A stretch of 64,000 nucleotides of DNA from Microbacterium sp. VKM Ac-2870 (GTDB lineage Bacteria > Actinomycetota > Actinomycetes > Actinomycetales > Microbacteriaceae), in NCBI RefSeq assembly GCF_015350795.1, contig NZ_JADKSH010000005.1, positions 1-64,000 on the forward strand, in the 5' to 3' direction. Below are positions 1-64,000 of this stretch, in pieces (the stretch's first letter is position 1; each line of letters opens with the position of its first letter). The notes under the pieces are model-generated. The model was not told the DNA's origin. It saw only the letters and a list, made by a program, of their open reading frames with translations, and did no database searches. The translations under genes were made by a program, and so were the position numbers.

Positions 1-69
1 TCGATGGTGTTGCGCTGACGGGTTGAGTTCACCAGCGTGTTTTTCGCGAAGGAGCTCGACCGCCCCTGA
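1..69 (+). pseudogene. C-terminal tail of IS3-family orfA
   Basis: The frame reads VEFTSVFFAKELDRP and then stops at 67-69. This matches the usual end of the helix-turn-helix orfA protein of IS3-family elements. It lies three bases before the orfB start, as expected for the family. The 5' part is outside the window. Confidence 0.6.
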
Positions 70-71
70 CC

Positions 72-905
72 GTGATGGTCCGGTTCATCAACGAGTACCG
101 GGATCGTTTCGGGGTCGAGCTCATCTGCCGGGTCCTGCGACCGGCAGTCCAGGGGTTCCTTACCTCCCGCGCTATCGCGCCGCCGTCGGTCGAGGACCCT
201 CGGCCCGCCAGCTGCGCGACGACGTGCTCGTCCCCGAGGTTGCCAGGTTGCATGCGGAGAACTACAGCGTTTACGGGCGCCGGAAGATGCGTGCGCTGAT
301 GCGTCGGCAGGGGTGGGACATCGGCCGCGACTAGACCGAGCGCCTCATGCGCCTGGCCGGAGTGGAGGGCGTAAAGAAATCGAAGCGAGTGTTCACGACA
401 CGCTCCGACAAGACGACGCTGCCTAGCGATCTCGTGAACCGTCGCTTCACCGCGGCGGCGCATCGTCGGCTGGAACGTCGCGGCCACGCTTCGCGCTGAG
501 ATCCTCCCGATGCAAGCCCTCGATATGGCCGCCTGGGGCGCTGGCGACGACCTCACCGGGCTGACGCATCATTCGGATCACGGGTCGAACTACACGGCAA
601 TGGTCTACACCGACCGCCTCGTCGAACTCGGCGCCGTCCCCTCGACCGGGACGGTCGGCGACAGCCACGACAACGCCCTCGCCGAGGCGATCAACAACCT
701 CTACAAGACCGAGCTCATCCGCCAGCGCGGCCCCTGGCGAACGGTCGAACAGGTCGAACTCGCGACCCTCGAGTGCGTGTGGTGGTGGAACAACTCCCGC
801 CTCCACGGCGAGCTCGACATGCACACCCCCATCGAAGTCGAGGACGCCTCCTACGCTGACCAAAAATCAGGCCAGCCGGCACCCGCCGGACAAGGCTCCC
901 CATAG
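72..905 (+). pseudogene. Broken IS3-family transposase orfB (DDE integrase)
   Basis: The start (MMVRFINEYRDRFGVE) lies in the frame of position 72. The frame then shifts, and the next recognisable piece (YSVYGRRKMRALMRRQGWDI) is in the frame of position 23. That piece runs into a TAG at 332-334 where the family has a sense codon; the downstream reading continues sensibly (RLMRLAGVEGVKKSKR). The segment that should carry the first catalytic Asp is deleted around 460-490. The C-terminal catalytic half (510-905) is intact, with the second Asp in HHSDHGSNY and the Glu in DNALAEAINNLYKTE. It is dead by three independent lesions. Confidence 0.8.
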
Positions 906-986
906 GAACGAAAGTCAGGCCGATTCAGTTCCCTCACGTCATCCAACTGCGGCGCGGCCGAGGACCAAGGCCGAGTCGAGCCGCAT

Positions 987-1511
987 TCAACTGACAGCGA
1001 GGGCACTCGAAAATAGTACGATTGATAGAGTGCTCAGTAAGGCGTATTGAATGATTGATATCCACCAGTAGCGCGGCATGGGAACTCGGTTGAGACGGCT
1101 CTCAACTTCGACTTCATGCGAGGTCGAAGGAAAGACAATCTCGCGTCGAAAGCGGACTCGCGATTCTTCCGGTTCCCGAAATCGTCGGATGAGAAGCCAA
1201 AATATCGCAAAAACGGCGACGAGAGAAGCACAGACAGTCAACGCCACGGAGAGCGAAGACGGCGAGCGCGGCGCGCATCCGTCTGATAGATAGGTCACGA
1301 CGCTAATGACCCCGTAGATCGTAGCGCAGACTCCCGCCAGTGCCGCAGACCACGGCACGATCAGTCGAGAATAGAGCCTCTCCGGCCTTGGGCCAGCAGC
1401 GTAGTTTCGACGCGCCCACTCCGTTATCCAGTCACCGCAAATGGCTATGCACAGACCCGCCATCAGCACCGTCAAATACGGCCATGCGACCTCGCCGCAA
1501 ATCGTTGACAT
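987..1511 (-). CDS. Small polytopic membrane protein, unknown function
   Basis: A 174-residue protein with about four hydrophobic segments (near residues 9-27, 53-74, 86-108 and 150-170) and a charged stretch between the third and fourth. GAGG lies upstream of the ATG at 1511. I do not recognise the family. It sits 27 bases downstream of a truncated glycine-rich peptide gene on the same strand, an arrangement that suggests an immunity or export role. That role is inference from context only. The locus is less GC-rich than the core genes further right, which fits acquired DNA. Confidence 0.55.
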   Translation of the reverse strand: MSTICGEVAWPYLTVLMAGLCIAICGDWITEWARRNYAAGPRPERLYSRLIVPWSAALAGVCATIYGVISVVTYLSDGCAPRSPSSLSVALTVCASLVAVFAIFWLLIRRFREPEESRVRFRREIVFPSTSHEVEVESRLNRVPMPRYWWISIIQYALLSTLSIVLFSSALAVS

Positions 1512-1538
1512 AAGCGCCTCAGAACCTAACCGTCAGCA

Positions 1539-1774
1539 TCATTGAAACTTGAAAGTAAACATCAGGGAGCATCCCGCACCTACACCTGCAACAAATCCAC
1601 TCGTAGTTCCAAAAGCGGTGCCAATGCCCGCCTTATCGGCAGCATATGCTTCCCCTCCGCCAGTGACACCCATCACAAAAGCGGCACTGCACGACAGGTT
1701 TATTCCATTGTAGAGGTTCGGTACCGCTCCTTGGGAAGAGCTAGCCGCGAAGGAAAGGGCGTGAGGAACGAATC
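1539..1774 (-). pseudogene. Glycine-rich, Cys-containing peptide gene truncated by an IS element
   Basis: About 78 codons are open up to the IS boundary at 1775, with the stop at 1539-1541. The visible part has SSSQGAVPNLYNGINLSC, then a glycine- and alanine-rich stretch (VMGVTGGGEAYAAD, GTTSGFVAGVGAGC), and ends SLMFTFKFQ. No start codon or signal peptide remains because the 5' end is cut by the IS3-family element. No continuation was found on the far side of the IS. The two Cys residues and the small, hydrophobic, glycine-rich C-terminus resemble bacteriocin-type precursors, but no family was recognised. Confidence 0.5.
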
Positions 1775-1793
1775 GGTGACAGCTGATCGTTAG
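1775..1793 (+). repeat. Left terminal inverted repeat of IS3-family element
   Basis: Starts GGTGACAG and pairs with the reverse complement of 3003-3021, which also starts GGTGACAG. The first eight bases are identical; the inner part is imperfect. Confidence 0.55.
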
Positions 1794-1825
1794 TGCCGGG
1801 AGGCGCTGGCGGGGAGGATGTCATC

Positions 1826-2131
1826 ATGCCCGGTCCTTATCCCAGAGAGTTTCGCGAGGACGTTGTCGCGGTCGCTCGTAGCCGTGAGAGCGGCGTCACG
1901 ATCAAGCAGATCGCGACCGATTTCGGTATCAGCGAAGCGACGCTGCAGAACTGGCTCCGTCAGGCCGATGTCGAGGACGGCAACCGTCCCGGCCAGACCG
2001 CGGCCGACGCCGCCGAGGCGCGGGAGTTGAAGAAGCGGATACGGCTCCTCGAGCAGGAGAACGAGGTCCTCCGCCGTGCGGCGGCGTATCTGTCGCAGGC
2101 GAACCTGAAACTCGGTGGCTCCCCAAAATGA
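1826..2131 (+). CDS. IS3-family transposase orfA (helix-turn-helix protein)
   Basis: A 101-residue protein. The N-terminal half is a transposase_8-type helix-turn-helix (REFREDVVAVARSRESG, then IKQIATDFGISEATLQNWLR). The C-terminal half is a leucine-zipper coiled coil (ELKKRIRLLEQENEVLRRAA). It binds the element ends and is normally fused to OrfB by -1 frameshifting. The ATG at 1826 is preferred over the upstream start at 1793 because it is preceded by GGGGAGG and begins the conserved domain. It ends within an AAAATGA overlap with orfB. Confidence 0.85.
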   Translation: MPGPYPREFREDVVAVARSRESGVTIKQIATDFGISEATLQNWLRQADVEDGNRPGQTAADAAEARELKKRIRLLEQENEVLRRAAAYLSQANLKLGGSPK

Positions 2132-3006
2132 CGTACCCGCTCGTATCTGAGCTCGCCGACGCGGGGATTCCCGTGACGGTGTCGTGTCGGGTCCTCAAGC
2201 TCGCTCGCCAGCCCTACTACCGGTGGCGGAACGACCCGGTGCGGGATGCGGACGTGCTCCGCGCGTATCGGATCAACGCGCTGCACGACGCGCACCACGA
2301 CGATCCGACGTTCGGCTACCGCTACCTCGCTGACGAAGCGCGGCGTGCGGGGTGGCGGATGAGTCGGCGGACGGCGTGGAAGCTGTGCTCGCAGGCCGGG
2401 ATCCTCTCCTCTGCGCAACGCCGCCGACGCGGGAAGGGCAAGAAGGCCGGCCCGCCGGTGTTCGACGACCACGTCCAGCGCGTGTTCCGCGCCGATGCAC
2501 CTAACCGACTCTGGCTCACCGACATCACCGAGCACCGCACCACCGCCGAGGGCAAGCTCTACTGCTGTGCGATCAAAGACGTGTTCTCGAACCGGATCGT
2601 GGGCTACTCGATCTCGGATCGGATGACCGCGACACTCGCCGTCGACGCGCTCCGCAACGCCGTCGCCCGCCGCGGCGACGTCGCCGGTTGCATCCTGCAC
2701 GCCGATAGGGGCAGCCAGTTTCGGAGCAGGGCTATGGCCCGCGAGTTGCGCCGTCACGACATGGTCGGATCGATGGGCCGTGTCGGTGCGGCCGGGGACA
2801 ACGCGGCGATGGAGTCGTTCTGGTCGCTTCTTCAAACGAACGTGCTCAACCAGCAGCGGTGGGCGACGCGGCAAGAGCTGCGCCTGGCCATCGTCGTCTG
2901 GATCGAGCGCAAGTATCACCATCAACGAGCCCAAGACACCCTCGGCGGGTTGACGCCCATCGAGTTCGAAGCCAAGCTAACCAAGCCGCTCACACTCGCG
3001 GCCTAA
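2128..3006 (+). CDS. IS3-family transposase orfB (DDE catalytic protein)
   Basis: A 292-residue integrase-core transposase. It has an N-terminal HTH_21-like region (FGYRYLADEARRAGWRMS), then the rve catalytic domain. The catalytic residues are visible: Asp in LWLTDITEH, Asp in ILHADRGSQF and Glu in NAAMESFWSLLQ. It lies in the -1 frame relative to orfA, and the overlap contains an A-rich AAAATGA. This is compatible with programmed frameshifting to make an OrfAB fusion. No stops or missing motifs are seen, so the element may be active. Confidence 0.88.
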   Translation: MTYPLVSELADAGIPVTVSCRVLKLARQPYYRWRNDPVRDADVLRAYRINALHDAHHDDPTFGYRYLADEARRAGWRMSRRTAWKLCSQAGILSSAQRRRRGKGKKAGPPVFDDHVQRVFRADAPNRLWLTDITEHRTTAEGKLYCCAIKDVFSNRIVGYSISDRMTATLAVDALRNAVARRGDVAGCILHADRGSQFRSRAMARELRRHDMVGSMGRVGAAGDNAAMESFWSLLQTNVLNQQRWATRQELRLAIVVWIERKYHHQRAQDTLGGLTPIEFEAKLTKPLTLAA

Positions 3007-3021
3007 ACCAAACCTGTCACC
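3003..3021 (-). repeat. Right terminal inverted repeat of IS3-family element
   Basis: Read on the minus strand it starts GGTGACAG, matching the left end. It overlaps the last codons of orfB, which is common in the family. Confidence 0.55.
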
Positions 3022-3042
3022 AGTTCGATCCTCACGCCCCCC

Positions 3043-3077
3043 ATTCGCCACCCGAGAGTCCGCACCGGCGATGGCGA
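3043..3077 (+). repeat. 35-bp dispersed repeat, copy 1
   Basis: Identical at 34 of 35 positions to 6203-6237. It begins ATTCGCCACCCGAGAGTCC and ends ATGGCGA. Its ends form a short inverted repeat (TTCGCCA / TGGCGA). The first ten or so bases (ATTCGCCACCC) recur twice beside the integrase at 22594-22616. Function unknown; an integrase or recombination site is possible. Confidence 0.6.
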
Positions 3078-3138
3078 CACCGATTCCTCAGAGCTCGGGC
3101 AAGCTCCCCAGTAGCTGCCACCTTTCGCGCTCAGCCGT

Positions 3139-3591
3139 TCATGCGATAAGAGCAACAAACCGGCGAAGTTCGCGCACGTGCCGTCGATCGTTCGGATCGA
3201 CACCGCGATCGAGCACTGCGGACACTCGGACACGGGGCAGCTGGAAGCTGATGAATGGCCCCCGAGGAAGATCATCGTCGAGCACGAGCTCGTGATCCTC
3301 AAGATCCACTCGGTAGAGCCAGCCTCGGCCTATTCCGGGCATCCGCGTCGTCCAATCGGCCGCGAACGCGGCAGCAAGAGCACGCTCCGTGGTGACATAC
3401 ACGAGGTCTTCCGACGTCATTACGCGCGTGAATCCGGCAGCTTCGGACCTCTCGCGCATGCTCGGCATGCCCGACAGGGACGGCGGAAGAATCCAGCCGC
3501 CGGGGCGTAGATCGGGCGCACCACCATGGAAGAGCGACACGCGGCCAGCCCTCACCTGAGAATCAAGCAATCGCAGCTCAGTCGTGTCCAC
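3139..3591 (-). CDS. Possible ADP-ribosyltransferase-fold (Arr-like) protein
   Basis: A 150-residue protein. An early HG in VSLFHGGAPDL, a central DLVYVTTERALAAAFAADW, then WLYRVDLEDHELVLDDDLP and an ISFQLPRVRVSAVLDRG strand resemble the order of conserved pieces in rifampin ADP-ribosyltransferase (Arr) and relatives. The match is by eye and the catalytic triad is not proven. The GTG start at 3591 is preceded by TAGCGT six bases upstream (3598-3603), suggesting a leaderless transcript. It could equally be an unrelated small hypothetical or a toxin. It stands alone between an IS element and the PadR locus. Confidence 0.45.
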   Translation of the reverse strand: MDTTELRLLDSQVRAGRVSLFHGGAPDLRPGGWILPPSLSGMPSMRERSEAAGFTRVMTSEDLVYVTTERALAAAFAADWTTRMPGIGRGWLYRVDLEDHELVLDDDLPRGPFISFQLPRVRVSAVLDRGVDPNDRRHVRELRRFVALIA

Positions 3592-3790
3592 GCGCTCACG
3601 CTACGCCGACCGGGCTCGGCTCGGCTCGGCGCAAATCAGGCCAGGAGCAAGTCGCGCACCACGGGTCGCAACCGCGGGTGATCCTTGGCGCGCCCGTCAC
3701 AAGATGGCCACGCGGCACGTCGGAGGACTGTGCGAAGGTCACCGCCAGCCGGCGAGGAACGGTGTGGCTTGGGTAGGTGATCGACGGCGT

Positions 3791-4540
3791 TTAGGCGAGT
3801 TCGCCGCGAGGATCGCCCACGGCTGCCGCTCCGCGGCGGCTACGAGCCGCAGAGCGGATGGCGGTCCCGCACAGGATGACACCGGTTAGCACGCCGGCAG
3901 GTGCGGCGAGCAGGCCGAGGTAGAGGGGCACCGTGCCTAGGAAACCAGCGACGAAGCCGATAGTGAGGGCCCAGTCCCGCGTCATTCCGCCGCGCTGAAG
4001 ACTCGGCGCGGTCGCTACGGCCACGGCAATGCCGACGAATGCAGCACTCAATGCGCCCACCGCCCACAGGCTCTCCACGTTTGGGATGACGCCGCCGCCA
4101 TCTCGAAGAGCTGCAAGGTTCAGGGTCGCCAAGGCCGCGAGCGCTGCGAATGCAGACGCGAGCGCCGGCACAACGGTGCGGACGCTCCATCGCCAGTCAG
4201 TAGCTGCACGAAGACTCCAGACCGACACACTGAGCAGGAGCGGACCGACGAAGAGCCACAGCGGATTACCTACCGCGTTGTTACCGCCCAACGCAAGGAT
4301 GTACCCCACCGCGAGCGCAACCGTTCCGAGCGCAGACGCGGCAATCGGGAGGATATGGCGAGTGCGCTCGAAGAGACCAGCAGCTCGCATCGCCGCCCGC
4401 TCTTCTTGGCTGAGCTGTGTGGAGTCGGAGTGCTCACAACGCTCCATATGTAAATCAATGAGCGCAGCCCCGTGCGTTTCGCGCCACCTCCGCGGGTACC
4501 AGCGAAGCATCCGTTCGACATCGCGCTCGATTGTGCTCAT
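3791..4540 (-). CDS. Membrane protein paired with PadR regulator
   Basis: A 249-residue protein. The soluble N-terminus (ERDVERMLRWYPRRWRETHG) is typical of actinobacterial partners of PadR regulators. About six hydrophobic segments follow from residue 65 to 230. The ATG overlaps the padR stop codon (ATGA), so the two are translationally coupled. In such pairs the membrane protein is thought to work with or be controlled by the PadR repressor; the signal sensed here is unknown. The C-terminus is Arg- and Ala-rich and cytoplasmic. Confidence 0.7.
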   Translation of the reverse strand: MSTIERDVERMLRWYPRRWRETHGAALIDLHMERCEHSDSTQLSQEERAAMRAAGLFERTRHILPIAASALGTVALAVGYILALGGNNAVGNPLWLFVGPLLLSVSVWSLRAATDWRWSVRTVVPALASAFAALAALATLNLAALRDGGGVIPNVESLWAVGALSAAFVGIAVAVATAPSLQRGGMTRDWALTIGFVAGFLGTVPLYLGLLAAPAGVLTGVILCGTAIRSAARSRRGAAAVGDPRGELA

Positions 4541-4884
4541 GCCGTGACCGCCTTCCCGTTAACTTCCCGAAGTCGTCGCTGAGCTAGCTGAGCCTGAGCT
4601 GCGAGCTGGTCGGCGCGGCGCTTCAGTATCTGCATCCCGTCTGTGGACAGCACGTAGTAACGCCGCGTGCGCTTGTGCACGACTTCCTCACCGTCGGGAA
4701 GAATCCAGCCCTTACTCGCCATGGATTCCAGCGCGGCGTAAAGAGTGGCGATGGGGAGAGACTTCTCGAGCTGGTCTTCCGCATCGCGTAAAAGACCGTA
4801 GCCATGCCTGCGGCCCGAGGCCAGCGAGGACAACACAGCGAACTGCAGATCAGTGACGCTCATGTCACGCATCGTATCAGACAT
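4537..4884 (-). CDS. PadR-family transcriptional regulator
   Basis: A 115-residue winged-helix repressor: DLQFAVLSSLASGRRHGYGL, IATLYAALESMASKGWI and RRYYVLSTDGMQIL carry the PadR recognition helix and wing. The C-terminal helix (LKRRADQLAAQAQLAQRRL) should dimerise. Three in-frame ATGs (4884, 4872, 4863) are possible and none has a good ribosome binding site. The first overlaps the palindrome at 4883-4908, so 4872 or 4863 may be the true start. The palindrome suggests autorepression. It is coupled to the membrane protein gene downstream. Confidence 0.8.
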   Translation of the reverse strand: MSDTMRDMSVTDLQFAVLSSLASGRRHGYGLLRDAEDQLEKSLPIATLYAALESMASKGWILPDGEEVVHKRTRRYYVLSTDGMQILKRRADQLAAQAQLAQRRLREVNGKAVTA

Positions 4885-4908
4885 ATATTCCGAGCGCTCA
4901 GAATATAT
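4883..4908. promoter_or_regulatory. Near-perfect 26-bp palindrome, likely PadR operator
   Basis: Arms ATATATTC (4883-4890) and GAATATAT (4901-4908) flank a centre containing AGCGCT. 24 of 26 positions are symmetric. It lies at the start of padR and is strikingly AT-rich for this DNA. It also lies 132 bp upstream of the divergent secreted-protein gene at 5040. PadR proteins bind AT-rich palindromes over their own promoters, so autoregulation is the obvious reading. Confidence 0.7.
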
Positions 4909-5039
4909 GGCGAAGTGAAACTCTGACTGAATTGAGTTACCCCAAGCGGGCTGCCGCCCAGCGCCGAGCCATGGACGGTGGGCGCACCACAACGCGCGCG
5001 GGTCAACCGACGCGCACCGATCGAGGAGGATCGTTCGCA

Positions 5040-5993
5040 ATGAAGAGACGACTGCATGCGGGACTGTGCATGACAGCAATTGGAGGGTTGTTGGTTGCCT
5101 CGCTTGGCGCAACGGCGGCCGTCGCCGCGGAGAAGCCCGGCGACGATGTCTTGAGCGCCCTCGCCGCAACCGCCCAGACCGACGAAGCTCCCGATGTCCT
5201 GTCGAGCACTGCCGACCCTGCCAGTGTCGGTGTTACCGTCCCGGGCAACTCCTCCGACCCCATTGTCATCGCATCGGGTGACGCAGCGATAGAAGTCACT
5301 CTTCCCGGCGCTGCAGCTGATGCGGTCACGATCGGGGACGGCCTTGTGGGCTTCGACGGTGGAGATGGGTCGACGTCCGTTCCAGTCGCGAAGATGGACG
5401 GTTCAGTGCAGCTGATTTCCGTTATCGACGGCCCCTCTAGCCCCACGGACTATCGATACGAGTTCGACTTGCCCGCTGGAGCTACGCTCAACCGCGTCGA
5501 GGATGGCGGCGTGGCGGTGAAAGCTGCAGACGGAAGTGTGCTCTTTGGCGTACTTGCGCCCTGGGCTGTCGACGCCAACGGCGACGCTGTAGCCACCAGT
5601 TACACCATCGTCGGCAACGCTCTCGTTCAACACGTCGCTCACGGATCGTCGAGCGCTTACCCGGTCGTTGCAGATCCGTGGCTAGGAGGCACATGGGTCG
5701 AGTCGTGGTCCTGGTACAGCGGCGCTACCCGCATCGCGATGACGCCGACTCTGTTCGCGAAGGCGGCGTGCCCGGGCAACGTCGTCTGCGCCGCCACGTG
5801 GCAGGGAGTAGCCCAGTCCGAGCTCGCCAACGCGCAGGTAACTAGCGGCAACGAGGCGAAGATCAACCGCGCCACGACCGGCAACCAGATTGGCTGCCAC
5901 ATGGTCGGAGGCGCCTTCAAGTCTCCGTGGAACCTCGAAACTGACGCCGCAGATAAGGGCCTGCTCGGTTTCATCGCGTCCGCCTGCAACTAA
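5040..5993 (+). CDS. Secreted DUF2599-domain protein
   Basis: A 317-residue protein with a Sec signal peptide (MKRRLHAGLCMTAIGGLLV...ATAAVAA). A long beta-rich pro-region (about residues 40-215) ends in YPVVADPWLG. The C-terminal DUF2599 domain (about 217-317) has the family's NQIGCHMVGGAFKSPWNLE pattern and ends in a Cys-Asn. The YPVVADP junction is common in actinobacterial secreted proteins ahead of a variable C-terminal domain, so the last 100 residues may be the effector part. GAGGAGG lies upstream of the ATG at 5040, which is why the upstream in-frame start was rejected. It is divergent from padR, and a hairpin follows. Confidence 0.8.
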   Translation: MKRRLHAGLCMTAIGGLLVASLGATAAVAAEKPGDDVLSALAATAQTDEAPDVLSSTADPASVGVTVPGNSSDPIVIASGDAAIEVTLPGAAADAVTIGDGLVGFDGGDGSTSVPVAKMDGSVQLISVIDGPSSPTDYRYEFDLPAGATLNRVEDGGVAVKAADGSVLFGVLAPWAVDANGDAVATSYTIVGNALVQHVAHGSSSAYPVVADPWLGGTWVESWSWYSGATRIAMTPTLFAKAACPGNVVCAATWQGVAQSELANAQVTSGNEAKINRATTGNQIGCHMVGGAFKSPWNLETDAADKGLLGFIASACN

Positions 5994-6006
5994 ACACGAC
6001 CAGCTC

Positions 6007-6038
6007 GGTGGCAGCCGGGCGTTCTCTCGGCTGCCACC
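6007..6038 (+). terminator. Rho-independent-type hairpin after DUF2599 gene
   Basis: An 11-bp perfect stem (GGTGGCAGCCG, 6007-6017, with 6028-6038) and a 10-base loop, starting 13 bases after the stop codon. There is no strong T-tract, as is common in actinobacteria. Confidence 0.6.
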
Positions 6039-6202
6039 TTCGCGAGGATGAGCAGACAGCTTTCAGCGCGTCACGTTATCCACCCACCTTCGGCGTCCGC
6101 AATCGGTATCACCGGGGTGGGCATCTGACGAGCTAGCTTCGCCGCGAATGCTGGCCACCCGCGACCAAGCCTGACCAGGGGAGCGCTCCTCCAGCCAGTG
6201 CT

Positions 6203-6237
6203 ATTCGCCACCCGAGAGTCCGCACCCGCGATGGCGA
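6203..6237 (+). repeat. 35-bp dispersed repeat, copy 2
   Basis: Differs from 3043-3077 at one position. It lies in the gap between the DUF2599 gene and the HEAT-repeat gene, so the two copies bracket the ART-like, PadR and DUF2599 genes. Confidence 0.6.
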
Positions 6238-6282
6238 ACCGGTCGTCCGCGTGCAGTGAGCGGGTTTCCGTCGGACGATCGC

Positions 6283-6933
6283 CTACTCGAGAACCTTCTG
6301 CGCCTCTTTGCGTACCCACGTGCGGTCATCGTGGACGAGTCCGCCGAGCACCGAAGCGGGCAACCGCACCTTTCGCTTCCGGAGCGCCGACACGGCGTGC
6401 CCATTGACGTCGCGATCCGCCAACAACCCCAACAAGACCTGATTCGCCTCCGGATGCTTCGACTTGGCGAACCCTAACACGATCATCTCCCGTCCCCGCC
6501 CGTACCGAACATCCGTGGCCAGTTCGACCAGCTCGTCGAAGTATGCATCGTCCCAAATGATCTCCAGAGCGCTCCCCGTAGCCCACCGTGCTCCCAGATT
6601 GGTTGGGGCAGATGCGCGGCGGAAGAACCGAATGAGCGCAGGAATAGCGACCGGCTTCGCCCATGGCACACTCAGTGCCCGGACGATCTCCTGTGCTTTG
6701 CGATCATCCGTCTCTCGTTCCAGAGCATCCACCAACACGGGGATGGCGCTCACATATCGGATGCCAGAACGTCGCAAATTTGCGAGCGACGAATATGCGT
6801 ACCCAAGGTCTAGGAGTTCAGCGAGAACTCGCTCTTGGCCGTGGGGCTGGACACTCACAGCAACGACCTCATTGGGTGGACCACCCACGGATAGACCCAC
6901 GTCGATCATGTCGCTCGCATGGTCTACATCCAT
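6283..6933 (-). CDS. HEAT-repeat protein, probable immunity protein
   Basis: A 216-residue all-helical protein with HEAT-like repeats (VLVDALERETDDRKAQEIVRAL, ALIRFFRRA, GSALEIIWDD). Helical-repeat proteins of this kind are frequent immunity proteins in polymorphic toxin loci. The downstream neighbours support that use. The start is uncertain: ATG 6933 or GTG 6858. The GTG aligns with the ATG of the partial second copy at 7726-7869. A 141-bp segment (6718-6858) is duplicated there. No cognate full-length toxin gene is present in the window. Confidence 0.65.
   Translation of the reverse strand: MDVDHASDMIDVGLSVGGPPNEVVAVSVQPHGQERVLAELLDLGYAYSSLANLRRSGIRYVSAIPVLVDALERETDDRKAQEIVRALSVPWAKPVAIPALIRFFRRASAPTNLGARWATGSALEIIWDDAYFDELVELATDVRYGRGREMIVLGFAKSKHPEANQVLLGLLADRDVNGHAVSALRKRKVRLPASVLGGLVHDDRTWVRKEAQKVLE
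6718..6858 (-). repeat. 141-bp direct repeat, copy 1 (5' part of HEAT gene)
   Basis: Aligns without gaps to 7729-7869 at roughly 85 percent identity by eye. It covers the first 47 codons after the putative GTG start of the HEAT-repeat gene. Confidence 0.75.
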
Positions 6934-7041
6934 CAGCTCTCGTTGCCGCCGCGAAGTCGGATCTGCACCGCGGGACGGGCCATCCGAACTTGTGCGTCGA
7001 CGGGCGCGAATACTCCAGTACGCGACTGCGCGCCGACGAGA

Positions 7042-7512
7042 TCACACCTTCCCCGTTTCGTAGGCGAGCCTGCCAGCCTCCTCCTCGATTTGCAGGTAGT
7101 CAGCGATTCGAGAAGCGATGCCCTGATTCTCAGCGTCGATCGCCATCAGCTTGGGTATCGCCCATTCGACCCCTCCCCCGATACCGATTACGCGGTTCTG
7201 GACATCCGATCGCCGCTCTGCGGAGACGTTCGGGAAAAGCACCCGGAAAACGTAACGCCCTGAAGGTTGTGTCACGCGGCGGAGATTGAACGGACCTTCC
7301 GAAGTCGTCTCGGTCTCGACAATGTCTCCGAGCGCGACGTTGTAAAGGAAGAAGGGCACGCAACATACCTCGAATGTGGACTCGGTCAATTGCCGGCACC
7401 ACAGCTGCTCAAATCTGCCCTTCTCCGGCAGTGACGCGACGATGATGAAGTTGGCGCGCTCTCGCCACAGAGGTTCCGGGTGAGCAGTGTACTGGTTAGT
7501 CATTTGGGTCAT
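7042..7512 (-). CDS. DUF4265-like protein, probable immunity protein
   Basis: A 156-residue protein. The RFEQLWCRQLTESTFEVCCVPF stretch, followed by FLYNVALGDIVETE, matches the DUF4265 pattern as I know it. DUF4265 genes are often found next to toxin genes. The ATG at 7512 is chosen because GGAGAG lies eight bases upstream. It sits between two HEAT gene copies on the same strand, inside a run of immunity-like genes. An intact toxin partner is absent. Confidence 0.6.
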   Translation of the reverse strand: MTQMTNQYTAHPEPLWRERANFIIVASLPEKGRFEQLWCRQLTESTFEVCCVPFFLYNVALGDIVETETTSEGPFNLRRVTQPSGRYVFRVLFPNVSAERRSDVQNRVIGIGGGVEWAIPKLMAIDAENQGIASRIADYLQIEEEAGRLAYETGKV

Positions 7513-7538
7513 TGTGGATCTCTCCACCACGAGGGCGG

Positions 7539-7739
7539 TCACGCGCCCCGATAGTCTGCGGGCGGTGTCACCGGATAGTCACGCCCACCTTTGGATGCGT
7601 TGCAATGCGGACAGGTCGTCTGCGCGTTCTCCAATGTTGTGTCGCCTCCCCGCGACCTCGGAACCGAATGGTCGATTTGCGGACTGTCGGTATCCATCCG
7701 GCAGTAAACACAAGTACTCGGATTCTCATTCCAGAGCAT
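7539..7739 (-). pseudogene. HNH-nuclease toxin tip fragment
   Basis: A 66-residue reading frame. It carries an HNH nuclease core: CVYC, then QIDHSVPRSRGGDTTLENAQ with the His of the ββα-metal fold, then CPHCNASKGGRDYP. This is the form found at the C-terminus of contact-dependent or Rhs/WXG-type toxins. The N-terminal delivery part is missing. The only ATG lies in DNA belonging to the partial HEAT repeat, so the upstream sequence was replaced by recombination. It is followed 27 bases later by the DUF4265-like gene, the order expected for toxin then immunity. Confidence 0.65.
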
Positions 7740-7869
7740 TCACCAAGACGGGAATAGCGCTCACGTATCGGATCCCGGAGCGTCGCAAATCCGCCAGCGA
7801 CGAATATGCGTAGCCAAGGTCTAGGAGTTCGGCGAGGACTGACTCTTCGCCGTGGGACTGTTCACTCAT
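7726..7869 (-). pseudogene. 5' fragment of a HEAT-repeat immunity gene
   Basis: It encodes 47 residues (MSEQSHGEESVLAELLDLG... to VLVNALE) very like the HEAT protein at 6283-6933. It stops at a TGA where the full copy has CGA, and the sequence then changes to HNH-toxin coding sequence. The rest of the gene is missing. It overlaps the HNH fragment by 14 bases in a different frame. Confidence 0.75.
7729..7869 (-). repeat. 141-bp direct repeat, copy 2
   Basis: Gap-free partner of 6718-6858. Its left edge at about 7729 is the junction with HNH-toxin sequence, marking a recombination breakpoint. Confidence 0.75.
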
Positions 7870-7981
7870 GGGGTGGGCGACCATACGGACGAGCCAAGGT
7901 CGAGACCCGCGCCAATCGCACAGCTCACACCTTCCGCATGGGTTGCCACACGACGGCTGCCTTACTGGTTTCCTCCGTCCA

Positions 7982-8626
7982 TCAGCTGTCACCACTCTCG
8001 ATACTTACGCCTCCTAATCCGTCACCGGGTTGCAAGGCCCTGGTCGCCAGCCAAAGCTGCCCGGCAACTCCCCAGTAGACCGACATGTCCGTGAGCTCCA
8101 GGTTCGGGACAGTATCCGCCCCTCCGAGGAACAATGGGACTCGATAACCAACGCAGTCATCATGACTGATCGGCAGCGTCGGTCTCGACGCATCCACCCA
8201 CTCCGAGAAGAAGCCGGATGCAAGAGCCGCGTCTTCGTATCTGTGCAGTGTTGAGTCGTGGAACTCGTCGAACGTCGCGGGGATCGTCAAAACCTCTCCT
8301 GTTCCGGGTTCAACGAGAAGCACCGATTTGAAACGTGCATCCTCCGCGAGCGTGACCTCGAAGCCGAACTGACGCCCGAGCCAGTCGAAGGCGAAGGGGC
8401 GGATGTCAGTCGCCGGGAACATTTCTGAGATCCGCTGCGCCGCCGCAGGCCCCGACCGGTCGTCATGAACGCGGTAGAGACCCCCGCGGAACGAGGCGCC
8501 TGCGAACTCATCCATGAATAACGAGTATCCAGGCACCGTAACCAGCATTTCATCCCGCCAGGGCGCACCTCGGCTCGGGAGGACGTCGCGTCGTGTGCCG
8601 AACACCCTTCGGAACTCATCGAACAT
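7982..8626 (-). CDS. GAD/DUF1851-like (Tdi1-type) probable immunity protein
   Basis: A 214-residue acidic protein. The layout resembles GAD-like/DUF1851 immunity proteins such as T6SS Tdi1: an N-terminal MFDEFRRVFG, a central GLYRVHDDRSGPAAAQRISEMFP, then DIRPFAFDWLGRQFGFEV and a C-terminal VYWGVAGQLW. It has AAGGAG five bases upstream of the ATG at 8626. It directly follows a degenerate HNH toxin tip (stop at 8642-8644), the usual toxin-immunity order. Family assignment is by pattern only. Confidence 0.6.
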   Translation of the reverse strand: MFDEFRRVFGTRRDVLPSRGAPWRDEMLVTVPGYSLFMDEFAGASFRGGLYRVHDDRSGPAAAQRISEMFPATDIRPFAFDWLGRQFGFEVTLAEDARFKSVLLVEPGTGEVLTIPATFDEFHDSTLHRYEDAALASGFFSEWVDASRPTLPISHDDCVGYRVPLFLGGADTVPNLELTDMSVYWGVAGQLWLATRALQPGDGLGGVSIESGDS

Positions 8627-8641
8627 GGGTCTCCTTGCCTA

Positions 8642-8972
8642 TCAACATATTCCTACCGAGATCACGCACGTGCCCGGCGCAGTGCCTCGCAGTTGGGAGG
8701 CTATCTGAGCTCCGAGACTTCGGTTGACTGAAGCGTCTAGGGGGCTGAGATTCGACAGGTGGTTCGAACCGCCCAATTGCAGATCGATGACGTGATCTAC
8801 GTCGGCACCGGGTGGGACTTCAGCGCCTGAACCTCGGAAGGTCGAGGTTGCGGAAGTGCGCGGCCGTCAGCAACGCATAGTCCTTGCTATCAGCGAGGTT
8901 CAACACAACCGGCTCGATAGCTGACCACCTCGCCACGACCCACCCCTTCGAAGTGTTGCGTATGGAGTACCC
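8642..8972 (-). pseudogene. Degenerate HNH toxin C-terminal domain, frameshifted
   Basis: From about 8820 down to the TGA at 8642-8644 the frame reads GADVDHVIDLQLGGSNHLSN, LSPLDASVNRSLGAQIASQL, then ends VISVGIC. This is the VDHxxDLQLGG type of HNH toxin tip. Upstream (8972-8820), a different frame reads YSIRNTSKGWVVARWSAIEP to HFRNLDLPRFRR and stops at 8820-8822. The two frames overlap at 8820-8866, so they may be one gene broken by a frameshift or two joined scraps. The stop lies 15 bases before the start of the Tdi1-like immunity gene. Confidence 0.6.
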
Positions 8973-9323
8973 CTAACGGGACTCGCTGCGGTCACCCTAT
9001 ACGGAACAGCAGACACAGCAAGAGGCGGGCCGCGCCGGCACCACCTGCGGGTGTTCGTTTAGCGATCCCCAAACGAGTATCACCGGCTTGCTAGACGCCC
9101 GTGTATCCCAGCAACCCGCCGACACGGATGCCAGGCGACTTGGACGGTGGGGAGGCTGAAGTTCGAGAGAAAGTCAGAGGCGTTCTCGAGGGACCGGCTT
9201 CGTGGGTCGCCCCTGCGGTCTGTCGACCCGGCCAGCCGGACCGAGTACAACTGAGCAGTTCGTCACGAGTTTCAGCCCTTCGCATGATTGACACGCAATG
9301 GGCACGCGCGTTGAATACGAACC
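8973..9323. other. Stretch with no supported gene
   Basis: The only long frame is on the minus strand (9091-9366), with unconvincing composition and no recognisable domain. The right end holds a promoter (9288-9316) for the membrane protein gene at 9324. The rest looks like debris of the toxin/immunity region. Confidence 0.5.
9288..9316 (+). promoter_or_regulatory. Promoter giving a leaderless transcript
   Basis: TTGACA at 9288-9293, a 17-base spacer, and TTGAAT at 9311-9316. The ATG at 9324 is seven bases past the -10, so it coincides with the predicted transcription start. No ribosome binding site is present, consistent with leaderless translation. Confidence 0.6.
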
Positions 9324-9704
9324 ATGACCGGAGCCCCGCGCGCCATGTTTTGGTACTACCTCGCAATTGGCGTGATCGCCGGAGTCATGATCGTTCTCCC
9401 GATGTATCTGCCACTGGCGTGGACAGGGCCGATCGCTGTGGGCGGCGCGCTTCTCATTTGGTTGATCGATCGCCTCTTCTTCGGCGGAGCCAGACCGTCG
9501 CGGTCTGGTTCCAGGCGTGACCAGCTGCCGTACATGCTGTGTCTTGCTGCACTATTTATCGGCTCCATGGCGCTTTCGTGGACGGTTCTGCGGGCGAACG
9601 GCATGTACTGGATTGGCTGGATCCTTGCCGCCATGACAGCAGCACTCATCGTCTTTCTTGGCCCCGTCATTCAGAAACGCGCTCGACCGAGCCTCCAGAA
9701 CTAG
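9324..9704 (+). CDS. Small membrane protein, unknown function
   Basis: A 126-residue protein with four hydrophobic segments (about residues 9-27, 31-50, 72-90 and 98-116). A basic loop (GGARPSRSGSRRDQ) separates the second and third. No family is recognised. It is convergent with a secreted Cys-containing protein gene, and a shared hairpin sits between them. Self-protection or transport for that secreted product is possible but unproven. Confidence 0.6.
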   Translation: MTGAPRAMFWYYLAIGVIAGVMIVLPMYLPLAWTGPIAVGGALLIWLIDRLFFGGARPSRSGSRRDQLPYMLCLAALFIGSMALSWTVLRANGMYWIGWILAAMTAALIVFLGPVIQKRARPSLQN

Positions 9705-9718
9705 TCCTGAAGGCTCGG
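9687..9718. terminator. Bidirectional hairpin between convergent genes
   Basis: Inverted arms CCGAGCCT (9687-9694) and AGGCTCGG (9711-9718), with additional partial pairing inside. It overlaps the end of the membrane protein gene and precedes the stop of the opposing gene at 9738. Confidence 0.5.
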
Positions 9719-9737
9719 CCGATATCGCAACGGATGT

Positions 9738-10211
9738 CTACACGGTGCAGGAGACGGCCAACCCAACCGCCGCTCCTGAACCCACCGCGACCCACGCGAC
9801 TGCGGTCTCGGGGGGGTAGATGACCAGCATCAAGCCGCCGTAGATGGCCAGTGCGCACCCCCAGGGGAACGGGGGCACGCTGCTGTAGTAACCCCCGCCG
9901 TTGTAGACCAGCGGGTAGTTCGCGACCATGTTCCCGTTGATGTACTTCTGCAAGAAGCTGCCCTTGCAATCGGTAGTTTGCTCCCCGACGTACAAGGACC
10001 AGCTGTTCCCATCGGGCATCTGACAGATGTACTCGTACTGGCCGGTATCCATCGGGTGCAAGGTGGTGTCCTTTTGCGCACTGGCTGGTTGCGATGGGGT
10101 CGTGGGGGGCGCGGAGCTATGCACTCCGTCGAGAGGGGCTGCATTCGCGGCTGTAGGTGCCAATGCAGAAAGCACCACCACCAGACCCACGATGAGGCTC
10201 TTGAGTTTCAT
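9738..10211 (-). CDS. Secreted Cys-containing protein with hydrophobic C-terminus
   Basis: A 157-residue protein with a clear signal peptide (MKLKSLIVGLVVVLSALAPTAANA). A Pro/Ser/Thr-rich linker follows. A polar part contains CQMPDGNSWSLYVGEQTTDC, and a hydrophobic glycine-rich tail (PWGCALAIYGGLMLVIYPP to GSGAAVGLAVSCTV) ends it. AGGAGAAG precedes the ATG at 10211. No family is recognised. The overall plan (signal peptide, Cys residues, hydrophobic Gly/Ala tail ending near a Cys) resembles bacteriocin precursors. It is divergent from a TetR gene with operator-like palindromes between them. Confidence 0.6.
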   Translation of the reverse strand: MKLKSLIVGLVVVLSALAPTAANAAPLDGVHSSAPPTTPSQPASAQKDTTLHPMDTGQYEYICQMPDGNSWSLYVGEQTTDCKGSFLQKYINGNMVANYPLVYNGGGYYSSVPPFPWGCALAIYGGLMLVIYPPETAVAWVAVGSGAAVGLAVSCTV

Positions 10212-10283
10212 CGTCTTCTCCTATCCGAGGGGCGATTCTGTGACGTCTTCGATGGCGTCGTGCCCTCGGCGTGAAGCTAGGTG

Positions 10284-10299
10284 CTGACCAATCGGTCAG
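10284..10299. promoter_or_regulatory. Operator-like palindrome, site 1
   Basis: CTGACC-AATC-GGTCAG is a perfect inverted repeat with a 4-base centre. It lies between the divergent secreted-protein gene and the TetR gene. Its form is typical of TetR-family operators. Confidence 0.6.
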
Positions 10300-10347
10300 G
10301 GAACACGGTGGCATCGACCCGTGAACAACTCGCCAAAAGTCGATGCC

Positions 10348-10363
10348 CTGACCGGGCGTTCAG
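10348..10363. promoter_or_regulatory. Operator-like palindrome, site 2
   Basis: CTGACC-GGGC-GTTCAG has one mismatch between arms and the same half-site as the palindrome at 10284-10299. Its centre is 64 bp from that of site 1. It is 29 bp upstream of the TetR start. Confidence 0.5.
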
Positions 10364-10391
10364 TTCCTACGTTGAACGTGGAGGAAGACAG

Positions 10392-11042
10392 ATGCACCGA
10401 ACGCACGCGAATCTTGCTGATCTGCCCGCTCTCGTCCCTGTAGCTATCTCTGCAGGTCAGGACAACGCGCTACCGGAGATCCTCGACGCTGCGGTGCGTG
10501 TGTTTGATGAGCGTGGATACAGCCACGCGAGCATCAGCGAAATCGCCGAACGCGCTGACGTCTCGAAATCCCTGGTGTGCTATTTCTTCCCGTCGAAAGC
10601 GTCGATCGCTGTAACGGTGATCAATCTGGCCTACCCAGATGGCGTCTTCATGGGCGTGGAGCGGACCGAGGAGGACCCCCTAGACGCGATCATTTGGTCG
10701 GCGCATCATGTCACGACGAACGCGTTTCGCAGCCCTTTGGCGCGTGTGGCGCTTGCCCTTCGGGATCACCCGGATGTGCGAGGGTGGCCTGCACCCCCGA
10801 GCTACTGCGGGTGGCTTGGGAGAATCACCGACTACCTCGTCGAAGCGCGTTCCGGGGGTCGCATCGATCCCGCTGCGCCGGCGCGCCGCGAAGCACGACT
10901 GATTCTCGGGGCAATAACAGGAATCATCACCCTTGCACGCAGCACTGGAGATGTCGTGAACGTCGTTGCCGACGTGGTCGAAGTCACTCAGGACCGCCTA
11001 AACCTCCTGGAGACTCGCGCGCCCCAGCATGCACCTGGTTGA
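10392..11042 (+). CDS. TetR-family regulator, gamma-butyrolactone-receptor-like
   Basis: A 216-residue protein. Its N-terminal helix-turn-helix (about residues 30-75) reads ILDAAVRVFDERGYSHASIS, then EIAERADVSKSLVCYFF. The ligand domain contains PPSYCGWLGRITDYLVEA, with a Trp placed like the conserved Trp of ScbR/ArpA-type receptors. It ends with a hydrophobic dimer helix (ARLILGAITGIITLA). The ATG at 10392 follows GAGGAAG; upstream in-frame starts lack a site. It probably represses itself and the divergent secreted protein through the two palindromes upstream. The butyrolactone assignment is tentative. Confidence 0.7.
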   Translation: MHRTHANLADLPALVPVAISAGQDNALPEILDAAVRVFDERGYSHASISEIAERADVSKSLVCYFFPSKASIAVTVINLAYPDGVFMGVERTEEDPLDAIIWSAHHVTTNAFRSPLARVALALRDHPDVRGWPAPPSYCGWLGRITDYLVEARSGGRIDPAAPARREARLILGAITGIITLARSTGDVVNVVADVVEVTQDRLNLLETRAPQHAPG

Positions 11043-11560
11043 GACCGAGTGTCACACCACGGAAAGTAGTCCTTCGGTGCACCCGGACGCGGCCATCCTG
11101 GCGGGATGCCTCTTTCGTGTCATACGCAACCAGCCGTAGGCGATTCTGGCTCTCGACGCATCTTCCGGCCGCGAGGGGTTCCGCCCCCGACGTCGACGAG
11201 GCCGGGCAGCTCGTCCGCGTACTGGCGGTCGAGGCGTTCATTAGCGGCCATCGTTATACGACCCTGGGGAGTTGCTCCCGACTCGCGTGTATCGAGCGCT
11301 TCGACGCGAGAGCGAACCAGTTGCTGGACGACGTGGCAAGACGTCCCGCTGACGATCCTCAAACGAGCGGCCGGTACGCGTGCTGCCCGCAGCACGCGGG
11401 CGGGCAGCCGAAGCGGGGCCGCCCGAAAAGAGCCGCTACGGGTTTCGCGCCGGTTAGGTTTCGGGCGTGAGTTCTGGGCGGCCTCTCATCGGCGCGTCGC
11501 CGTCGAGATCGACGTCGACCGAGGCCTCCCAAAAACGATCGTTTTCGGCTGGCTCTCGAA
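11043..11560. other. 518-base stretch without a supported gene
   Basis: Frames on both strands remain open because of GC content, but none gives a recognisable protein. The best is a minus-strand frame at 11120-11395 (with ITMAANERLDRQYADELPGL), which I cannot support. The right end holds a 20-bp palindrome (11529-11548) shared with 19108-19127. Short GGTTTCG motifs lie at 11430-11465. Confidence 0.45.
11529..11548. repeat. 20-bp palindrome flanking the arsenic block, left copy
   Basis: Centre AAAACGATCGTTTT, with CC and GG at the ends. Matches 19108-19127 at 18 of 20 positions. The pair brackets the MerR-to-GNAT arsenic block. It could be a recombination crossover site or a terminator-like element. 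Confidence 0.6.
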
Positions 11561-11929
11561 TCAGAATTGCGAGAGCTGTTCCATGAACTCGTCGGCCATC
11601 GCGACTTGCCTGCTGAGCTTCGCTCGCCGCTCTGCGGTCTCGTCGCGGATCGCGTCGAGCCGCTTCCGAAGGTCAACGTCATTCGGAGATGCGGCGAGGG
11701 CGTCGACGACGTCCAGCAGTTCACGCATCTCGTCGAGGGTGAACCCGAGCGGCTTCATCCGACGGATGAGAAGAATGCGCGCGATGTCAGCGTCGGTGTA
11801 GAGCCGAAATCCGCCCTCGGTGCGAGCGGATGGTGTGACGAGTCCGATTTCGTCATAGTGCCGCAGGGTCCGGGAGGACAACTCGGTGCGCTCGGTGACC
11901 TCCCCAATACGGGCGGTTTCTTCGTGCAT
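11561..11929 (-). CDS. MerR-family transcriptional regulator
   Basis: A 122-residue protein. The N-terminal winged helix (RIGEVTERTELSSRTLRHYD) and the GGFRLYTDADIARILLIRRM segment are diagnostic of MerR. A coiled-coil dimer helix follows, with LDEMRELLDVVDALA and a polar C-terminus. There is no Cys, so it is not a classical MerR/ZntR metal sensor. The ATG at 11929 begins the domain. The gene start lies inside the 3' end of the upstream gene (overlap 77 bases, different frame), an odd arrangement suggesting a recombination junction. Confidence 0.8.
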   Translation of the reverse strand: MHEETARIGEVTERTELSSRTLRHYDEIGLVTPSARTEGGFRLYTDADIARILLIRRMKPLGFTLDEMRELLDVVDALAASPNDVDLRKRLDAIRDETAERRAKLSRQVAMADEFMEQLSQF

Positions 11930-12713
11930 CACGACGGCATCCTTTCCGATCGCCGTACTGCGTGACCCTGTTTGCGAGCACCAGAATCGCGGACATGGCG
12001 TCAGCGTCTGGGAACGAGTACCGTCGCTCGTCGACCTCAACTGAGACTCGCAGCTCGAGCAAGGGCCACACCTTGCCGTGAGCCGAGCCGGCAGACGCGC
12101 GCCATAAGCGCTCGACTTGCTCCGGGTTGCCAATGTCGCCATCGGAGAGATGGTTCCGCACCTCATTTGCCGCGGCCGTGACGAGCGTCAGGTAAGACGG
12201 GTCATCGACCTTGACGCCGTAGCTCTCGAGAATCTCGAGGAGACCTAGCCGCTGCTGCTTCAGGGCTTCTTTGCGCTCCGGGTCCACCTCGGCTTTCCGC
12301 TGCTCCGCCCAATCAGCGAGAACGAGCGACAAGTGACGACGCAGCACCTCGCGCGAATCACGCGAGGCCATGACCCATACAGCTTGAGACGCGGACTCGA
12401 GCGCCGCACGCGCGAGCGTCTGAGCCGGCCGCGCCTCGTGATGCACGGCCGCGTCGGGGTGAAAGGACAGCGGCGCCACGAAATCTGCCCACATGCCCAA
12501 GTGCTCGAGCGCTGACGATAAGTACGAGCGACACCACATCTCGCATGACTGCGGCAGATGATCATCGATGGTCCTAAATGGTGACCCATCGATGGCCGGC
12601 GGCGTCTCGGATAGTAGGTCGCGCATCAACCGCGCTGACTGCGCCACCTCAACCCACGGGCGCGACTGCTCACGATCGATCGGGATCCGGTTGGGAACAT
12701 CGTCAGCTTTCAC
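11853..12713 (-). CDS. Conserved hypothetical soluble protein
   Basis: A 286-residue, mostly helical protein. It contains EHLGMWADFVAPLSFHPD and a long helical segment (LSLVLADWAEQRKAEVDPER). I do not recognise a domain. Its C-terminal 25 or so residues (GCRRDARRNRPYWGGHRAHR) are basic, overlap the MerR gene, and look like read-through rather than native sequence. The natural 3' end may have been lost when the MerR gene was joined. Confidence 0.55.
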   Translation of the reverse strand: MKADDVPNRIPIDREQSRPWVEVAQSARLMRDLLSETPPAIDGSPFRTIDDHLPQSCEMWCRSYLSSALEHLGMWADFVAPLSFHPDAAVHHEARPAQTLARAALESASQAVWVMASRDSREVLRRHLSLVLADWAEQRKAEVDPERKEALKQQRLGLLEILESYGVKVDDPSYLTLVTAAANEVRNHLSDGDIGNPEQVERLWRASAGSAHGKVWPLLELRVSVEVDERRYSFPDADAMSAILVLANRVTQYGDRKGCRRDARRNRPYWGGHRAHRVVLPDPAAL

Positions 12714-12788
12714 GGCGCGAGCGTAGCGTGACTCTTGTCGGCTGAGCCGAAGGCCCTGAGTTCGAGCTGCTTCGGCGCCTCCACTGCC

Positions 12789-13190
12789 TCAGACGAGCTC
12801 GCTGACGAGCTGCTGGATCCGTGCGCGGATGTCGTCGCGGATGGGACGGACGGCGTCGATGCCCTGGCCGGCGGGGTCGTCGAGCTTCCAGTCCTCGTAG
12901 CGCTTCCCGGGGAAGAAGGGGCACGCGTCGCCGCATCCCATCGTGATGACGACGTCCGAGGCCTGCACGGCTTCGGTAGTGAGGACCTTTGGCTGCTCGG
13001 CGGTGATGTCGATGCCCAGCTCGGCCATCGCCTGAACAGCGGTGGGGTTGATCTGGTCGGCGGGCATCGACCCCGCGGAGCGGACCTCGATGCGGTCGCC
13101 GGCGATGTCGCGAAGGAATCCCGCGGCCATCTGGGAGCGGCCGGCGTTGTGGACGCAGACGAACAGGACGGAGGGCTTGGTGTCAGTCAT
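12789..13190 (-). CDS. arsC: Arsenate reductase, low-molecular-weight phosphatase type
   Basis: A 133-residue cytoplasmic enzyme reducing arsenate to arsenite. The P-loop is VCVHNAGRSQMA, with the catalytic Cys at about residue 12. Further Cys residues in MGCGDACPFFPG serve the thioredoxin- or mycothiol-linked cascade, and the YEDWKLDDPAGQ segment carries the general-acid Asp. It lies 11 bases downstream of the ArsR-ArsC fusion in one operon running trxB, acr3, arsRC, arsC. A thioredoxin reductase in the same operon fits thioredoxin coupling. Confidence 0.9.
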   Translation of the reverse strand: MTDTKPSVLFVCVHNAGRSQMAAGFLRDIAGDRIEVRSAGSMPADQINPTAVQAMAELGIDITAEQPKVLTTEAVQASDVVITMGCGDACPFFPGKRYEDWKLDDPAGQGIDAVRPIRDDIRARIQQLVSELV

Positions 13191-13201
13191 GGTGGCTCCG
13201 G

Positions 13202-14194
13202 TCAGCGGGTGGTAGTGAGTGTGGCAAGAAGATCGTCGACGCGGCGGGCGATGTCGTCGCGGATCGCTGCGACGCCTTCTGCGGAGGCGAGGGCGGGGTC
13301 ACCGACGGTCCAGTCCTCGTAGCGGACGCCGGGGATGATCGGGCAGACATCACCGCAACCCATGGTGATGACGACGTCAGCTGCGCGGACTGCGTCATCG
13401 GTCAGCGGTTTCGGGAACCGCGGTTCGTCGTCGCCGGGGGTCAGCTCGTCGATGAGGGGCTGCACATGGGGGTGGATCTCAGCGGCCGGGGTCGATCCAG
13501 CAGAGCGCGCCACAACGGCGCCGCCCGAGCGCTGATTCACCAGCGCCGCGGCGAGCTGCGATCTACCTGCGTTCGCGACACAGACAAACAGCACCTGCGG
13601 CTGTCCCTGCGTGCGGTCACGGGTGATGTCGGTGAGTCGTTGGCGCGCGAAACGTTCGGTGAGCGACAGCAGGTGGTTCTTCACCCGAGCGCTTTTGGCC
13701 AAGGCCGTGTACGACTCGCGGACGATCGTCGCCACCAGGCTGCCGTCGAGCTGGGGGTAGTCCTGACTGAGCGCTTCGGCGAGGTGGGTGAGAGCGTCGT
13801 CGACGTTCTCGAGCCCCGCGTGCTCAGCGCGGACGGGGGCGACGGCGGCGGGCGCGAACGAGTCCAGCAGCGTCGTCACGGCCGGGCGAAGGGCCGGGGC
13901 GATCCGGTACCAGACCCACGTGCCACGCCGCTCGGAGGTGAGTACGCCGGTGTCGCGGAGGACCTTGAGGTGGTGCGACACGGTGGGCTGGGACACCTCG
14001 GCCAGTTCCGCGAGGTCGCACACGCACGATTCACCGCGCGCGTCGGTGGCGATCGCGGAAAGCATCCGCAGCCGCAGCGGATCGGATAGCGCCTTCAGCG
14101 TGGTGGCGATCGCGGCGGCCGCGTCGTCCCCGATCGCGTGCGTTGGGGACGGGGCGCAAGTATCTTCTGCGGTGGTGATCGTGGCGCTCATCAT
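13202..14194 (-). CDS. ArsR-ArsC fusion: arsenic-responsive repressor joined to arsenate reductase
   Basis: A 330-residue protein. Residues about 20-100 are an ArsR winged helix (LKALSDPLRLRMLSAIATDA, CVCDLAELAEVSQPTVSHHL) with a CxC metal site. A three-helix linker (about 130-185, SLVATIVRESYTALAKSARV) follows. The C-terminus (about 200-330) is a LMW-phosphatase ArsC with VCVANAGRSQLAAAL and MGCGDVCPIIPGVRYEDW. The start at 14194 overlaps the acr3 stop by four bases. It may tie arsenate reduction to arsenite sensing in one polypeptide. Confidence 0.88.
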   Translation of the reverse strand: MMSATITTAEDTCAPSPTHAIGDDAAAAIATTLKALSDPLRLRMLSAIATDARGESCVCDLAELAEVSQPTVSHHLKVLRDTGVLTSERRGTWVWYRIAPALRPAVTTLLDSFAPAAVAPVRAEHAGLENVDDALTHLAEALSQDYPQLDGSLVATIVRESYTALAKSARVKNHLLSLTERFARQRLTDITRDRTQGQPQVLFVCVANAGRSQLAAALVNQRSGGAVVARSAGSTPAAEIHPHVQPLIDELTPGDDEPRFPKPLTDDAVRAADVVITMGCGDVCPIIPGVRYEDWTVGDPALASAEGVAAIRDDIARRVDDLLATLTTTR

Positions 14195-15285
14195 CGAGTC
14201 CTTTCCAGGGCAGGTTCGGGAATCGCGTAGGGGTCGGTGTGGAACCATGCCCGCGCGGCCCACAGTGAGACGTAGACCAGGCCGACGAGCACGGGGACCT
14301 CGATCAGTGGCCCGACAACACCGGCGAGGGCTTGCCCGGACGTGGCGCCGAACGTGCCGATCGCGACGGCGATGGCGAGTTCGAAGTTGTTGCCGGCCGC
14401 GGTGAACGCGAGCGTCGATGAGCGGGCGTAGCCCAGGCCGAGGGTCTTACCGGTGATGAGGCCGGCGAACCACATGACGGCGAAGTACACCAGCAGCGGG
14501 ACCGCGATCCGCACGACGTCGAGCGGCCGTGAGGTGACCTGTTCCCCCTGGAGGGCGAACAGCAGCACGATCGTGAACAGCAGGCCGTACAGCGCCCACG
14601 GTCCGATCTTGGGCAGGAATGAGCCCTCGTACCAGGCGCGGCCCTTGCGGCGTTCCCCGATGAGACGGGACGCGAACCCGGCGACCAGTGGCACGCCGAG
14701 GAAGATGAGCACGTTGAGCGCGATCTGCCACACGGACACGTCCAGGCCTTGGCTGTCGAGGCCGAGCCAGCCGGGGAGGACGGTGAGGTAGAACCAGCCG
14801 AGGATCGAGAACGCGATGACCTGGAACACCGAGTTGATCGCAACAAGCACGGCCGCAGCTTCCCGGTCACCGCAAGCGAGGTCGTTCCAGATCACGACCA
14901 TGGCGATGCAGCGTGCGAGGCCGACGATGATCAGTCCCGTCCGGTACTCGGGCAGGTCCGGCAGGAACACCCACGCCAGGGCGAACATCAATGCAGGGCC
15001 CGCGATCCAGTTCAGCGCCAGCGACGAAACGAGGAGCTTCTTGTCGCCGGTCACGGCGGCGACCTTGTCGTATCGGACCTTCGCGAGCACCGGGTACATC
15101 ATGACCAGCAACCCGAGCGCGATCGGAATCGAGATCCCACCGACCTCAAGGTGTGACAGCAGTTCGGACAGCCCCGGGATGAACCGGCCCAGGAGGATGC
15201 CGCTGCCCATCGCCAAGCCGATCCACAGCGGTAGCCACCGGTCGAGGGTCGAGAGGCGGCGAGTAGCGGGTGCTGCGTTGCTCAC
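14191..15285 (-). CDS. acr3: Arsenite efflux permease Acr3
   Basis: A 364-residue integral membrane exporter of the Acr3/BASS fold with ten expected helices. The conserved Cys of Acr3 is in [39 protein letters not shown] carries the conserved AxNNFELA region. The GTG at 15285 overlaps the trxB stop (GTGA), supporting that start over the longer upstream frame. It exports arsenite made by the ArsC enzymes. Confidence 0.92.
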
Positions 15286-16244
15286 GCGAAAGCCTCCGCC
15301 AGTTCGGGGACCTCGTGCGCGGCGAGGTAGTGCTGCGCGTCCTGTGCTGCCGCGCATCCGGTCCCGGCAGCGGTGATCGCCTGCCGGTAGGTGTGGTCGA
15401 CGAGGTCGCCGGCGGCGAACACCCCGGTGAGCGAGGTGCGCGTGGACGGGTGCTCCACCAGCACGTAACCATCGGCATCGGTGGTGACCTGGCCGGTGAC
15501 GAGTTCGGAGCGAGGGTCGTGACCGATAGCAACGAACACGCCCGTCACGGGGAGGTCACGCTCAGCACCGGAGACGGTGTCCCGCAGGCGAACTCCGTGC
15601 ACCTTCTCTTCCCCCTGCAACGCAGTGATCTCGCTGTTCCACGCGACGTCGATCTTCGGGTGCTCCAGCACCCGCTGTGCCATGATCTTCGACGCTCGGA
15701 ACGAGCTGCGGCGGTGCACGACGGTCACATTCCGAGCGAACCGGGTCAAGAACAGTGCCTCCTCCATGGCCGAATCACCGCCACCGACCACGACGATGTC
15801 CTGGCCCCGGAAGAAAAACCCATCGCACGTCGCACACCACGACACGCCATGACCCGACAGGCGCTCCTCGTCGGGAAGCCCGAGCTTCCGGTACGCCGAC
15901 CCCATGGTGAGGATCACCGCGCGGGCGTGGAACGTCTCCCCGGCGCCCGTCTCGATGACTTTCGTGTCGGATTCGAGATCGAAGCGGATCGCGTCGTCGA
16001 GGAGGATGCGGGCGCCGAAGCGTTCGGCCTGCCGGCGCATCGTGTCCATCAGCTCTGGGCCCTGGATGCCATCGACGAACCCGGGGAAGTTCTCCACCTC
16101 CGTAGTCGTCATAAGCGCACCGCCCGCGGTGACAGAACCCGCGATGACGACGGGGGCGAGCCCGGCCCGCGCCGCGTACACCGCCGCCGTGTAGCCCGAG
16201 GGGCCCGACCCGACGATGACCAGCTCAACCTCTTGAATCGACAT
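15282..16244 (-). CDS. trxB: Thioredoxin reductase in arsenic operon
   Basis: A 320-residue flavoprotein. The FAD-binding [17 protein letters not shown] is at the N-terminus. The redox-active CATC is in [11 protein letters not shown], the NADPH-binding region is [13 protein letters not shown], and [10 protein letters not shown] is near the end. It recycles thioredoxin for arsenate reduction. It is the first gene of the minus-strand operon, with its start at 16244 in the divergent promoter region shared with the second arsC. Confidence 0.9.
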
Positions 16245-16259
16245 GTATCTATATTGACA
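16243..16259. promoter_or_regulatory. Divergent ars promoter with candidate ArsR operator
   Basis: TTGACA (16254-16259) is a -35 for the plus-strand arsC. ATGTATCTATATTG (16243-16256) resembles ATGTATCGATGATG on the minus strand at 18109-18122 (11 of 14 positions), in the second divergent ars promoter. A shared ArsR site is inferred. Confidence 0.4.
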
Positions 16260-16318
16260 GGTGCCTATGCAGGACGCAATCCTGATCATCGACACCGCAA
16301 CGTACCGAGGAGAGCCGC

Positions 16319-16708
16319 ATGAAACCGACCGTCCTGTTCATCTGTCAGCACAACGCCGGCCGCTCTCAGCTCGGCGCCGCTCTCCTCGAGCACCTTGCAG
16401 GGGGCCGCTTCACCGCAGCATCCGCCGGTCTCGCCCCGGCCGAGACGGTGAACCCTGCCATCGCCGCGACCGTTGCCGAGCTGGGAATGGACATCACGGG
16501 GCGCGTGCCCCGCGCGGTGACGCCTGCTGACTTGGAGGCTGCCGATGTCGTGGTTCTCATGAAGCCCGGGTTGGCGCTGCCCAGCGCTCCGCGCGGGGAG
16601 GTTCTGGAATGGTCCTTCCCCAACCCCGAGTCCTGGGATGCCGACGCTGTCCGTCCGTTGCGCGAAGCGGTGTCCAACAAGATCCAGTCGACTCTCCTTA
16701 CGCGCTGA
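16319..16708 (+). CDS. arsC: Arsenate reductase-like low-molecular-weight phosphatase
   Basis: A 129-residue protein. The P-loop [16 protein letters not shown] holds the catalytic Cys at about residue 9, and [20 protein letters not shown] is the Asp-loop region. The MGCG(D/E)xCP segment of the other two ArsC domains is replaced by [14 protein letters not shown]. It therefore lacks the second and third redox Cys and may use a different thiol partner or be a phosphatase-like member. GAGGAGAG precedes the ATG. It is divergent from trxB. Confidence 0.8.
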
Positions 16709-16719
16709 GTTGACAGTAA

Positions 16720-16744
16720 GGGGGCAGGCCGCCGGCCTGCCCCC
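16720..16744. terminator. Strong hairpin between convergent arsC and flavoprotein genes
   Basis: A perfect 10-bp stem GGGGGCAGGC / GCCTGCCCCC with a 5-base loop, 11 bases after the arsC stop. It can serve both converging genes. Confidence 0.75.
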
Positions 16745-16753
16745 TCTGCGTTC

Positions 16754-18082
16754 TCATACCGATGCCGGCGCCCGTCCGATCTGCAATACCGGAGGCGCGC
16801 AGCACGCCCCGCCTAGCGACGCCCCGGATGCATCAAACAGCCCTGCGCCGCCGCAAACACCAGTGTCCGGGAGGACGAGCTCGACGCGGCGGGCGGCTTC
16901 GCGGTCGCCCGCAACTTCAGCTGCAACGCTCCGGACTTGCTCGTACCCGGTGAGCGCGAGGAATGTCGGCGCACGGCCGTAAGACTTCGCCCCGACGAGG
17001 TAGAAGTCAGGTTCGGGCTGGGCGAGGTCGGCGGCGCCGGTCGCGGCGACGGACCCGCAGGAGTGGACGTTCGGATCCACCTCCGCGGCGATCCGAACCG
17101 GCGCCTGCAACGTCGGGTCGAGCTCCAACCGCAGCTCGGAGAGGAACGACAGGTCGGGGCGGAAGCCAGTGAGCACCACCACCCGGTCGGCCGTGAGAGT
17201 GCGACCGTCCTCCGCGACTAGGACGGGGCGCTCACCGTCACGGGTCACGCGTTCGACCCGGAACCCGGTGACGAGGGATACCAGGCCGGCATCGACGTGC
17301 TCTTTCGCTTTGATCCCCAGCGCGCCGCGTGCGGGCAGCTCGTCAGCGTCGCCCCCACCAAAGGTGTTCCCGACGGCCGCACGGCGCAGCGCCCAAGTCA
17401 CCGTCGTCGACGGGTCCCGGCGAGCCATGCGCGCAAGGGCCAGCACGGCCGTCACGGCCGAGTGCCCCGAACCGATAACAACGGTGTGCTTGCCGGCGAA
17501 ACCAGCACGGTCACGAAAGTCGGGGATGCGGTACGAGAGCAGGTCCGCGGACGCCGCCTCACCGATGGCGGGGAGCCCGTCAGCTCCCGCCGGGTTGGGG
17601 GTCGACCAGGTGCCGGATGCGTCAATCACAGCTCGGGCTTGCACCCGATACTCCTCCCCTTGAGCAGGCGAGACGTGAACGGTAAACGGCTGATCCCCGC
17701 GGCCAGCATCAACAAGGCGGTCCCGGCCGAGCCGTGAAACTCCCGTCACCCGGGCGCCGAAGCGAACGCGATCACCCAGGGCCACAGCCAAGGGCGCGAG
17801 GTATCTCTCGATCCACTGGGCCCCAGTGGGGTACCCCGTCGTCGGAGCTTGCCACCCCGAGCCGTCCAGGAGACGAGCGCCTGCCGCGTCGATCAGCTCA
17901 GGCCACTCGGAAAACAGCCGCACGTGCCCCCATTCCGCAACCGCAGCCGCAGGAGAACTGCCAGCCTCAAGCACCACAACGGGCACACTTCGCTCAAGCA
18001 AATGCGCAGCCGCGGCAAGACCCTGAGGACCCGCGCCGATCACAGCCACCGGCAAGACGTCTTCCACAGCAACCTCAATCAT
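16754..18082 (-). CDS. FAD/NAD(P)-binding oxidoreductase of arsenic cluster (ArsO-like)
   Basis: A 442-residue flavoprotein. The N-terminal dinucleotide site is AVIGAGPQGLAAAAHLLE; a second (VVIGSGHSAVTAVLALA) lies about residue 200. GFRPDLSFL and a late SYGRAPTF segment resemble flavin monooxygenases found in ars clusters (ArsO and relatives). A Cys-rich C-terminus (GVCGGAGLF, GGACCAPPV) could bind arsenic. The precise reaction is not known. It is divergent from arsR at 18158. Confidence 0.75.
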   Translation of the reverse strand: MIEVAVEDVLPVAVIGAGPQGLAAAAHLLERSVPVVVLEAGSSPAAAVAEWGHVRLFSEWPELIDAAGARLLDGSGWQAPTTGYPTGAQWIERYLAPLAVALGDRVRFGARVTGVSRLGRDRLVDAGRGDQPFTVHVSPAQGEEYRVQARAVIDASGTWSTPNPAGADGLPAIGEAASADLLSYRIPDFRDRAGFAGKHTVVIGSGHSAVTAVLALARMARRDPSTTVTWALRRAAVGNTFGGGDADELPARGALGIKAKEHVDAGLVSLVTGFRVERVTRDGERPVLVAEDGRTLTADRVVVLTGFRPDLSFLSELRLELDPTLQAPVRIAAEVDPNVHSCGSVAATGAADLAQPEPDFYLVGAKSYGRAPTFLALTGYEQVRSVAAEVAGDREAARRVELVLPDTGVCGGAGLFDASGASLGGACCAPPVLQIGRAPASV

Positions 18083-18108
18083 CCATTGACGAACATCGAT
18101 GGGTAGAG

Positions 18109-18135
18109 CATCATCGATACATCGACGACTGTCAA
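18109..18135. promoter_or_regulatory. Second divergent ars promoter region, candidate ArsR site
   Basis: The minus strand has TTGACA (complement of 18130-18135) as a -35 for the flavoprotein gene. CATCGAT motifs recur in the gap (18094-18127). The segment 18109-18122 resembles 16243-16256. Confidence 0.4.
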
Positions 18136-18157
18136 TACGACGTGAGAGGATCGCAGT

Positions 18158-18508
18158 ATGACTGCACAGTTCCCGCTCCTTGCCCCCGCGGGAAGCGAAT
18201 CGTGCTGCGCTCCGGTGGCCGGGGCGGTGATCTCGCTTGAAGACGCTGAGCGCACCGCTCGAACATTCAAAGCACTCGGCGACCCTACCCGCGTACGCCT
18301 GCTGTCCTTGATCGCCGCATCCGCTGACGGGGAGGCGTGCGTCTGCGATCTCACCGAGCCCGTCGGCCTATCGCAGCCGACCGTGTCACACCACATGAAG
18401 CAGCTCGTCGACGCCGGTCTCGTTACCCGCGAGCAGCGCGGCCGATGGGCCTACTACCGCGTCATCACCGACGCTCTCGACGCCGCATCCCGCGCCCTCC
18501 GCGCATGA
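18158..18508 (+). CDS. arsR: ArsR-family arsenic-responsive repressor
   Basis: A 116-residue winged-helix repressor. TFKALGDPTRVRLLSLIAAS is followed by ACVCDLTEPVGLSQPTVSHH, which carries the CxC arsenite site in the recognition region. An extra CC pair near the N-terminus (SESCCAPV) may complete a three-Cys site. It probably controls both divergent ars promoters. It overlaps the acetyltransferase gene by four bases (ATGA). Confidence 0.9.
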   Translation: MTAQFPLLAPAGSESCCAPVAGAVISLEDAERTARTFKALGDPTRVRLLSLIAASADGEACVCDLTEPVGLSQPTVSHHMKQLVDAGLVTREQRGRWAYYRVITDALDAASRALRA

Positions 18509-19008
18509 GCGACATCGCGGTACGGGCCCTGACCGAGAGGGACTGGCTCGAGGTGGAAACGATCTACCGCGAAGGCATCGCCGCCGGAAACGCGACGTTC
18601 GAAAGCGAGCCCCCATCCTGGGCCGGCTTCGACCAAGGAAAGCTCCAGGTTGGCCGACTCGTCGCCACCGATCCCGCCGGCTCAGTCCTCGGCTGGGTTG
18701 CCGCATCCCGCGTCTCTGCACGCGAGGTCTACCGCGGAGTCGTAGAACACTCCGTCTATGTTGCCGATCGAGCCCACGGGCGCGGCGTCGGCACGGCACT
18801 TCTCACCTCCTTCCTGCGCGCAGCTGACGCCGCTGACATCTGGACGGTGCAAGCAAGCATCTTCCCCGAGAACACCGCCAGCCTGGCCCTTCACGAGCGT
18901 GCCGGCTTCCGCCGCATCGGCCACCGCGAACGCATCGCGTACATGACCTACGGCCCCTGGGCTGGCAACTGGCGCGACACGATACTCATCGAGCGCCGCC
19001 GCCCCTGA
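18505..19008 (+). CDS. GNAT acetyltransferase, ArsN1/phosphinothricin-acetyltransferase-like
   Basis: A 167-residue protein. VETIYREGIAAGNATFESEP matches the start of the phosphinothricin acetyltransferase family. The acetyl-CoA loop is DRAHGRGVGTALL. ENTASLALHERAGFRRIGHR and WRDTILIERR complete the pattern. ArsN1 enzymes of this family acetylate the arsenical antibiotic arsinothricin. Its coupling to arsR supports that role over herbicide detoxification. Confidence 0.75.
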   Translation: MSDIAVRALTERDWLEVETIYREGIAAGNATFESEPPSWAGFDQGKLQVGRLVATDPAGSVLGWVAASRVSAREVYRGVVEHSVYVADRAHGRGVGTALLTSFLRAADAADIWTVQASIFPENTASLALHERAGFRRIGHRERIAYMTYGPWAGNWRDTILIERRRP

Positions 19009-19027
19009 GGCACGTCAAAACCCCCTG

Positions 19028-19105
19028 CCGAAACCGTTTGTCCCGAAACCGGGTTTCGATACGGCCCTGAGTTTCGGCGGGCTTCCGCGGCGCACGACTC
19101 GACCG
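19028..19105. repeat. REP-like inverted-repeat region after the arsenic block
   Basis: Contains CCGAAAC (19028-19034), CGAAACCGGGTTTCG (19044-19058) and GTTTCGG (19071-19077) as nested inverted repeats, then GACTCGACC. The GTTTCGATACGG ... CTCGACC form resembles intergenic repeats I recall from Microbacteriaceae genomes. It may terminate transcription of the acetyltransferase gene. Confidence 0.45.
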
Positions 19106-19107
19106 TC

Positions 19108-19127
19108 CCAGAAACGATCGTTTTTGG
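19108..19127. repeat. 20-bp palindrome flanking the arsenic block, right copy
   Basis: Centre AAACGATCGTTT with CCA and TGG ends, matching 11529-11548 at 18 of 20 positions. It overlaps the expected -35 region of the PH/SHOCT gene, so a regulatory role is an alternative. Confidence 0.6.
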
Positions 19128-19154
19128 TACGGCTGGAATCGCTAGGGTGGCGCC

Positions 19155-19961
19155 ATGGCGACTATTCTCCGCACCGTTCACTGGACCGTGCTTCCACACG
19201 TCGGTGACCCGATCGCGCTAATTCAAGCGGCAGTCGAGCCCACCGACTTCAGCGTGACCTCATCGACACCGACGTCGATCGTGATCGACGTCCCGCGAGC
19301 GATGCTGAAAAACCGGTGGGCTGCAACCATCACCGGCATGCTCTCGCCGCGTGGCGGCGGCACTGACATCGAATGGACGATCGACGGGCTCGGCACAAAG
19401 CACTACGAGCACATGGTGACGATCGCGGATGGGATGCCAGAGGGGGCACTGGACGACCACGGCATTCCGGAAGCCGTCTCCAAGATCGCTCTCAAACTCT
19501 TTGGACGCAAGGAGATTCGCCATCTGGCGAACGTCCTCGATCGGGGCGAATTCGTCTCCGCGGTCGGCGTCGGCAACCTTGGCGGCAAGATGGGAATCGT
19601 CGCGCTCACAGACCGCCGGCTGTTGTTCCTGGAAAAGAGCATCGGCAGCGAGAACCTCGTTGAATTCTCTCTTGCTTCGATCGGCGCCCTGTCTCTCGGG
19701 AAGAAGATGGGCGGCGAGACGCTGTCCATCACCCACTCCGGAACTTCCGCGACGATCACGACGCTGGGCCACGGTCAAGGTGACGGGATCGTTCGGAAGT
19801 TCCGTGAACTGAAAGCTCAGCAAACAGCCGGCCGCCCAGCAGCGGCTCCAGCAGCCGACCCCATCGCCCAGATTGAGCGTTTGGCCGAGCTGCGCGACAA
19901 GGGCATTCTCAGCGAAGACGAGTTCCAGGCACAGAAGACCCAACTCCTCTCCAATCTCTGA
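19155..19961 (+). CDS. Bacterial PH-domain protein with C-terminal SHOCT
   Basis: A 268-residue soluble protein. A lipid-transfer-like N-terminal half is followed by a YokE-type PH domain at about 120-215 (GVGNLGGKMGIVALTDRRLL, FSLASIGALSLGKKMGGETL). A SHOCT helix pair (IERLAELRDKGILSEDEFQA) ends it. These domains are often found in phage-linked or stress loci; function unknown. TAGGGT at 19143-19148 lies six bases before the ATG, suggesting a leaderless transcript. Confidence 0.75.
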   Translation: MATILRTVHWTVLPHVGDPIALIQAAVEPTDFSVTSSTPTSIVIDVPRAMLKNRWAATITGMLSPRGGGTDIEWTIDGLGTKHYEHMVTIADGMPEGALDDHGIPEAVSKIALKLFGRKEIRHLANVLDRGEFVSAVGVGNLGGKMGIVALTDRRLLFLEKSIGSENLVEFSLASIGALSLGKKMGGETLSITHSGTSATITTLGHGQGDGIVRKFRELKAQQTAGRPAAAPAADPIAQIERLAELRDKGILSEDEFQAQKTQLLSNL

Positions 19962-20102
19962 CTACGTCCACGAGATCGCGGCGGTGCGCAAACCCGCGGC
20001 GATGATGCAGAACCGATCGGTTGCACCACACGGGGAGGCCGCGACGGGCACCTCGAGCTCCGCAAGTAGTCCCGCGTCCGACGACCGCCCTATCATCCGT
20101 GC

Positions 20103-20744
20103 ATGCCAGATGCATCGCTGCGAGCACAGCTGCAAGAACCCCGCACACACCGCAGGGTCCGCGACCGATGTCGCTACTACGGCCTCACCATCGACGAGTT
20201 CTTCGATATGTGGGATCAGCAAGGCGGTTGTTGCGCGCTCTGCCAGTGCACGCTCACACTCCGCAACGTGCGCATCGATCACGCCCACGAACCCCAACGC
20301 CACGAAGATCGAGAGTTACGTCGCGCAAATGTGCGCGGCCTCTTGTGTAACGGGTGCAACACCGCCCTCGGTCGACTCGAACGCATCGACATCGACGCTG
20401 AAAACGAGTGGCTCGCGACCGAGATCCGCGCCGCACGGGACAAAATCGACCAATACGAGAAAGCGATCCCCCTCTTCGTTGATCGAGTTCACCGATACCT
20501 AGGAGGAGAGCCGCCACCTCCAGACGAAAGCCCTCAACCCGAGCTGCTCGCTCTCGCGCGCAAGCTCCCCTGGAGGGACACCAGGTGGGCAGAGGACGGC
20601 TTCGACATCGGAGCAGGCGTGATGGAGTTTGTCTCCTACCGCGCTGCGGTGGTCACGGCACGATCGCAGACCAGTGAACTCTCTTGTAGCGCACCCGACC
20701 AACATGGATCGTGTGAAACGGCACGCCGAGCCACGCAGCAGTGA
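20103..20744 (+). CDS. Recombination endonuclease VII-like protein
   Basis: A 213-residue protein. The N-terminal 110 residues match the endonuclease VII (T4 gp49) zinc/HNH fold: CCALCQCTLT, VRIDHAHEP, then VRGLLCNGCNTALGRL, giving four Cys ligands and a catalytic His. Such enzymes resolve branched DNA and are frequent in phage and island DNA. The C-terminal 60 residues are low-complexity. TATCAT at 20091-20096 stands six bases before the ATG, again leaderless-like. Confidence 0.8.
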   Translation: MPDASLRAQLQEPRTHRRVRDRCRYYGLTIDEFFDMWDQQGGCCALCQCTLTLRNVRIDHAHEPQRHEDRELRRANVRGLLCNGCNTALGRLERIDIDAENEWLATEIRAARDKIDQYEKAIPLFVDRVHRYLGGEPPPPDESPQPELLALARKLPWRDTRWAEDGFDIGAGVMEFVSYRAAVVTARSQTSELSCSAPDQHGSCETARRATQQ

Positions 20745-21029
20745 GTTCGCGGGGTCTGCCGTGTTGTGGAAGACGCCCCATGCGGGGTGATCCGGTGGCA
20801 CATAAGCCACCCGGCACCCACCCGGGGCCTGCTTGCTGATCACACTGACCAGCGAGAGATAACAGACCCAAAACGACGAGTGCGGTTTCGACTCACCGAG
20901 GCGCTCCCCGTTATGGGGGTCCATTTGAGAGCAATATTTGGCCAGCGCCGCTGATGCGGGTTGCCCGAGGCGGAGGACGCTCGTGGTCACACGTGCACCG
21001 CCGCGGTTAGTGCGCTCCTCGCGACCAGC
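20745..21029. other. Gap between endonuclease VII and integrase genes
   Basis: Minus-strand frames are open across 20499-20990 but show no domain and overlap the endonuclease gene. No gene, hairpin or repeat is supported here. Confidence 0.4.
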
Positions 21030-22274
21030 TCACGAGGCATGCCCGAAGGCCGTATCGATCGCACCGGCGGCGCCGACGATGATCGGCAATGCGCGCGGGG
21101 TCGAGATGTACCCTGCGGTCGTTCTTGCGTCTGCGTGACCAGCCTGGGCCTGGCTGTAGATTCGTCCGACAGCCTCATCGACCACGGTCAGCACAGTGCG
21201 CCGCAGTGTGTGGAAGGTGAAGTCATCCAGGTCAATTCCGGCCACTTCGAGAGGTTCTCTGTACTCAAGCTTCAGCGAAGCGAGGCGGGCGCGTATATAA
21301 GCCGGAGACTGCTTCGCGCCGCGGAGGCCTTGCAGGAGTGGCGCGTCCGGGCCGCTACGTGTCGCAATGGACCGGCACTCGTCGACGACCGCACGCGCCC
21401 ACGACGGCAGCTCCAGTATTCGTGCCTGCTCGTCGTCTTTCAGCTCGTTCGCCCGGAAGGTCTTCCCCGCCACGGTGACGATCGTGCCTGTGACCGCCAA
21501 ACGCAACGAGGGCACGTCAGTGGTTTCATCCATCAGGAATCCGCCTACCTCTCCAATGCGACAGCCCGTTGCCAGCCGAGCTCGATCGCTAGGCGCAACT
21601 GCGGGCCTCTCCGCGGCCCCGATTTTCTGCTGTCCTCCCAGTGACGCATACAGTCTCGCAACACGACCACCTGCGCACGAGTGAGGGCCTGTCTCTGCCG
21701 CTTTGTTCTTCGAAGGCCTCGGCAGATCCCTCGCCGGATTGAGCGGTATCGCACCCATGCTGGCCGCGAGCCCAAGAGAGTCCCGGAGGGCGCGAAGTAT
21801 GTGCAGACGGTAGGAAACCGAGTAGCCGATCGCACCCTTGACCCGCCGTGTGCGGTGCGGCGCCTCGCGCATCTCCTTCATGAAGTCGCGCAGTTGAGGC
21901 GTGGGGATGTCACCCAGACGCAGCGCGCCGATGCGCGGGACGATCACGCCTCGCGCTGTGCGCGCGTAGGTCTCGACCGACTGCGGCCTCTGCGCATTCC
22001 CTTCGTCCGCATCGCCGAGAGTCGCGATCCACCGCTCGATTGCTTCCTCCAGTGTGGTGGCTGGCGACCAGATGTCTCCGAGATACAGGAGCGAGGCTGC
22101 TTTCGTCCTGAGCTCTGCCTCTACCTCCTCGCATGTGTCACGCACGGCGACAACGCGCCTCGGCTTGTCCGCAGCGTCGCGCGTTCGCGCGACTCCCCGC
22201 ACCTTCCCCGGATGGCGCTCATAGTCCCATTCGATTCGGCCGATATTGCCTGGCTTGATTCGCGCCGGCGCCAT
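21030..22274 (-). CDS. Tyrosine recombinase (island integrase), probably frame-damaged
   Basis: A 414-residue phage-type integrase. The SAM-like core-binding domain is around residues 70-180. The catalytic domain has Arg in ATGCRIGEVGG, HTLRRT, GHADARTTAGY and the nucleophile Tyr in GY. Residues about 200-235 look wrong (AAETGPHSCAGGRVARLY), while a neighbouring frame over 21560-21700 reads like the expected family sequence (ALTRAQVVVLRDCMRHWE, GPQLRLAIELG). Two compensating frameshifts are likely. The ATG at 22274 overlaps the excisionase stop by one base. Confidence 0.75.
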   Translation of the reverse strand: MAPARIKPGNIGRIEWDYERHPGKVRGVARTRDAADKPRRVVAVRDTCEEVEAELRTKAASLLYLGDIWSPATTLEEAIERWIATLGDADEGNAQRPQSVETYARTARGVIVPRIGALRLGDIPTPQLRDFMKEMREAPHRTRRVKGAIGYSVSYRLHILRALRDSLGLAASMGAIPLNPARDLPRPSKNKAAETGPHSCAGGRVARLYASLGGQQKIGAAERPAVAPSDRARLATGCRIGEVGGFLMDETTDVPSLRLAVTGTIVTVAGKTFRANELKDDEQARILELPSWARAVVDECRSIATRSGPDAPLLQGLRGAKQSPAYIRARLASLKLEYREPLEVAGIDLDDFTFHTLRRTVLTVVDEAVGRIYSQAQAGHADARTTAGYISTPRALPIIVGAAGAIDTAFGHAS

Positions 22275-22492
22275 CAGCTCGCAATCCGATCGGTCGACTG
22301 CTCGCAAGCTTCCAGCCATCGCAGGACGGAGACGGCACGGTAACGGGGCTTCTTACCTTCGAGGATGAATGGCGGACCGCCACCATCCTTCCTCCATCGC
22401 TGGATCTTGCGGACGTGGAAGCCCGTGCGCGCGGACAGCTCCACCTCGTCCCACATCTCGAACGGGTCGAGATCAACACTCGTATCGCTCAT
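22274..22492 (-). CDS. Excisionase-like helix-turn-helix protein
   Basis: A 72-residue protein with a MerR/AlpA-type winged helix: WDEVELSARTGFHVRKIQRW, then RKDGGGPPFILEGKKPRYRA. This is the form of many directionality factors encoded upstream of actinobacterial integrases. It starts at ATG 22492 and ends overlapping the integrase start. Longer upstream starts run through the att region and were rejected. Confidence 0.7.
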   Translation of the reverse strand: MSDTSVDLDPFEMWDEVELSARTGFHVRKIQRWRKDGGGPPFILEGKKPRYRAVSVLRWLEACEQSTDRIAS

Positions 22493-22593
22493 GCCCACCA
22501 CATGCACGGTGCCGGGCGAGTTGTGTCGGAGAAGCCTGGTTAGGTACAGCGACGTATGCGCGAGGGGTCGCCGAACGCCCTCAAAATGGGCCC

Positions 22594-22616
22594 TATTCGC
22601 CACCCATTCGCCACCC
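22594..22616 (+). repeat. Tandem ATTCGCCACCC repeats in presumed att region
   Basis: Two copies of ATTCGCCACCC begin at 22595 and 22605, between the excisionase-like gene and tRNA-Thr. The same 11-mer starts the dispersed repeats at 3043 and 6203. They may be integrase arm-type binding sites; not proven. Confidence 0.45.
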
Positions 22617-22722
22617 GTAAGCAGCTTTTCCTCCATGAACCGAGGCGTGCACTCCATGACCGATCGCCGTCCTCCCGCATGATTTCGCGGAAGTCAGCTG
22701 GTTTGGGTGTCAGATAAAACGG

Positions 22723-22795
22723 TGCCGGCTACAGGACTTGAACCTGCAACCCCCGTATTACAAGTACGGTGCGCTACCAATTGCGCCAAGCCGGC
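22723..22795 (-). tRNA. tRNA-Thr(TGT)
   Basis: 73 bases. Acceptor stem GCCGGCT / AGCCGGC with discriminator A; D arm GCGC...GCGC; anticodon stem CCGTA/TACGG enclosing loop CTTGTAA (anticodon TGT); T arm GCAGG TTCAAGT CCTGT. No CCA is encoded. Its 3' end faces the integrase, the usual place for island insertion. Confidence 0.95.
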
Positions 22796-22910
22796 GGGGT
22801 CCGGGTGTTCGGACGACTACGGGAAGCCCCGCGACTAAGAGGGTACGTGATGCCATATGTCGCACGCACATCGACAGGGCTCTTGCTGATGATTCTGCAA
22901 TGATCACAGT

Positions 22911-23612
22911 ATGCGCAGAACCGGTTTCACCGTCGTCGTCGGAATCGTGGCGATCATCCTGACGGGATGCACGACGGCACAGCCGTCGCCTCGCCCACCG
23001 ACCGCTTCGCACACGCAGCCGCCGAGCGCATCCGCTCCCATCCCCACACCCACACCCACACCCACACCCACACCCAGCCTTACGTCGAACCGCGCCGCGT
23101 TGGTCATCTCGGCGACCGATGTCACGCTGCTTGATGAGAGTGGCGAGGTAGAGGCGCGGCTGAAACTCAAGGGCGAGGATCCCACCCCGTTCGCTGAGGC
23201 GATCAACACCGCAGCCGGGGCTGCCGGTGTCGCAGCGACCACGCCCGGCGGACCCGAGGGCGCGAAGTTCACGTCTACCTTCACGTGGGACACCCTGAAG
23301 ATCAGCACCTTCTTCAGCCCTGACGAGTGCGACGCTGGCTGCCGAGGCACGTTCGTCTACGTCACCGCCCCCAGCGTCGGAACGTTGCCGATCCACACCA
23401 CATCCGGCATCTTCGTCGGCGAGACCGTCGACGATGCCAAGGAGCGGGGAGCTCAGCCCACGAGCGATCTTCCACTCGCGTCCGACCCCGAGGACCCTTC
23501 TCTCATCAACTCAACGACGGAGGCGACTCGAGTCGTCATCCTGGATGCGGATCAGGGAGTGATCACGCACATCCGCGCGGGCGACGGGTACAGCTCACTC
23601 GGCGGCATGTGA
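22911..23612 (+). CDS. Secreted lipoprotein with TP-repeat linker
   Basis: A 233-residue protein. The lipoprotein signal ends in the lipobox ILTGC (Cys at about 20). A Pro/Thr-rich linker (PIPTPTPTPTPTP) encoded by a hexanucleotide repeat follows. The mature domain (about 60-233) contains CDAGC and is beta-rich. Function unknown. It is the first core gene beyond the tRNA. Confidence 0.7.
   Translation: MRRTGFTVVVGIVAIILTGCTTAQPSPRPPTASHTQPPSASAPIPTPTPTPTPTPSLTSNRAALVISATDVTLLDESGEVEARLKLKGEDPTPFAEAINTAAGAAGVAATTPGGPEGAKFTSTFTWDTLKISTFFSPDECDAGCRGTFVYVTAPSVGTLPIHTTSGIFVGETVDDAKERGAQPTSDLPLASDPEDPSLINSTTEATRVVILDADQGVITHIRAGDGYSSLGGM
23045..23074 (+). repeat. (CACACC)5 hexanucleotide repeat
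   Basis: Five perfect CACACC units inside the lipoprotein gene, encoding the Thr-Pro linker. Unit number changes would not shift the frame. Confidence 0.9.
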
Positions 23613-23685
23613 TCCACGTCCGCACGGTCGGCTCGTCCATCGTGACGGACGCCTCAGACCACGCGGCGGCACGGCCTCGCGGGAC

Positions 23686-24639
23686 CTACGGCGCGCGCGT
23701 CGGGGTGACGGTGGGCGTCGGGGTCGCCGTCTGCGACTTGTAGTACGCGCCGCTCGCGCTGGTGAGCACGAACTGCGAGAACTCAGCGGCATCCGACATA
23801 TCGCCCACGTACTGCTGGCCGTTGACGACCACCATCGGCGTCCCGGTGAGCGTCAACCCGTTCGTGCCGGGGATGCCGCTGATCGCGCGCTCGGTGGCAC
23901 CCTTGACCCACGTCGAGTACGACTCGGTCTCGATGCACTCGCGGAGCTTCTTCGGATCGTCCGACCCATTGGCCTGCGCGAGGTCGGCGAGTTCCTTGTC
24001 GGAGAACCCGTCGGAGTCGACGGCCGGCTGTCGGGTGAGCAGTTCGTTGTTGAAGCTGAAGAACTTCGACGGGTCGAGCGTGGCGACGCAGGCAGCCGCG
24101 CTCGCGGCGCGCAGCGAGTACTTCGTCCCGTTCGACTTCGCCGTGAGCATCGACACGGGGTGGTACGTGAGCGTGGCCGCACCGTCAGTCACCCACGAGG
24201 AGAGCTGCTTGGCATTGGCGAGCTGCCACTGCCGTGCGGCCGGCGACAGGTAGTCGACATACACGTGGATGTTCACGACGGATGCCGATGCGGACGGAGT
24301 CGGTGCGGGCGTCGCGGCCGGCGCCTGGGCGGCATCGGTAGGAGCGGGGCTCGACCCGTCGGGGGGCGTTCCCGCCGAGACACCCGTCACGGACGTGACC
24401 GCGAAGCCGTCTCCGGTCGCGTCGTCGGGCTGCAGCTGGGGCCGATCCGCGTTGGAGCGGATCGCCCATGACACCGCGACGGCCACCACGACCACCGCGG
24501 CAACGACTCCGACGGTCAACGCCGAGCGGCGGATCACGCGCGCACGCGACTGCTTCGCATGCACGAGCTGAGCCTTCTCGCGCACCGCGTCGCGGCGGCC
24601 TGCGGGCGTGGGCTCGTTCGGGGTGTCGTCGTGAGACAT
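23686..24639 (-). CDS. Membrane-anchored DsbA/thioredoxin-fold protein lacking CXXC
   Basis: A 317-residue protein. A basic cytoplasmic start is followed by one transmembrane helix (SALTVGVVAAVVVVAVAVSW) and an Ala/Pro-rich extracytoplasmic linker. A DsbA-family fold (about 140-305) has the late TGTPMVVVNGQQYVGDM cis-Pro region. The active-site position (expected DFxCPxCxxF) reads VYVDYLSPAARQW, so both catalytic Cys are absent. A chaperone or scaffolding role is more likely than oxidoreductase. ATG 24639 begins the conserved cytoplasmic segment. Confidence 0.8.
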   Translation of the reverse strand: MSHDDTPNEPTPAGRRDAVREKAQLVHAKQSRARVIRRSALTVGVVAAVVVVAVAVSWAIRSNADRPQLQPDDATGDGFAVTSVTGVSAGTPPDGSSPAPTDAAQAPAATPAPTPSASASVVNIHVYVDYLSPAARQWQLANAKQLSSWVTDGAATLTYHPVSMLTAKSNGTKYSLRAASAAACVATLDPSKFFSFNNELLTRQPAVDSDGFSDKELADLAQANGSDDPKKLRECIETESYSTWVKGATERAISGIPGTNGLTLTGTPMVVVNGQQYVGDMSDAAEFSQFVLTSASGAYYKSQTATPTPTVTPTRAP

Positions 24640-24887
24640 GGGACCTTCTGACAGAAGCAAATTCGAGGGCGTGCCACCGCGCGTCGGGATTGTCGCGAAC
24701 GGGGCATGGCGATGGTGTCGATCGTAGCCAGCCCGCCTGTGAAATCCCCAGACGAACCCTCCTCCTCGACCACCGAGATGGTGCCATACTGAGAGCGCGT
24801 CCATCGAAGGGCGTGCGGGTCAAGCCCCCGCTCATTCCATCACTACGGATCGTCCGGCACGTACCTGCCGGTGAAGGAGAAGAAAAC

Positions 24888-25988
<1,101 letters not shown>

Positions 25989-26009
25989 TCCCACGAAGAC
26001 GCGGCGCGG

Positions 26010-27392
26010 GTGGCCCAGGTTCCCAGCGAACCGGACCCCCGCGCCGCGTCGTCCGTCCCCCCGACGAAAGCGAAGACCGGCGTGGTCCACTCCCTCACGA
26101 TCACTGCAAGCAGCGTCGACGCCGGGCTCCTCGCCCTGCCCTGGTCAACTCCCCTCGACGAGTGGGGCAAGGACACGATCGTCTCGCTGCCCAAGGGCCT
26201 CTCGCGCCACCTCGTCCGCTTCGCAGATCTCTCCGGTCGTGTCGTCGCGGTCAAGGAGACCACTGGCGAGATGGCGCGCCGCGAGTACGACATGCTGGGC
26301 GCGCTCGGCCGCCTCGACGTGCCGTGTGTCGAACGCGTCGCCGTGATCGACGGCCGTCGCACCGCCAAGGGTGACCCCCTCCCCGCCGCGCTCGTGACCG
26401 CCCACCTCAAGTTCTCACTCCCCTACCGGGCCCTGTTCACGCAGGTGCTACGGCCCGACACCGCCGGCCGCCTGGTCGACGCGCTGGCCGCCCTCCTCGT
26501 GCGTCTGCACACGACGGGCTTCTTCTGGGGCGACGTGTCGCTGTCCAACACGCTCTTCCGCCGCGACGCGGGCGCCTTCGCCGCCTACCTCGTCGACGCC
26601 GAGACCGGCGAGCTGCACGAGGCCGGACTCACGCGCGGGCAGCGTGAACACGATCTCGACGTCGCCCGCACGAACATCGCCGGCGAGATCATGGATCTCG
26701 AAGCCGGCGGCCGTCTCGAGGGCGGAGTGGATGCCGTCGCGGTCGCCGACGGCATCATGTCGTCGTACCACTCACTGTGGGCCGCCCTCACCGACAAGGA
26801 GAGCTTCGCGGCGGGCGAGGCGTGGCACATCACCGAGCGGGTGAAGCGCCTCAACGATCTCGGCTTCGACATCGGCGAGATGTCGATCCGCACCACCTCC
26901 GACGGCACGACCGTCTCCATCCAGCCGAAGGTCGTCGACGCCGGTCATCACCAGCGCCGCCTCCTCCGGTTGACGGGCCTCGACGTCGAAGAGAACCAGG
27001 CTCGCCGCCTGCTCAACGACATGGACGAGTTCCGGGCGCGTGTGTCTCGCCTCGGTTCGGACGAGGAGATGGTCGCGCACGAGTGGCTGACCCGAGTGTT
27101 CGAGCCGGTCATCAAGGCAATCCCGTGGGACCTGCGCGCGAAGCTGGAGCCCGCAGAGGTGTTCCACCAGGTGCTCGAGCACCGATGGTACATGTCGCAG
27201 GCGCGCGGTCAGTCGGTGCCGATCGCCGAAGTCGTTTCGTCGTACATCGACAACGTGCTGCGGTACCGTCGCGACGAGGCCACGGTCATGGGGCCTCCGA
27301 CCGAAACGATGGCCATTCCGATCGTGACGTCGGCGATCTCGACGATCGACGACGACGAGGATGACGACGTCGACTGGCGTGACCTGGTCTAG
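26010..27392 (+). CDS. DUF4032-family kinase-like protein
   Basis: A 460-residue soluble protein. The N-terminal half has LPS-kinase/ABC1-like features (VVAVKETTGEMARREYDML, LVRLHTTGFFWGDVSLSNTL, YLVDAETGEL), matching VAVK, HxxGxxxGD and DxE of aminoglycoside-kinase folds. The C-terminal DUF4032 half follows (about 250-430). Start uncertain: GTG 26010 or GTG 26082. It is acidic at the C-terminus. Substrate unknown. Confidence 0.7.
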   Translation: MAQVPSEPDPRAASSVPPTKAKTGVVHSLTITASSVDAGLLALPWSTPLDEWGKDTIVSLPKGLSRHLVRFADLSGRVVAVKETTGEMARREYDMLGALGRLDVPCVERVAVIDGRRTAKGDPLPAALVTAHLKFSLPYRALFTQVLRPDTAGRLVDALAALLVRLHTTGFFWGDVSLSNTLFRRDAGAFAAYLVDAETGELHEAGLTRGQREHDLDVARTNIAGEIMDLEAGGRLEGGVDAVAVADGIMSSYHSLWAALTDKESFAAGEAWHITERVKRLNDLGFDIGEMSIRTTSDGTTVSIQPKVVDAGHHQRRLLRLTGLDVEENQARRLLNDMDEFRARVSRLGSDEEMVAHEWLTRVFEPVIKAIPWDLRAKLEPAEVFHQVLEHRWYMSQARGQSVPIAEVVSSYIDNVLRYRRDEATVMGPPTETMAIPIVTSAISTIDDDEDDDVDWRDLV

Positions 27393-27440
27393 AGCGGTTC
27401 GCCTCGCTGCGCTCACTCAACGGCCGGGAGGCTGCACGCG
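27393..27440. repeat. REP-like intergenic element
   Basis: Contains GGTTCGCCTCGCTGCGCTCA and CTCAACGGCCGGGAG, matching by memory the CTCGCTGCGCTC repeats seen between genes in Microbacteriaceae. It lies between convergent genes and may terminate transcription. A related stretch with GAGCGAGCGCAGC and CGAAACGC lies at 59202-59236. Confidence 0.4.
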
Positions 27441-27468
27441 GCCGAAACGCCGCGTGCCGCGTGCCGCG

Positions 27469-28107
27469 TCAGTATCCGACGGTGAAGCGTTCCCGCGAGT
27501 GCTTCGGGTTCTCGATCTCGTCGAGGATGGCGACCGCCAGATCGGCGCCGGAGATGAACGACTCCCCCGCGGCATCCGTCACGATGACGTCGCCGCCGTC
27601 ACGGTAGATGCCCGTGCGCTCACCCGGGTTGAAGGCGCCGAAGCCACCGGCCGGGTGCACGAAGAACCAGTCGCGCCCGGTCTGCTCGGTCTGCAGGTCT
27701 TCGAGCACCCCGATCATCTCGAGCGCTTCGGCCTTGTACTCCTCGGGAAAGCCCATGTCGACCACGCGCGCCCCGCCGGGAGCGACGAGGCTGCCCCCGG
27801 CGCCGCCGATAACGCCGAGGCGAACGCTCTCCGGGAGAACCGTGTTGAGTGACTCGAGGTTGGGCCGCACGAGCCCTTCCATCGCGCCGCGCGGAGCAAC
27901 CGCGCTGATGACGACGTCGACGCCCTCGAGCTGGGTGACCAGACCGGGGATGTCGAGCAGCGTGCCCTCGATGTAGGTGGCGCCCGGCACGCGGTCGGCG
28001 GCGACCGAGCGGGCCACCGACAGCACGGTGTGCCCTCGGTCGACGGCTTCGGAGACGATGTGACGGCCGGCGAAGCCGGTTCCGCCCAGTACAGCGATGA
28101 TGGCCAT
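27469..28107 (-). CDS. NAD(P)H-binding protein (atypical short-chain dehydrogenase, NmrA/SDR-like)
   Basis: A 212-residue Rossmann protein: GGTGFAGRHIVSEAVDRGH at the N-terminus, DVVISAVAP, and LGVIGGAGGSL. The C-terminus has ISGADLAVAILDEIE. The family includes oxidoreductases and epimerase-like proteins; substrate unknown. ATG 28107 begins the beta strand of the Rossmann fold. Confidence 0.75.
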   Translation of the reverse strand: MAIIAVLGGTGFAGRHIVSEAVDRGHTVLSVARSVAADRVPGATYIEGTLLDIPGLVTQLEGVDVVISAVAPRGAMEGLVRPNLESLNTVLPESVRLGVIGGAGGSLVAPGGARVVDMGFPEEYKAEALEMIGVLEDLQTEQTGRDWFFVHPAGGFGAFNPGERTGIYRDGGDVIVTDAAGESFISGADLAVAILDEIENPKHSRERFTVGY

Positions 28108-28136
28108 GTCGGTCAGTCCCTTCGTTCGGTGCTGCG

Positions 28137-29129
28137 TCACTCGGCGGCGGCGCGGATCGTGGCGACCTGGTACAGCGCGACGGATGCCGCGATGCCGGCG
28201 TTGAGCGATTCGGTGGCGGCCGAGATCGGAATCGAGACGATCTGGTCGCACGTCTCGGTGACGAGCCGCGACAGCCCCTTGCCTTCCGAACCGACGACGA
28301 TGACCACGGGTCGATCGGCGAGTTCGAGCTGCGGAAGCGCAACGTCACCGCCGCCGTCCAGGCCGAGCACGAACACGCCCTGCTTCTTCAGATCCTTCAA
28401 CGTCGTCGTCAGGTTGGGTGCCATGGCGACCGGCACGCGGGCCGCGGCTCCCGCGCTCGTCTTCCACGCGGCGGAGTTGACGCCGGCAGAACGACGCTGC
28501 GGAATGATCAGCCCCTGACCTCCGAATGCCGCGGTCGAGCGGATGATCGCGCCGAGGTTGCGCGGGTCGGTCACGCCATCGAGGGCGACGAGCAGAGGCG
28601 TCTGGCCCTTGTCGATGATCTGCTCGAGCAGGTCTTGCGGGTGCGCGTACTCGTACGGCGGCACCTTGAGGGCGACGCCCTGGTGCACACCATCGAAGCC
28701 CGCCATGCGGTCGAGCTCAGGGCGGGTCACCTCCATCACGGGGATGCCGCGCTGGGTCGCGATAGACAGCATCTCCTTGACGCGGTCGTCCATCTCCACA
28801 CGCTGCGCGATGTAGAAGGCGGTGGCGGGAATGCGCGCCCGCAGCGCCTCCAGCACGGAGTTGCGCCCGGTTACGTTCTCGGTCTCGTCACCGGCCTTGG
28901 ACTTCGGGGCGCGCGATTGCGTCGGCTTCTGCCCGGGCCGCCCCTTGCCGCCCGCCGCGGCGTAGCGCTCGGCCGCAGCCTTGCGCTTGCCGGCGACGTG
29001 CCAGGCGCGATCTTCCGCCTTGGGCGTGGGGCCTCGGCCCTCGAGCGCTTTGCGCCCGAGACCGCCCGTGCCCTTGACGGGGCCTTTCTTCTTACCCTTA
29101 CCCGCAGAGGGGTTGCCCGGCTTAGCCAT
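28137..29129 (-). CDS. rlmB: 23S rRNA (guanosine-2251-2'-O)-methyltransferase RlmB
   Basis: A 330-residue SPOUT methyltransferase. A basic N-terminal extension (about 1-85) is followed by the TrmH substrate-binding domain (GRNSVLEALRARIPATAFYI). The SPOUT domain has DPRNLGAIIRSTAAFG, VIVVGSEGKGLSRLV and ESLNAGIAASVALYQ, the three family motifs. It overlaps cysS by eight bases, an order conserved in actinobacteria (ispDF, cysS, rlmB). Confidence 0.92.
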   Translation of the reverse strand: MAKPGNPSAGKGKKKGPVKGTGGLGRKALEGRGPTPKAEDRAWHVAGKRKAAAERYAAAGGKGRPGQKPTQSRAPKSKAGDETENVTGRNSVLEALRARIPATAFYIAQRVEMDDRVKEMLSIATQRGIPVMEVTRPELDRMAGFDGVHQGVALKVPPYEYAHPQDLLEQIIDKGQTPLLVALDGVTDPRNLGAIIRSTAAFGGQGLIIPQRRSAGVNSAAWKTSAGAAARVPVAMAPNLTTTLKDLKKQGVFVLGLDGGGDVALPQLELADRPVVIVVGSEGKGLSRLVTETCDQIVSIPISAATESLNAGIAASVALYQVATIRAAAE

Positions 29130-30525
29130 CGTTCAGACTCCAATGTGTCCCGTCGGGACCGTCTTCGAGGACGACGCCTGCCTCCGCGATCGCATCGCGG
29201 AGGCGGTCGGCTGCCGCCCAGTCTTTGTTCGCGCGCGCCTCGGCGCGCTGGGTGATCATCGCCTGCAACAGGCCGTCGAGGGCCCGCGCCTGCGCGTCGT
29301 CGGTGTCACCGCGCCAGCGCGGATCGGTGGGGTTCATGCCGAGCACGCCGGTCATCCGGCCGACCTCGACGAGCGCACGAGCGGCACCGTCGCGATCGCC
29401 GGCGTCGAGGGCAGCGTTGCCGGCACGCACCGTCTCGTGCACGACCGCGAGGGCCTGGGGCACGCCGAGGTCGTCGTCCATCGCGGCGGCGAACGCGTCG
29501 GGGAGGTCGGCGGCCACGAGAGGCGTGCTCGTCCCCAGCGCCCGCGCGGCGCGCTGCTGGAAGGTGCGAATGCGGTCGAGAGCCGCCTCCGCCTCATCGA
29601 AGGAGGCGGGCGTGAGATCGAGGTTCGAACGGTAATGGGCCGCAGCGAGGGCGTACCGGATGACGAGCGGGTCGCGCTCGATGAGCACATCCGCGGCCAG
29701 GAGGTGATTGCCGAGCGACTTAGACATCTTCTGATCGCCGACGGTCACCAGACCGTTGTGCACCCAATAACGCGCGAAGGCATCGCCGGCTGCGGTCGAC
29801 TGGGCGAGTTCGTTCTCGTGGTGGGGGAAGCGCAAGTCGATGCCCCCGCCGTGGATGTCGAACGAGCTGCCGAGGTAGCGCCGGCTCATGGCTGAGCACT
29901 CGATGTGCCAGCCAGGCCGCCCCGGACCCCACGGGCTCTCCCAGACGGCATCCGCCGGCTCACCCGGCTTGGCGCCCTTCCACAGAGCGAAGTCGCGCGC
30001 GTCGCGCTTTCCTCGCGCATCGGCATCGGCTGCGGGCTCCATCGCGTCGATGCTCTGGTGCGTGAGTGCGCCGTAGGCCGGCCACGAGCGCACATCGAAG
30101 TACACGTCACCGGCCGCCGCATACGCGTGGCCGCGGGAGATGAGCGTCTGGATCAGCTCCTGCATCTGCGGAATCGACCCCGTGGCGCGCGGTTCGTAGG
30201 TCGGCGCGAGAATGCCGATCGCGGCATACGCGCGGCCGAACTCCCGCTCCATGCGGTACGCGAGCGCCCACCACGGCTCGTTCTCCGTGGCGTTCTGCAG
30301 CACCTTGTCGTCGATGTCGGTCACGTTGCGAACGAAGGTGACCCGCCCGAAGCGTCGCGCCAGCCACCGCCGCAGCAGATCGAACGCGAGCGCTGCGCGC
30401 AGGTGGTGGATGCCGGGGCCCGACTGCACCGTCGGACCGCAGACGTACATGGTGACGTGGCCGGGGCTCTGCGGCGCGAAGTCGCGCAACGCCTGTGCCT
30501 GGGTGTCGTAGAGCCGGACTGTCAC
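29122..30525 (-). CDS. cysS: Cysteine--tRNA ligase
   Basis: A 467-residue class I synthetase. The zinc Cys and HIGH region read [20 protein letters not shown]. Further zinc ligands are in [10 protein letters not shown] and HHENE. The KMSKS motif is KMSKSLGN (about residue 270), and the DALR anticodon-binding region lies at about 330-467. Full family length. It is translated with rlmB downstream. Confidence 0.93.
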
Positions 30526-30615
30526 CGCTCCAGCCTACCGGCGCGCGCAACGCGCGACAGCGGCGGTGACGCGGCGACGACGATCACGCCCGCCCGCCGC
30601 GAAGGCGGCCCCCCT

Positions 30616-31803
30616 TCAGCGGGGGAAGACGACCGCCACCGCGAATGCCGCGACGCCCTCGCCCACGCCGGTGAAGCCCAGACCGTCGGTGGTCGTCGCC
30701 GACACCGAGACCGGCGCGCCCAGCGCCGTCGAGAGGACAGACTCGGCCTCGGCGCGGCGCGCGGCGAAACGCGGTCGGCGTGCCTGCACCTGAACCGATA
30801 CGTTGCCGATCTCGAAGCCGGCGGCCGTGACGAGCTCCCGCGTCCGGGCGAGGAAGACGTCGGCGTGCGCCCCGGCATACTGCACCTCTTCGGTGCCGAA
30901 ATGCGTGCCGATGTCGCCGAGTCCGGCCGCCGCCAGCACGGCGTCGACGATTGCGTGAGCCACGGCATCCCCGTCCGAGTGACCGTGCAGGGCCCGCTCG
31001 CCGGGCCAGGCGACCCCGGCCAGCCAGAGGTCCCCCTCGCCACCGAACGCGTGCACATCGGTGCCGACGCCGACCCGCGGCATCGGCACGCCGCGGCTCG
31101 GCGCGGCCGCGCCGAGCACGGCACGCGCTCGATCGAGATCGGCGGGCGTCGTGATCTTGAACCCACGTTCGTCGCCGGGAACCGTCCACACGGCGGTCCC
31201 CGCGCTCTGCACGAGGGCCGCATCGTCGGTGTGATCGCGGGATGCCGCGGCGTAGGCGGCATCCAGGATCTTCCGCGAGAAACCCTGCGGGGTCTGCGCC
31301 GCCGCGAGCTCGGAGCGGTCGACGGCTTCACGGACGGCGTCGCCGTCGACCCGCTTGACGGTGTCGACGACAGGGAGCACCGGAAGCACCGCGTCTTTGC
31401 CGCTTTCGAGGGCGGCGATGACCCGGGCGAACACGTGGGGCGGTGTCAGTGCCCGGGCGGCGTCGTGCACCAGAACCCGCTCGACATCCGGCCACACCGC
31501 GCGCAGACCCGCGGCCACCGATTCCTGTCGCGTGGCTCCGCCCGCGACGACCGAGACAAGGTCATGGCGCTCCCCCGCCGCTTCGCGCGCCTCGGTGAGC
31601 GCATCGCCGACACGGTCTTCGGGCGCGACGACGATCACCTGGGCGAGCGGCGCGGCGAACACGCCCGCGAGCGCGTGACGCAGCACCGTGTGCGCATCCA
31701 ACCCGACGAAAGCCTTCGGCGCTCCGGCGCCCAGCCTCTGCCCGGATCCCGCTGCGACGACGATGACGGCGGTGCGCGGAACGGGAACCAGCTCAGAGCT
31801 CAT
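30616..31803 (-). CDS. ispDF: Bifunctional IspD-IspF (MEP pathway of isoprenoid synthesis)
   Basis: A 395-residue fusion. Residues about 10-230 are IspD (VVAAGSGQRLGAGAPKAFVG, DAARALTPP, AAAQTPQGF). Residues about 238-395 are IspF (VGVGTDVHAFG with metal ligands DVH, HGHSDGDAVAHAIVDAVLAA, GLGFTGVGEG). It makes CDP-methylerythritol and then the 2,4-cyclodiphosphate. Fusion of the two is a known state in some actinobacteria and proteobacteria. Confidence 0.93.
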   Translation of the reverse strand: MSSELVPVPRTAVIVVAAGSGQRLGAGAPKAFVGLDAHTVLRHALAGVFAAPLAQVIVVAPEDRVGDALTEAREAAGERHDLVSVVAGGATRQESVAAGLRAVWPDVERVLVHDAARALTPPHVFARVIAALESGKDAVLPVLPVVDTVKRVDGDAVREAVDRSELAAAQTPQGFSRKILDAAYAAASRDHTDDAALVQSAGTAVWTVPGDERGFKITTPADLDRARAVLGAAAPSRGVPMPRVGVGTDVHAFGGEGDLWLAGVAWPGERALHGHSDGDAVAHAIVDAVLAAAGLGDIGTHFGTEEVQYAGAHADVFLARTRELVTAAGFEIGNVSVQVQARRPRFAARRAEAESVLSTALGAPVSVSATTTDGLGFTGVGEGVAAFAVAVVFPR

Positions 31804-31930
31804 ACCTCCGACCCTACCGACGCCACGACGGCTGGGCCGCGTGGCCCCTGCGGCGTCCGGCGCAAACCGACGGCAGGAGCGGCCGAAGTCACGCCCCCCT
31901 CATGGAGGAGTCAGCGACCGGGCGACCGGA

Positions 31931-32413
31931 TCAGCTGGCGAGGACCTCGTCGAGCACACCCGAAGCATGCTCTTCATCAGCCTTGAGCGCGAGAGCGATC
32001 TCGGAGACGAGGATCTGGCGCGCCTTGGCAAGCATGCGCTTTTCCCCGGCCGACAGTCCGCGGTCCTGATCGCGACGCCACAGGTCGCGAACGACCTCGC
32101 TCACCTTGATCACATCGCCGGACGCGAGCTTCTCGAGGTTCGCCTTGTACCGGCGCGACCAGTTGGTGGGCTCTTCCGTGAACGGCGCGCGCAGCACGTC
32201 GAACACCTTCTCGAGACCGTCCTTGCCGATCACGTCACGAACGCCGACCAAGTCGACGTTGTCTGCAGGGACCTCGATGATGAGGTCTCCCTGCGTGACA
32301 TTGAGCTTCAGGTACTTCTTGGTCTCGCCCTTGATGATCCGGTCCTTGACCTCGATGATCGTCGCGGCCCCGTGGTGCGGATAGACGACCGTCTCGCCAA
32401 CCTCAAAAAGCAT
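31931..32413 (-). CDS. carD: CarD-family RNA polymerase-binding regulator
   Basis: A 160-residue protein. The N-terminal RNAP-interaction domain ([20 protein letters not shown]) is followed by a helical DNA-binding C-terminus ([20 protein letters not shown]), with the Trp that stabilises the open promoter complex. ATG 32413 is the conserved start; the upstream frame has no homology. It sits upstream of ispDF on the same strand, as in mycobacteria. Confidence 0.93.
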
Positions 32414-32558
32414 GCAGTTATGTCCTTTCGGCAAAGTCCAGAATACCACAGCCGGCATACGCTAAGGTTCGCCGACTGACCGATGACCCCCTCGAAGATC
32501 AAGGGCGTCCCCGCTCCCGGCATAGAATGGGCACACACCGACTCGTCCAGGAGGATCC

Positions 32559-33026
32559 GTGAACACGCGCCGTCTCGCGTCCGTCGCTCTCGCCGCCGTT
32601 GTGGTCCTCTCCACGGCCGGCTGCAGCATGATCTCGCCGCAGGCCACGACCATCAGCTACTCCGCGGCGGAAGGCGTGAACATCACGCACTCGGCTCCGC
32701 TGAAGGTGCGCAACGCACTGTTCGTGGCGAACGAGAAGGGCACCGAAGCCAACTTCCTCGCCGCGATCGTCAACGACACCGACAGCGACGAGACTCTCCT
32801 CGTCGGCGTGGACGGATCGACGCAGCGTGTGCGCGTTCCCGCCCGATCCACCGTGAGCCTCGGCTTCGACGGCGCCGACCCGCTCCTGTTCACCGGGCTG
32901 TCGTCCAAGCCGGGAACCGATGTGCGCACGTCGTTCCAGTCCGGCACCGGCGAAGCGGTCGAAGATCGCGTTCCCGTCCTCGACGGCACGCTCTCCTACC
33001 TCTCCGCGTTCGTTCCGTCGAACTGA
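32559..33026 (+). CDS. Small secreted lipoprotein, unknown function
   Basis: A 155-residue protein. The signal peptide ends in lipobox STAGC (Cys at about 22). The mature beta-rich domain contains NDTDSDETLLVGVDG and a late LSYLSAFVPSN. The GTG at 32559 has AGGAGG six bases upstream and a TAGAAT -10 at 32523-32528. Similar lipoproteins are common in this position in Microbacteriaceae, from memory; no function is known. Confidence 0.75.
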   Translation: MNTRRLASVALAAVVVLSTAGCSMISPQATTISYSAAEGVNITHSAPLKVRNALFVANEKGTEANFLAAIVNDTDSDETLLVGVDGSTQRVRVPARSTVSLGFDGADPLLFTGLSSKPGTDVRTSFQSGTGEAVEDRVPVLDGTLSYLSAFVPSN

Positions 33027-33085
33027 CCGGCGACACCGCGGACGGCTGAGCCTCTACCGCTCGGCGCGCCGCCCGCGGTTCCCGC

Positions 33086-33769
33086 TCACGCCTCGAATCG
33101 GTAGCCGAGGCCGCGCACGGTCAGTAGCATGACCGGCTCGCTCGGATTGCGCTCGATGCGCGAACGGATGCGTTTGATGTGCACGTCGAGCGTCTTGGTG
33201 TCACCGAAATAGTCGCTGCCCCACACGCGGTCGATCAGCTGCCCGCGGGTCAGCACGCGACCCGCATTGCGCATGAGCACCTCGAGCAGCTCGAACTCCT
33301 TGAGCGGCATGGGGATCGTCTGACCGTCCACAGCGACCGTGTGCCGATCGATGTCGAGCACCACGCGCCCACCGTCGACGATGCTGTCGTCCAGACCCAG
33401 ATCGGGTCCCTCACTGCGGCGCAGCACGGCGCGCATGCGCGCCAGTAGTTCGCGCGACGAGTACGGCTTCGTGACGTAGTCATCTGCGCCGAGCTCGAGT
33501 CCGACGACGATGTCGACCTCGGAGTCCTTCGCGGTCAGCATGATGATCGGCACCTTCGAGGTCATCCGCACCATGCGGCACACCTCAGTTCCCGGCATCC
33601 CGGGCAGCATGAGGTCGAGCAGGATGATGTCGGCGCCGCGCGCGGTGAAGGCGTCGAGGGCGGCGGGCCCGTCTTCAGCGATCTCCACCTCGAACCCTTC
33701 GCGGCGCAACAGGTAGGCGAGAGGATCGGCCAGGTCCGGCTCATCCTCGACGATCAGGACGCGTGTCAT
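33086..33769 (-). CDS. regX3: Response regulator RegX3 (OmpR family)
   Basis: A 227-residue protein. The receiver domain has the phospho-acceptor Asp in IILLDLMLPGMPG, acidic EDEPD and the switch Lys in ADDYVTKPYS. The winged-helix effector includes RGQLIDRVWGSDYFGDTKTL and TVRGLGYRFEA. It is the phosphate-starvation regulator expected to bind PHO-box repeats found here upstream of pstS, phoU and ppk. Its start overlaps the senX3 stop by four bases. Confidence 0.92.
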   Translation of the reverse strand: MTRVLIVEDEPDLADPLAYLLRREGFEVEIAEDGPAALDAFTARGADIILLDLMLPGMPGTEVCRMVRMTSKVPIIMLTAKDSEVDIVVGLELGADDYVTKPYSSRELLARMRAVLRRSEGPDLGLDDSIVDGGRVVLDIDRHTVAVDGQTIPMPLKEFELLEVLMRNAGRVLTRGQLIDRVWGSDYFGDTKTLDVHIKRIRSRIERNPSEPVMLLTVRGLGYRFEA

Positions 33770-34959
33770 CGCTTCTTGTCTCCTTTCGCCCGCGCATCAT
33801 CGCGGGCGGCTTTCTTCTTGCGCTTCTTCTTGACCGGAAGGTCATCGGGCGGGGCGACGGCGGGTAAACGGACGGTGAAGGTCGACCCGCGACCAGGACG
33901 CGACCAGACCTCGACCTCGCCGCCGTGGCGCTGCACGGCGTGCTTGACGATCGACAGGCCCAGTCCGGTGCCTCCGGTGCGTCGCGAGCGCGCCTGATCG
34001 GCGCGGTAGAACCGCTCGAAGACCCGCTCCTGCTCGTCTTCGGGGATGCCGATGCCGCGATCGGTGACGGCGATCTCGACGACGTCGCCGTCGCTCTTCA
34101 CACCCACCCCGACCTGGCCGCCCTGCGGTGAGTAGGCGATGGCATTGGCGACGAGGTTCGCGATCGCCTCGGTGAGCACCTGCACGTCGCCGCGCACGTA
34201 GGCGTGGCGCGAACCCCCGCGCGCGACCGTGATCGCGGCGGAGTCGGCGGCGACCGACTGCGACTCGATCGCCGCGGCCACCACCTCGTCGACAGAAACG
34301 TCGCGCAGCTCTGTGAGGTCATCGGCGGACTGCAACCGCGAGAGGTTCATGATGCGCGACGTCAACTGGCTCAGCCTCGCCGCCTCGGCGCTGAGCCGAC
34401 TGGCGAAGTGGCGGACCTGGTCGGGGTCGTCGGCGGCGGATTCGACGGCTTCGGCGAGCAGGCTCACCGCGCCGACCGGCGTCTTCAGCTCGTGGCTGGT
34501 GTTCGCGACGAAATCGCGGCGCATCTCCTCGACACGCTCTCGTTCGGTGATGTCGCGGACGACGATGAGGATGAGCCGGGGAGTGATCACGCTCGCCCGC
34601 GCCGAAACGAGCCGCGGTTCGACGCCCCGCTTCAGGCGCATGGTCTGCGTTTCGGGGGTTTCGGTCCGGCGCACGGTGCGGGCGAGCGCCCGCAATTCGT
34701 CACCGGGCAGAGCGAAATCTTCGTGCATGCCGAACAGCGTCGCCGGCGCCGACACGGCGACGATCTGCAGCGAGGTGTCGACGACGACCGCCACCTCGTC
34801 CATCCCCTGGAGAACTGCCGCGGTGCCGTCCGGCAGAGCCGTGGATGCCGCAACCCGTGCACGGTCGCGCGCGCGCAGCGCGATGAGCACGAGCGTCGCC
34901 ACGCCACCGCCGAGAACGAGGCCGAGGATCAGCGCGATCACCGGCTGCAGGGAGTCCAT
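33766..34959 (-). CDS. senX3: Sensor histidine kinase SenX3
   Basis: A 397-residue membrane kinase. One N-terminal hydrophobic segment (PVIALILGLVLGGGVATLVL) precedes a PAS domain (about 45-145). The phospho-His is in FVANTSHELKTPVGAVSL (about residue 177). The ATP-binding domain has NLVANAIAYSPQGG, DRGIGIP and GTGLGLSIVKH. The Lys-rich C-terminus is unusual. It partners RegX3, with PhoU (divergent gene) acting as a negative input. Confidence 0.92.
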   Translation of the reverse strand: MDSLQPVIALILGLVLGGGVATLVLIALRARDRARVAASTALPDGTAAVLQGMDEVAVVVDTSLQIVAVSAPATLFGMHEDFALPGDELRALARTVRRTETPETQTMRLKRGVEPRLVSARASVITPRLILIVVRDITERERVEEMRRDFVANTSHELKTPVGAVSLLAEAVESAADDPDQVRHFASRLSAEAARLSQLTSRIMNLSRLQSADDLTELRDVSVDEVVAAAIESQSVAADSAAITVARGGSRHAYVRGDVQVLTEAIANLVANAIAYSPQGGQVGVGVKSDGDVVEIAVTDRGIGIPEDEQERVFERFYRADQARSRRTGGTGLGLSIVKHAVQRHGGEVEVWSRPGRGSTFTVRLPAVAPPDDLPVKKKRKKKAARDDARAKGDKKR

Positions 34960-35030
34960 GTTCCCAGCGTAGGGTGGACGGACACCGCAGATTCACGTTG
35001 CGGATGCTCACCCGAAACCGGGGCGGCAAC

Positions 35031-35059
35031 GTTCATCGCTGCGGCACCGATCGTTAACC
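35031..35059 (+). promoter_or_regulatory. PHO-box-like triple 11-bp repeat upstream of phoU and senX3
   Basis: Units start at 35031 (GTTCATC), 35042 (CGGCACC, degenerate) and 35053 (GTTAACC), each 11 bases apart. This is the spacing of RegX3/PhoP boxes in actinobacteria. It lies in the divergent phoU-senX3 gap. Confidence 0.55.
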
Positions 35060-35126
35060 TTGGCCCGCGATGATCACCGGGTCAGCGGATGGCACTGTGC
35101 CTCCCCGCGCGAAGAGAGGTCTCCTG

Positions 35127-35828
35127 ATGCGCGAAGTTTTCCACCAGTCGCTCGAAGACGTGCAGGCCCGTCTCGTGGAGATCGCCGAGTTGGTCACCGA
35201 GGCGATCGACAAGGCCACGCGCGCGTTCGGCACGAGTGACGTCGCCCTGGCCGAAGAGGTCATCGAGGCCGACCAGATCATCGACGAGAAGGCCGTCGCT
35301 CTCGACGAACTCGCGATCCAGATCCTCGCCCGCCAGCAACCCGTCGCCCGCGACCTGCGCATTGTCGTCGCCGCCCTCCGGGTGAGCGCGTCGCTCGAGC
35401 GCATGGGCGACATCGCGGAACACATCGCCCAGCTGACGCGCATGCGCTTCCCGGAGCGCGCCATCCCCAAGGGCTTGAAGGGCACGTTCACCAAGATGGG
35501 CGAACTCGACGTCGAGGTCGCGAAGACCCTGACCGAGCTGCTGCGCACCGAAGATCTCTCCTTCGTCGAGACGCTCCGTACCCTCGACGACAAGATCGAC
35601 GACCACCACCTCGCCGTGTTCGAGAAGGTGCTGAGCGAGAACTGGCAGGGCGAGGCGGGAGCCACGGTCGACGCGACCCTCGCCAGCCGCTACCTCGAGC
35701 GCTTCGCCGACCACGCCGTGTCGGTCGCCAAGAAGGTCGCCTACCTCGCGACCGGCGACTGGACCCCCGACACCGACACCATCGCCGTCATCATCGCCGA
35801 GGGCGAGTCGGTCGACGACGCCCAGTAG
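35127..35828 (+). CDS. phoU: Phosphate-signalling protein PhoU
   Basis: A 233-residue protein made of two three-helix PhoU repeats. The first holds LDELAIQILARQQPVARDLR and SLERMGDIAEHI; the second holds DDHHLAVFEKVL and YLERFADHAVSVAKK. These carry the E-R-x-x-D metal-cluster motifs. It links the Pst transporter to SenX3. The ATG at 35127 is preferred since an in-frame upstream start (35070) lies in the promoter region. It is convergent with gpm. Confidence 0.93.
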   Translation: MREVFHQSLEDVQARLVEIAELVTEAIDKATRAFGTSDVALAEEVIEADQIIDEKAVALDELAIQILARQQPVARDLRIVVAALRVSASLERMGDIAEHIAQLTRMRFPERAIPKGLKGTFTKMGELDVEVAKTLTELLRTEDLSFVETLRTLDDKIDDHHLAVFEKVLSENWQGEAGATVDATLASRYLERFADHAVSVAKKVAYLATGDWTPDTDTIAVIIAEGESVDDAQ

Positions 35829-35863
35829 GTCATCGCCGCCGCACGCAGAGGTCTGAACGACGA

Positions 35864-35893
35864 AGAGGGGGATGCCGGTCGGCATCCCCCTCT
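35864..35893. terminator. Bidirectional terminator between phoU and gpm
   Basis: A 13-bp perfect stem (35864-35876 with 35881-35893) and a 4-base loop GGTC, located between two convergent stop codons. Confidence 0.8.
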
Positions 35894-35916
35894 CGCGTTG
35901 TCGTGAACGGCCCGCG

Positions 35917-36666
35917 TCAGCCCTTGCCCTGGCTTGCGACCGCGGCGGCACCGGCAGCGGCGGCCTCGGGGTCGAGGTACTCTCCCGGCGCGACAGGCAT
36001 GAGGTCTTCGCCGAGGCGGTACACCAGCGGGATGCCGGTGGGGATGTTGAGCTCGGCGATGTCGGCGTCGCTGATGCCATCGAGGTGCTTGACCAGGCCG
36101 CGCAGCGAGTTGCCGTGCGCGGTGACGAGTACCGTCTTGCCGGCCTTCAGGTCGGGGACGATCTCGTCCTCCCAGTACGGGATCAGACGGTCGATGACGA
36201 TCTTCAGCGACTCGGTGCGGGGCACCTCGCCGTCGATGCCTGCGTAGCGCGGGTCGGCCACCTGGCTGAACGGCGAGTCGTCGGGCAGCAGGGGCGGCGG
36301 CACGTCGAACGAGCGGCGCCACAGCATGAACTGCTCCTCGCCGAACTGCTCGAGGGTCTGCGCCTTGTCCTTGCCCTGCAGGTCGCCGTAGTGACGCTCG
36401 TTCAGGCGCCACGAGCGCTTGACGGGGATCCAGAGGCGGTCGGCAGTGTCGAGCGCGATGTTCGCGGTCTGGATCGCACGGCTGAGCAGCGAGGTGTGCA
36501 GCACGTCGGGCAGGATGCCGGATTCCTTGAGCAGCTCACCGCCGCGCGCGGCTTCGCCGCGACCCTGCTCGGTGAGGCGGACATCCACCCACCCGGTGAA
36601 CTGGTTGGTCTTGTTCCACTCGCTCTGCCCGTGGCGGAGGAGGATCAGCGTGTAGGGCGCGGTCAT
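35917..36666 (-). CDS. gpmA: 2,3-bisphosphoglycerate-dependent phosphoglycerate mutase
   Basis: A 249-residue glycolytic enzyme. The phospho-His is in [12 protein letters not shown] (about residue 10). Glu in [14 protein letters not shown] and the second His in [17 protein letters not shown] complete the active site. ATG 36666 begins the domain. Proximity to senX3-regX3 is the usual actinobacterial arrangement. Confidence 0.93.
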
Positions 36667-36707
36667 ACCCGCCATTCTATCGGCGACGGCACTGGCATCA
36701 TGGGGGG

Positions 36708-37547
36708 ATGCCGCCGGAGAAAGCACCCGCTCGTGGTGTGGTCGGGCAGATCACGCGCGGCACGACCAACACGAACCGCTTGCGTCGCATCGACCGGTGG
36801 ATCGCGCGGCATCCGGTGCTGCGCCGCGCCGCCGATCCGTTCGTGATCGACCTGGGCTACGGCGCCAGCGCGGTGACCGTGCTCGAACTGGAGCAGCGCC
36901 TTCGCCGCGCCCGCCCCGACGTCGAGGTGCACGGCCTGGAGATCGACCCGGCACGGGTCGAGAGGGCACGCACGCAACTCGCCGAAGTGCGCGCGGGCTC
37001 GACCTCGTTCGCGCCCGACGCGCACGTCTCCTTCGCGCGCGGCGGGTTCGAAGTGCCCACCCCGACGGGTCGCCGCCCCGCGGTACTGCGGGCGTTCAAC
37101 GTGCTGCGTCAGTACGACGAGTCGGAGGTGCGCGGCGCGTGGTCGCGGATGTCGGCGCGGTTGGATGCCGACGGCATCCTCGTCGAGGGAACGTGCGATG
37201 AGCTGGGACGTGTCTGCACCTGGCTGGAGATCGGCCACGATGCCGAGCCGCGCACCCTGACGATCTCGCTGCGCCTCGCCGGGCTGGCGGCACCCTCGAT
37301 CGCGGCCGAGCGGCTGCCGAAGGCACTCATCCACCACAACGTGCCCGGCGAACCGGTGCACGCTCTGCTGCGCGCGCTCGACGATGAGTGGACGCGCGCT
37401 GTCGGCACGGCATCCTTCGGGCCCGTGCACCGCTGGCGCACGACCCTCGACGCCCTGCACACGGCGGGCTGGCCGGTCGGCGGGCGTTCGCGCTGGCGCC
37501 TCGGCGAGCTCACCGTTCCCTGGAGCCTGGTCACCCCCGCACACTGA
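36708..37547 (+). CDS. Class I SAM-dependent methyltransferase-like protein
   Basis: A 279-residue protein. A Rossmann core with [20 protein letters not shown] (motif I) and [14 protein letters not shown] (motif II) is followed by [20 protein letters not shown]. The substrate is unknown. It is divergent from gpm with a 41-base gap. The family is found widely in this position in actinobacteria, from memory. Confidence 0.75.
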
Positions 37548-37647
37548 GCGCGGCCGGACGCAGGCAATCGGCCCGCGGCAGGACGTTCGTTCCCGTCTTC
37601 GCCTGTTCTCGGCAGATCGCCTGCTTTCGGGAGGCGACCGGGACCGC

Positions 37648-38784
37648 TCAGACCCGCGGGATCGCGGCCCGCGCCTCGTCGGCGGGCATGCCGGCCGCGG
37701 TCATCAGGTCGACCGCGAGCGGGCGCAGCGCACCGATCAGGGTCTGGTCGACGGCGGAACTGCGACCGGCCAGCACGCTCGGATCGAGCCGTCCGGCGAC
37801 GGCGCGGATCGCTTCACGGGCCGCCGGTTCGTACGAGATGTCACCCAGCGCGTCGGAGATCAGTCGCGCGCCCGCCGCAAGCTCGCCGAGCAGATCGGCG
37901 GCGATCGGCCGAGGATGCCGGTCGTCGCACAGGTACACCACACGGCGGCCGATGACGCGGAGGTTTCGGGTTGCGAGGTCCAGGTGCAGGCGCACGCGCT
38001 CCTGACGCTGGAACTCGGGGCGTTGGCGCCGAAGGAACGGGGAGATCCGCGCGATCTCCGAGCCGGACTCCACTCCCGCACGCCACTGGTCGACGAGAGA
38101 CTGCAGTCCGCGTGCCTTCGCGAGGCCGCGCTCGGCGCGGGCCGGGTCTCCCCGACGGAGCGCCTGAACCAGGGTCGTGATCGCGCTGTCGAACGCGGCC
38201 AGCAGCTGGGTGCCCTCGCGGGTCACTGTGCGCAACGGGCTGCGCGGCAACAGCGCCGTCACGAGCAGCGCCGCCACTCCCCCGACGATGCCGTCGATCA
38301 TGCGGACGAACGGCACGCTGACCGGGATGACCATGACGATCGCCGACTGCACCGCCGCCGCGATGGCGAACGCCGGCTGCGGCGAGAGGAAGCGGGCGAC
38401 GACGAGCGAGGCAGCGAGGGTGAGTCCCAGCTGCCACCAGCCGATGCCGGCGACGAGGACGATGAGCTCCGCCACGAGGATGCCGACGACCATCCCGATC
38501 ACGGTCTCGAGCACCCGCCGCGGGCGTGCATCGCGGACGAGCCCCAGGCTGGAGACGGTGACCGTCGCCGCGAGCAGCGGGGCCGCATGCCCGAGCACGT
38601 AGTGGGCGAAGGAGAACGACGCGGTGGCCGCCACGACGATCTGCACGATCGCCGGGCCGGATGCGAGGACGCGGTCGATCCCGATGCGCGGATGCCAGCG
38701 GGCGCGCCAGCCGGTCACGATCGCCGCCGTCTGCGGCGCGAGGTGCTCAGGGTGATCGGGCGGCGGCGAATCGGCGGCGGACAC
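37648..38784 (-). CDS. FUSC-family (aromatic acid exporter-like) membrane protein
   Basis: A 378-residue protein. About six N-terminal hydrophobic segments (residues 45-190), with AAATASFSFAHYVLGHAAPL and VIGMVVGILVAELIVLVAGI, are followed by a basic cytoplasmic helical half. This is the FUSC/ArAE layout, at half the length of double-repeat members, so it may dimerise. Substrate unknown. It lies five bases after the folate-binding gene on the same strand, probably in one operon. Confidence 0.8.
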   Translation of the reverse strand: MSAADSPPPDHPEHLAPQTAAIVTGWRARWHPRIGIDRVLASGPAIVQIVVAATASFSFAHYVLGHAAPLLAATVTVSSLGLVRDARPRRVLETVIGMVVGILVAELIVLVAGIGWWQLGLTLAASLVVARFLSPQPAFAIAAAVQSAIVMVIPVSVPFVRMIDGIVGGVAALLVTALLPRSPLRTVTREGTQLLAAFDSAITTLVQALRRGDPARAERGLAKARGLQSLVDQWRAGVESGSEIARISPFLRRQRPEFQRQERVRLHLDLATRNLRVIGRRVVYLCDDRHPRPIAADLLGELAAGARLISDALGDISYEPAAREAIRAVAGRLDPSVLAGRSSAVDQTLIGALRPLAVDLMTAAGMPADEARAAIPRV

Positions 38785-38789
38785 CGGGC

Positions 38790-39887
38790 TCAGCGGCGCC
38801 GGGAGAGCCGCGGCATCCGCGGGATCGATGCCGTGCGGCCGGCGTCGGGGGCAACGATGACCTCCTGGGCCGCCGAGACGCGCCCATCCTCGACGGCGAC
38901 CGAGAGGTCGGCCTCGACGGGGGTCGTCCGCTTGACGTACGCCAGCGCGATCGGACCCTCTTCGTGGTGGCGCGCGACCGACGTCACAGCGCCGACCACC
39001 TCGTCGCCGAGAAGCACGTCGGCACCGGGTTCGGGTAGCTGTGCGTCACTGCCGTCGAGTTGCAGCGACACGAGGCGGCGGGGCGGATGCCCCAGATTGT
39101 GGACCTTTGCCACCGTCTCCTGCCCGCGGTAGCACCCCTTGTCGAGGTGAACGGCGGTGCGCAGCCAATCGGCTTCGTGCGGCAGCGCACGGCCGTCGGC
39201 TTCGGTGAGGGCGCGCGGCCGCCACGCGGCGACGCGCAGGGCGTCGACGGCCATCCATCCGGCGACGGGCTGGGTTCCCGATGCAGCAGACGCAGCCAGC
39301 CGGGCAGCGTCCTCGACGGTGACGATCGCCTCCGCCCAGTCGTAGGCCTCGCCGGGATGCGGTGACGCCGGGGCGTAGCCCCATCCTCCCGCGCCGACGA
39401 CCGGCCACGGATCGCGCCAGACCGCGAGCGACGGGAGTTCCGCGACGGCCGCCGCGGTGCCGCCGATGACGCGCAGGCTGTCGGAGAGGTCGTGCGGATC
39501 GACACGCAACCGGAACCGCATGCGGACGAGCCAGGTGTGCAGCGCGCTCGCGCGGTCGCGGTCGACGATGAGCCAGGTGCGCTCCCCGTCGTCGATGACG
39601 GATGCCGCGTGCTCCACATGCCCCTGCGGATCGAGGACCAGAAGTTCGGTGCTCACACCGGGGGCGAGAGCAGCGAGCGCCTGGGATGTGATCGAGTCCA
39701 GCCAGGTGAGGCGATCGACACCGTCCACGGCAAGGACGACCCGGTCATCGAGCGGTGCCAGTGCACGCCCTGCCGCCAGCTCCCGCTGCTCGCGGGCCGG
39801 CGCGGCGACGTGAGCGAGCCCGCGCTCGTCGATGACGGCGCCGGCGACGCGGTCGAAGGGATTGCCGATGGGGACGGAGTCGGTCAC
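38790..39887 (-). CDS. ygfZ: Folate-binding Fe-S cluster repair protein (YgfZ/GcvT-like)
   Basis: A 365-residue protein with the GcvT-like fold. The signature KGCYRGQET (about residue 250), with its conserved Cys, defines YgfZ proteins that assist radical and Fe-S enzymes. FLDSIT-like DRLTWLDSITSQA is near the N-terminus. The GTG at 39887 is eight bases after the upstream stop, favouring it over a much longer frame. Coupled to the nitrobindin-like gene upstream. Confidence 0.85.
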   Translation of the reverse strand: MTDSVPIGNPFDRVAGAVIDERGLAHVAAPAREQRELAAGRALAPLDDRVVLAVDGVDRLTWLDSITSQALAALAPGVSTELLVLDPQGHVEHAASVIDDGERTWLIVDRDRASALHTWLVRMRFRLRVDPHDLSDSLRVIGGTAAAVAELPSLAVWRDPWPVVGAGGWGYAPASPHPGEAYDWAEAIVTVEDAARLAASAASGTQPVAGWMAVDALRVAAWRPRALTEADGRALPHEADWLRTAVHLDKGCYRGQETVAKVHNLGHPPRRLVSLQLDGSDAQLPEPGADVLLGDEVVGAVTSVARHHEEGPIALAYVKRTTPVEADLSVAVEDGRVSAAQEVIVAPDAGRTASIPRMPRLSRRR

Positions 39888-39894
39888 GGCGTGG

Positions 39895-40500
39895 TCACTC
39901 GACCCGGGCCAGACGTGCGGACGCATGCGAGGCGAGCTCGCCGCCCAGCGCGGCGATGTCCCACGCCCACAACAGGTGCCCGTCGACCAGTCCATACATG
40001 CGGGTCGCGGCGGTGTACACCTTCGCGCTGGCCGGGCGCACGACGGCATCCGTCGCGAGATCGATACGCGGGCCGCGCACCTGGCCGACGTACAGTTCGC
40101 TGACGCCGTCAGCGTGAACGATCGCGACCTCTAGGTCGAAGCCGCCCTCGCCGTTGCGAAGCGCCTCGACGTCGTCGGCGGTGCGGGGCGCATCGCGCGG
40201 AGTGGATGCCGGCAGAAGCCCAGGGCCCGCATCTGCCGCATCGGCGGCGCGGGCCAAACGCCAGTAGCCTGTCTCGGCGACCAGAGGGGTGCGAACGTCT
40301 TCGTCGCCGATGAGCCAGGCGTGGGCGGCGTAGTTCACGTAGTCGCCACCGTCGTGGCTGAAGCTGACACGGTGAGCGAACTCCCCGCTGAAGGAGGAGC
40401 CATCGGCCTCATAGTCGATGACGCCGGTGCCTTCCCAGACACCCAGCAGCCACGACAGTGGAACGAGATCGGCCGGCAGGTCGGTCGGCAGGTCGAGCAT
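39895..40500 (-). CDS. Nitrobindin-like heme-binding beta-barrel (FABP-like)
   Basis: A 201-residue protein. The GxWxGxG motif is LLGVWEGTGVIDY (about residues 18-30). A ten-strand barrel pattern follows, with ETGYWRLA and a C-terminal RMYGLVDGHLLWAWDIAALG. Nitrobindins bind ferric heme and detoxify peroxynitrite. A His ligand is expected near the C-terminus, and candidates are present (VDGHLL, ASHASA). It sits in a run with ygfZ. Confidence 0.8.
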   Translation of the reverse strand: MLDLPTDLPADLVPLSWLLGVWEGTGVIDYEADGSSFSGEFAHRVSFSHDGGDYVNYAAHAWLIGDEDVRTPLVAETGYWRLARAADAADAGPGLLPASTPRDAPRTADDVEALRNGEGGFDLEVAIVHADGVSELYVGQVRGPRIDLATDAVVRPASAKVYTAATRMYGLVDGHLLWAWDIAALGGELASHASARLARVE

Positions 40501-40505
40501 GATGC

Positions 40506-40619
40506 TCAGCGCTGGCCGCGGTAGAGGTTCTTGATCACGACACCCGACACGAAGACGATCGCGACCGAGGCGAGCGCGAGCAACCCGACGAAGAACAGTT
40601 CGAGCGCAACGAGGTCCAT
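40506..40619 (-). CDS. 37-residue single-pass membrane peptide
   Basis: The peptide begins MDLVALELFFVGLLALASVA and ends VVIKNLYRGQR. It has one hydrophobic helix and a basic C-terminus. It sits six bases before the nitrobindin-like start and in the same direction, so co-translation is likely. Similar tiny genes upstream of nitrobindin genes in Microbacteriaceae are known to me only by general impression. Function unknown. Confidence 0.65.
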   Translation of the reverse strand: MDLVALELFFVGLLALASVAIVFVSGVVIKNLYRGQR

Positions 40620-40635
40620 GTGCTCACTCTACCCT

Positions 40636-40923
40636 TCACAGGAACAGGCTGGAGAGACCGAGACCCAGGCCGATCAGACCCATGACGACGAACGCGCCCA
40701 GCACGCTGGCGGCCATCCTCCGGAGAAACCCCTGCGAATGTCCCTGCACCAGTTGCACGACGAACGCCAGAATGACGCAGCCGGCCATGCCCACCGGCAT
40801 CCACGCCGCGCGCCACTCAGCGGGGGCAGCGATGCCGATCACGATGGCGATCACCGCAGCAGAGGCCCAGACCGCCACGATGCCGCCATAACCGGCGCGA
40901 GGCGCCAATCCGGGAAGCGTCAT
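40636..40923 (-). CDS. Small three-helix membrane protein
   Basis: A 95-residue protein with three hydrophobic segments (about residues 13-33, 41-60 and 73-93) and a basic loop QGHSQGFLRRM. The ATG at 40923 begins the conserved-looking segment; the upstream extension is Arg-rich and unlikely. Function unknown. Precedes the 37-residue gene by 16 bases. Confidence 0.7.
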   Translation of the reverse strand: MTLPGLAPRAGYGGIVAVWASAAVIAIVIGIAAPAEWRAAWMPVGMAGCVILAFVVQLVQGHSQGFLRRMAASVLGAFVVMGLIGLGLGLSSLFL

Positions 40924-41047
40924 GCGTCCATTCTCACCGACGCGGGCGGTGCGCGCACGCACCCCGTGACGGGCGGCGCGCAGAGGGGGTTCGGGCGGGT
41001 TCTAAGATGGGGGCACGGTTCGGGCGTCCGCACCGGAAGGGACCCCA

Positions 41048-41746
41048 TTGGCTCAGCTGCTCGTCTTGAGTTCCGCCCCGGGCGGGGGTCCCGTCCTGCC
41101 CGCGCTCGAGCTGCTCAGCCATCGGGTTCGCCAGATCCCCGCCGAGCCCGCGCAGTTGGTGAACGCCCCCAGCTGCGACGTCATCTTCGTCGATGCCCGC
41201 ACCGATCTGGTCGGCGCGAAGTCGCTGTGCAAGATCCTCAACACGACCGGCCTGGACGCACCGCTCGTGCTCGTCGTCACCGAGGGCGGTCTCACCGCCG
41301 TATCGACGGACTGGGGCGTCGACGACGTGATCCTGGTCGGCGCGGGACCCGCCGAAGTGGATGCCCGCATCCGCCTTGCGGTCGGACGTCAGTCGGCGGC
41401 GCAGGTGTCCAGCCGCATCCAGACCTCCGGCATCACGATCGATGAGTCCTCGTACTCGGCGAAGGTGCACGGCAAGCCGCTGGATCTCACCTACAAGGAG
41501 TTCCAGCTTCTGCACTTCTTCGCGACGCACCCGTCCCGGGTGTTCACGCGCGAACAGCTGCTGAGCGAGGTGTGGGGCTACGACTACTTCGGCGGCACCC
41601 GCACCGTCGACGTGCACGTGCGGCGACTGCGGGCGAAGCTCGGCGATCTCGAGCAGCTCATCGGCACGGTCCGCAACGTCGGATACCGCTTCAACGTGTA
41701 CGAGGACGACCAGATCCCGACCTCACGCGAGTCTTCGCAGACGTGA
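41048..41746 (+). CDS. glnR: GlnR-type atypical OmpR response regulator
   Basis: A 232-residue protein. The receiver-like domain ([57 protein letters not shown]) matches GlnR of actinobacteria, whose conserved Asp acts in dimerisation rather than phosphotransfer. The winged helix includes [20 protein letters not shown] and [15 protein letters not shown]. The start codon is TTG at 41048 with GGAAGGGA upstream. It regulates nitrogen metabolism and cross-talks with phosphate genes in relatives; ppk follows. Confidence 0.85.
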
Positions 41747-41778
41747 ACCCGTACGTCGCGGCTACCGCGCGCAGAGCG

Positions 41779-41796
41779 GTTAACGCGACGGTCACC
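41779..41796 (+). promoter_or_regulatory. PHO-box-like repeat upstream of ppk
   Basis: GTTAACG at 41779 and GGTCACC at 41790 are 11 bases apart, giving a two-unit PHO box with one mismatch in the second unit. It lies 22 bases before the ppk start. Confidence 0.5.
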
Positions 41797-41817
41797 TGGC
41801 CCTGACATGATGATGGA

Positions 41818-43986
41818 ATGATCGACACCGACGTTCTGGACACCGGGCTGGGCGACGAGGACGACGACGACTTCGACGAGATGGTCGAAGACGGCGACGC
41901 CCAGTTGCCCGAGCACCGCTACATGGATCGCGAGCTCAGTTGGCTCGCGTTCAATCAGCGTGTTCTCGAGCTCGCCGAAGACCCGTCGCTGCCGGTTCTG
42001 GAACGCGCGAACTTCCTCGCGATCTTCGCCAGCAACCTCGACGAGTTCTTCATGGTGCGCGTGGCCGGCCTCAAGCGCCGTATCCTCACCGGCCTCGCCG
42101 TGCCGACGAACGTCGGCCGGTCTCCGCAGGATGTGCTCGCCGACATCTCGGATGCCGCGCACGCCCTGCAGCTGCGCCAAGCGAGCGCCTGGCTCGACAT
42201 GGTTCAGCCGGCTCTCGCCGATGTCGGCATCGAGATGGTGTCGTGGGACCAGCTGTCGGCCGAAGACCGCGGCGGGCTCTCCGACTACTTCCAGTCACAG
42301 GTGTTCCCGGTTCTCATGCCGTTGGCGGTCGACCCGGCTCACCCGTTCCCTTACATCTCGGGCCTTTCGCTCAACCTCGCGATCCGCATCCGCAACGCCA
42401 AGACGGGGCGCCAGGAGTTCGCACGCCTGAAAGTGCCCCCGATGCTCCCCCGCTTCGTCGCCGTTCCCGGCGAGCCCGGTCGCACGCGCTACCTGCCGCT
42501 GGAGCAGCTCATCGCGAACCACCTGGGCGATCTGTTCCCGGGCATGGAGATCCTCGAACACCACACCTTCCGCCTCACCCGCAACGAAGACGTGGTCGTC
42601 GAAGAGGACGAAACGGAGAACCTGATCCAGGCACTCGAAGCCGAGCTGCTCCGCCGCCGGTTCGGCCCGCCCATCCGCCTCGAAGTGACCGAGGACATGG
42701 ACGACGTCACGCTCGACCTGCTCATCGCCGAGCTCGACATCACCGAGCAGGAGGTCTACCGGCTGCCCGGCCACCTCGACCTGCGCGGCCTGTTCGACCT
42801 GGCACGGATCGACCGGCCCGAACTGCGCTTCCCGGCGCACGTGCCGACGACCGCGCCGGCGTTCCAGCCTGCCGAGCAGAACGGACGCGCGGACCTCTTC
42901 GCGGCGATCCGCAAGGGCGACGTGCTGGTGCACCACCCGTACGAGTCGTTCACGACCAGCGTCGTGAGCTTCCTCGAGCAGGCCGCCCGCGACCCGCACG
43001 TGCTCGCGATCAAGCAGACGCTCTACCGCACGTCGGGTGACAGCCCGATCGTCCAGTCCCTGATCGACGCCGCCGAGCGCGGCAAGCAGGTGCTGGCGCT
43101 GGTCGAGGTGAAGGCTCGGTTCGACGAGGCCGCGAACATCGTGTGGGCGCGCAAGCTCGAAAAGGCCGGCGTCCACGTCGTCTACGGTCTGGTCGGATTG
43201 AAGACCCACTGCAAGCTGCTACACGTCATCCGCGAGGAAGACGGCATGCTCCGCAGCTACAGCCACATCGGCACCGGCAACTACAACCCGAAGACCAGCC
43301 GCATCTACGAGGACTTCGGACTGTTCACGTCCGATGAGCAGGTGGGACGCGACCTCACGCGCCTGTTCAACGAACTCAGCGGCTACGCGATCGAGAAGAA
43401 GTTCAAACGTCTGCTCGTGGCCCCCCTGCACCTGCGCAAGGGACTGCTGCGACAGATCGAGAACGAGCGTCATCACGCCCTGGAGGGCAAGCCCGCCCAC
43501 ATCCGCATCAAGGTCAACTCGATGGTCGACGAGCAGATCATCGATGCCCTCTACCGGGCCAGCCAAGCCGGCGTGCGAGTGGATGTCTGGGTGCGCGGGA
43601 TCTGCTCGCTCAAGGTTGGTCTTCCGGGCGTGAGCGACAACATCACGGTGCGCTCGATCCTCGGTCGCTACCTCGAGCACTCGCGCATCTTCGCGTTCGC
43701 CGGTGACGGCAACCCCCAGGTCTTCATCGGCAGCGCCGACATGATGCACCGCAACCTCGACCGTCGCGTCGAGGCGCTCGTGCGGGTCGTGGCGCCCGCG
43801 CAGATCAAGGAGCTCGTCGATCTCTTCGATCTCGCGATGAGCGACGAGACCAGTTCGTGGCACCTCGAGGACAGCGGCGAGTGGCAGCGACACAGCCTGG
43901 ATGCCGCGGGGAAGCCGCTCATCGATCTTCAGGAACGCACGATGACGCAGGTGCAGCGTCGGCGGCGGGCCCGGGCCGCGCGATGA
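41818..43986 (+). CDS. ppk: Polyphosphate kinase 1
   Basis: A 722-residue enzyme making polyphosphate from ATP. The N domain has [19 protein letters not shown]. The phospho-His lies in [10 protein letters not shown] (about residue 463), with [20 protein letters not shown] following and the second PLD-like motif with [16 protein letters not shown] near the end. The N-terminal 35 residues are very acidic. It is followed at a four-base overlap by a NUDIX-phosphatase. Confidence 0.93.
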
Positions 43987-44921
43987 CCGACACCGCGGTC
44001 TACGCGGCGGGTGGAGTCCTGTGGCGGGTCGTCGACGGCAAGCTCCGAGTGCTGGTGATCCATCGCACGGCCTACGCCGACGTCACCCTTCCCAAGGGCA
44101 AGGTGGAGCCGGGCGAGAGCCTCGCCGAAACCGCGGCGCGTGAGATCTTCGAAGAGACCGGAATCCAGGTCGCCCTCGGCATCCCGGTGGGTGTCTCGCG
44201 CTACCAGATGCCGAACAAGCGGCAGAAGATCGTGCACTACTGGTCGGCGGAGGCGACGGATGCTGCCATTCGCGCTTCCGCGTTCGTCCCCAACAAGGAG
44301 GTCGCCGCCGTCGAGTGGATCTCCCCTCGGAAGGCGCTCACCAAGCTCTCATACCCGGTCGATGTGGAGATCCTGGAGGAGTTCCTGCGCTACGTCGACG
44401 ACGGCGTACTGAGCACCTTCCCCATCGTCGTTCTGCGGCACGCGAAGGCCCTTGCCCGCGAGGACTGGGACGGCGCCGATGCGGCGCGCCCCCTGACCGC
44501 CCGCGGTGCGAAGCAGGCGGCAGCGGCCGTCGGACAGCTACGCGCCTTCGGCGTGCGCAAGATCGTCTCGAGCGACGCGGTGCGCTGCGTCACGACGGTG
44601 ACGCCGCTGGCCGCGGCTCTCGGCAAGCAGATCCACCGCACCTCGGCGCTCAGCCAGGATGCGTGGGAGGACGGCACGTCGGATGTGCGCGCGGTGATCG
44701 GACGACGCGTGCGTTCCCGCAAGCCCGCCGTGCTCTGCAGCCACGGTCCGGTGCTTCCCGGGATCATGGCGGAGCTGGCACTGGCAACGGGCACGCTCCA
44801 CGGGTCGTATCTGGGCAGTGCTTCCGCACTGGACACCGCCGCCTTCTCCGTCGTGCATCTGTCGGCGACGAACCCGGGGTCGGGCATCATCGCGATCGAG
44901 ACGCACGAACCGAAGCTGTAG
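43983..44921 (+). CDS. NUDIX hydrolase fused to histidine phosphatase (MutT1 type)
   Basis: A 312-residue fusion. Residues about 1-140 are NUDIX, with the box running from GKVEPGES to REIFEETG. Residues about 150-312 are a SixA-like histidine phosphatase ([28 protein letters not shown]). The same fusion in mycobacteria (MutT1) hydrolyses 8-oxo-GTP and diadenosine polyphosphates. Overlap with ppk suggests one operon. Confidence 0.85.
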
Positions 44922-44924
44922 ACC

Positions 44925-45458
44925 GTGGAAGGGCTCCGCCTGGCGTGGGCACCGGTCCCCTCCTCCCGCGATGGCCGGCGGACGGTCGCGTGGGGTCTGC
45001 TGCGGGGGCTGCTGGCGGATGCCGGCACGCCGTCCGCGGAGCTGACCAACCCCTGCCCGACGTGTGGTGGCCCGCACGGTCCGGTGCAGGTCGACGACAA
45101 GCGGTGGTTCGCCTCGGTGACCTACGCCGGTGCGACGGCGGTCGTCGGCATCCTTCCGCGGGCCGGTACGGCGGGCTTCGCCCTCGACGCCGAACCGCTG
45201 CACGATTCCGTGCGAGAAGCGGCGGGCGGTGCGCCCGGCGGGCTGCGGCGGTGGGTACGCGTGGAGGCCGCCCTCAAGACCACCGGTTTCGGCCTGCGGG
45301 TGGACCCGGCATCCATCCACGTCGTCGCGCGGGACGACAGCTCTGTGTGGAGCGCCCACGTGCCCGACGAGGCGCGACAGGGGCTCGTCGCCGCCCGCGG
45401 TGAAGATCTCTCCGGGCCGCCGGGAATCCTCCTCTGCGCCGCGCGGATCCCCCAGTAG
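44925..45458 (+). CDS. 4'-phosphopantetheinyl transferase superfamily protein
   Basis: A 177-residue Sfp-type enzyme. CPTCGGPHGPVQVD leads to a SVTYAG core. The metal-binding acidic motif is GFALDAEPL, and WVRVEAALKTTGFGL is the (W/F)xxKEAxxK-like motif with Val-Glu-Ala instead of Lys-Glu-Ala. It activates carrier proteins by adding phosphopantetheine. The only carrier domain visible nearby is in the synthetase at 47983-51954. GTG start at 44925, three bases after the NUDIX stop. Confidence 0.8.
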   Translation: MEGLRLAWAPVPSSRDGRRTVAWGLLRGLLADAGTPSAELTNPCPTCGGPHGPVQVDDKRWFASVTYAGATAVVGILPRAGTAGFALDAEPLHDSVREAAGGAPGGLRRWVRVEAALKTTGFGLRVDPASIHVVARDDSSVWSAHVPDEARQGLVAARGEDLSGPPGILLCAARIPQ

Positions 45459-45470
45459 CGGAGCGGGAGC

Positions 45471-45507
45471 GGAGCGGACCACGACATCGTGCGTCGTGGT
45501 CCGCTCC
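45471..45507. terminator. Bidirectional terminator, 15-bp stem
   Basis: A perfect stem GGAGCGGACCACGAC (45471-45485) with its complement (45493-45507) and a 7-base loop. It lies between the converging PPTase and membrane-peptide genes. Confidence 0.8.
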
Positions 45508-45516
45508 GGCTCACTT

Positions 45517-45738
45517 TCAGCGCTCGTCTTCCCTGGGACGACGCGCCAGCGTCACCGCGGAGCCGATGGTGAGCACCAGCCCGGCGATCAGTGCGATCGC
45601 CGTCGCCGTCAGGAGCCACGGCGACGCGGGCGCACGCGACGCCGACTCGATGCCCAGCGTCACGGCGAGAGCCACGCCGACGAGACAGATCACCGCCCCG
45701 ACGACCGCGAACAACCGCAACACGGTTGTAGAGAACAT
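45517..45738 (-). CDS. Small two-helix membrane protein next to a secreted peptide
   Basis: A 73-residue protein with two hydrophobic segments (about residues 7-28 and 41-64) and a charged C-terminus (ARRPREDER). The ATG is 11 bases after the stop of the secreted glycine-rich protein on the same strand. Size and position fit an immunity protein for that product; this is inference. Confidence 0.6.
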   Translation of the reverse strand: MFSTTVLRLFAVVGAVICLVGVALAVTLGIESASRAPASPWLLTATAIALIAGLVLTIGSAVTLARRPREDER

Positions 45739-45749
45739 GACCGGTCCCC

Positions 45750-46430
45750 TCACTGACCCCAGCAGCCGACGCCGCCGGTGACGTACACGTTGAGATAGAT
45801 GGCCTGCTTCTCGCGGCTCGCGGCCTTGCAGATGGCGATGATGCCGGCGCCTGCCGCCACAAGGCCTCCGGCCGCGGCGACGATACCGCCCGCCGGCGCA
45901 CCCGGACCCGTGGCAGCAGCAATGACGCCACCGACGGCCGCGACCGCGCCGCCCCCGCCCGCGATGGAGGCCATCAGAAGATCTGTATCGCACGAGTCGA
46001 GCGCGGTCTGCCAACCCCATCCCCAGAAGCCCGTGTAGCCTCGCGCCCCCGAACACGTCGCCGCGGCAGCAGCGACAGTGCGCGCCTGCGGCGTCGTCTG
46101 GGCATCGACCGCCGCCGTCAAGCCGACGACGCCGTTGCCGGCGGCGGTGTACGTCGCCGCGTAGTCTGCGACGTCGGACTCGCCCACCCCGGCCGCGAGA
46201 GCCGCTTCGGCGTCGAAGACTCCCGTCGCCCTATCGGTCGCATTCTCCAGCTGGGAAAGCGCCCGCTCTTGGGCAGCGGAGAGCTGCGAGACGGGGCCGT
46301 TGAGGGGTTGTTGCTCGGAGGGAGCTGACGCGGGATTCTCGGCAGCCGTCGCGGGGCTCGCCGTCAGGAGACCTCCTGCGACCAGGGCGGCTCCGGCGAG
46401 AATCGCCACCGGGCGCAATTGCAGTTTCAT
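45750..46430 (-). CDS. Secreted Gly/Ala-rich, Cys-containing protein (bacteriocin-like)
   Basis: A 226-residue protein. Signal peptide MKLQLRPVAILAGAALVAGG with an SPATA cleavage site; a helical pro-region (about 30-115); then TCSGARGYTGFWGWGWQTAL and SCDTDLLMASIAGGGGAVAA. A glycine- and alanine-rich hydrophobic core follows, then ICKAASREKQAIYLNVYVTG and a final GVGCWGQ. Four Cys residues lie in the last 110 residues. GAAGG precedes the ATG at 46430. I do not know the family. It is paired with the two-helix membrane protein at 45517. Confidence 0.6.
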   Translation of the reverse strand: MKLQLRPVAILAGAALVAGGLLTASPATAAENPASAPSEQQPLNGPVSQLSAAQERALSQLENATDRATGVFDAEAALAAGVGESDVADYAATYTAAGNGVVGLTAAVDAQTTPQARTVAAAAATCSGARGYTGFWGWGWQTALDSCDTDLLMASIAGGGGAVAAVGGVIAAATGPGAPAGGIVAAAGGLVAAGAGIIAICKAASREKQAIYLNVYVTGGVGCWGQ

Positions 46431-46693
46431 GATGACCTTCACTTCCGTATCGATGTTCTTCCGTGTGCCGCCGGGAGCGGTGGCTTCACCGTAGGCGACG
46501 CCCTCCCGGCCCTCAAGCGTGCGCTCGGAGCCGACCACACTCAATCACCGGAGCCGGGAAGATCCTTTTCCGCCTCTGATCAGGAGAATCCAGCGAGGCG
46601 TCGCGACGCGCGCGCATCCGAGGTCGTAGACGAAGGTCGGTGCTCACGTGGTCGATCGGATGCCCGCGGGCATCCGGGCCGCCCGGGCCGGCG

Positions 46694-47986
46694 CTACGGG
46701 CGCGGAAGCGGGGGCAGCGCGGTTCGGTCGAGCCACGGAGTGAAGACGTCGTCGAGGTCGCGCCCGGCGACGCGGGCGGCCAGAGCGCGGAAGTCGTCGG
46801 TCGTCGCGAGGGCGTGCCGGTAGGTCTCGACCCACTCGCGGAGAAGGCGCGAGAAGACGACGTCGCCGACGGCGCATCGCAGGGCATACAGAGTGAGCGC
46901 GCCGCGCTTGTAGACGCGGTCGTCGAACATCAGGTCGGGCCCCGGATCGGACAGCAGAAGGTCCTGCGGCAGCTCGTGGAGGCGCGCGTAATGCTTGGCG
47001 GCCTTCTGCGCGACGGTCGGCCCGCCCGAGGCCTCGAACCACAGCCACTCCGAGAAGCACGCGAACCCCTCATTGAGCCAGATATCGCTCCAGCGGCCGA
47101 TACCCACACTGTTGCCGAACCACTGGTGCGCGAGCTCGTGGGCGATGAGACGCTGCTCGTCGGGGACCAGGTGGTTGCGACCGAAGACCGCGAGTCCCTG
47201 CGCCTCGAGGGGGATCTCGAGTTCGTCGTCGGTGACGACCAGCGCGCAGTCCTCCTGCGGATACGGTCCGAACGACGCCGCGAACAGCTCCAGCATGCGC
47301 GGCACCTCGGCGAATGCCCGCGTCACCTCGCGCCGCAGCGACACCGGAGCGAACACCCGCACCCCGTCGCTGTCGTCGAGAGCCATCTGCTCGTACGCAC
47401 CGATGTGCACCGCGACGAGGTAGGTCGCGATCGGCACGGACGACTCGGCCGTCACCGTGACCCGCCCGCCGCTCAGCGACGTACCGGTGGGCCTGCCCGT
47501 GAGGACGGGGAGGTACCCGGCATCCGTCGTCACCGACAAGCGCAGTGGCGCACGGGCATCGGGGCGGTCGTTGCAGGGGAACCACGTCGGGGCGCCGGTC
47601 GGCTGCGACGCGACGAGCGCGCCGTCTTCGAGCTCTTCCCAACCGATGGTGCCCCACCGCGAGCGCCGCGGCGCGGGCGCTCCGGCGTACGCCACGTCGA
47701 TCGAGAACCGCTCCCCCGCCTGCAGCCGGTGCGGGAGGGTGACGCGCAGCTTGCGTGGACCCTGCGAGAACCGGGTGCGACGGTTGCCGTCGACCCTCAC
47801 GCGCGTGGCACGCAGGCCGACGAGGTCGATGCTCACCGCCGAGACGGGCACGGTCGCCACCGCGTTGATGATCGTGCGCCCCTCGAGGCGGTTGGTGCGC
47901 ACACGGTAGTCGATCTCGACGTCGTACGATTCGACGTCGAACGAGGGGTCACCGCTCTCGGGGGTGTACGGGTCGTGACCGCTCAC
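46694..47986 (-). CDS. M1-family metallopeptidase
   Basis: A 430-residue zinc aminopeptidase. The HExxH-(18)-E site is HELAHQWFGNSV (about residue 284), with the third ligand in LNEGFACFSEWLW. The usual GAMEN substrate loop is replaced by PLEAQGLAVF, so specificity may be unusual. The beta-rich N domain is present; the C-terminal helical domain of larger M1 enzymes is missing. The start overlaps the stop of the NRPS-like gene by four bases, so the two are coupled. Confidence 0.88.
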   Translation of the reverse strand: MSGHDPYTPESGDPSFDVESYDVEIDYRVRTNRLEGRTIINAVATVPVSAVSIDLVGLRATRVRVDGNRRTRFSQGPRKLRVTLPHRLQAGERFSIDVAYAGAPAPRRSRWGTIGWEELEDGALVASQPTGAPTWFPCNDRPDARAPLRLSVTTDAGYLPVLTGRPTGTSLSGGRVTVTAESSVPIATYLVAVHIGAYEQMALDDSDGVRVFAPVSLRREVTRAFAEVPRMLELFAASFGPYPQEDCALVVTDDELEIPLEAQGLAVFGRNHLVPDEQRLIAHELAHQWFGNSVGIGRWSDIWLNEGFACFSEWLWFEASGGPTVAQKAAKHYARLHELPQDLLLSDPGPDLMFDDRVYKRGALTLYALRCAVGDVVFSRLLREWVETYRHALATTDDFRALAARVAGRDLDDVFTPWLDRTALPPLPRP

Positions 47987-50900
47987 GAGATCGACTGGTA
48001 GACGCGCACCTTCACCGCGTGCCAGGGACCGATGGGGTTGCCGCTCCAGCGGGAGCCGACCGGAACCGTCTCGCCACGCATCACGAGCGATGCCGGGCCC
48101 ACCGTCGCGTGGGCGCCGATACTCGCCGCGGGCAGGATCACACTGTGGGGGCCGAGCGTGGCTCCGGGCTCGAGTTCGACGGTGTCCATGCTCATGATTC
48201 GATCATGGAACAGGTGGGTCTGCACAACGCACCCCCGGTTGACGGTGGATCCGTCGCCGAGGGTGACCAGATCGGGCTCGGGCAGCCAGTAGCTGTCGCA
48301 CCAGACGCCGCGCCCGATCGTCGAGCCGAGCGAGCGCAGCCAGACCGCGAGGGCGGGCGTTCCTGCGGCGGCGCGGGCGAACCACGGCGCGGCGACCATC
48401 TCGGTGAAGGTGTCGGACACCTCGGTGCGCCAGACGAAACTCGACCAGAGCGGGTGCTCGCCCGCGCGGATGGGGCCGACGATCAGCCATTTGGCGAGGG
48501 TCGAGATGCCGGCTGCCACAGCGCCGGCCAGGAGGAGAACGATGCCGGAGAGAAGGATGGCTCCGGCGAGACCGATGACCTCGATGAGCCCGGCGAGCGT
48601 GAAGACGACGACGAGTCCCATCGCACAGGTGACCACCACGGGAACGAACCGACAGAGCTCCCACACCGCCCGCGCCGCCCGCAGCCGCGTCGGCGGCCGA
48701 TAGGTGCGCGATTCGTCGCCTTCGGCCGAACGCCGGCGCAACCGCACGGCGGGAGAACCCAGCCACGACGACCCGGGCTTCGCTTTGGCGGGGGCGGACG
48801 ACAACACCGCGACAAGGCCGTCGCGCGGGACCCGATGGCCGGGCGCGGCCATGCCCGAGTTGCCGAGGAACGCCCGCTTGCCGATGCGGACGGGACCGAT
48901 GCGCATCCATCCGCCGTGCAACTCGTAGGACGCGACCATCGTGTCGTCGGCGAGGAACGCACCGTCCTCGATGCGCGTCAGCGACGGGATGAGCAGCACC
49001 GTGGATGCTTCGACGTCACGGCCGACCTCTGCGCCGAGCATGCGCAGCCACACCGGGGTGAACAGGCTCGAGTACAGCGGGAAGAGGATCGTTCGTGCCG
49101 AGTCGAGGAGGCGCTCGATGGTCCACGCCTGCCACCCGATACGGCTGCGCACCGGATGGGTGCCCTCGTGCAGCCCGATCGAGAGCAGTCGAACGGTCAG
49201 CACGACGACGCCGGCGAACACGACGCCAGCCACGATCACGCCGGGCACCAGCCACGCCAGCGCACCCCCGAGGGCGGCGGCAAGCGTCGGCGCCCCGTCG
49301 ATCCCGCGTGCCACGACCAGCGCACCGGCGGCGAACGACACGAGCGGCAGCAGCGCGAGCGCCACCGCCGACGCGGCGTACGCCCACAGCCAGCGCGTCG
49401 GCGCCGGCGCACGGTCGGAGGGCCACTGGGCCGATTTGCCGCCCACACGAACGGCGGGCGATCCTGCCCACGTCTGGTCTGCTCGCACGCGGCCGAACAC
49501 CGCCGAGCCGGGGGCGATCTCCGCACGACGCCCGATGCGCGTTCCCGGAGCGAGGGTGCTGCGCGAGCCCACCGTTGCACCGGCGCCGATCCGGATGCCG
49601 CCGATGCGAACGACATCGCCGTCGATCCAGTAACCGGAGAGGTCGACCTCGGGTTCGATGGCGGCCCCATCGCCGATGTCGAGCATGCCCGTGATCGGCG
49701 GGAGTGCGTGCAGGTCGACGCCGGCGCCGATGCGCGCGCCCAGCGCACGGGCGTAGTAACTCACCCAGGGAGCCCCGGCCAGACCCACGGCATCCACCTG
49801 GTCGGCGATCTGCTCGGCCAACCAAAGACGGATATGCACCCAGCCGCCGCGCGGGTAGTCACCCGGGCGCACCCCGGCGAGCAGCAGCCGCGCCGATGCC
49901 GCAGCGATCGCCATGCGGCCGAACGGCGTGGAGAAGACCAACAGCCCGACCAGGAGCACCCACAGCGGCGCGTCGGGAAGCACCTCGAAGCCCGGGAACA
50001 GCTGCAGGATCGCCGATGCCGTCAGCAGATAGAGCATCCACCGGATGCCGGAGAGGATGAACAACGGCACGGCGAGGATCGTCTGCGCCCACTGCGCCCG
50101 ACGGGGCGTCGGCTGCGGACGGTGGAAGTCCGTGGCGGCGTCCTCCTGCAAACCGGTGCCGAGGGCTTTGGCCATCGCGCCCAGCCGGGGAACGTCGTAG
50201 ATGTCGGCGACCGAGAACTCCGGCACCCGCGTGCGGATACGCGACACGAGCTGCGCGGCGGCGAGCGAGCCGCCGCCGAGATCGAAGAAATCGGTCTTGC
50301 GATCGGTGACCGGCATGCCGAGCACGGCGTACCACTGCTGGGCGAGCCACGCTTCGCCCGGCGAGAGGTCCGACGCGGGCAGTTCTACATCGGGCAGCGG
50401 CCAGGGCAGCGCGGCGCGGTCGACCTTTCCCGACGTACGCACCGGCAGATCGTCCACGACCGCGAGCAGCGGGACCATCGGCGCGGGAAGTCGGGCAGCC
50501 AGGTCGGCCCGGGCAGCCAGCCGATCGAAGTCGGGTGCGGCGGCGAGATAGCCGACCAGCACGGGAACGCCGGCTTCGGTGGTGCGCACCGCTGCCGCAG
50601 CCCCGTTGACGCCAGGCAGCTCTTGGAGAGCGGCCTCCACTTCACCGAGCTCGATCCGACGACCGCCGACCTTCACCTGGTCGTCGGCGCGCCCCTGGAA
50701 GATGAGCCCCTCGGTCTCGAACCGGACGAGGTCGCCGGACCGATAAGCGCGCTCCCAGCCGAGCGTCGGCATGGGGGCATACTTCTCGGCATCCTTCGCC
50801 GGGTCGAGGTAACGGGCCAGTCCGACGCCGCCGATGATCAGCTCGCCGACGCCGCCCTCCGCGACCGGGGTGCCTTCCGCATCGACGACGGCCAGCGTCC

Positions 50901-51954
50901 AGCCATCCAGCGGCAATCCGATGCGCACGGGAACCGAACCGTCCAGCGGCGCGGCGCACGCGACGACTGTCGCCTCGGTGGGGCCATAGGTGTTCCACAC
51001 TTCGCGGCCGTCACCGACGAGCCGGGCGGCAAGCTCAGGCGGACACGCCTCGCCACCGAAGATCAACAGGCGGACGTTCTCGATCGCGTCGGCGGGCCAC
51101 ATCGCCGCGAGCGTGGGCACCGTGGAGACGACGGTGATCCCCTGGCGCAACAGCCAGGGCGCCAGATCTTCCCCCGAGCGCACGAGCGACCGGGGCGCGG
51201 GTACCAGACAGGCGCCGTGGCGCCATGCCAGCCACATCTCCTCGCAGGAGGCGTCGAACGCGACCGACAGCCCTGCCAGAACGCGATCGTGGGCGCCGAG
51301 GGGCGCGTGCTGCACGAACAGGCGCGCCTCGGCATCCACGAAGGCGGCCGCCGCGCGGTGATTGACAGCGACACCCTTGGGCACCCCGGTCGAGCCGGAC
51401 GTGAAGATGATCCATGCGTCGTCGTCGACGGTCGGGGGCGGCACGGCGATGATCGCCTGGGTGGCCGGATGGGGGGCTGTCCCCTGGAACAACGCGGTCG
51501 CGGCCGTCACCGACGCATCCGCGCGCGCCGGCTGCTCAGAATCTTCTTCGCCGGATCCGGATGCCGGGGCGAACTCGCCCTCTCCCGTGATGACGCCGCG
51601 CACGCGCGCCTCACCGAACACGAGCCGCGCCCGTTCGTCGGGGTCATCCGCGTCGACCGGCACGTATGCGGCCCCCGCGGCGATGATGCCGAGGATCGCG
51701 ATATAAAGCTCCTTCGAGCCCGACGGCATCCGAACGCCGACACGATCGCCACGCCGCACTCCGGCGTCGTGCAGCCGGGCGGCCGTCGCACCGACGCGCG
51801 CCATCAGCTCGCGGTAGCTGAGGGCACCAGAGCCGTCGTCGATCGCGGATGCTTCGGGATGGGCGAGCGTCGTGGCGCGAAGGATGTCGAGCAGCGTGCG
51901 CGCGGGCGGGGCGACGGCGGATCTGTCCAGTGCGCTCTGCGCGGATGCCGTCAC
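47983..51954 (-). CDS. Pls/PosA-type NRPS-like synthetase with membrane and hexapeptide domains
   Basis: A 1323-residue protein. The adenylation domain (about 20-520) has IIFTSGSTGVPKGVAVNHR, NTYGPTEATV, YRSGDLVRFETEG and VRTSGKVDRAAL (Lys). The carrier domain has the phosphopantetheine Ser in DFFDLGGGSLAA (about 556). The C-terminal 700 residues alternate transmembrane helices with left-handed beta-helix (LbetaH) segments (IGDGAAIEPEVDLSGYWI, IGRRAEIAPGSAVFGRV). This is the plan of epsilon-poly-lysine synthetase and related Pls proteins. The amino acid used is not deducible by eye. Confidence 0.85.
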   Translation of the reverse strand: MTASAQSALDRSAVAPPARTLLDILRATTLAHPEASAIDDGSGALSYRELMARVGATAARLHDAGVRRGDRVGVRMPSGSKELYIAILGIIAAGAAYVPVDADDPDERARLVFGEARVRGVITGEGEFAPASGSGEEDSEQPARADASVTAATALFQGTAPHPATQAIIAVPPPTVDDDAWIIFTSGSTGVPKGVAVNHRAAAAFVDAEARLFVQHAPLGAHDRVLAGLSVAFDASCEEMWLAWRHGACLVPAPRSLVRSGEDLAPWLLRQGITVVSTVPTLAAMWPADAIENVRLLIFGGEACPPELAARLVGDGREVWNTYGPTEATVVACAAPLDGSVPVRIGLPLDGWTLAVVDAEGTPVAEGGVGELIIGGVGLARYLDPAKDAEKYAPMPTLGWERAYRSGDLVRFETEGLIFQGRADDQVKVGGRRIELGEVEAALQELPGVNGAAAAVRTTEAGVPVLVGYLAAAPDFDRLAARADLAARLPAPMVPLLAVVDDLPVRTSGKVDRAALPWPLPDVELPASDLSPGEAWLAQQWYAVLGMPVTDRKTDFFDLGGGSLAAAQLVSRIRTRVPEFSVADIYDVPRLGAMAKALGTGLQEDAATDFHRPQPTPRRAQWAQTILAVPLFILSGIRWMLYLLTASAILQLFPGFEVLPDAPLWVLLVGLLVFSTPFGRMAIAAASARLLLAGVRPGDYPRGGWVHIRLWLAEQIADQVDAVGLAGAPWVSYYARALGARIGAGVDLHALPPITGMLDIGDGAAIEPEVDLSGYWIDGDVVRIGGIRIGAGATVGSRSTLAPGTRIGRRAEIAPGSAVFGRVRADQTWAGSPAVRVGGKSAQWPSDRAPAPTRWLWAYAASAVALALLPLVSFAAGALVVARGIDGAPTLAAALGGALAWLVPGVIVAGVVFAGVVVLTVRLLSIGLHEGTHPVRSRIGWQAWTIERLLDSARTILFPLYSSLFTPVWLRMLGAEVGRDVEASTVLLIPSLTRIEDGAFLADDTMVASYELHGGWMRIGPVRIGKRAFLGNSGMAAPGHRVPRDGLVAVLSSAPAKAKPGSSWLGSPAVRLRRRSAEGDESRTYRPPTRLRAARAVWELCRFVPVVVTCAMGLVVVFTLAGLIEVIGLAGAILLSGIVLLLAGAVAAGISTLAKWLIVGPIRAGEHPLWSSFVWRTEVSDTFTEMVAAPWFARAAAGTPALAVWLRSLGSTIGRGVWCDSYWLPEPDLVTLGDGSTVNRGCVVQTHLFHDRIMSMDTVELEPGATLGPHSVILPAASIGAHATVGPASLVMRGETVPVGSRWSGNPIGPWHAVKVRVYQSIS

Positions 51955-51955
51955 G

Positions 51956-52609
51956 TCAGGTCAGCAGCTCGATCAGCTGCGCCTTGGTGAGACGCGAGTA
52001 GCCGGTGCGACCATCCTGTCGCGCGCGCTCACGGAGTTGCACCACCGTGAGCGCGGCGAGATCGACGGCGGACTGTGTGACCGCGGCGCTGTCGCTCGCA
52101 GTATCGGCAGCCGGCGCGGCATCCTCTGCCGGCGAATCGGTGGTGTCGGCGGGCTCGCCGATCTCCGCCGCGAGCGCCTGTTCAGCGGCGAGCGCTTCCG
52201 CCTCGGCGCGGGCTGCGGCCTTCTCGGCCTGTCGCGCCGACTTCTTCAACGACTTCGCCTCGGCCGCCTCGACAGCGGCGCGCTTCGCGGCACGGTCTGC
52301 CTCGTCGGCGGCGCGACGGGCCTCGGCGCGAAGACGCGCCTTGCGGTCGGCCGCGGCGATGGCTTTCGCGACCGCACGCTCCAGTCGCTGGATGGCTCGC
52401 TCCGCCTCGCGCGTCACCTTGCGCGGCGTGCGTCGGATCTTCTTCTTCGACGCATCCGCGGCATCCCGGGCCTCATCGATGTACTCCTCGAGCCCGGCCG
52501 CCAGCTTCTTGGGGAGCCGCTTGGCGGCCTTGGCCGCAGATGTCGCCGCCGCAGCGGCTTCGGTGATCGCCTCGCGGGCGGCGCGTTCTGTCTTGCTCGG
52601 GGTGCCCAT
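51956..52609 (-). CDS. Alanine-rich coiled-coil protein with C-terminal Rho-N domain
   Basis: A 217-residue protein. The first 150 residues are Ala/Lys/Arg-rich heptads. A Pro/Asp linker follows, then a Rho-N/SAP-like domain LAALTVVQLRERARQDGRTG and TKAQLIELL. It is likely nucleic-acid binding, perhaps histone-like. The ATG at 52609 starts the conserved part. Its stop is one base after the start region of the NRPS-like gene. A PHO-box-like repeat lies 23 bases upstream. Confidence 0.7.
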   Translation of the reverse strand: MGTPSKTERAAREAITEAAAAATSAAKAAKRLPKKLAAGLEEYIDEARDAADASKKKIRRTPRKVTREAERAIQRLERAVAKAIAAADRKARLRAEARRAADEADRAAKRAAVEAAEAKSLKKSARQAEKAAARAEAEALAAEQALAAEIGEPADTTDSPAEDAAPAADTASDSAAVTQSAVDLAALTVVQLRERARQDGRTGYSRLTKAQLIELLT

Positions 52610-52631
52610 GAAGCACATCGTAGGCGTGTCA

Positions 52632-52649
52632 GGTGAACCGATGGGGAAC
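52632..52649 (-). promoter_or_regulatory. PHO-box-like repeat facing the Rho-N gene
   Basis: On the minus strand it reads GTTCCCC-ATCG-GTTCACC, two units 11 bases apart. It is 23 bases upstream of the Rho-N gene start, back to back with the pstS box. Confidence 0.5.
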
Positions 52650-52684
52650 CTGAGCCCCCGGAAATCACGGGATCGCACGCCATC

Positions 52685-52702
52685 GTTAACCCGTCGTTCA
52701 CC
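52685..52702 (+). promoter_or_regulatory. PHO box upstream of pstS
   Basis: GTTAACC-CGTC-GTTCACC gives two near-identical units 11 bases apart, the classical actinobacterial PHO box. It is 90 bases before the pstS start, the expected distance for RegX3 activation. Confidence 0.75.
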
Positions 52703-52791
52703 TCCACAGCGCCCCCCGGTAAGAGTCGCTGTCTACCGTCGGGGCGTGCCCTGCACCGGGCCGCATTCCCACACAACGTGAAGGATTCACA

Positions 52792-53919
52792 GTGAAGCTC
52801 ACCCGTATCTCCCAGCTGGGCGCGATCGCGGCCGTCGCCGCCATCGCCCTCACGGGCTGCGCGTCGTCCGGCGGCAACACGCCGGCCTCGAGCGCGAGCC
52901 CCTCCGCCACCAGCTCCGACGTCGCCTTCCAGATCGACCCGACCCTGGCCGGCACCATCACCGCGGGCGGCTCGAGCGCTCAGTCGAACGCGCAGGCCGC
53001 GTGGACCACCGCCTACAACGCGACCGCCAAGAGCGTCGTCATCAACTACGACAAGTCGCAGGGCTCCGGAGGCGGCGTCACCAACTTCCTGAGCGGTGCG
53101 TACGACTTCGCCGGCTCCGACTCGCCGCTCAACGCCGATCAGACCACCCAGTCCAAGGCGCTGTGCACCGAGGGTGGCATCAACATCCCGATCTACCTCG
53201 ACGGTGTCGCGATCATCTTCAACGTCCCCGGTGTCACCAAGCTTCAGCTGAGCGGCGAGACGATCGCCAAGATCTTCGCTCTGCAGATCACCGACTGGTC
53301 CGACCCGGCCATCACGAAGGACAACGGCACGGCCCTGCCCGCCGGCGCGATCACCACGGTGGCGCGCTCGGACGGCTCCGGCACGACGCAGAACTTCACC
53401 AACTACCTCGCCGCCACGCAGAAGTCGGTCTGGACCTTCCCCGCGGGTAAGGACTGGCCGGTTGAGGGCAACGTGTCGAAGCAGAAGGGCGGCTCGGGCG
53501 TCGTCGAGGCCGTGAAGGCCGGCTCCGGCACCATCGGCTACGCCGACCACTCCGCCATCGGTAGCCTGAACGCTGCCTCGATCGTCACCAACGGCACGGC
53601 CGTCGCGTACAGCGGCGACGCTGTCTCGAAGACCTTCGAAGCCGCCGCGGTCGACAACTCGAACGGCGTCCCCGGCGACCTGTCGAAGAAGTTCGACTAC
53701 ACCAAGCTGACGGCGGACTCGTACCCGATCCCGCTGGTCTCCTACGCTGTCGTCTGCTCCACGTTCAAGGACGCCAAGCAGGCCAAGCTCGTGACGTCGT
53801 ACCTCGGCTTCGTGACCAGCTCGCTCGGCCAGTCGGTCGCCGAGAAGAACGCCGGCTCGGCGCCGCTTCCCGCGTCGGTCCTCGCGGCCGCCGCGAAGAC
53901 GCTCGCCGCGATCAAGTAA
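52792..53919 (+). CDS. pstS: Phosphate-binding lipoprotein PstS
   Basis: A 375-residue high-affinity phosphate receptor. The lipobox is IALTGC (Cys at about 23). The phosphate-binding loops AGGSSAQSNA, DFAGSDSPL and ARSDGSGTTQNFTNYL are all present. GTG start at 52792 with AAGGA upstream. It delivers phosphate to PstCA and is normally made in excess; a hairpin after the gene may set that ratio. Confidence 0.94.
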   Translation: MKLTRISQLGAIAAVAAIALTGCASSGGNTPASSASPSATSSDVAFQIDPTLAGTITAGGSSAQSNAQAAWTTAYNATAKSVVINYDKSQGSGGGVTNFLSGAYDFAGSDSPLNADQTTQSKALCTEGGINIPIYLDGVAIIFNVPGVTKLQLSGETIAKIFALQITDWSDPAITKDNGTALPAGAITTVARSDGSGTTQNFTNYLAATQKSVWTFPAGKDWPVEGNVSKQKGGSGVVEAVKAGSGTIGYADHSAIGSLNAASIVTNGTAVAYSGDAVSKTFEAAAVDNSNGVPGDLSKKFDYTKLTADSYPIPLVSYAVVCSTFKDAKQAKLVTSYLGFVTSSLGQSVAEKNAGSAPLPASVLAAAAKTLAAIK

Positions 53920-53931
53920 TACCCTCGTCCT

Positions 53932-53969
53932 GGTCCGGTCTGCGCAGCGTGAGCCGCGTAGACCGGACC
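53932..53969 (+). other. Intra-operon hairpin after pstS
   Basis: A 14-bp stem (53932-53945 with 53956-53969, one G-T wobble) and a 10-base loop, 12 bases after the pstS stop. A second small hairpin follows (TCGTCGAT / ATCGACGA, 53983-54004). Such structures give partial termination or RNA stability, so pstS exceeds pstCAB. Confidence 0.6.
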
Positions 53970-54090
53970 TGGCTGAGCAGGGTCGTCGATTTTCGGATCG
54001 ACGATCCCGCTGAGCCGGACATCAGCCCGGACTCTGCGATCTTCCCGACCCGAGGAGAACACATGACCCTGCCCGACCTGGGGGTTCGTC

Positions 54091-55092
54091 GTGGCTGACG
54101 TCGCCACCGCACCCGCGCAGAAGCCGGCATCCAACATCGTCGGCAAGCGTCGCGCCGGCGATTCCGTGTTCCTCGGCTTGTCGACCACGGCTGCCGTGTC
54201 GATCATGATCATCCTCGCCGGCGTCGCCATCTTCCTGATACTCAAGGGCCTGCCCGCCATCACCGCGAACTGGGGCGAGGGCGACCTGGCCGGCTACCAG
54301 AACAAGAACTGGTCGAGCTTCTGGGACTACGTCGCCCCGCTGCTGTGGGGAAGCATCTGGGCCGCGCTCATCGCGATGGTGCTCGGCACTCCGGTGGCGA
54401 TCGGTATCGCGCTGTTCATCTCGCACTACGCGCCGCGGCGCATCGCCGGCTTCCTCGGGTACATCATCGATCTGCTGGCCGCGGTGCCCTCCATCGTGTT
54501 CGGGCTCTGGGGCATCATCGTCATGCGCCCGCTGCTGCTGCCGCTCGCGGACTTCCTCAACGAGTATTTCGGCTGGATCCCCCTGTTCCAGGGTCCGGTG
54601 TCGAGCACCGGGTCGACCATGCTCGCCGGTGGTGTCGTGCTCGCCGTGATGATCCTGCCGATCGTCACCTCCATCACCCGGGAGATCTTCCTGCAGACCC
54701 CGCGCCTGCATGAAGAGGCAGCCCTTGCGCTCGGCGCGACGCGGTGGGAGATGGTACGTCTGGCCGTCATCCCCTACGCCCGCAACGGCATGGTGTCGGC
54801 CACGCTGCTCGGACTGGGTCGCGCCCTCGGCGAGACGATGGCGATCGCCCTCATCATCTCCCCCAGCCTGATCTTCTCGGTCGCACTGCTCACCGACGGC
54901 TACAACTCGCAGACGATCGCCGCCAACATCGCCCTGAACTTCCCGATCGCCACTGACCTGCAGCGCTCCGCCCTCATCGGCACGGGCCTCATGCTGTTCG
55001 TCGTCTCGCTCGCCGTGAACATGCTCGCCCGGTACATCATCGGAGCGACTGGTCCCGGAGCGAAGGGCCGCAAGAGAGGAAAGCGCTCGTGA
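54091..55092 (+). CDS. pstC: Phosphate ABC transporter permease PstC
   Basis: A 333-residue permease with six main helices. The EAA loop is EEAALALGATRWEMVRLAVI. GTG start at 54091. A PstS-interacting extracellular loop lies between helices one and two. It overlaps pstA by four bases. Confidence 0.93.
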   Translation: MADVATAPAQKPASNIVGKRRAGDSVFLGLSTTAAVSIMIILAGVAIFLILKGLPAITANWGEGDLAGYQNKNWSSFWDYVAPLLWGSIWAALIAMVLGTPVAIGIALFISHYAPRRIAGFLGYIIDLLAAVPSIVFGLWGIIVMRPLLLPLADFLNEYFGWIPLFQGPVSSTGSTMLAGGVVLAVMILPIVTSITREIFLQTPRLHEEAALALGATRWEMVRLAVIPYARNGMVSATLLGLGRALGETMAIALIISPSLIFSVALLTDGYNSQTIAANIALNFPIATDLQRSALIGTGLMLFVVSLAVNMLARYIIGATGPGAKGRKRGKRS

Positions 55093-56189
55093 CCGAGCTG
55101 ACCACGCCCTCGGCCGCTGTGTCGACGCCTCCCCTCTCGCTCACGAGCGGACAGCTGCCGCGGTTCATCGAACCCATCGTGCTGGCCGTCTCGCTCGTCG
55201 TTATCGCCGCACTGCAGCTCGTTCTCGGCGGCTTCAACGTCGCGACCTGGCTCGTCTTCAGCGCCGCGGTCTACCTGATCGCGATCGGCGTGTTCTCTGC
55301 CATCGTCGAGGGTCGCCGTAAGTCGACAGACCGCGTGATCCGCGGCCTCGTGACCACCGCGTTCATTCTCGCGGTCGCCCCGCTCGTCTCGACTCTGTGG
55401 ACCGTGTTCTCCAAGGGCATGGGCGTCATGTCGTGGGACTTCCTCACCAAGGTCGGCGGCACCACCTTCGATCCCAACACGCTCGCCGTGGTGTCGACCC
55501 CCGGCGCCCTCCAGGCGGTCGTCGGCACCCTGATCATCACCGGTATCGCGGCGCTCATCTCGGTGCCGATCGGCATCCTGGCGGCGGTTTACCTGGTCGA
55601 GTACGCCCAGCCGAACAACCCACTCCGACGGGCCATCACATTCCTGGTCGACGTGATGACCGGCATCCCGTCGATCGTTGCCGGTCTGTTCGCGTTCTCA
55701 CTGTTCGCACTGATCGTCGGGCCCAAGGCGTTCAGCGGCTTCTCGGCATCCATCGCCCTCTGCGTGCTGATGATCCCGATCGTCATCCGCTCCACCGAGG
55801 AGATGCTGCGCCTGGTGCCCGAAGACCTGCGCGAAGCGTCGTTCGCCCTGGGCGTGCCTCGGTCGATCACGATCATCAAGGTCGTGCTGCGCACCGCGGC
55901 GAGCGGCATCATCACCGGCGTCGTGCTGGCCGTCGCCCGCGTCATCGGCGAGACCGCCCCGATCTTCATCGCGGCGAGCTTCACCGACAACTTCAACTCC
56001 GACCCGTTCAGCGGCCCCATGCAGACCCTCCCCGTCATGGCCTACACGGCCTACAGCTTCCCGGGGCAGGACATCGACGCGTCGCAGGCCCAGGCCTGGG
56101 GTGCCGCGCTGCTGCTGGTCATCCTCGTCGTCATCTTCAACCTGATCGCCCGGATCGTCGCGATGGTTTTCGCGCCGAAGGCACGCTAA
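55089..56189 (+). CDS. pstA: Phosphate ABC transporter permease PstA
   Basis: A 366-residue permease. The EAA loop is REASFALGVPRSITIIKVVL. Two extra N-terminal hydrophobic segments (about 28-50 and 53-75) precede the six-helix core, common in actinobacterial PstA. GTG start at 55089, four-base overlap with pstC. Confidence 0.93.
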   Translation: MTELTTPSAAVSTPPLSLTSGQLPRFIEPIVLAVSLVVIAALQLVLGGFNVATWLVFSAAVYLIAIGVFSAIVEGRRKSTDRVIRGLVTTAFILAVAPLVSTLWTVFSKGMGVMSWDFLTKVGGTTFDPNTLAVVSTPGALQAVVGTLIITGIAALISVPIGILAAVYLVEYAQPNNPLRRAITFLVDVMTGIPSIVAGLFAFSLFALIVGPKAFSGFSASIALCVLMIPIVIRSTEEMLRLVPEDLREASFALGVPRSITIIKVVLRTAASGIITGVVLAVARVIGETAPIFIAASFTDNFNSDPFSGPMQTLPVMAYTAYSFPGQDIDASQAQAWGAALLLVILVVIFNLIARIVAMVFAPKAR

Positions 56190-56204
56190 GCAAGGAAGGC
56201 ACCA

Positions 56205-56984
56205 GTGTCCAAGCGCATCGAAGTCGAAAACCTCAACGTCTACTACAGCGATTTCCTCGCCGTCGAAGGCGTCTCCATGGAGATCGAGCCGCGCGCCGTC
56301 ACGGCGTTCATCGGCCCCTCCGGCTGCGGGAAGTCCACGTTCCTGCGCACGCTCAACCGCATGCACGAAGTGATTCCGGGAGCGCGCGTCGAGGGCAAGG
56401 TCCTGGTCGACGGCGATGACCTGTACGGCCCCGGGGTCGACCCGGTGCTCGTGCGCCGTCACGTCGGTATGGTCTTCCAGCGGCCCAACCCGTTCCCCAC
56501 GATGTCGATCAAGGAGAACGTGCTGGCGGGCGTCAAGCTGAACAACAAGCGCATCTCCAAGAGCGACGCCGACGCCCTGGTCGAGCGTTCGCTGCAGGGT
56601 GCCAACCTCTGGAACGAGGTCAAGGACCGCCTCGACAAGCCGGGCGCCGGCCTGTCGGGTGGACAGCAGCAGCGTCTGTGCATCGCCCGCGCCATCGCGG
56701 TGTCGCCCGATGTTCTGCTGATGGACGAGCCGTGCTCCGCGCTCGACCCGATCTCGACGTTCGCGATCGAGGAGCTCATCCAGGAGTTGAAGACGGAGTA
56801 CACGATCGTCATCGTGACCCACAACATGCAGCAGGCATCGCGTGTGTCTGACAAGACGGCGTTCTTCAACATCGCCGGCACCGGCAAGCCCGGAAAGCTC
56901 ATCGAGTACAACAACACCGACACGATTTTCACCGCACCATCGGTGCAGGCCACCGAAGACTACGTCTCTGGCCGCTTCGGGTAA
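56205..56984 (+). CDS. pstB: Phosphate ABC transporter ATPase PstB
   Basis: A 259-residue ATPase. Walker [11 protein letters not shown]-loop [17 protein letters not shown] (the PstB-specific form), signature [14 protein letters not shown], Walker [14 protein letters not shown], and [17 protein letters not shown] start at 56205, 15 bases after pstA. End of the pst operon. Confidence 0.95.
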
Positions 56985-57202
56985 GCCGCGGCGCCGCAAG
57001 AGCCAGCACCCGAACTGCAAGGGTTTCTTGGCGACACGCCGTTGGCCGCGGCAAACTCAGCGTGTGTCGCCGCAGGCGCCTTGTCGTTCTGTTCGTGCCC
57101 GTGAACGGCGTCGGCTCCTGCACAGCCGGCGCGGAAAAGACCCTGTCCACGGATGCCGCCGCACGCGCCGCCTGCGATCTCCGCGGCGTTCAGGGTATCG
57201 GC

Positions 57203-58075
57203 ATGTGCGATGGACCTCCGGCCGTGTTCACGACGGCGCAACTACTCGGCACCGGGATGTCGCGAGCGCAACTGCGCACTCAGCTGACGGCGGGCGTCCT
57301 GGAGCGTCGACGCCGCGGCGTGTATACGGGCGCGGGCTCGTGCCCGGACGCCTCAGCCGTTGCCGCGCACGGCGGGCGGCTCGCCTGCGTTTCGGCTGCA
57401 CGGCACCTGGGCCTGTGGGTACTGACCGCCGACGTGCGCACCCACGTCTGGCTCTGCGATGGCCAGCGGACCTATCATCCGGACGCCTGCGAGTGCGTCG
57501 AACACTGGGATGACGGACCGCTCGGAGCACCCGGGACGACCCCCTCGATGCCCCGCCTCCTCCTCCAGATCGCGCGGTGCCAGGGCATCGAAGAGTTCTT
57601 CGTGGTGCTGGAGTCGGCGATGCGACGGGGAATGCTCGACGAACAGGGCCGACGTTGGTTGTCTCGACGCGGCAATGCCGACGTGCACGAGGCATTGTCG
57701 CTCGCTCGCGACGATGCCGACAGCGGACTCGAGTCACTGCTGCGCTGGCGGCTCCGTCACCTTCGACTGCCGGTGAGAACACAGCAGCGCGTGGTGGGCG
57801 TCGGAACCGTCGACGCACTCATCGGTGATCGGCTTCTCATCGAGACCGATGGAGTCGACAATCACGATGGCGCCTCCCATCGCCACAAGGACCTCGTCCG
57901 CGATGCGAACGCCGCGATCTGGGGCTTCGTCACACTCCGCTTCGACTACGCGATGATCGTGCACGACTGGCCCCTCGTGGAGGCGGCGATCCGCGGCGCG
58001 CTCGCCACGCTCGCGCAGACGACGGGGCGCGGGCTCGCACCGAACCGCAAGCCCCCGCGGGCGACGCGCCGGTGA
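57203..58075 (+). CDS. DUF559-type (Vsr-like nuclease fold) protein with N-terminal winged helix
   Basis: A 290-residue protein. The N-terminal part (VFTTAQLLGTGMSRAQLRTQ, RRRRGVYTG) is an AbiEi-like winged helix. The C-terminal DUF559 region (VGVGTVDALIGDRLLIETDG, WGFVTLRFDYAMIVHDW) has the D...E acidic pair of the Vsr/PD-(D/E)XK fold. Such proteins are very common in actinobacteria, with no proven function. ATG 57203 chosen because the domain begins there. Confidence 0.75.
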   Translation: MCDGPPAVFTTAQLLGTGMSRAQLRTQLTAGVLERRRRGVYTGAGSCPDASAVAAHGGRLACVSAARHLGLWVLTADVRTHVWLCDGQRTYHPDACECVEHWDDGPLGAPGTTPSMPRLLLQIARCQGIEEFFVVLESAMRRGMLDEQGRRWLSRRGNADVHEALSLARDDADSGLESLLRWRLRHLRLPVRTQQRVVGVGTVDALIGDRLLIETDGVDNHDGASHRHKDLVRDANAAIWGFVTLRFDYAMIVHDWPLVEAAIRGALATLAQTTGRGLAPNRKPPRATRR

Positions 58076-58161
58076 GAGGCCGCTGGGCGCGGCGTGTCGC
58101 GGTCGATCCCTTGCAGTTCGGTTCCGACGGGGTGGGCAGAAGTCGCCCGGAGCCGAAGCGC

Positions 58162-59046
58162 TCAGTCGCGCGGGCTGAGCAGATAGTCGTTGATGGATGC
58201 CGTGAACGCGGCATCCATCGGCATGTCCACATCGTCGATCGCAGTGATCGGCGCTGCCAGGCGCACGCTCGAGACGAGCCACGCGGCATCCGCGGCAGTC
58301 AGCTCCTCGACGCCGATGGTCACGTACCCGGTGTCGAAGCCGCGCGCCGCGAGGTGCTCGAACAGACTCGACTGCGTGGTGCCGTGCAGGATGCCGGCGT
58401 TCGGCGCAGGGGTGACGAACACGTCACCGCGACGCAGGATGAGCGAGGCGGTGGGCGCCTCCAGGACGAAGCCGTCGCTCGTGGTGAAGATGGCATCGTC
58501 GGCGCCACGGCGATGTGCTTCGCGCAGCGCCGCCATGTTGACGGCGTAGGAGAGCGTCTTGGCGCCGAGCAGCAGCCACGGCGCCCGCGCGGGGATGTCG
58601 AGCGCGTAGCCACGGTCGAGGGTGACCACCCGGATGCCGCGCGTGCGCGCCGTCGAGAAGTCAGCGGCCGGTGCGGCCGTGACCCACGCGGTCGGGGTGG
58701 GACCGTGCTCGATGCCGCGGCTGAGGATCAGCTTGATGACGCACTCCCCCGCGCCGCATGCGGCGGCGGCGAGCGCGACGGCCTGGCGCCACTGTTCGGC
58801 GTGGGGCTCGGGCAGATCGCAGAGGTACGCAGAATGGGCCAGCCGAGCGAGATGAGCCTCGACCTCCTGCGCGTGTCCATCGACGACGCCGATGGACTCG
58901 AAGATGCCGTCGCCGCGCTGCGTACTCAGCTCGCCGACGGTGAGCGCCGGCGCCGCCGGGTCGACCTCGGTGAAGGTGGCAGCGAAGTCGGAGCGGCCGT
59001 CGGCGGAGTCGGCGGGATCGATCATCAGTGCGAAGTGCCAGGCCAT
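58162..59046 (-). CDS. pabC: Class IV aminotransferase, probable aminodeoxychorismate lyase
   Basis: A 294-residue PLP enzyme of fold type IV. The cofactor Lys is in LLLGAKTLSYAVNMAAL. RGDGIFESIGVVDG is near the N-terminus and FVLEAPTASLIL in the middle. PabC makes p-aminobenzoate for folate; a D-amino-acid or branched-chain aminotransferase is the alternative. It stands alone here. Confidence 0.8.
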   Translation of the reverse strand: MAWHFALMIDPADSADGRSDFAATFTEVDPAAPALTVGELSTQRGDGIFESIGVVDGHAQEVEAHLARLAHSAYLCDLPEPHAEQWRQAVALAAAACGAGECVIKLILSRGIEHGPTPTAWVTAAPAADFSTARTRGIRVVTLDRGYALDIPARAPWLLLGAKTLSYAVNMAALREAHRRGADDAIFTTSDGFVLEAPTASLILRRGDVFVTPAPNAGILHGTTQSSLFEHLAARGFDTGYVTIGVEELTAADAAWLVSSVRLAAPITAIDDVDMPMDAAFTASINDYLLSPRD

Positions 59047-59105
59047 GCACCGAGCCTAGACCCGCGGGAATAGCCCGCAGAGGCGGTCCGTTACACTGGT
59101 CGAGT

Positions 59106-59180
59106 CGGGCCGCAGTAACCCCGGGCTCCAATATTTGCCGCTCCGAGCGGCCTTCCGCCGAGAGGCGTTTCTGCGGCCCG
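59106..59180 (+). ncRNA. Candidate small structured RNA between minus-strand genes
   Basis: CGGGCCGCAG (59106-59115) pairs perfectly with CTGCGGCCCG (59171-59180). Inside are a second hairpin GCCGCTC/GAGCGGC (59137-59151) and a small GCC-GAGA-GGC. A TACACT -10 lies at 59092-59097, and a T-rich tract (CTTCTCTTTTCT) follows at about 59184-59195. No coding frame is supported. I cannot match it to a known RNA; it lacks the SRP GGAAG-type loop and tmRNA ends. A terminator-like inverted repeat is the alternative. Confidence 0.4.
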
Positions 59181-59250
59181 GCACTTCTCTTTTCTGGGCC
59201 ACCCCGCTCGGGGAGCGAGCGCAGCACATCGAAACGCGCCGCATCACAGG

Positions 59251-59889
59251 TCAGGTCAGCGCTTCGCGCCGCCACAGTCCCGCACACGCCGTGAGGTCTC
59301 CGGCGTACGTGTCCAGACGCAGGGCCCGCGTGGTGAACGTGCTCGCCCGCTCCGGCTCTGTCGCGTCGTAATCGTCCGCGAGATCGGCGGCCCCCGCGGC
59401 TTCCACACGGCAGAACGAGGCCGCACGGTCGAGCGCAACGGCGAAGTCTCCGGTGAAGACGCCACGCAGGATCTCGTCGACGAGCGTCATCAGCTCATCC
59501 GGCCCGGCCGGAGTGGGCGCGCCGGCCACGACATCGTCGACCGACTGCAGCACCGCGCGACCGCGCTGGTACAGCAACGCCGCCGTGGCGGCATCGTCGC
59601 GCACCATCAGCTGCAGCAGATAGAGGCGCCACAAAGTTCCGGGCAGAGACCGTGCGGGCGAATGAGACCACAACTCGGCGACCGTCTCGAGGCCGTGCGC
59701 ATCGGTGAAGGTGACGAGGCGCTCGACGACGGCATCCGTCGGCTCATTGCGCACGCGCATAAGCAGGGCGGATGCCGTGGCGTGGGCGATGCGTGAGACG
59801 TCGGCCGGGTCGGTGGACCCGTAGCGACGGTCGAACGCGTCCGCGGGTCGACGGACAGGGCGATGGTAGTCCCGGGGGTCGTCGCTCAT
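59251..59889 (-). CDS. Conserved hypothetical helical protein
   Basis: A 212-residue all-helical protein (HATASALLMRVRNEPTDAVV, LWRLYLLQLMVRDDAATAAL, DLADDYDATEPERA). No domain is recognised. Homologues are common in Microbacteriaceae, from memory, with no function. It stands between pabC and rskA. Confidence 0.7.
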   Translation of the reverse strand: MSDDPRDYHRPVRRPADAFDRRYGSTDPADVSRIAHATASALLMRVRNEPTDAVVERLVTFTDAHGLETVAELWSHSPARSLPGTLWRLYLLQLMVRDDAATAALLYQRGRAVLQSVDDVVAGAPTPAGPDELMTLVDEILRGVFTGDFAVALDRAASFCRVEAAGAADLADDYDATEPERASTFTTRALRLDTYAGDLTACAGLWRREALT

Positions 59890-59952
59890 CGTTCCAGGCT
59901 ACCGGTGGCTCTCACCCGCCGGGCCGGCGGTGAGGGGCGCAGACGGGGGCTG

Positions 59953-60747
59953 TCAGGCGGTGGGGATTGCGATCACGGGCTTGGTCGTGGGCTGACCGTC
60001 CGGAGAGCCACCGGCCTGCTCGATCGTGACCGCGATCGTGTCACCGGGTTTCATCGTTCCGCTCAGCTCGGCCGTCGTCTTGGCGCCGGAGGCATCGAAC
60101 GTCCCCGCCGCGATCGGCTGGTCGCCGCGCACGAACCACAGCTCATATGTGCGGTCGTTGGGGATGTCGGGCAAGCCTTCCGCCACCAGGACGACCTTGC
60201 CCACGCTCTGCGACCAGTGCGCCGTTGCGGCGCCGCCCTGGAAGTCGACCTGGGCGGACGACGCGTCGGGGGCGGACTGGATCTGCTCGAGCGCGGTGAC
60301 CGCCGCGGGCGTGCGCCAGAGGTTGCTGACAGCGCCGGTGCCCCATCCGATGCCGACGAGCAGCACGATCGAGGCGACGAGGGCGAACAGCCCGCGGCTC
60401 CATGCACGCCGCTGCACTGTCTGCACCACATCGGTGGGCGGCGCGACGTCTGCGGCGTTGTCGGGGACGTCGGCGGTGTCGGTGGTGTCGGGAACGTCGG
60501 CGTCGGCCTCGATGGCTCGCATCAGCCGTGAGCGCAGATCGACCGGCGGAGCGACGGGTGCGATTGCGTCGGCCAGGATGTCGACCGCTGCCGCGTCGAG
60601 AGCGACGAGGTCGTGCCATTCGGGGTGGTTCGCGAGGGCATGGCGATAGGCGCGCTCGTCGTCAGGTGACAACGCGTTCATCGCGTGTCCTGCCGACAAC
60701 TCGGCGAACTCGTCCGCGCCGATCTCTCGGAACTCGTGGTCGCTCAT
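59953..60747 (-). CDS. rskA: Anti-sigma-K factor RskA
   Basis: A 264-residue membrane protein. The cytoplasmic sigma-binding start has HAMNALSPDDERAYRHAL. One transmembrane helix (GLFALVASIVLLVGIGWGTG) lies at about 120-140, followed by an extracytoplasmic RskA domain (YELWFVRGDQPIAAGTF). Release of SigK is by regulated proteolysis in relatives. It overlaps sigK by four bases. Confidence 0.9.
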   Translation of the reverse strand: MSDHEFREIGADEFAELSAGHAMNALSPDDERAYRHALANHPEWHDLVALDAAAVDILADAIAPVAPPVDLRSRLMRAIEADADVPDTTDTADVPDNAADVAPPTDVVQTVQRRAWSRGLFALVASIVLLVGIGWGTGAVSNLWRTPAAVTALEQIQSAPDASSAQVDFQGGAATAHWSQSVGKVVLVAEGLPDIPNDRTYELWFVRGDQPIAAGTFDASGAKTTAELSGTMKPGDTIAVTIEQAGGSPDGQPTTKPVIAIPTA

Positions 60748-61343
60748 GACGTCACCCCCATCTCCTGCCTCAGGCGCGACAAACCGTCACGCATTCTCGT
60801 TTTGATCGTCCCCAGAGGCGATCCGACCAGTGCGGCGATCTCGCTCTGAGAATATCCGCCGACGTAAGCCAGAAGCAGAGCTTCGCGCTGAGCATCCGGA
60901 AGGGCATCCATCGCTCTCGCCACGCGCCTGCTCTCGATGCGCAGGGCAACCTGTTCGTCGACGCTGTCCTGGCCCGTATTCAGTTCACGCAGACCCGCTT
61001 TCTCGTCGCGTTCTGTGCTGGCGCGTGTCGACCGTACGCGGTCGACCGCACGTCGATGAGCAATCGTGAGGACCCAGGACCGTCCCTGACCCTTGTTCGG
61101 AACGAACCCCGAAGCGGATTGCCACACTTCCAAGAAAACGTCCTGGAGCACTTCTTCGCTGAGAGCGCGGTTGACGAGCACACGCAGGATGAGACCGAAC
61201 GCCCGCGGAGCGAGCATGTCGTAGAGCTGACCGAAGGCGGCGCGGTCACCCGCGGCGGTGCGCACGAGCAACTCACCGGCATGATCTCGCGCCGGTGAGT
61301 CCTCGGGTACGTCCACACCGTCGATGACCATCCCTCTCAGCAT
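60744..61343 (-). CDS. sigK: ECF sigma factor SigK
   Basis: A 199-residue sigma factor. Region 2 (LSEEVLQDVFLEVWQSASGF, RSWVLTIAHRRAVDRVRS) and region 4 (ALPDAQREALLLAYVGGYSQ, EIAALVGSPLGTIKTRMRDG) are complete. The start is ATG 61343 or ATG 61331. It is divergent from a fasciclin lipoprotein gene, as in the mycobacterial sigK-mpt83 regulon. Confidence 0.92.
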   Translation of the reverse strand: MLRGMVIDGVDVPEDSPARDHAGELLVRTAAGDRAAFGQLYDMLAPRAFGLILRVLVNRALSEEVLQDVFLEVWQSASGFVPNKGQGRSWVLTIAHRRAVDRVRSTRASTERDEKAGLRELNTGQDSVDEQVALRIESRRVARAMDALPDAQREALLLAYVGGYSQSEIAALVGSPLGTIKTRMRDGLSRLRQEMGVTS

Positions 61344-61481
61344 GCCTCATCCCCGTCGCTCCTGCGTGCAGCGCGGCCGTCGGCCGTGGACACCGGATCG
61401 CGGCCCTGAGGCGACGCGACTCGACATTTCGCATATAAGGGGGAGGCGATCGGGCGGGCAGAGAGCAGTTCGGACTTTTTC

Positions 61482-61508
61482 CCATCCGATGTCGACGGGG
61501 CTCCGAAG
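61482..61508 (+). promoter_or_regulatory. SigK-type promoter for the fasciclin gene
   Basis: CCATCC at 61482-61487, a 15-base spacer, and CCGAAG at 61503-61508. Mycobacterial SigK promoters have CCATCC at -35 and CCGAAT-like at -10. It lies about 60 bases before the fasciclin start. The match is to a remembered consensus. Confidence 0.55.
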
Positions 61509-61567
61509 GACCTGTCGAGACCGCACCTGGCGGCTCGGCAGGACTACCACCGCACATGGAGGACATC

Positions 61568-62224
61568 ATGCTCAGCAGCACGAAGAAGATCACCGCAGCC
61601 CTCACGCTCGCCCTCGCCGGCGCATTCGCTCTGTCGGCGTGTTCGTCGGGAGCGTCGACGCCCGCCGCGACCACGCCGCCCGCCATGAGCCAGGAGACCA
61701 AGACGGCGTCGCCCACCGCCATGGACCCGGCCGCGAACCTCGTCGGTGCCGGTTGCGCCGACTACGCGAAGTCGGTTCCGTCGGGCGCGGGTTCGGTCGC
61801 GGGCATGTCGAAGGATCCCGTGGCCGTGGCCGCGTCGAACAACCCGCTGCTGACGACCCTCACCGCCGCGGTGAGCGGCAAGCTCAACCCCGACGTCAAC
61901 CTGGTCGACACCCTGAACGGCAGCCAGTTCACCGTCTTCGCTCCCGTCGACTCGGCGTTCGGCAAGATCGACGCGGCGACCATCGACTCCCTGAAGACTG
62001 ACAGCGCCACACTGACCAAGATCCTCACGTACCACGTGGTCCCCGGCCAGCTCGCCCCGTCGCAGATCGACGGCACGCACAAGACGGTCCAGGGCGGCGA
62101 CGTCACCGTCACCGGCTCGGGAGACAACATCATGGTCAACGGTGCCAAGGTCATCTGCGGTGGCGTCCAGACGGCGAACGCGACCGTCTACCTCATCGAC
62201 ACCGTTCTGATGCCCACCAACTGA
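61568..62224 (+). CDS. Fasciclin-domain lipoprotein (MPT83-like)
   Basis: A 218-residue surface lipoprotein. The lipobox is ALSAC (Cys at about 25). A linker precedes one fasciclin FAS1 domain (about 95-218) with [15 protein letters not shown] and [14 protein letters not shown]. It is an adhesion/structural protein; mycobacterial MPT70/MPT83 are SigK targets. ATG 61568 is preferred over the in-frame ATG 61556 because GGAGG falls at 61558-61562. A strong hairpin follows. Confidence 0.88.
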
Positions 62225-62246
62225 TCGCTTTCCCAGACCCCCCGGG

Positions 62247-62281
62247 CGAGACCGCCGGCGCTTTCCGCGCCGGCGGTCTCG
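62247..62281 (+). terminator. Strong hairpin terminator after fasciclin gene
   Basis: A perfect 15-bp stem (62247-62261 with 62267-62281) and a TTTCC loop, 23 bases after the stop codon. Confidence 0.8.
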
Positions 62282-62326
62282 TCGCGTGCGGGCAGTGTCG
62301 TCGGGGACGCTACGCTGGAGAGACAG

Positions 62327-62399
62327 GGGCCTCTAGCTCAGTCGGTAGAGCATCGGACTTTTAATCCGCGGGTCGTGGGTTCGAGCCCCACGGGGCCCA
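62327..62399 (+). tRNA. tRNA-Lys(TTT)
   Basis: 73 bases. Acceptor GGGCCTC / GGGGCCC (one G-T pair), anticodon loop CTTTTAA (anticodon TTT) and T arm GTGGG TTCGAGC CCCAC. No CCA is encoded. Confidence 0.95.
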
Positions 62400-62520
62400 C
62401 CGCATCAGCGGCAAACGTCACTCGTGTGCTCACCCGCAGCACGGAGGAACTCTCGGCCGCAACGGGATCTCACGGCCCGATTCCGCGTTCGCCAGCGAGC
62501 GTCGGGCCTATCCTGCACGA

Positions 62521-62976
62521 GTGGGGTTCTCACCGTGGGGCGCGGCCGTCGCTGCGTCGATGCTCGCGCCGAGCCTGCTCCTCTGGCCATGGCCACCGCG
62601 CACATCGATGCCCCCGTCGCGCGTACCTCGCACGCTGCTCTGGCTCGAACGGATCGGGCAGTTTCTGTGCGTGACTGTTGCGGCGCTCGTGTTGCCCGGG
62701 CCTCTCATCGCGGGATGGGCAGCGCCTCTGTTGCTCGCGGCGGCGGCCTACTACGCGCTGTGGGCGCGATACCTGTTCGGCGGGCGAACCACCGCGCTGC
62801 TGTTCGAACGCTGGTGGATCGTTCCGATTCCACTGGCCGTGTTCCCAGTCGCGGTGTTCCTCAGCGCGGCGGCGTGGCTCAGCAACCCCTGGCTGGCCGT
62901 CAGCGCGATCGTCCTCGCCGCCGGACACCTGCCTGCGTCCGCACTCCGCGCGCGTGCGGATCGAATGCGCGGCTAG
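62521..62976 (+). CDS. Small polytopic membrane protein
   Basis: A 151-residue protein with four to five hydrophobic segments (about residues 7-22, 45-65, 67-85, 97-118 and 122-138). GTG start. Conserved-type hypothetical; it resembles small DUF-type membrane proteins, but no family is recognised. Its stop overlaps that of the opposing DUF2510 gene by four bases. Confidence 0.6.
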   Translation: MGFSPWGAAVAASMLAPSLLLWPWPPRTSMPPSRVPRTLLWLERIGQFLCVTVAALVLPGPLIAGWAAPLLLAAAAYYALWARYLFGGRTTALLFERWWIVPIPLAVFPVAVFLSAAAWLSNPWLAVSAIVLAAGHLPASALRARADRMRG

Positions 62977-63704
62977 CTGCCCTGCACGTTCTGCAGAACC
63001 GCCTGCATCACCTGGGAGACCACCGAGGTGATCAGCCAGATCGAAGCGACGAAGCTCAGGGCCGTCGCCGCAATCCACGTCCACAGCGGCGCCGATCCGC
63101 CCGCGACCGTCCGTCGACGCAAGACGACGGCGCGTCCGATCATGTAGACGGCCGCCCCCGGGCTGAGAAGCACGAAGAACGACCAGGCCCAGCTGAACGG
63201 CGCCACCACTCCGCGACGCTTCAGCTCCCGCCAATCGAGCCAGCTGAAGAGAACGAACGCCGCGTAGAAGAGCCAGGCGACGAGCGCGATCACCCACGTA
63301 TGCGCCTGCCAGGACAGCAGTTCGCCCACCGCACGCGACCCACGCGACATCGCCGTCACGGCAGAGACATAGCCGTTCCAGTCGATGAGGAAAATCGAGA
63401 GCATCGGAAGCACGGATGCCGCGACAGCGAGCCACACCCAGACGGTGGTCGTCGACACGTCGACCACCGGCGGAGTCGCCGACGGACCGGCGTAAGCCGG
63501 AGCCGAGGGGTAGGCGGATTGCACGGGCGTCGCAGGCACGGCGACCGGTGCGACCGGTGCGACAGCGGGGGCGTTGGCGGATGTCGGAGCGTATTCGCCG
63601 AAGCGCGGGGCGGCGACCGTCTGAGCCGTCCACTGCGTGCCGTCCCACCAGCGGCGGGCCGCGGCGTCCGCGGGGTCCGGGTACCAGCCGGCGGGGGCGC
63701 TCAC
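62973..63704 (-). CDS. DUF2510-domain membrane protein
   Basis: A 243-residue protein. The N-terminal DUF2510 motif GWYPDPADAAARRWWDG is followed by an Ala/Pro/Val-rich linker and four hydrophobic segments from about residue 87. Such proteins are abundant in actinobacteria, with no defined role. Its start overlaps the stop of the isochorismatase-family gene upstream by four bases. Confidence 0.8.
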   Translation of the reverse strand: MSAPAGWYPDPADAAARRWWDGTQWTAQTVAAPRFGEYAPTSANAPAVAPVAPVAVPATPVQSAYPSAPAYAGPSATPPVVDVSTTTVWVWLAVAASVLPMLSIFLIDWNGYVSAVTAMSRGSRAVGELLSWQAHTWVIALVAWLFYAAFVLFSWLDWRELKRRGVVAPFSWAWSFFVLLSPGAAVYMIGRAVVLRRRTVAGGSAPLWTWIAATALSFVASIWLITSVVSQVMQAVLQNVQGS

Positions 63705-64000
63705 GACGCCGCCCCCACGAGCTCGGCACCCGCGTGTGCGAGTTCGGCGAGCGCGGCATCCGAGGATTCGGGGGCGACGCCAGCGACGAGTTCGGTCAGC
63801 ACGCGCACGTGCAGGCCGTGCTCGATGGCGTCGAGCGCCGATGCGCGCACGCAGTAGTCGGTCGCGAGGCCGGCGACGTCGACCTCCGTCACACCGTGGG
63901 CGCTCAACAGGGCCGACACCTTCTCCCCCGCATCCGTCGTGCCTTCGAACAGCGAATAGGCGGGCATGCCCTGTCCTTTCTTCACGTGGTGGGTCACGGC
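63701..64000 (-). CDS. pncA: Nicotinamidase / isochorismatase-family hydrolase, C-terminal part
   Basis: The last 99 residues only; the 5' end is beyond the window. The catalytic Cys is in GLATDYCVRASALDA and the Lys-containing VKKGQG lies near the visible start. PncA converts nicotinamide to nicotinate. The isochorismatase superfamily is certain; the nicotinamidase assignment rests on TDYCV and the preceding residues. Confidence 0.75.
   Translation of the reverse strand, partial: AVTHHVKKGQGMPAYSLFEGTTDAGEKVSALLSAHGVTEVDVAGLATDYCVRASALDAIEHGLHVRVLTELVAGVAPESSDAALAELAHAGAELVGAAS

Follow-up and report, generated by a model that had tools for sequence, protein, structure and literature searches.

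Organization of the locus and of the putative secreted precursor

The core locus lies at positions 45517 to 46430, on the reverse strand, of the 64,000-nucleotide stretch of Microbacterium DNA that was analysed as a whole and is referred to here as the window. It comprises an ORF for an apparently secreted precursor of 226 aa, the signal peptide of which was recognized by eye, and, beginning with an ATG at 45738, 11 nt past the precursor stop, a second ORF encoding a partner of 73 aa with two hydrophobic segments (Table 1). The earlier note on this DNA had described here a secreted-looking Gly/Ala-rich protein with four Cys residues and a two-helix partner, and that description is borne out, the pair recurring in relatives with Ka/Ks values below 1. 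A strong hairpin directly 3' of the partner gene is the probable end of the transcript; it is absent from the syntenic locus of genome G248 in the nucleotide alignment. The four flanking ORFs that were scanned, one of them in part, gave matches to NUDIX/His phosphatase, Peptidase_M1 and hexapeptide repeat, with one left without assignment, and no exporter gene was found among them. The protein encoded at 47983-51954 (1323 aa) has an adenylation-like start, by eye, and the hexapeptide-repeat match in the C-terminal part that was scanned, a combination with some resemblance to polyamino-acid synthetase.

Table 1. Coordinates of features in the window
Feature	Position	Strand	Basis
Secreted precursor gene, 226 aa	45750..46430	-	Start ATG 46430, stop TGA 45752-45750; ORF and homologues L006, L004
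Apparent Sec signal peptide, residues 1-30	46341..46430	-	Basic n-region, then hydrophobic core and SPATAA, as seen by eye
Variable pro-domain, residues 31-122, with a small predicted fold at residues 50-110	46065..46340	-	AF2, Ka/Ks
Predicted mature domain (residues 123-226) with four Cys and the predicted order bb-aa-bb	45753..46064	-	Alignments A10/A13, PDB profile matches
187-bp stretch missing from the syntenic G248 locus, codons 150-212	45795..45981	-	Nucleotide alignment and anchor count
Proposed immunity protein (partner) of 73 aa, with two hydrophobic segments and a tail of net charge +1	45517..45738	-	ORF, pairing statistics
Strong hairpin directly 3' of partner	45465..45512	-	RNA fold, -39.2 kcal/mol
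IS3-type element, two ORFs (1793-2131 and 2128-3006)	1793-3006		Named by eye

The four Cys residues of the precursor (126, 147, 201 and 223) all lie in its Gly/Ala-rich C-terminal half, and the conserved part of the protein is this four-Cys C-terminal domain of about 100 aa. Before the one constant domain the N-terminal parts vary, and at least three types were distinguished by eye: the 16-row set has short pro-domains of the 'FD..A..G' kind, L037, L053, L055 and L056 have a long N-terminal part that includes a VVADP segment, and further kinds occur in L044-L046 and in L054, L057 and L059. A similar N-terminus is found in relatives, the export signal itself being judged by eye, and inspection by eye revealed no conserved cleavage site. 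In the L045 and L046 precursors a stretch resembling an export signal is preceded by an N-terminal stretch with a CxxC motif, which may amount to an in-built thiol-disulfide domain.

In a 26-row alignment (A13) the first and second Cys residues were never separated, nor were the third and fourth: 17 rows have the pattern CCCC, eight --CC and one CC--, counts that come from related sequences and have only a few independent events behind them. Because the residues are kept or lost pairwise, the alignment suggests that disulfides join C1 to C2 (126-147) and C3 to C4 (201-223) in the mature domain. Outside A13, L044 and L046 show the CC-- pattern by eye, and L044, L045 and L046 each carry extra Cys in the domain. 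AlphaFold2 models built from two sequences were poor (pLDDT 48.6 for the full-length protein and 47.3 for the core), with values of 64-87 per 10-residue block over precursor residues 51-110, and the predicted order strand-strand, helix-helix, strand-strand in the mature domain is a hint only. A fold comparison run with the model of the full-length protein aligned 15 chains, of which 12 had Z>=2 and the best reached 5.4, and was discarded as meaningless at such model quality.

Ka/Ks was below 1 in all comparisons made (range 0.08-0.55). In the comparison of the window with L006 the core gave 0.08, the pro part 0.22 and the partner 0.55, with Ks saturated at 1.1-2.2, and the secreted gene as a whole 0.17 (Ks 1.6, likewise saturated); against G248, the only comparison in which Ks is unsaturated (0.29-0.32), the ratio was 0.19 for the partner and 0.23 for the remaining part of the secreted gene.

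In Pfam and NCBIfam no curated cut-off was reached by the precursor, the partner or the relatives scanned, and the five window proteins scanned against PHROGs gave weak matches, none of them accepted. Among the matches that were below a curated cut-off, or had none, and were not accepted are Metal_resist (E 0.024) and, for the partner, Phage_holin_2 (E 0.017) and phrog_37134 (E 0.0045). Nothing was matched by tblastn, whether plasmids were searched with the window protein and one relative (E limit 0.01) or plasmids and phages with a consensus (E limit 10), and of 179 pattern stretches found in viral contigs with a five-member alignment none was confirmed. We found no published description of this protein family in the literature searched, which covers few of the subscription journals. 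By the features set out above, gene order among them, one can recognize a bacteriocin-like family to which the scans of Pfam, NCBIfam and PHROG assign no name.

Relatives, partner genes and decayed loci

Two relatives with the same gene order as the window are L006, on a contig of a Microbacterium metagenome-assembled genome (67% identity for the secreted protein, 39% for the partner), and L004 in G070 (37 and 22%, respectively). A third and weakest early match, L005 in G095, was rejected as a frame overlying another enzyme gene, as judged by eye. Profile searches were then read at five taxonomic levels, from genus to phylum, in samples that overlap and each count the genome's own entry. At genus level 17 of 295 genomes matched and 11 were kept, five with intact and six with decayed loci; in the family the figures were 19 of 398 and 14 (13 with intact loci, and G451 decayed), in the order ten of 327 and eight, in the class three of 325 with the own genome the sole one kept, and in the phylum four of 396 and three. 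The genus matches that were dropped (G259, G284, G011, G337, G291 and G211) are weak (E 4e-5 to 4e-4), involve N-terminal profile positions and fall inside open frames of 552-1534 aa. Also dropped were G543, G432, G579, G654 and G393 in the family, as weak (E 2e-4 to 8e-4), L060 and L061 in the order and L064 and L065 in the class once their ORFs had been read, and G432 again in the phylum search. In all, 28 intact members, the window included, and nine decayed loci were inspected. The relatives are scattered over several actinobacterial families, and their presence is patchy.

A partner was counted where an ORF of 50-100 aa with exactly two hydrophobic segments starts between -30 and +120 from the stop of the preceding gene. 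Such a small two-TM ORF lies directly downstream of 21 of the 28 intact members, as against three of 64 flanking genes taken as controls, these being mechanical ORFs of at least 120 aa (Fisher P 6e-12, an optimistic value since the members are related). Elsewhere in the window the same arrangement follows one of 56 ORFs, and in this single case the ORF counted is part of the 9324-9704 gene, preceded by an ORF that overlaps it. Seven members (L028, L044, L045, L046, L054, L056 and L059) have no ORF that fits; all except L059 are nevertheless followed by a hydrophobic ORF, differing in length, spacing or segment number, and downstream of the intact secreted gene of L059 no partner-like ORF was found. 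In L054 a single secreted gene is followed by two tandem partner-like genes (reverse strand, 1823-2026 and 2168-2359), an arrangement suggestive of duplicated immunity.

The secreted gene is broken in nine loci (G248, G050, G003, G332, G184, G225, G451, G1254 and a second locus in G1349), although sequencing errors may account for the broken frame in G451 and G1254. In six of the nine a partner with the length and segments defined above is kept; in a seventh, G332, the partner has kept both segments but has a longer and altered tail, and in G184 and G225 no partner is kept. The clearest case is G248, which is syntenic with the window, with the M1 peptidase upstream as in the window. Here a clean deletion of 187 bp takes out almost the whole of the two predicted helices and causes a frameshift, and the partner remains open. 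Loss of the secreted gene with retention of the partner would be expected of a partner that guards against the secreted product, an asymmetry that is also partly expected because the secreted gene is three times longer, and that was observed in searches started from the secreted protein. The orphan two-TM genes beside the decayed copies may on this basis be leftover immunity genes.

Likeness to circular bacteriocins and precedents among secreted precursors

A whole-protein profile of 16 sequences, compared with PDB sequences, placed the circular bacteriocin enterocin NKR-5-3B at the top (E 0.0036). Profiles of the core gave the same first match, with E 0.0011 for 16 rows, 5.1e-5 for 22 and 1.2e-4 for 26, and plantacyclin B21AG came second with E 0.35, 0.077 and 0.021, respectively; the similarity to these two proteins spans about 46 residues. 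Acidocin B took third place in the 22-row search (E 1.1) and fourth place in the 26-row search (E 2.1), where an unrelated protein (E 0.55) ranks ahead of it. The reversed core profile, a control run with the 16 rows, matched an unrelated cytochrome alone (E 0.89). By hhalign the 26-row profile aligned to seven circular sequences, a set that includes NKR-5-3B and plantacyclin, picked because they were already matches, with a score of 29.8 and a probability of 75%; 100 column shuffles scored 14.9 at most and the reversed profile 15.4. Individually, five of the seven scored higher than any of the 200 shuffles made from them, the score of L048 being reached by one shuffle and that of a carnocyclin fragment by 13. 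An earlier hhalign comparison of the 16-row core with four circular sequences gave a probability of 2%, with the score reached by one of 100 shuffles and by the reversed core. We take the likeness of the helical stretch to circular bacteriocins as probably real, through either descent or shared constraint. Two circular bacteriocin genes above the PF09221 cut-off (L048 and L049) occur in the same actinobacterial family (f34) as the distant relatives L044-L046.

The profile similarity to circular bacteriocins such as NKR-5-3B, AS-48 and plantacyclin B21AG runs along the hydrophobic helical stretch, and the pairing with a gene for a small hydrophobic membrane protein, for which an immunity role is proposed here, is a further point of likeness, circular bacteriocin clusters being described as encoding a small, cationic, hydrophobic immunity protein (PMC6131525, PMC7452424). 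Unlike circular bacteriocins, the window protein has an apparent Sec signal, a large pro-domain, four Cys residues and a C-terminal CxxQ. Unlike their clusters, the four flanking ORFs scanned in the window (one in part) include neither an ABC transporter nor a DUF95/SpoIIM gene. Because it differs in its ends, its precursor and its neighbours and has no match to the family model, the secreted protein is very probably not a member of the circular bacteriocin family (uberolysin/carnocyclin, PF09221), and our best reading is that it is a distant relative of these bacteriocins or is convergent with them.

Bacteriocins released from a larger secreted precursor offer precedents for such a layout, likened here by description. 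According to PMC10888436, closticin 574 is an 82-aa C-terminal bacteriocin derived from a pre-protein of 309 aa, of which 27 aa form the signal peptide, with processing probably outside the cell. The closticin-like CLB was inactive in the test reported there; the ends of mature CLB, as read from the primers given, lack the Cys and CxxQ ends of the window family. Actinobacterial examples are described in PMC5756557. PAMP of Propionibacterium jensenii has a 198-aa precursor with a 27-aa signal peptide, and its active C-terminal part is freed by proteolysis outside the cell, much as proposed for the window protein, the mature peptide (6383 Da) being smaller than the predicted mature domain in the window. 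Propionicin SM1 (about 20 kDa, from a 207-aa precursor with a 27-aa signal) is also actinobacterial; the passages on it mention removal of the signal and no pro-domain, unlike the window precursor.

A candidate bacteriocin and the other loci of the window

We consider it likely that the two genes form a bacteriocin and immunity unit, the bacteriocin being a linear, Sec-exported and disulfide-pinned protein that acts on the membranes of related bacteria. Under the mechanism that we infer, the precursor would leave the cell through Sec, given the signal peptide recognized by eye, and an extracellular protease would cut off the pro-domain; the C-terminal domain of about 100 aa, pinned by its two predicted disulfides, would then enter the membranes of related bacteria by way of a hydrophobic helical hairpin, while the two-TM partner would shield the producer. 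More tentatively, the pair may represent a new class of minimal two-gene actinobacterial bacteriocins, linear relatives of the circular ones in which two disulfides replace head-to-tail closure and which, being exported by Sec and having exchangeable pro-domains, need neither a cyclase nor a dedicated exporter. Such a minimal class would, if real, bridge linear and circular bacteriocins in evolution. The unit also lends itself to asking directly whether, in saposin-type bacteriocins, disulfides can do the work of backbone cyclisation; with two genes only, expression tests are simple.

A different possibility is that the two genes encode a secreted module without antagonistic function, for example a signalling, surface or developmental protein paired with a receptor or anchor in the membrane. 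A net positive charge is a feature of many known bacteriocins. The window core has a net charge of 0 and 16 cores span -5 to +5, so that the cores are not consistently cationic, and the low similarity of the partners (18-39% identity to the window partner in four relatives) fits co-diverging receptor pairs as well as it fits immunity. Against such a module stand the patchy occurrence (after inspection, 11 genomes of the 295 from the genus, six of them with decayed loci), the retention of the partner where the secreted gene is lost (six or seven of the nine decayed loci) and the similarity to circular bacteriocins, and we regard it as rather unlikely. That the product is itself a true circular bacteriocin of the uberolysin/carnocyclin family appears very improbable: the profile similarity to NKR-5-3B and plantacyclin would be in keeping with it, but the precursor is apparently of the Sec type, Cys residues lie at both ends of the domain, the C-terminal CxxQ is conserved in the 16-row core, ABC and DUF95/SpoIIM genes are missing from the four flanking ORFs scanned, and a scan of 16 members (E<=10, with HMMER filters on) brought no match to PF09221.

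The earlier note had joined the core locus with two others, 987-1774 and 9324-10211, in one possible bacteriocin family. For the core locus the suggestion of a possible bacteriocin with its partner is supported, by inference from pairing, decay, varied N-termini and profile similarity; that of a family of three loci is not. The hydrophobic, Gly-rich tails with a late Cys on which the grouping was based are present, by eye, in all three proteins, but a shared profile is absent: the protein encoded at 9738-10211 scored negatively, and the 987 fragment, at 8.5 bits with the 16-row core profile and 2.5 with a wide one, falls within the range of its shuffled controls (best of 100 shuffles, 8.6 and 10.5 bits). 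The neighbouring membrane proteins, too, are of unequal size, and common membership of the three loci in one family is hardly credible.

The locus at 987-1774 had been said to share the architecture of the core locus, a comparison that neither gene confirms. The frame of the supposed secreted protein is open back to about 1820, and because it has no ATG, GTG or TTG before GTG 1676 it lacks a signal peptide; since it has no start codon for one and adjoins the IS3-type element, we read it as a fragment. The stretch 1539-3006 thus holds the C-terminal fragment of a Gly-rich protein with two Cys residues together with that element, and the neighbour at 987-1511 encodes a hydrophobic protein of 174 aa in which several hydrophobic stretches, more than in a two-helix protein, can be made out by eye. 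Of the pair at 9324-10211, the secreted gene (9738-10211) is present as described, and the gene convergent with it encodes a membrane protein of 126 aa with more than two hydrophobic stretches by eye. For the 157-aa secreted-looking product, with its hydrophobic Cys tail, a search of the plasmid collection gave a single weak outside match, to a hypothetical protein encoded on a plasmid of Arthrobacter alpinus (33% identity across 48% of the length), and the convergent genes are possibly a separate bacteriocin-like pair.
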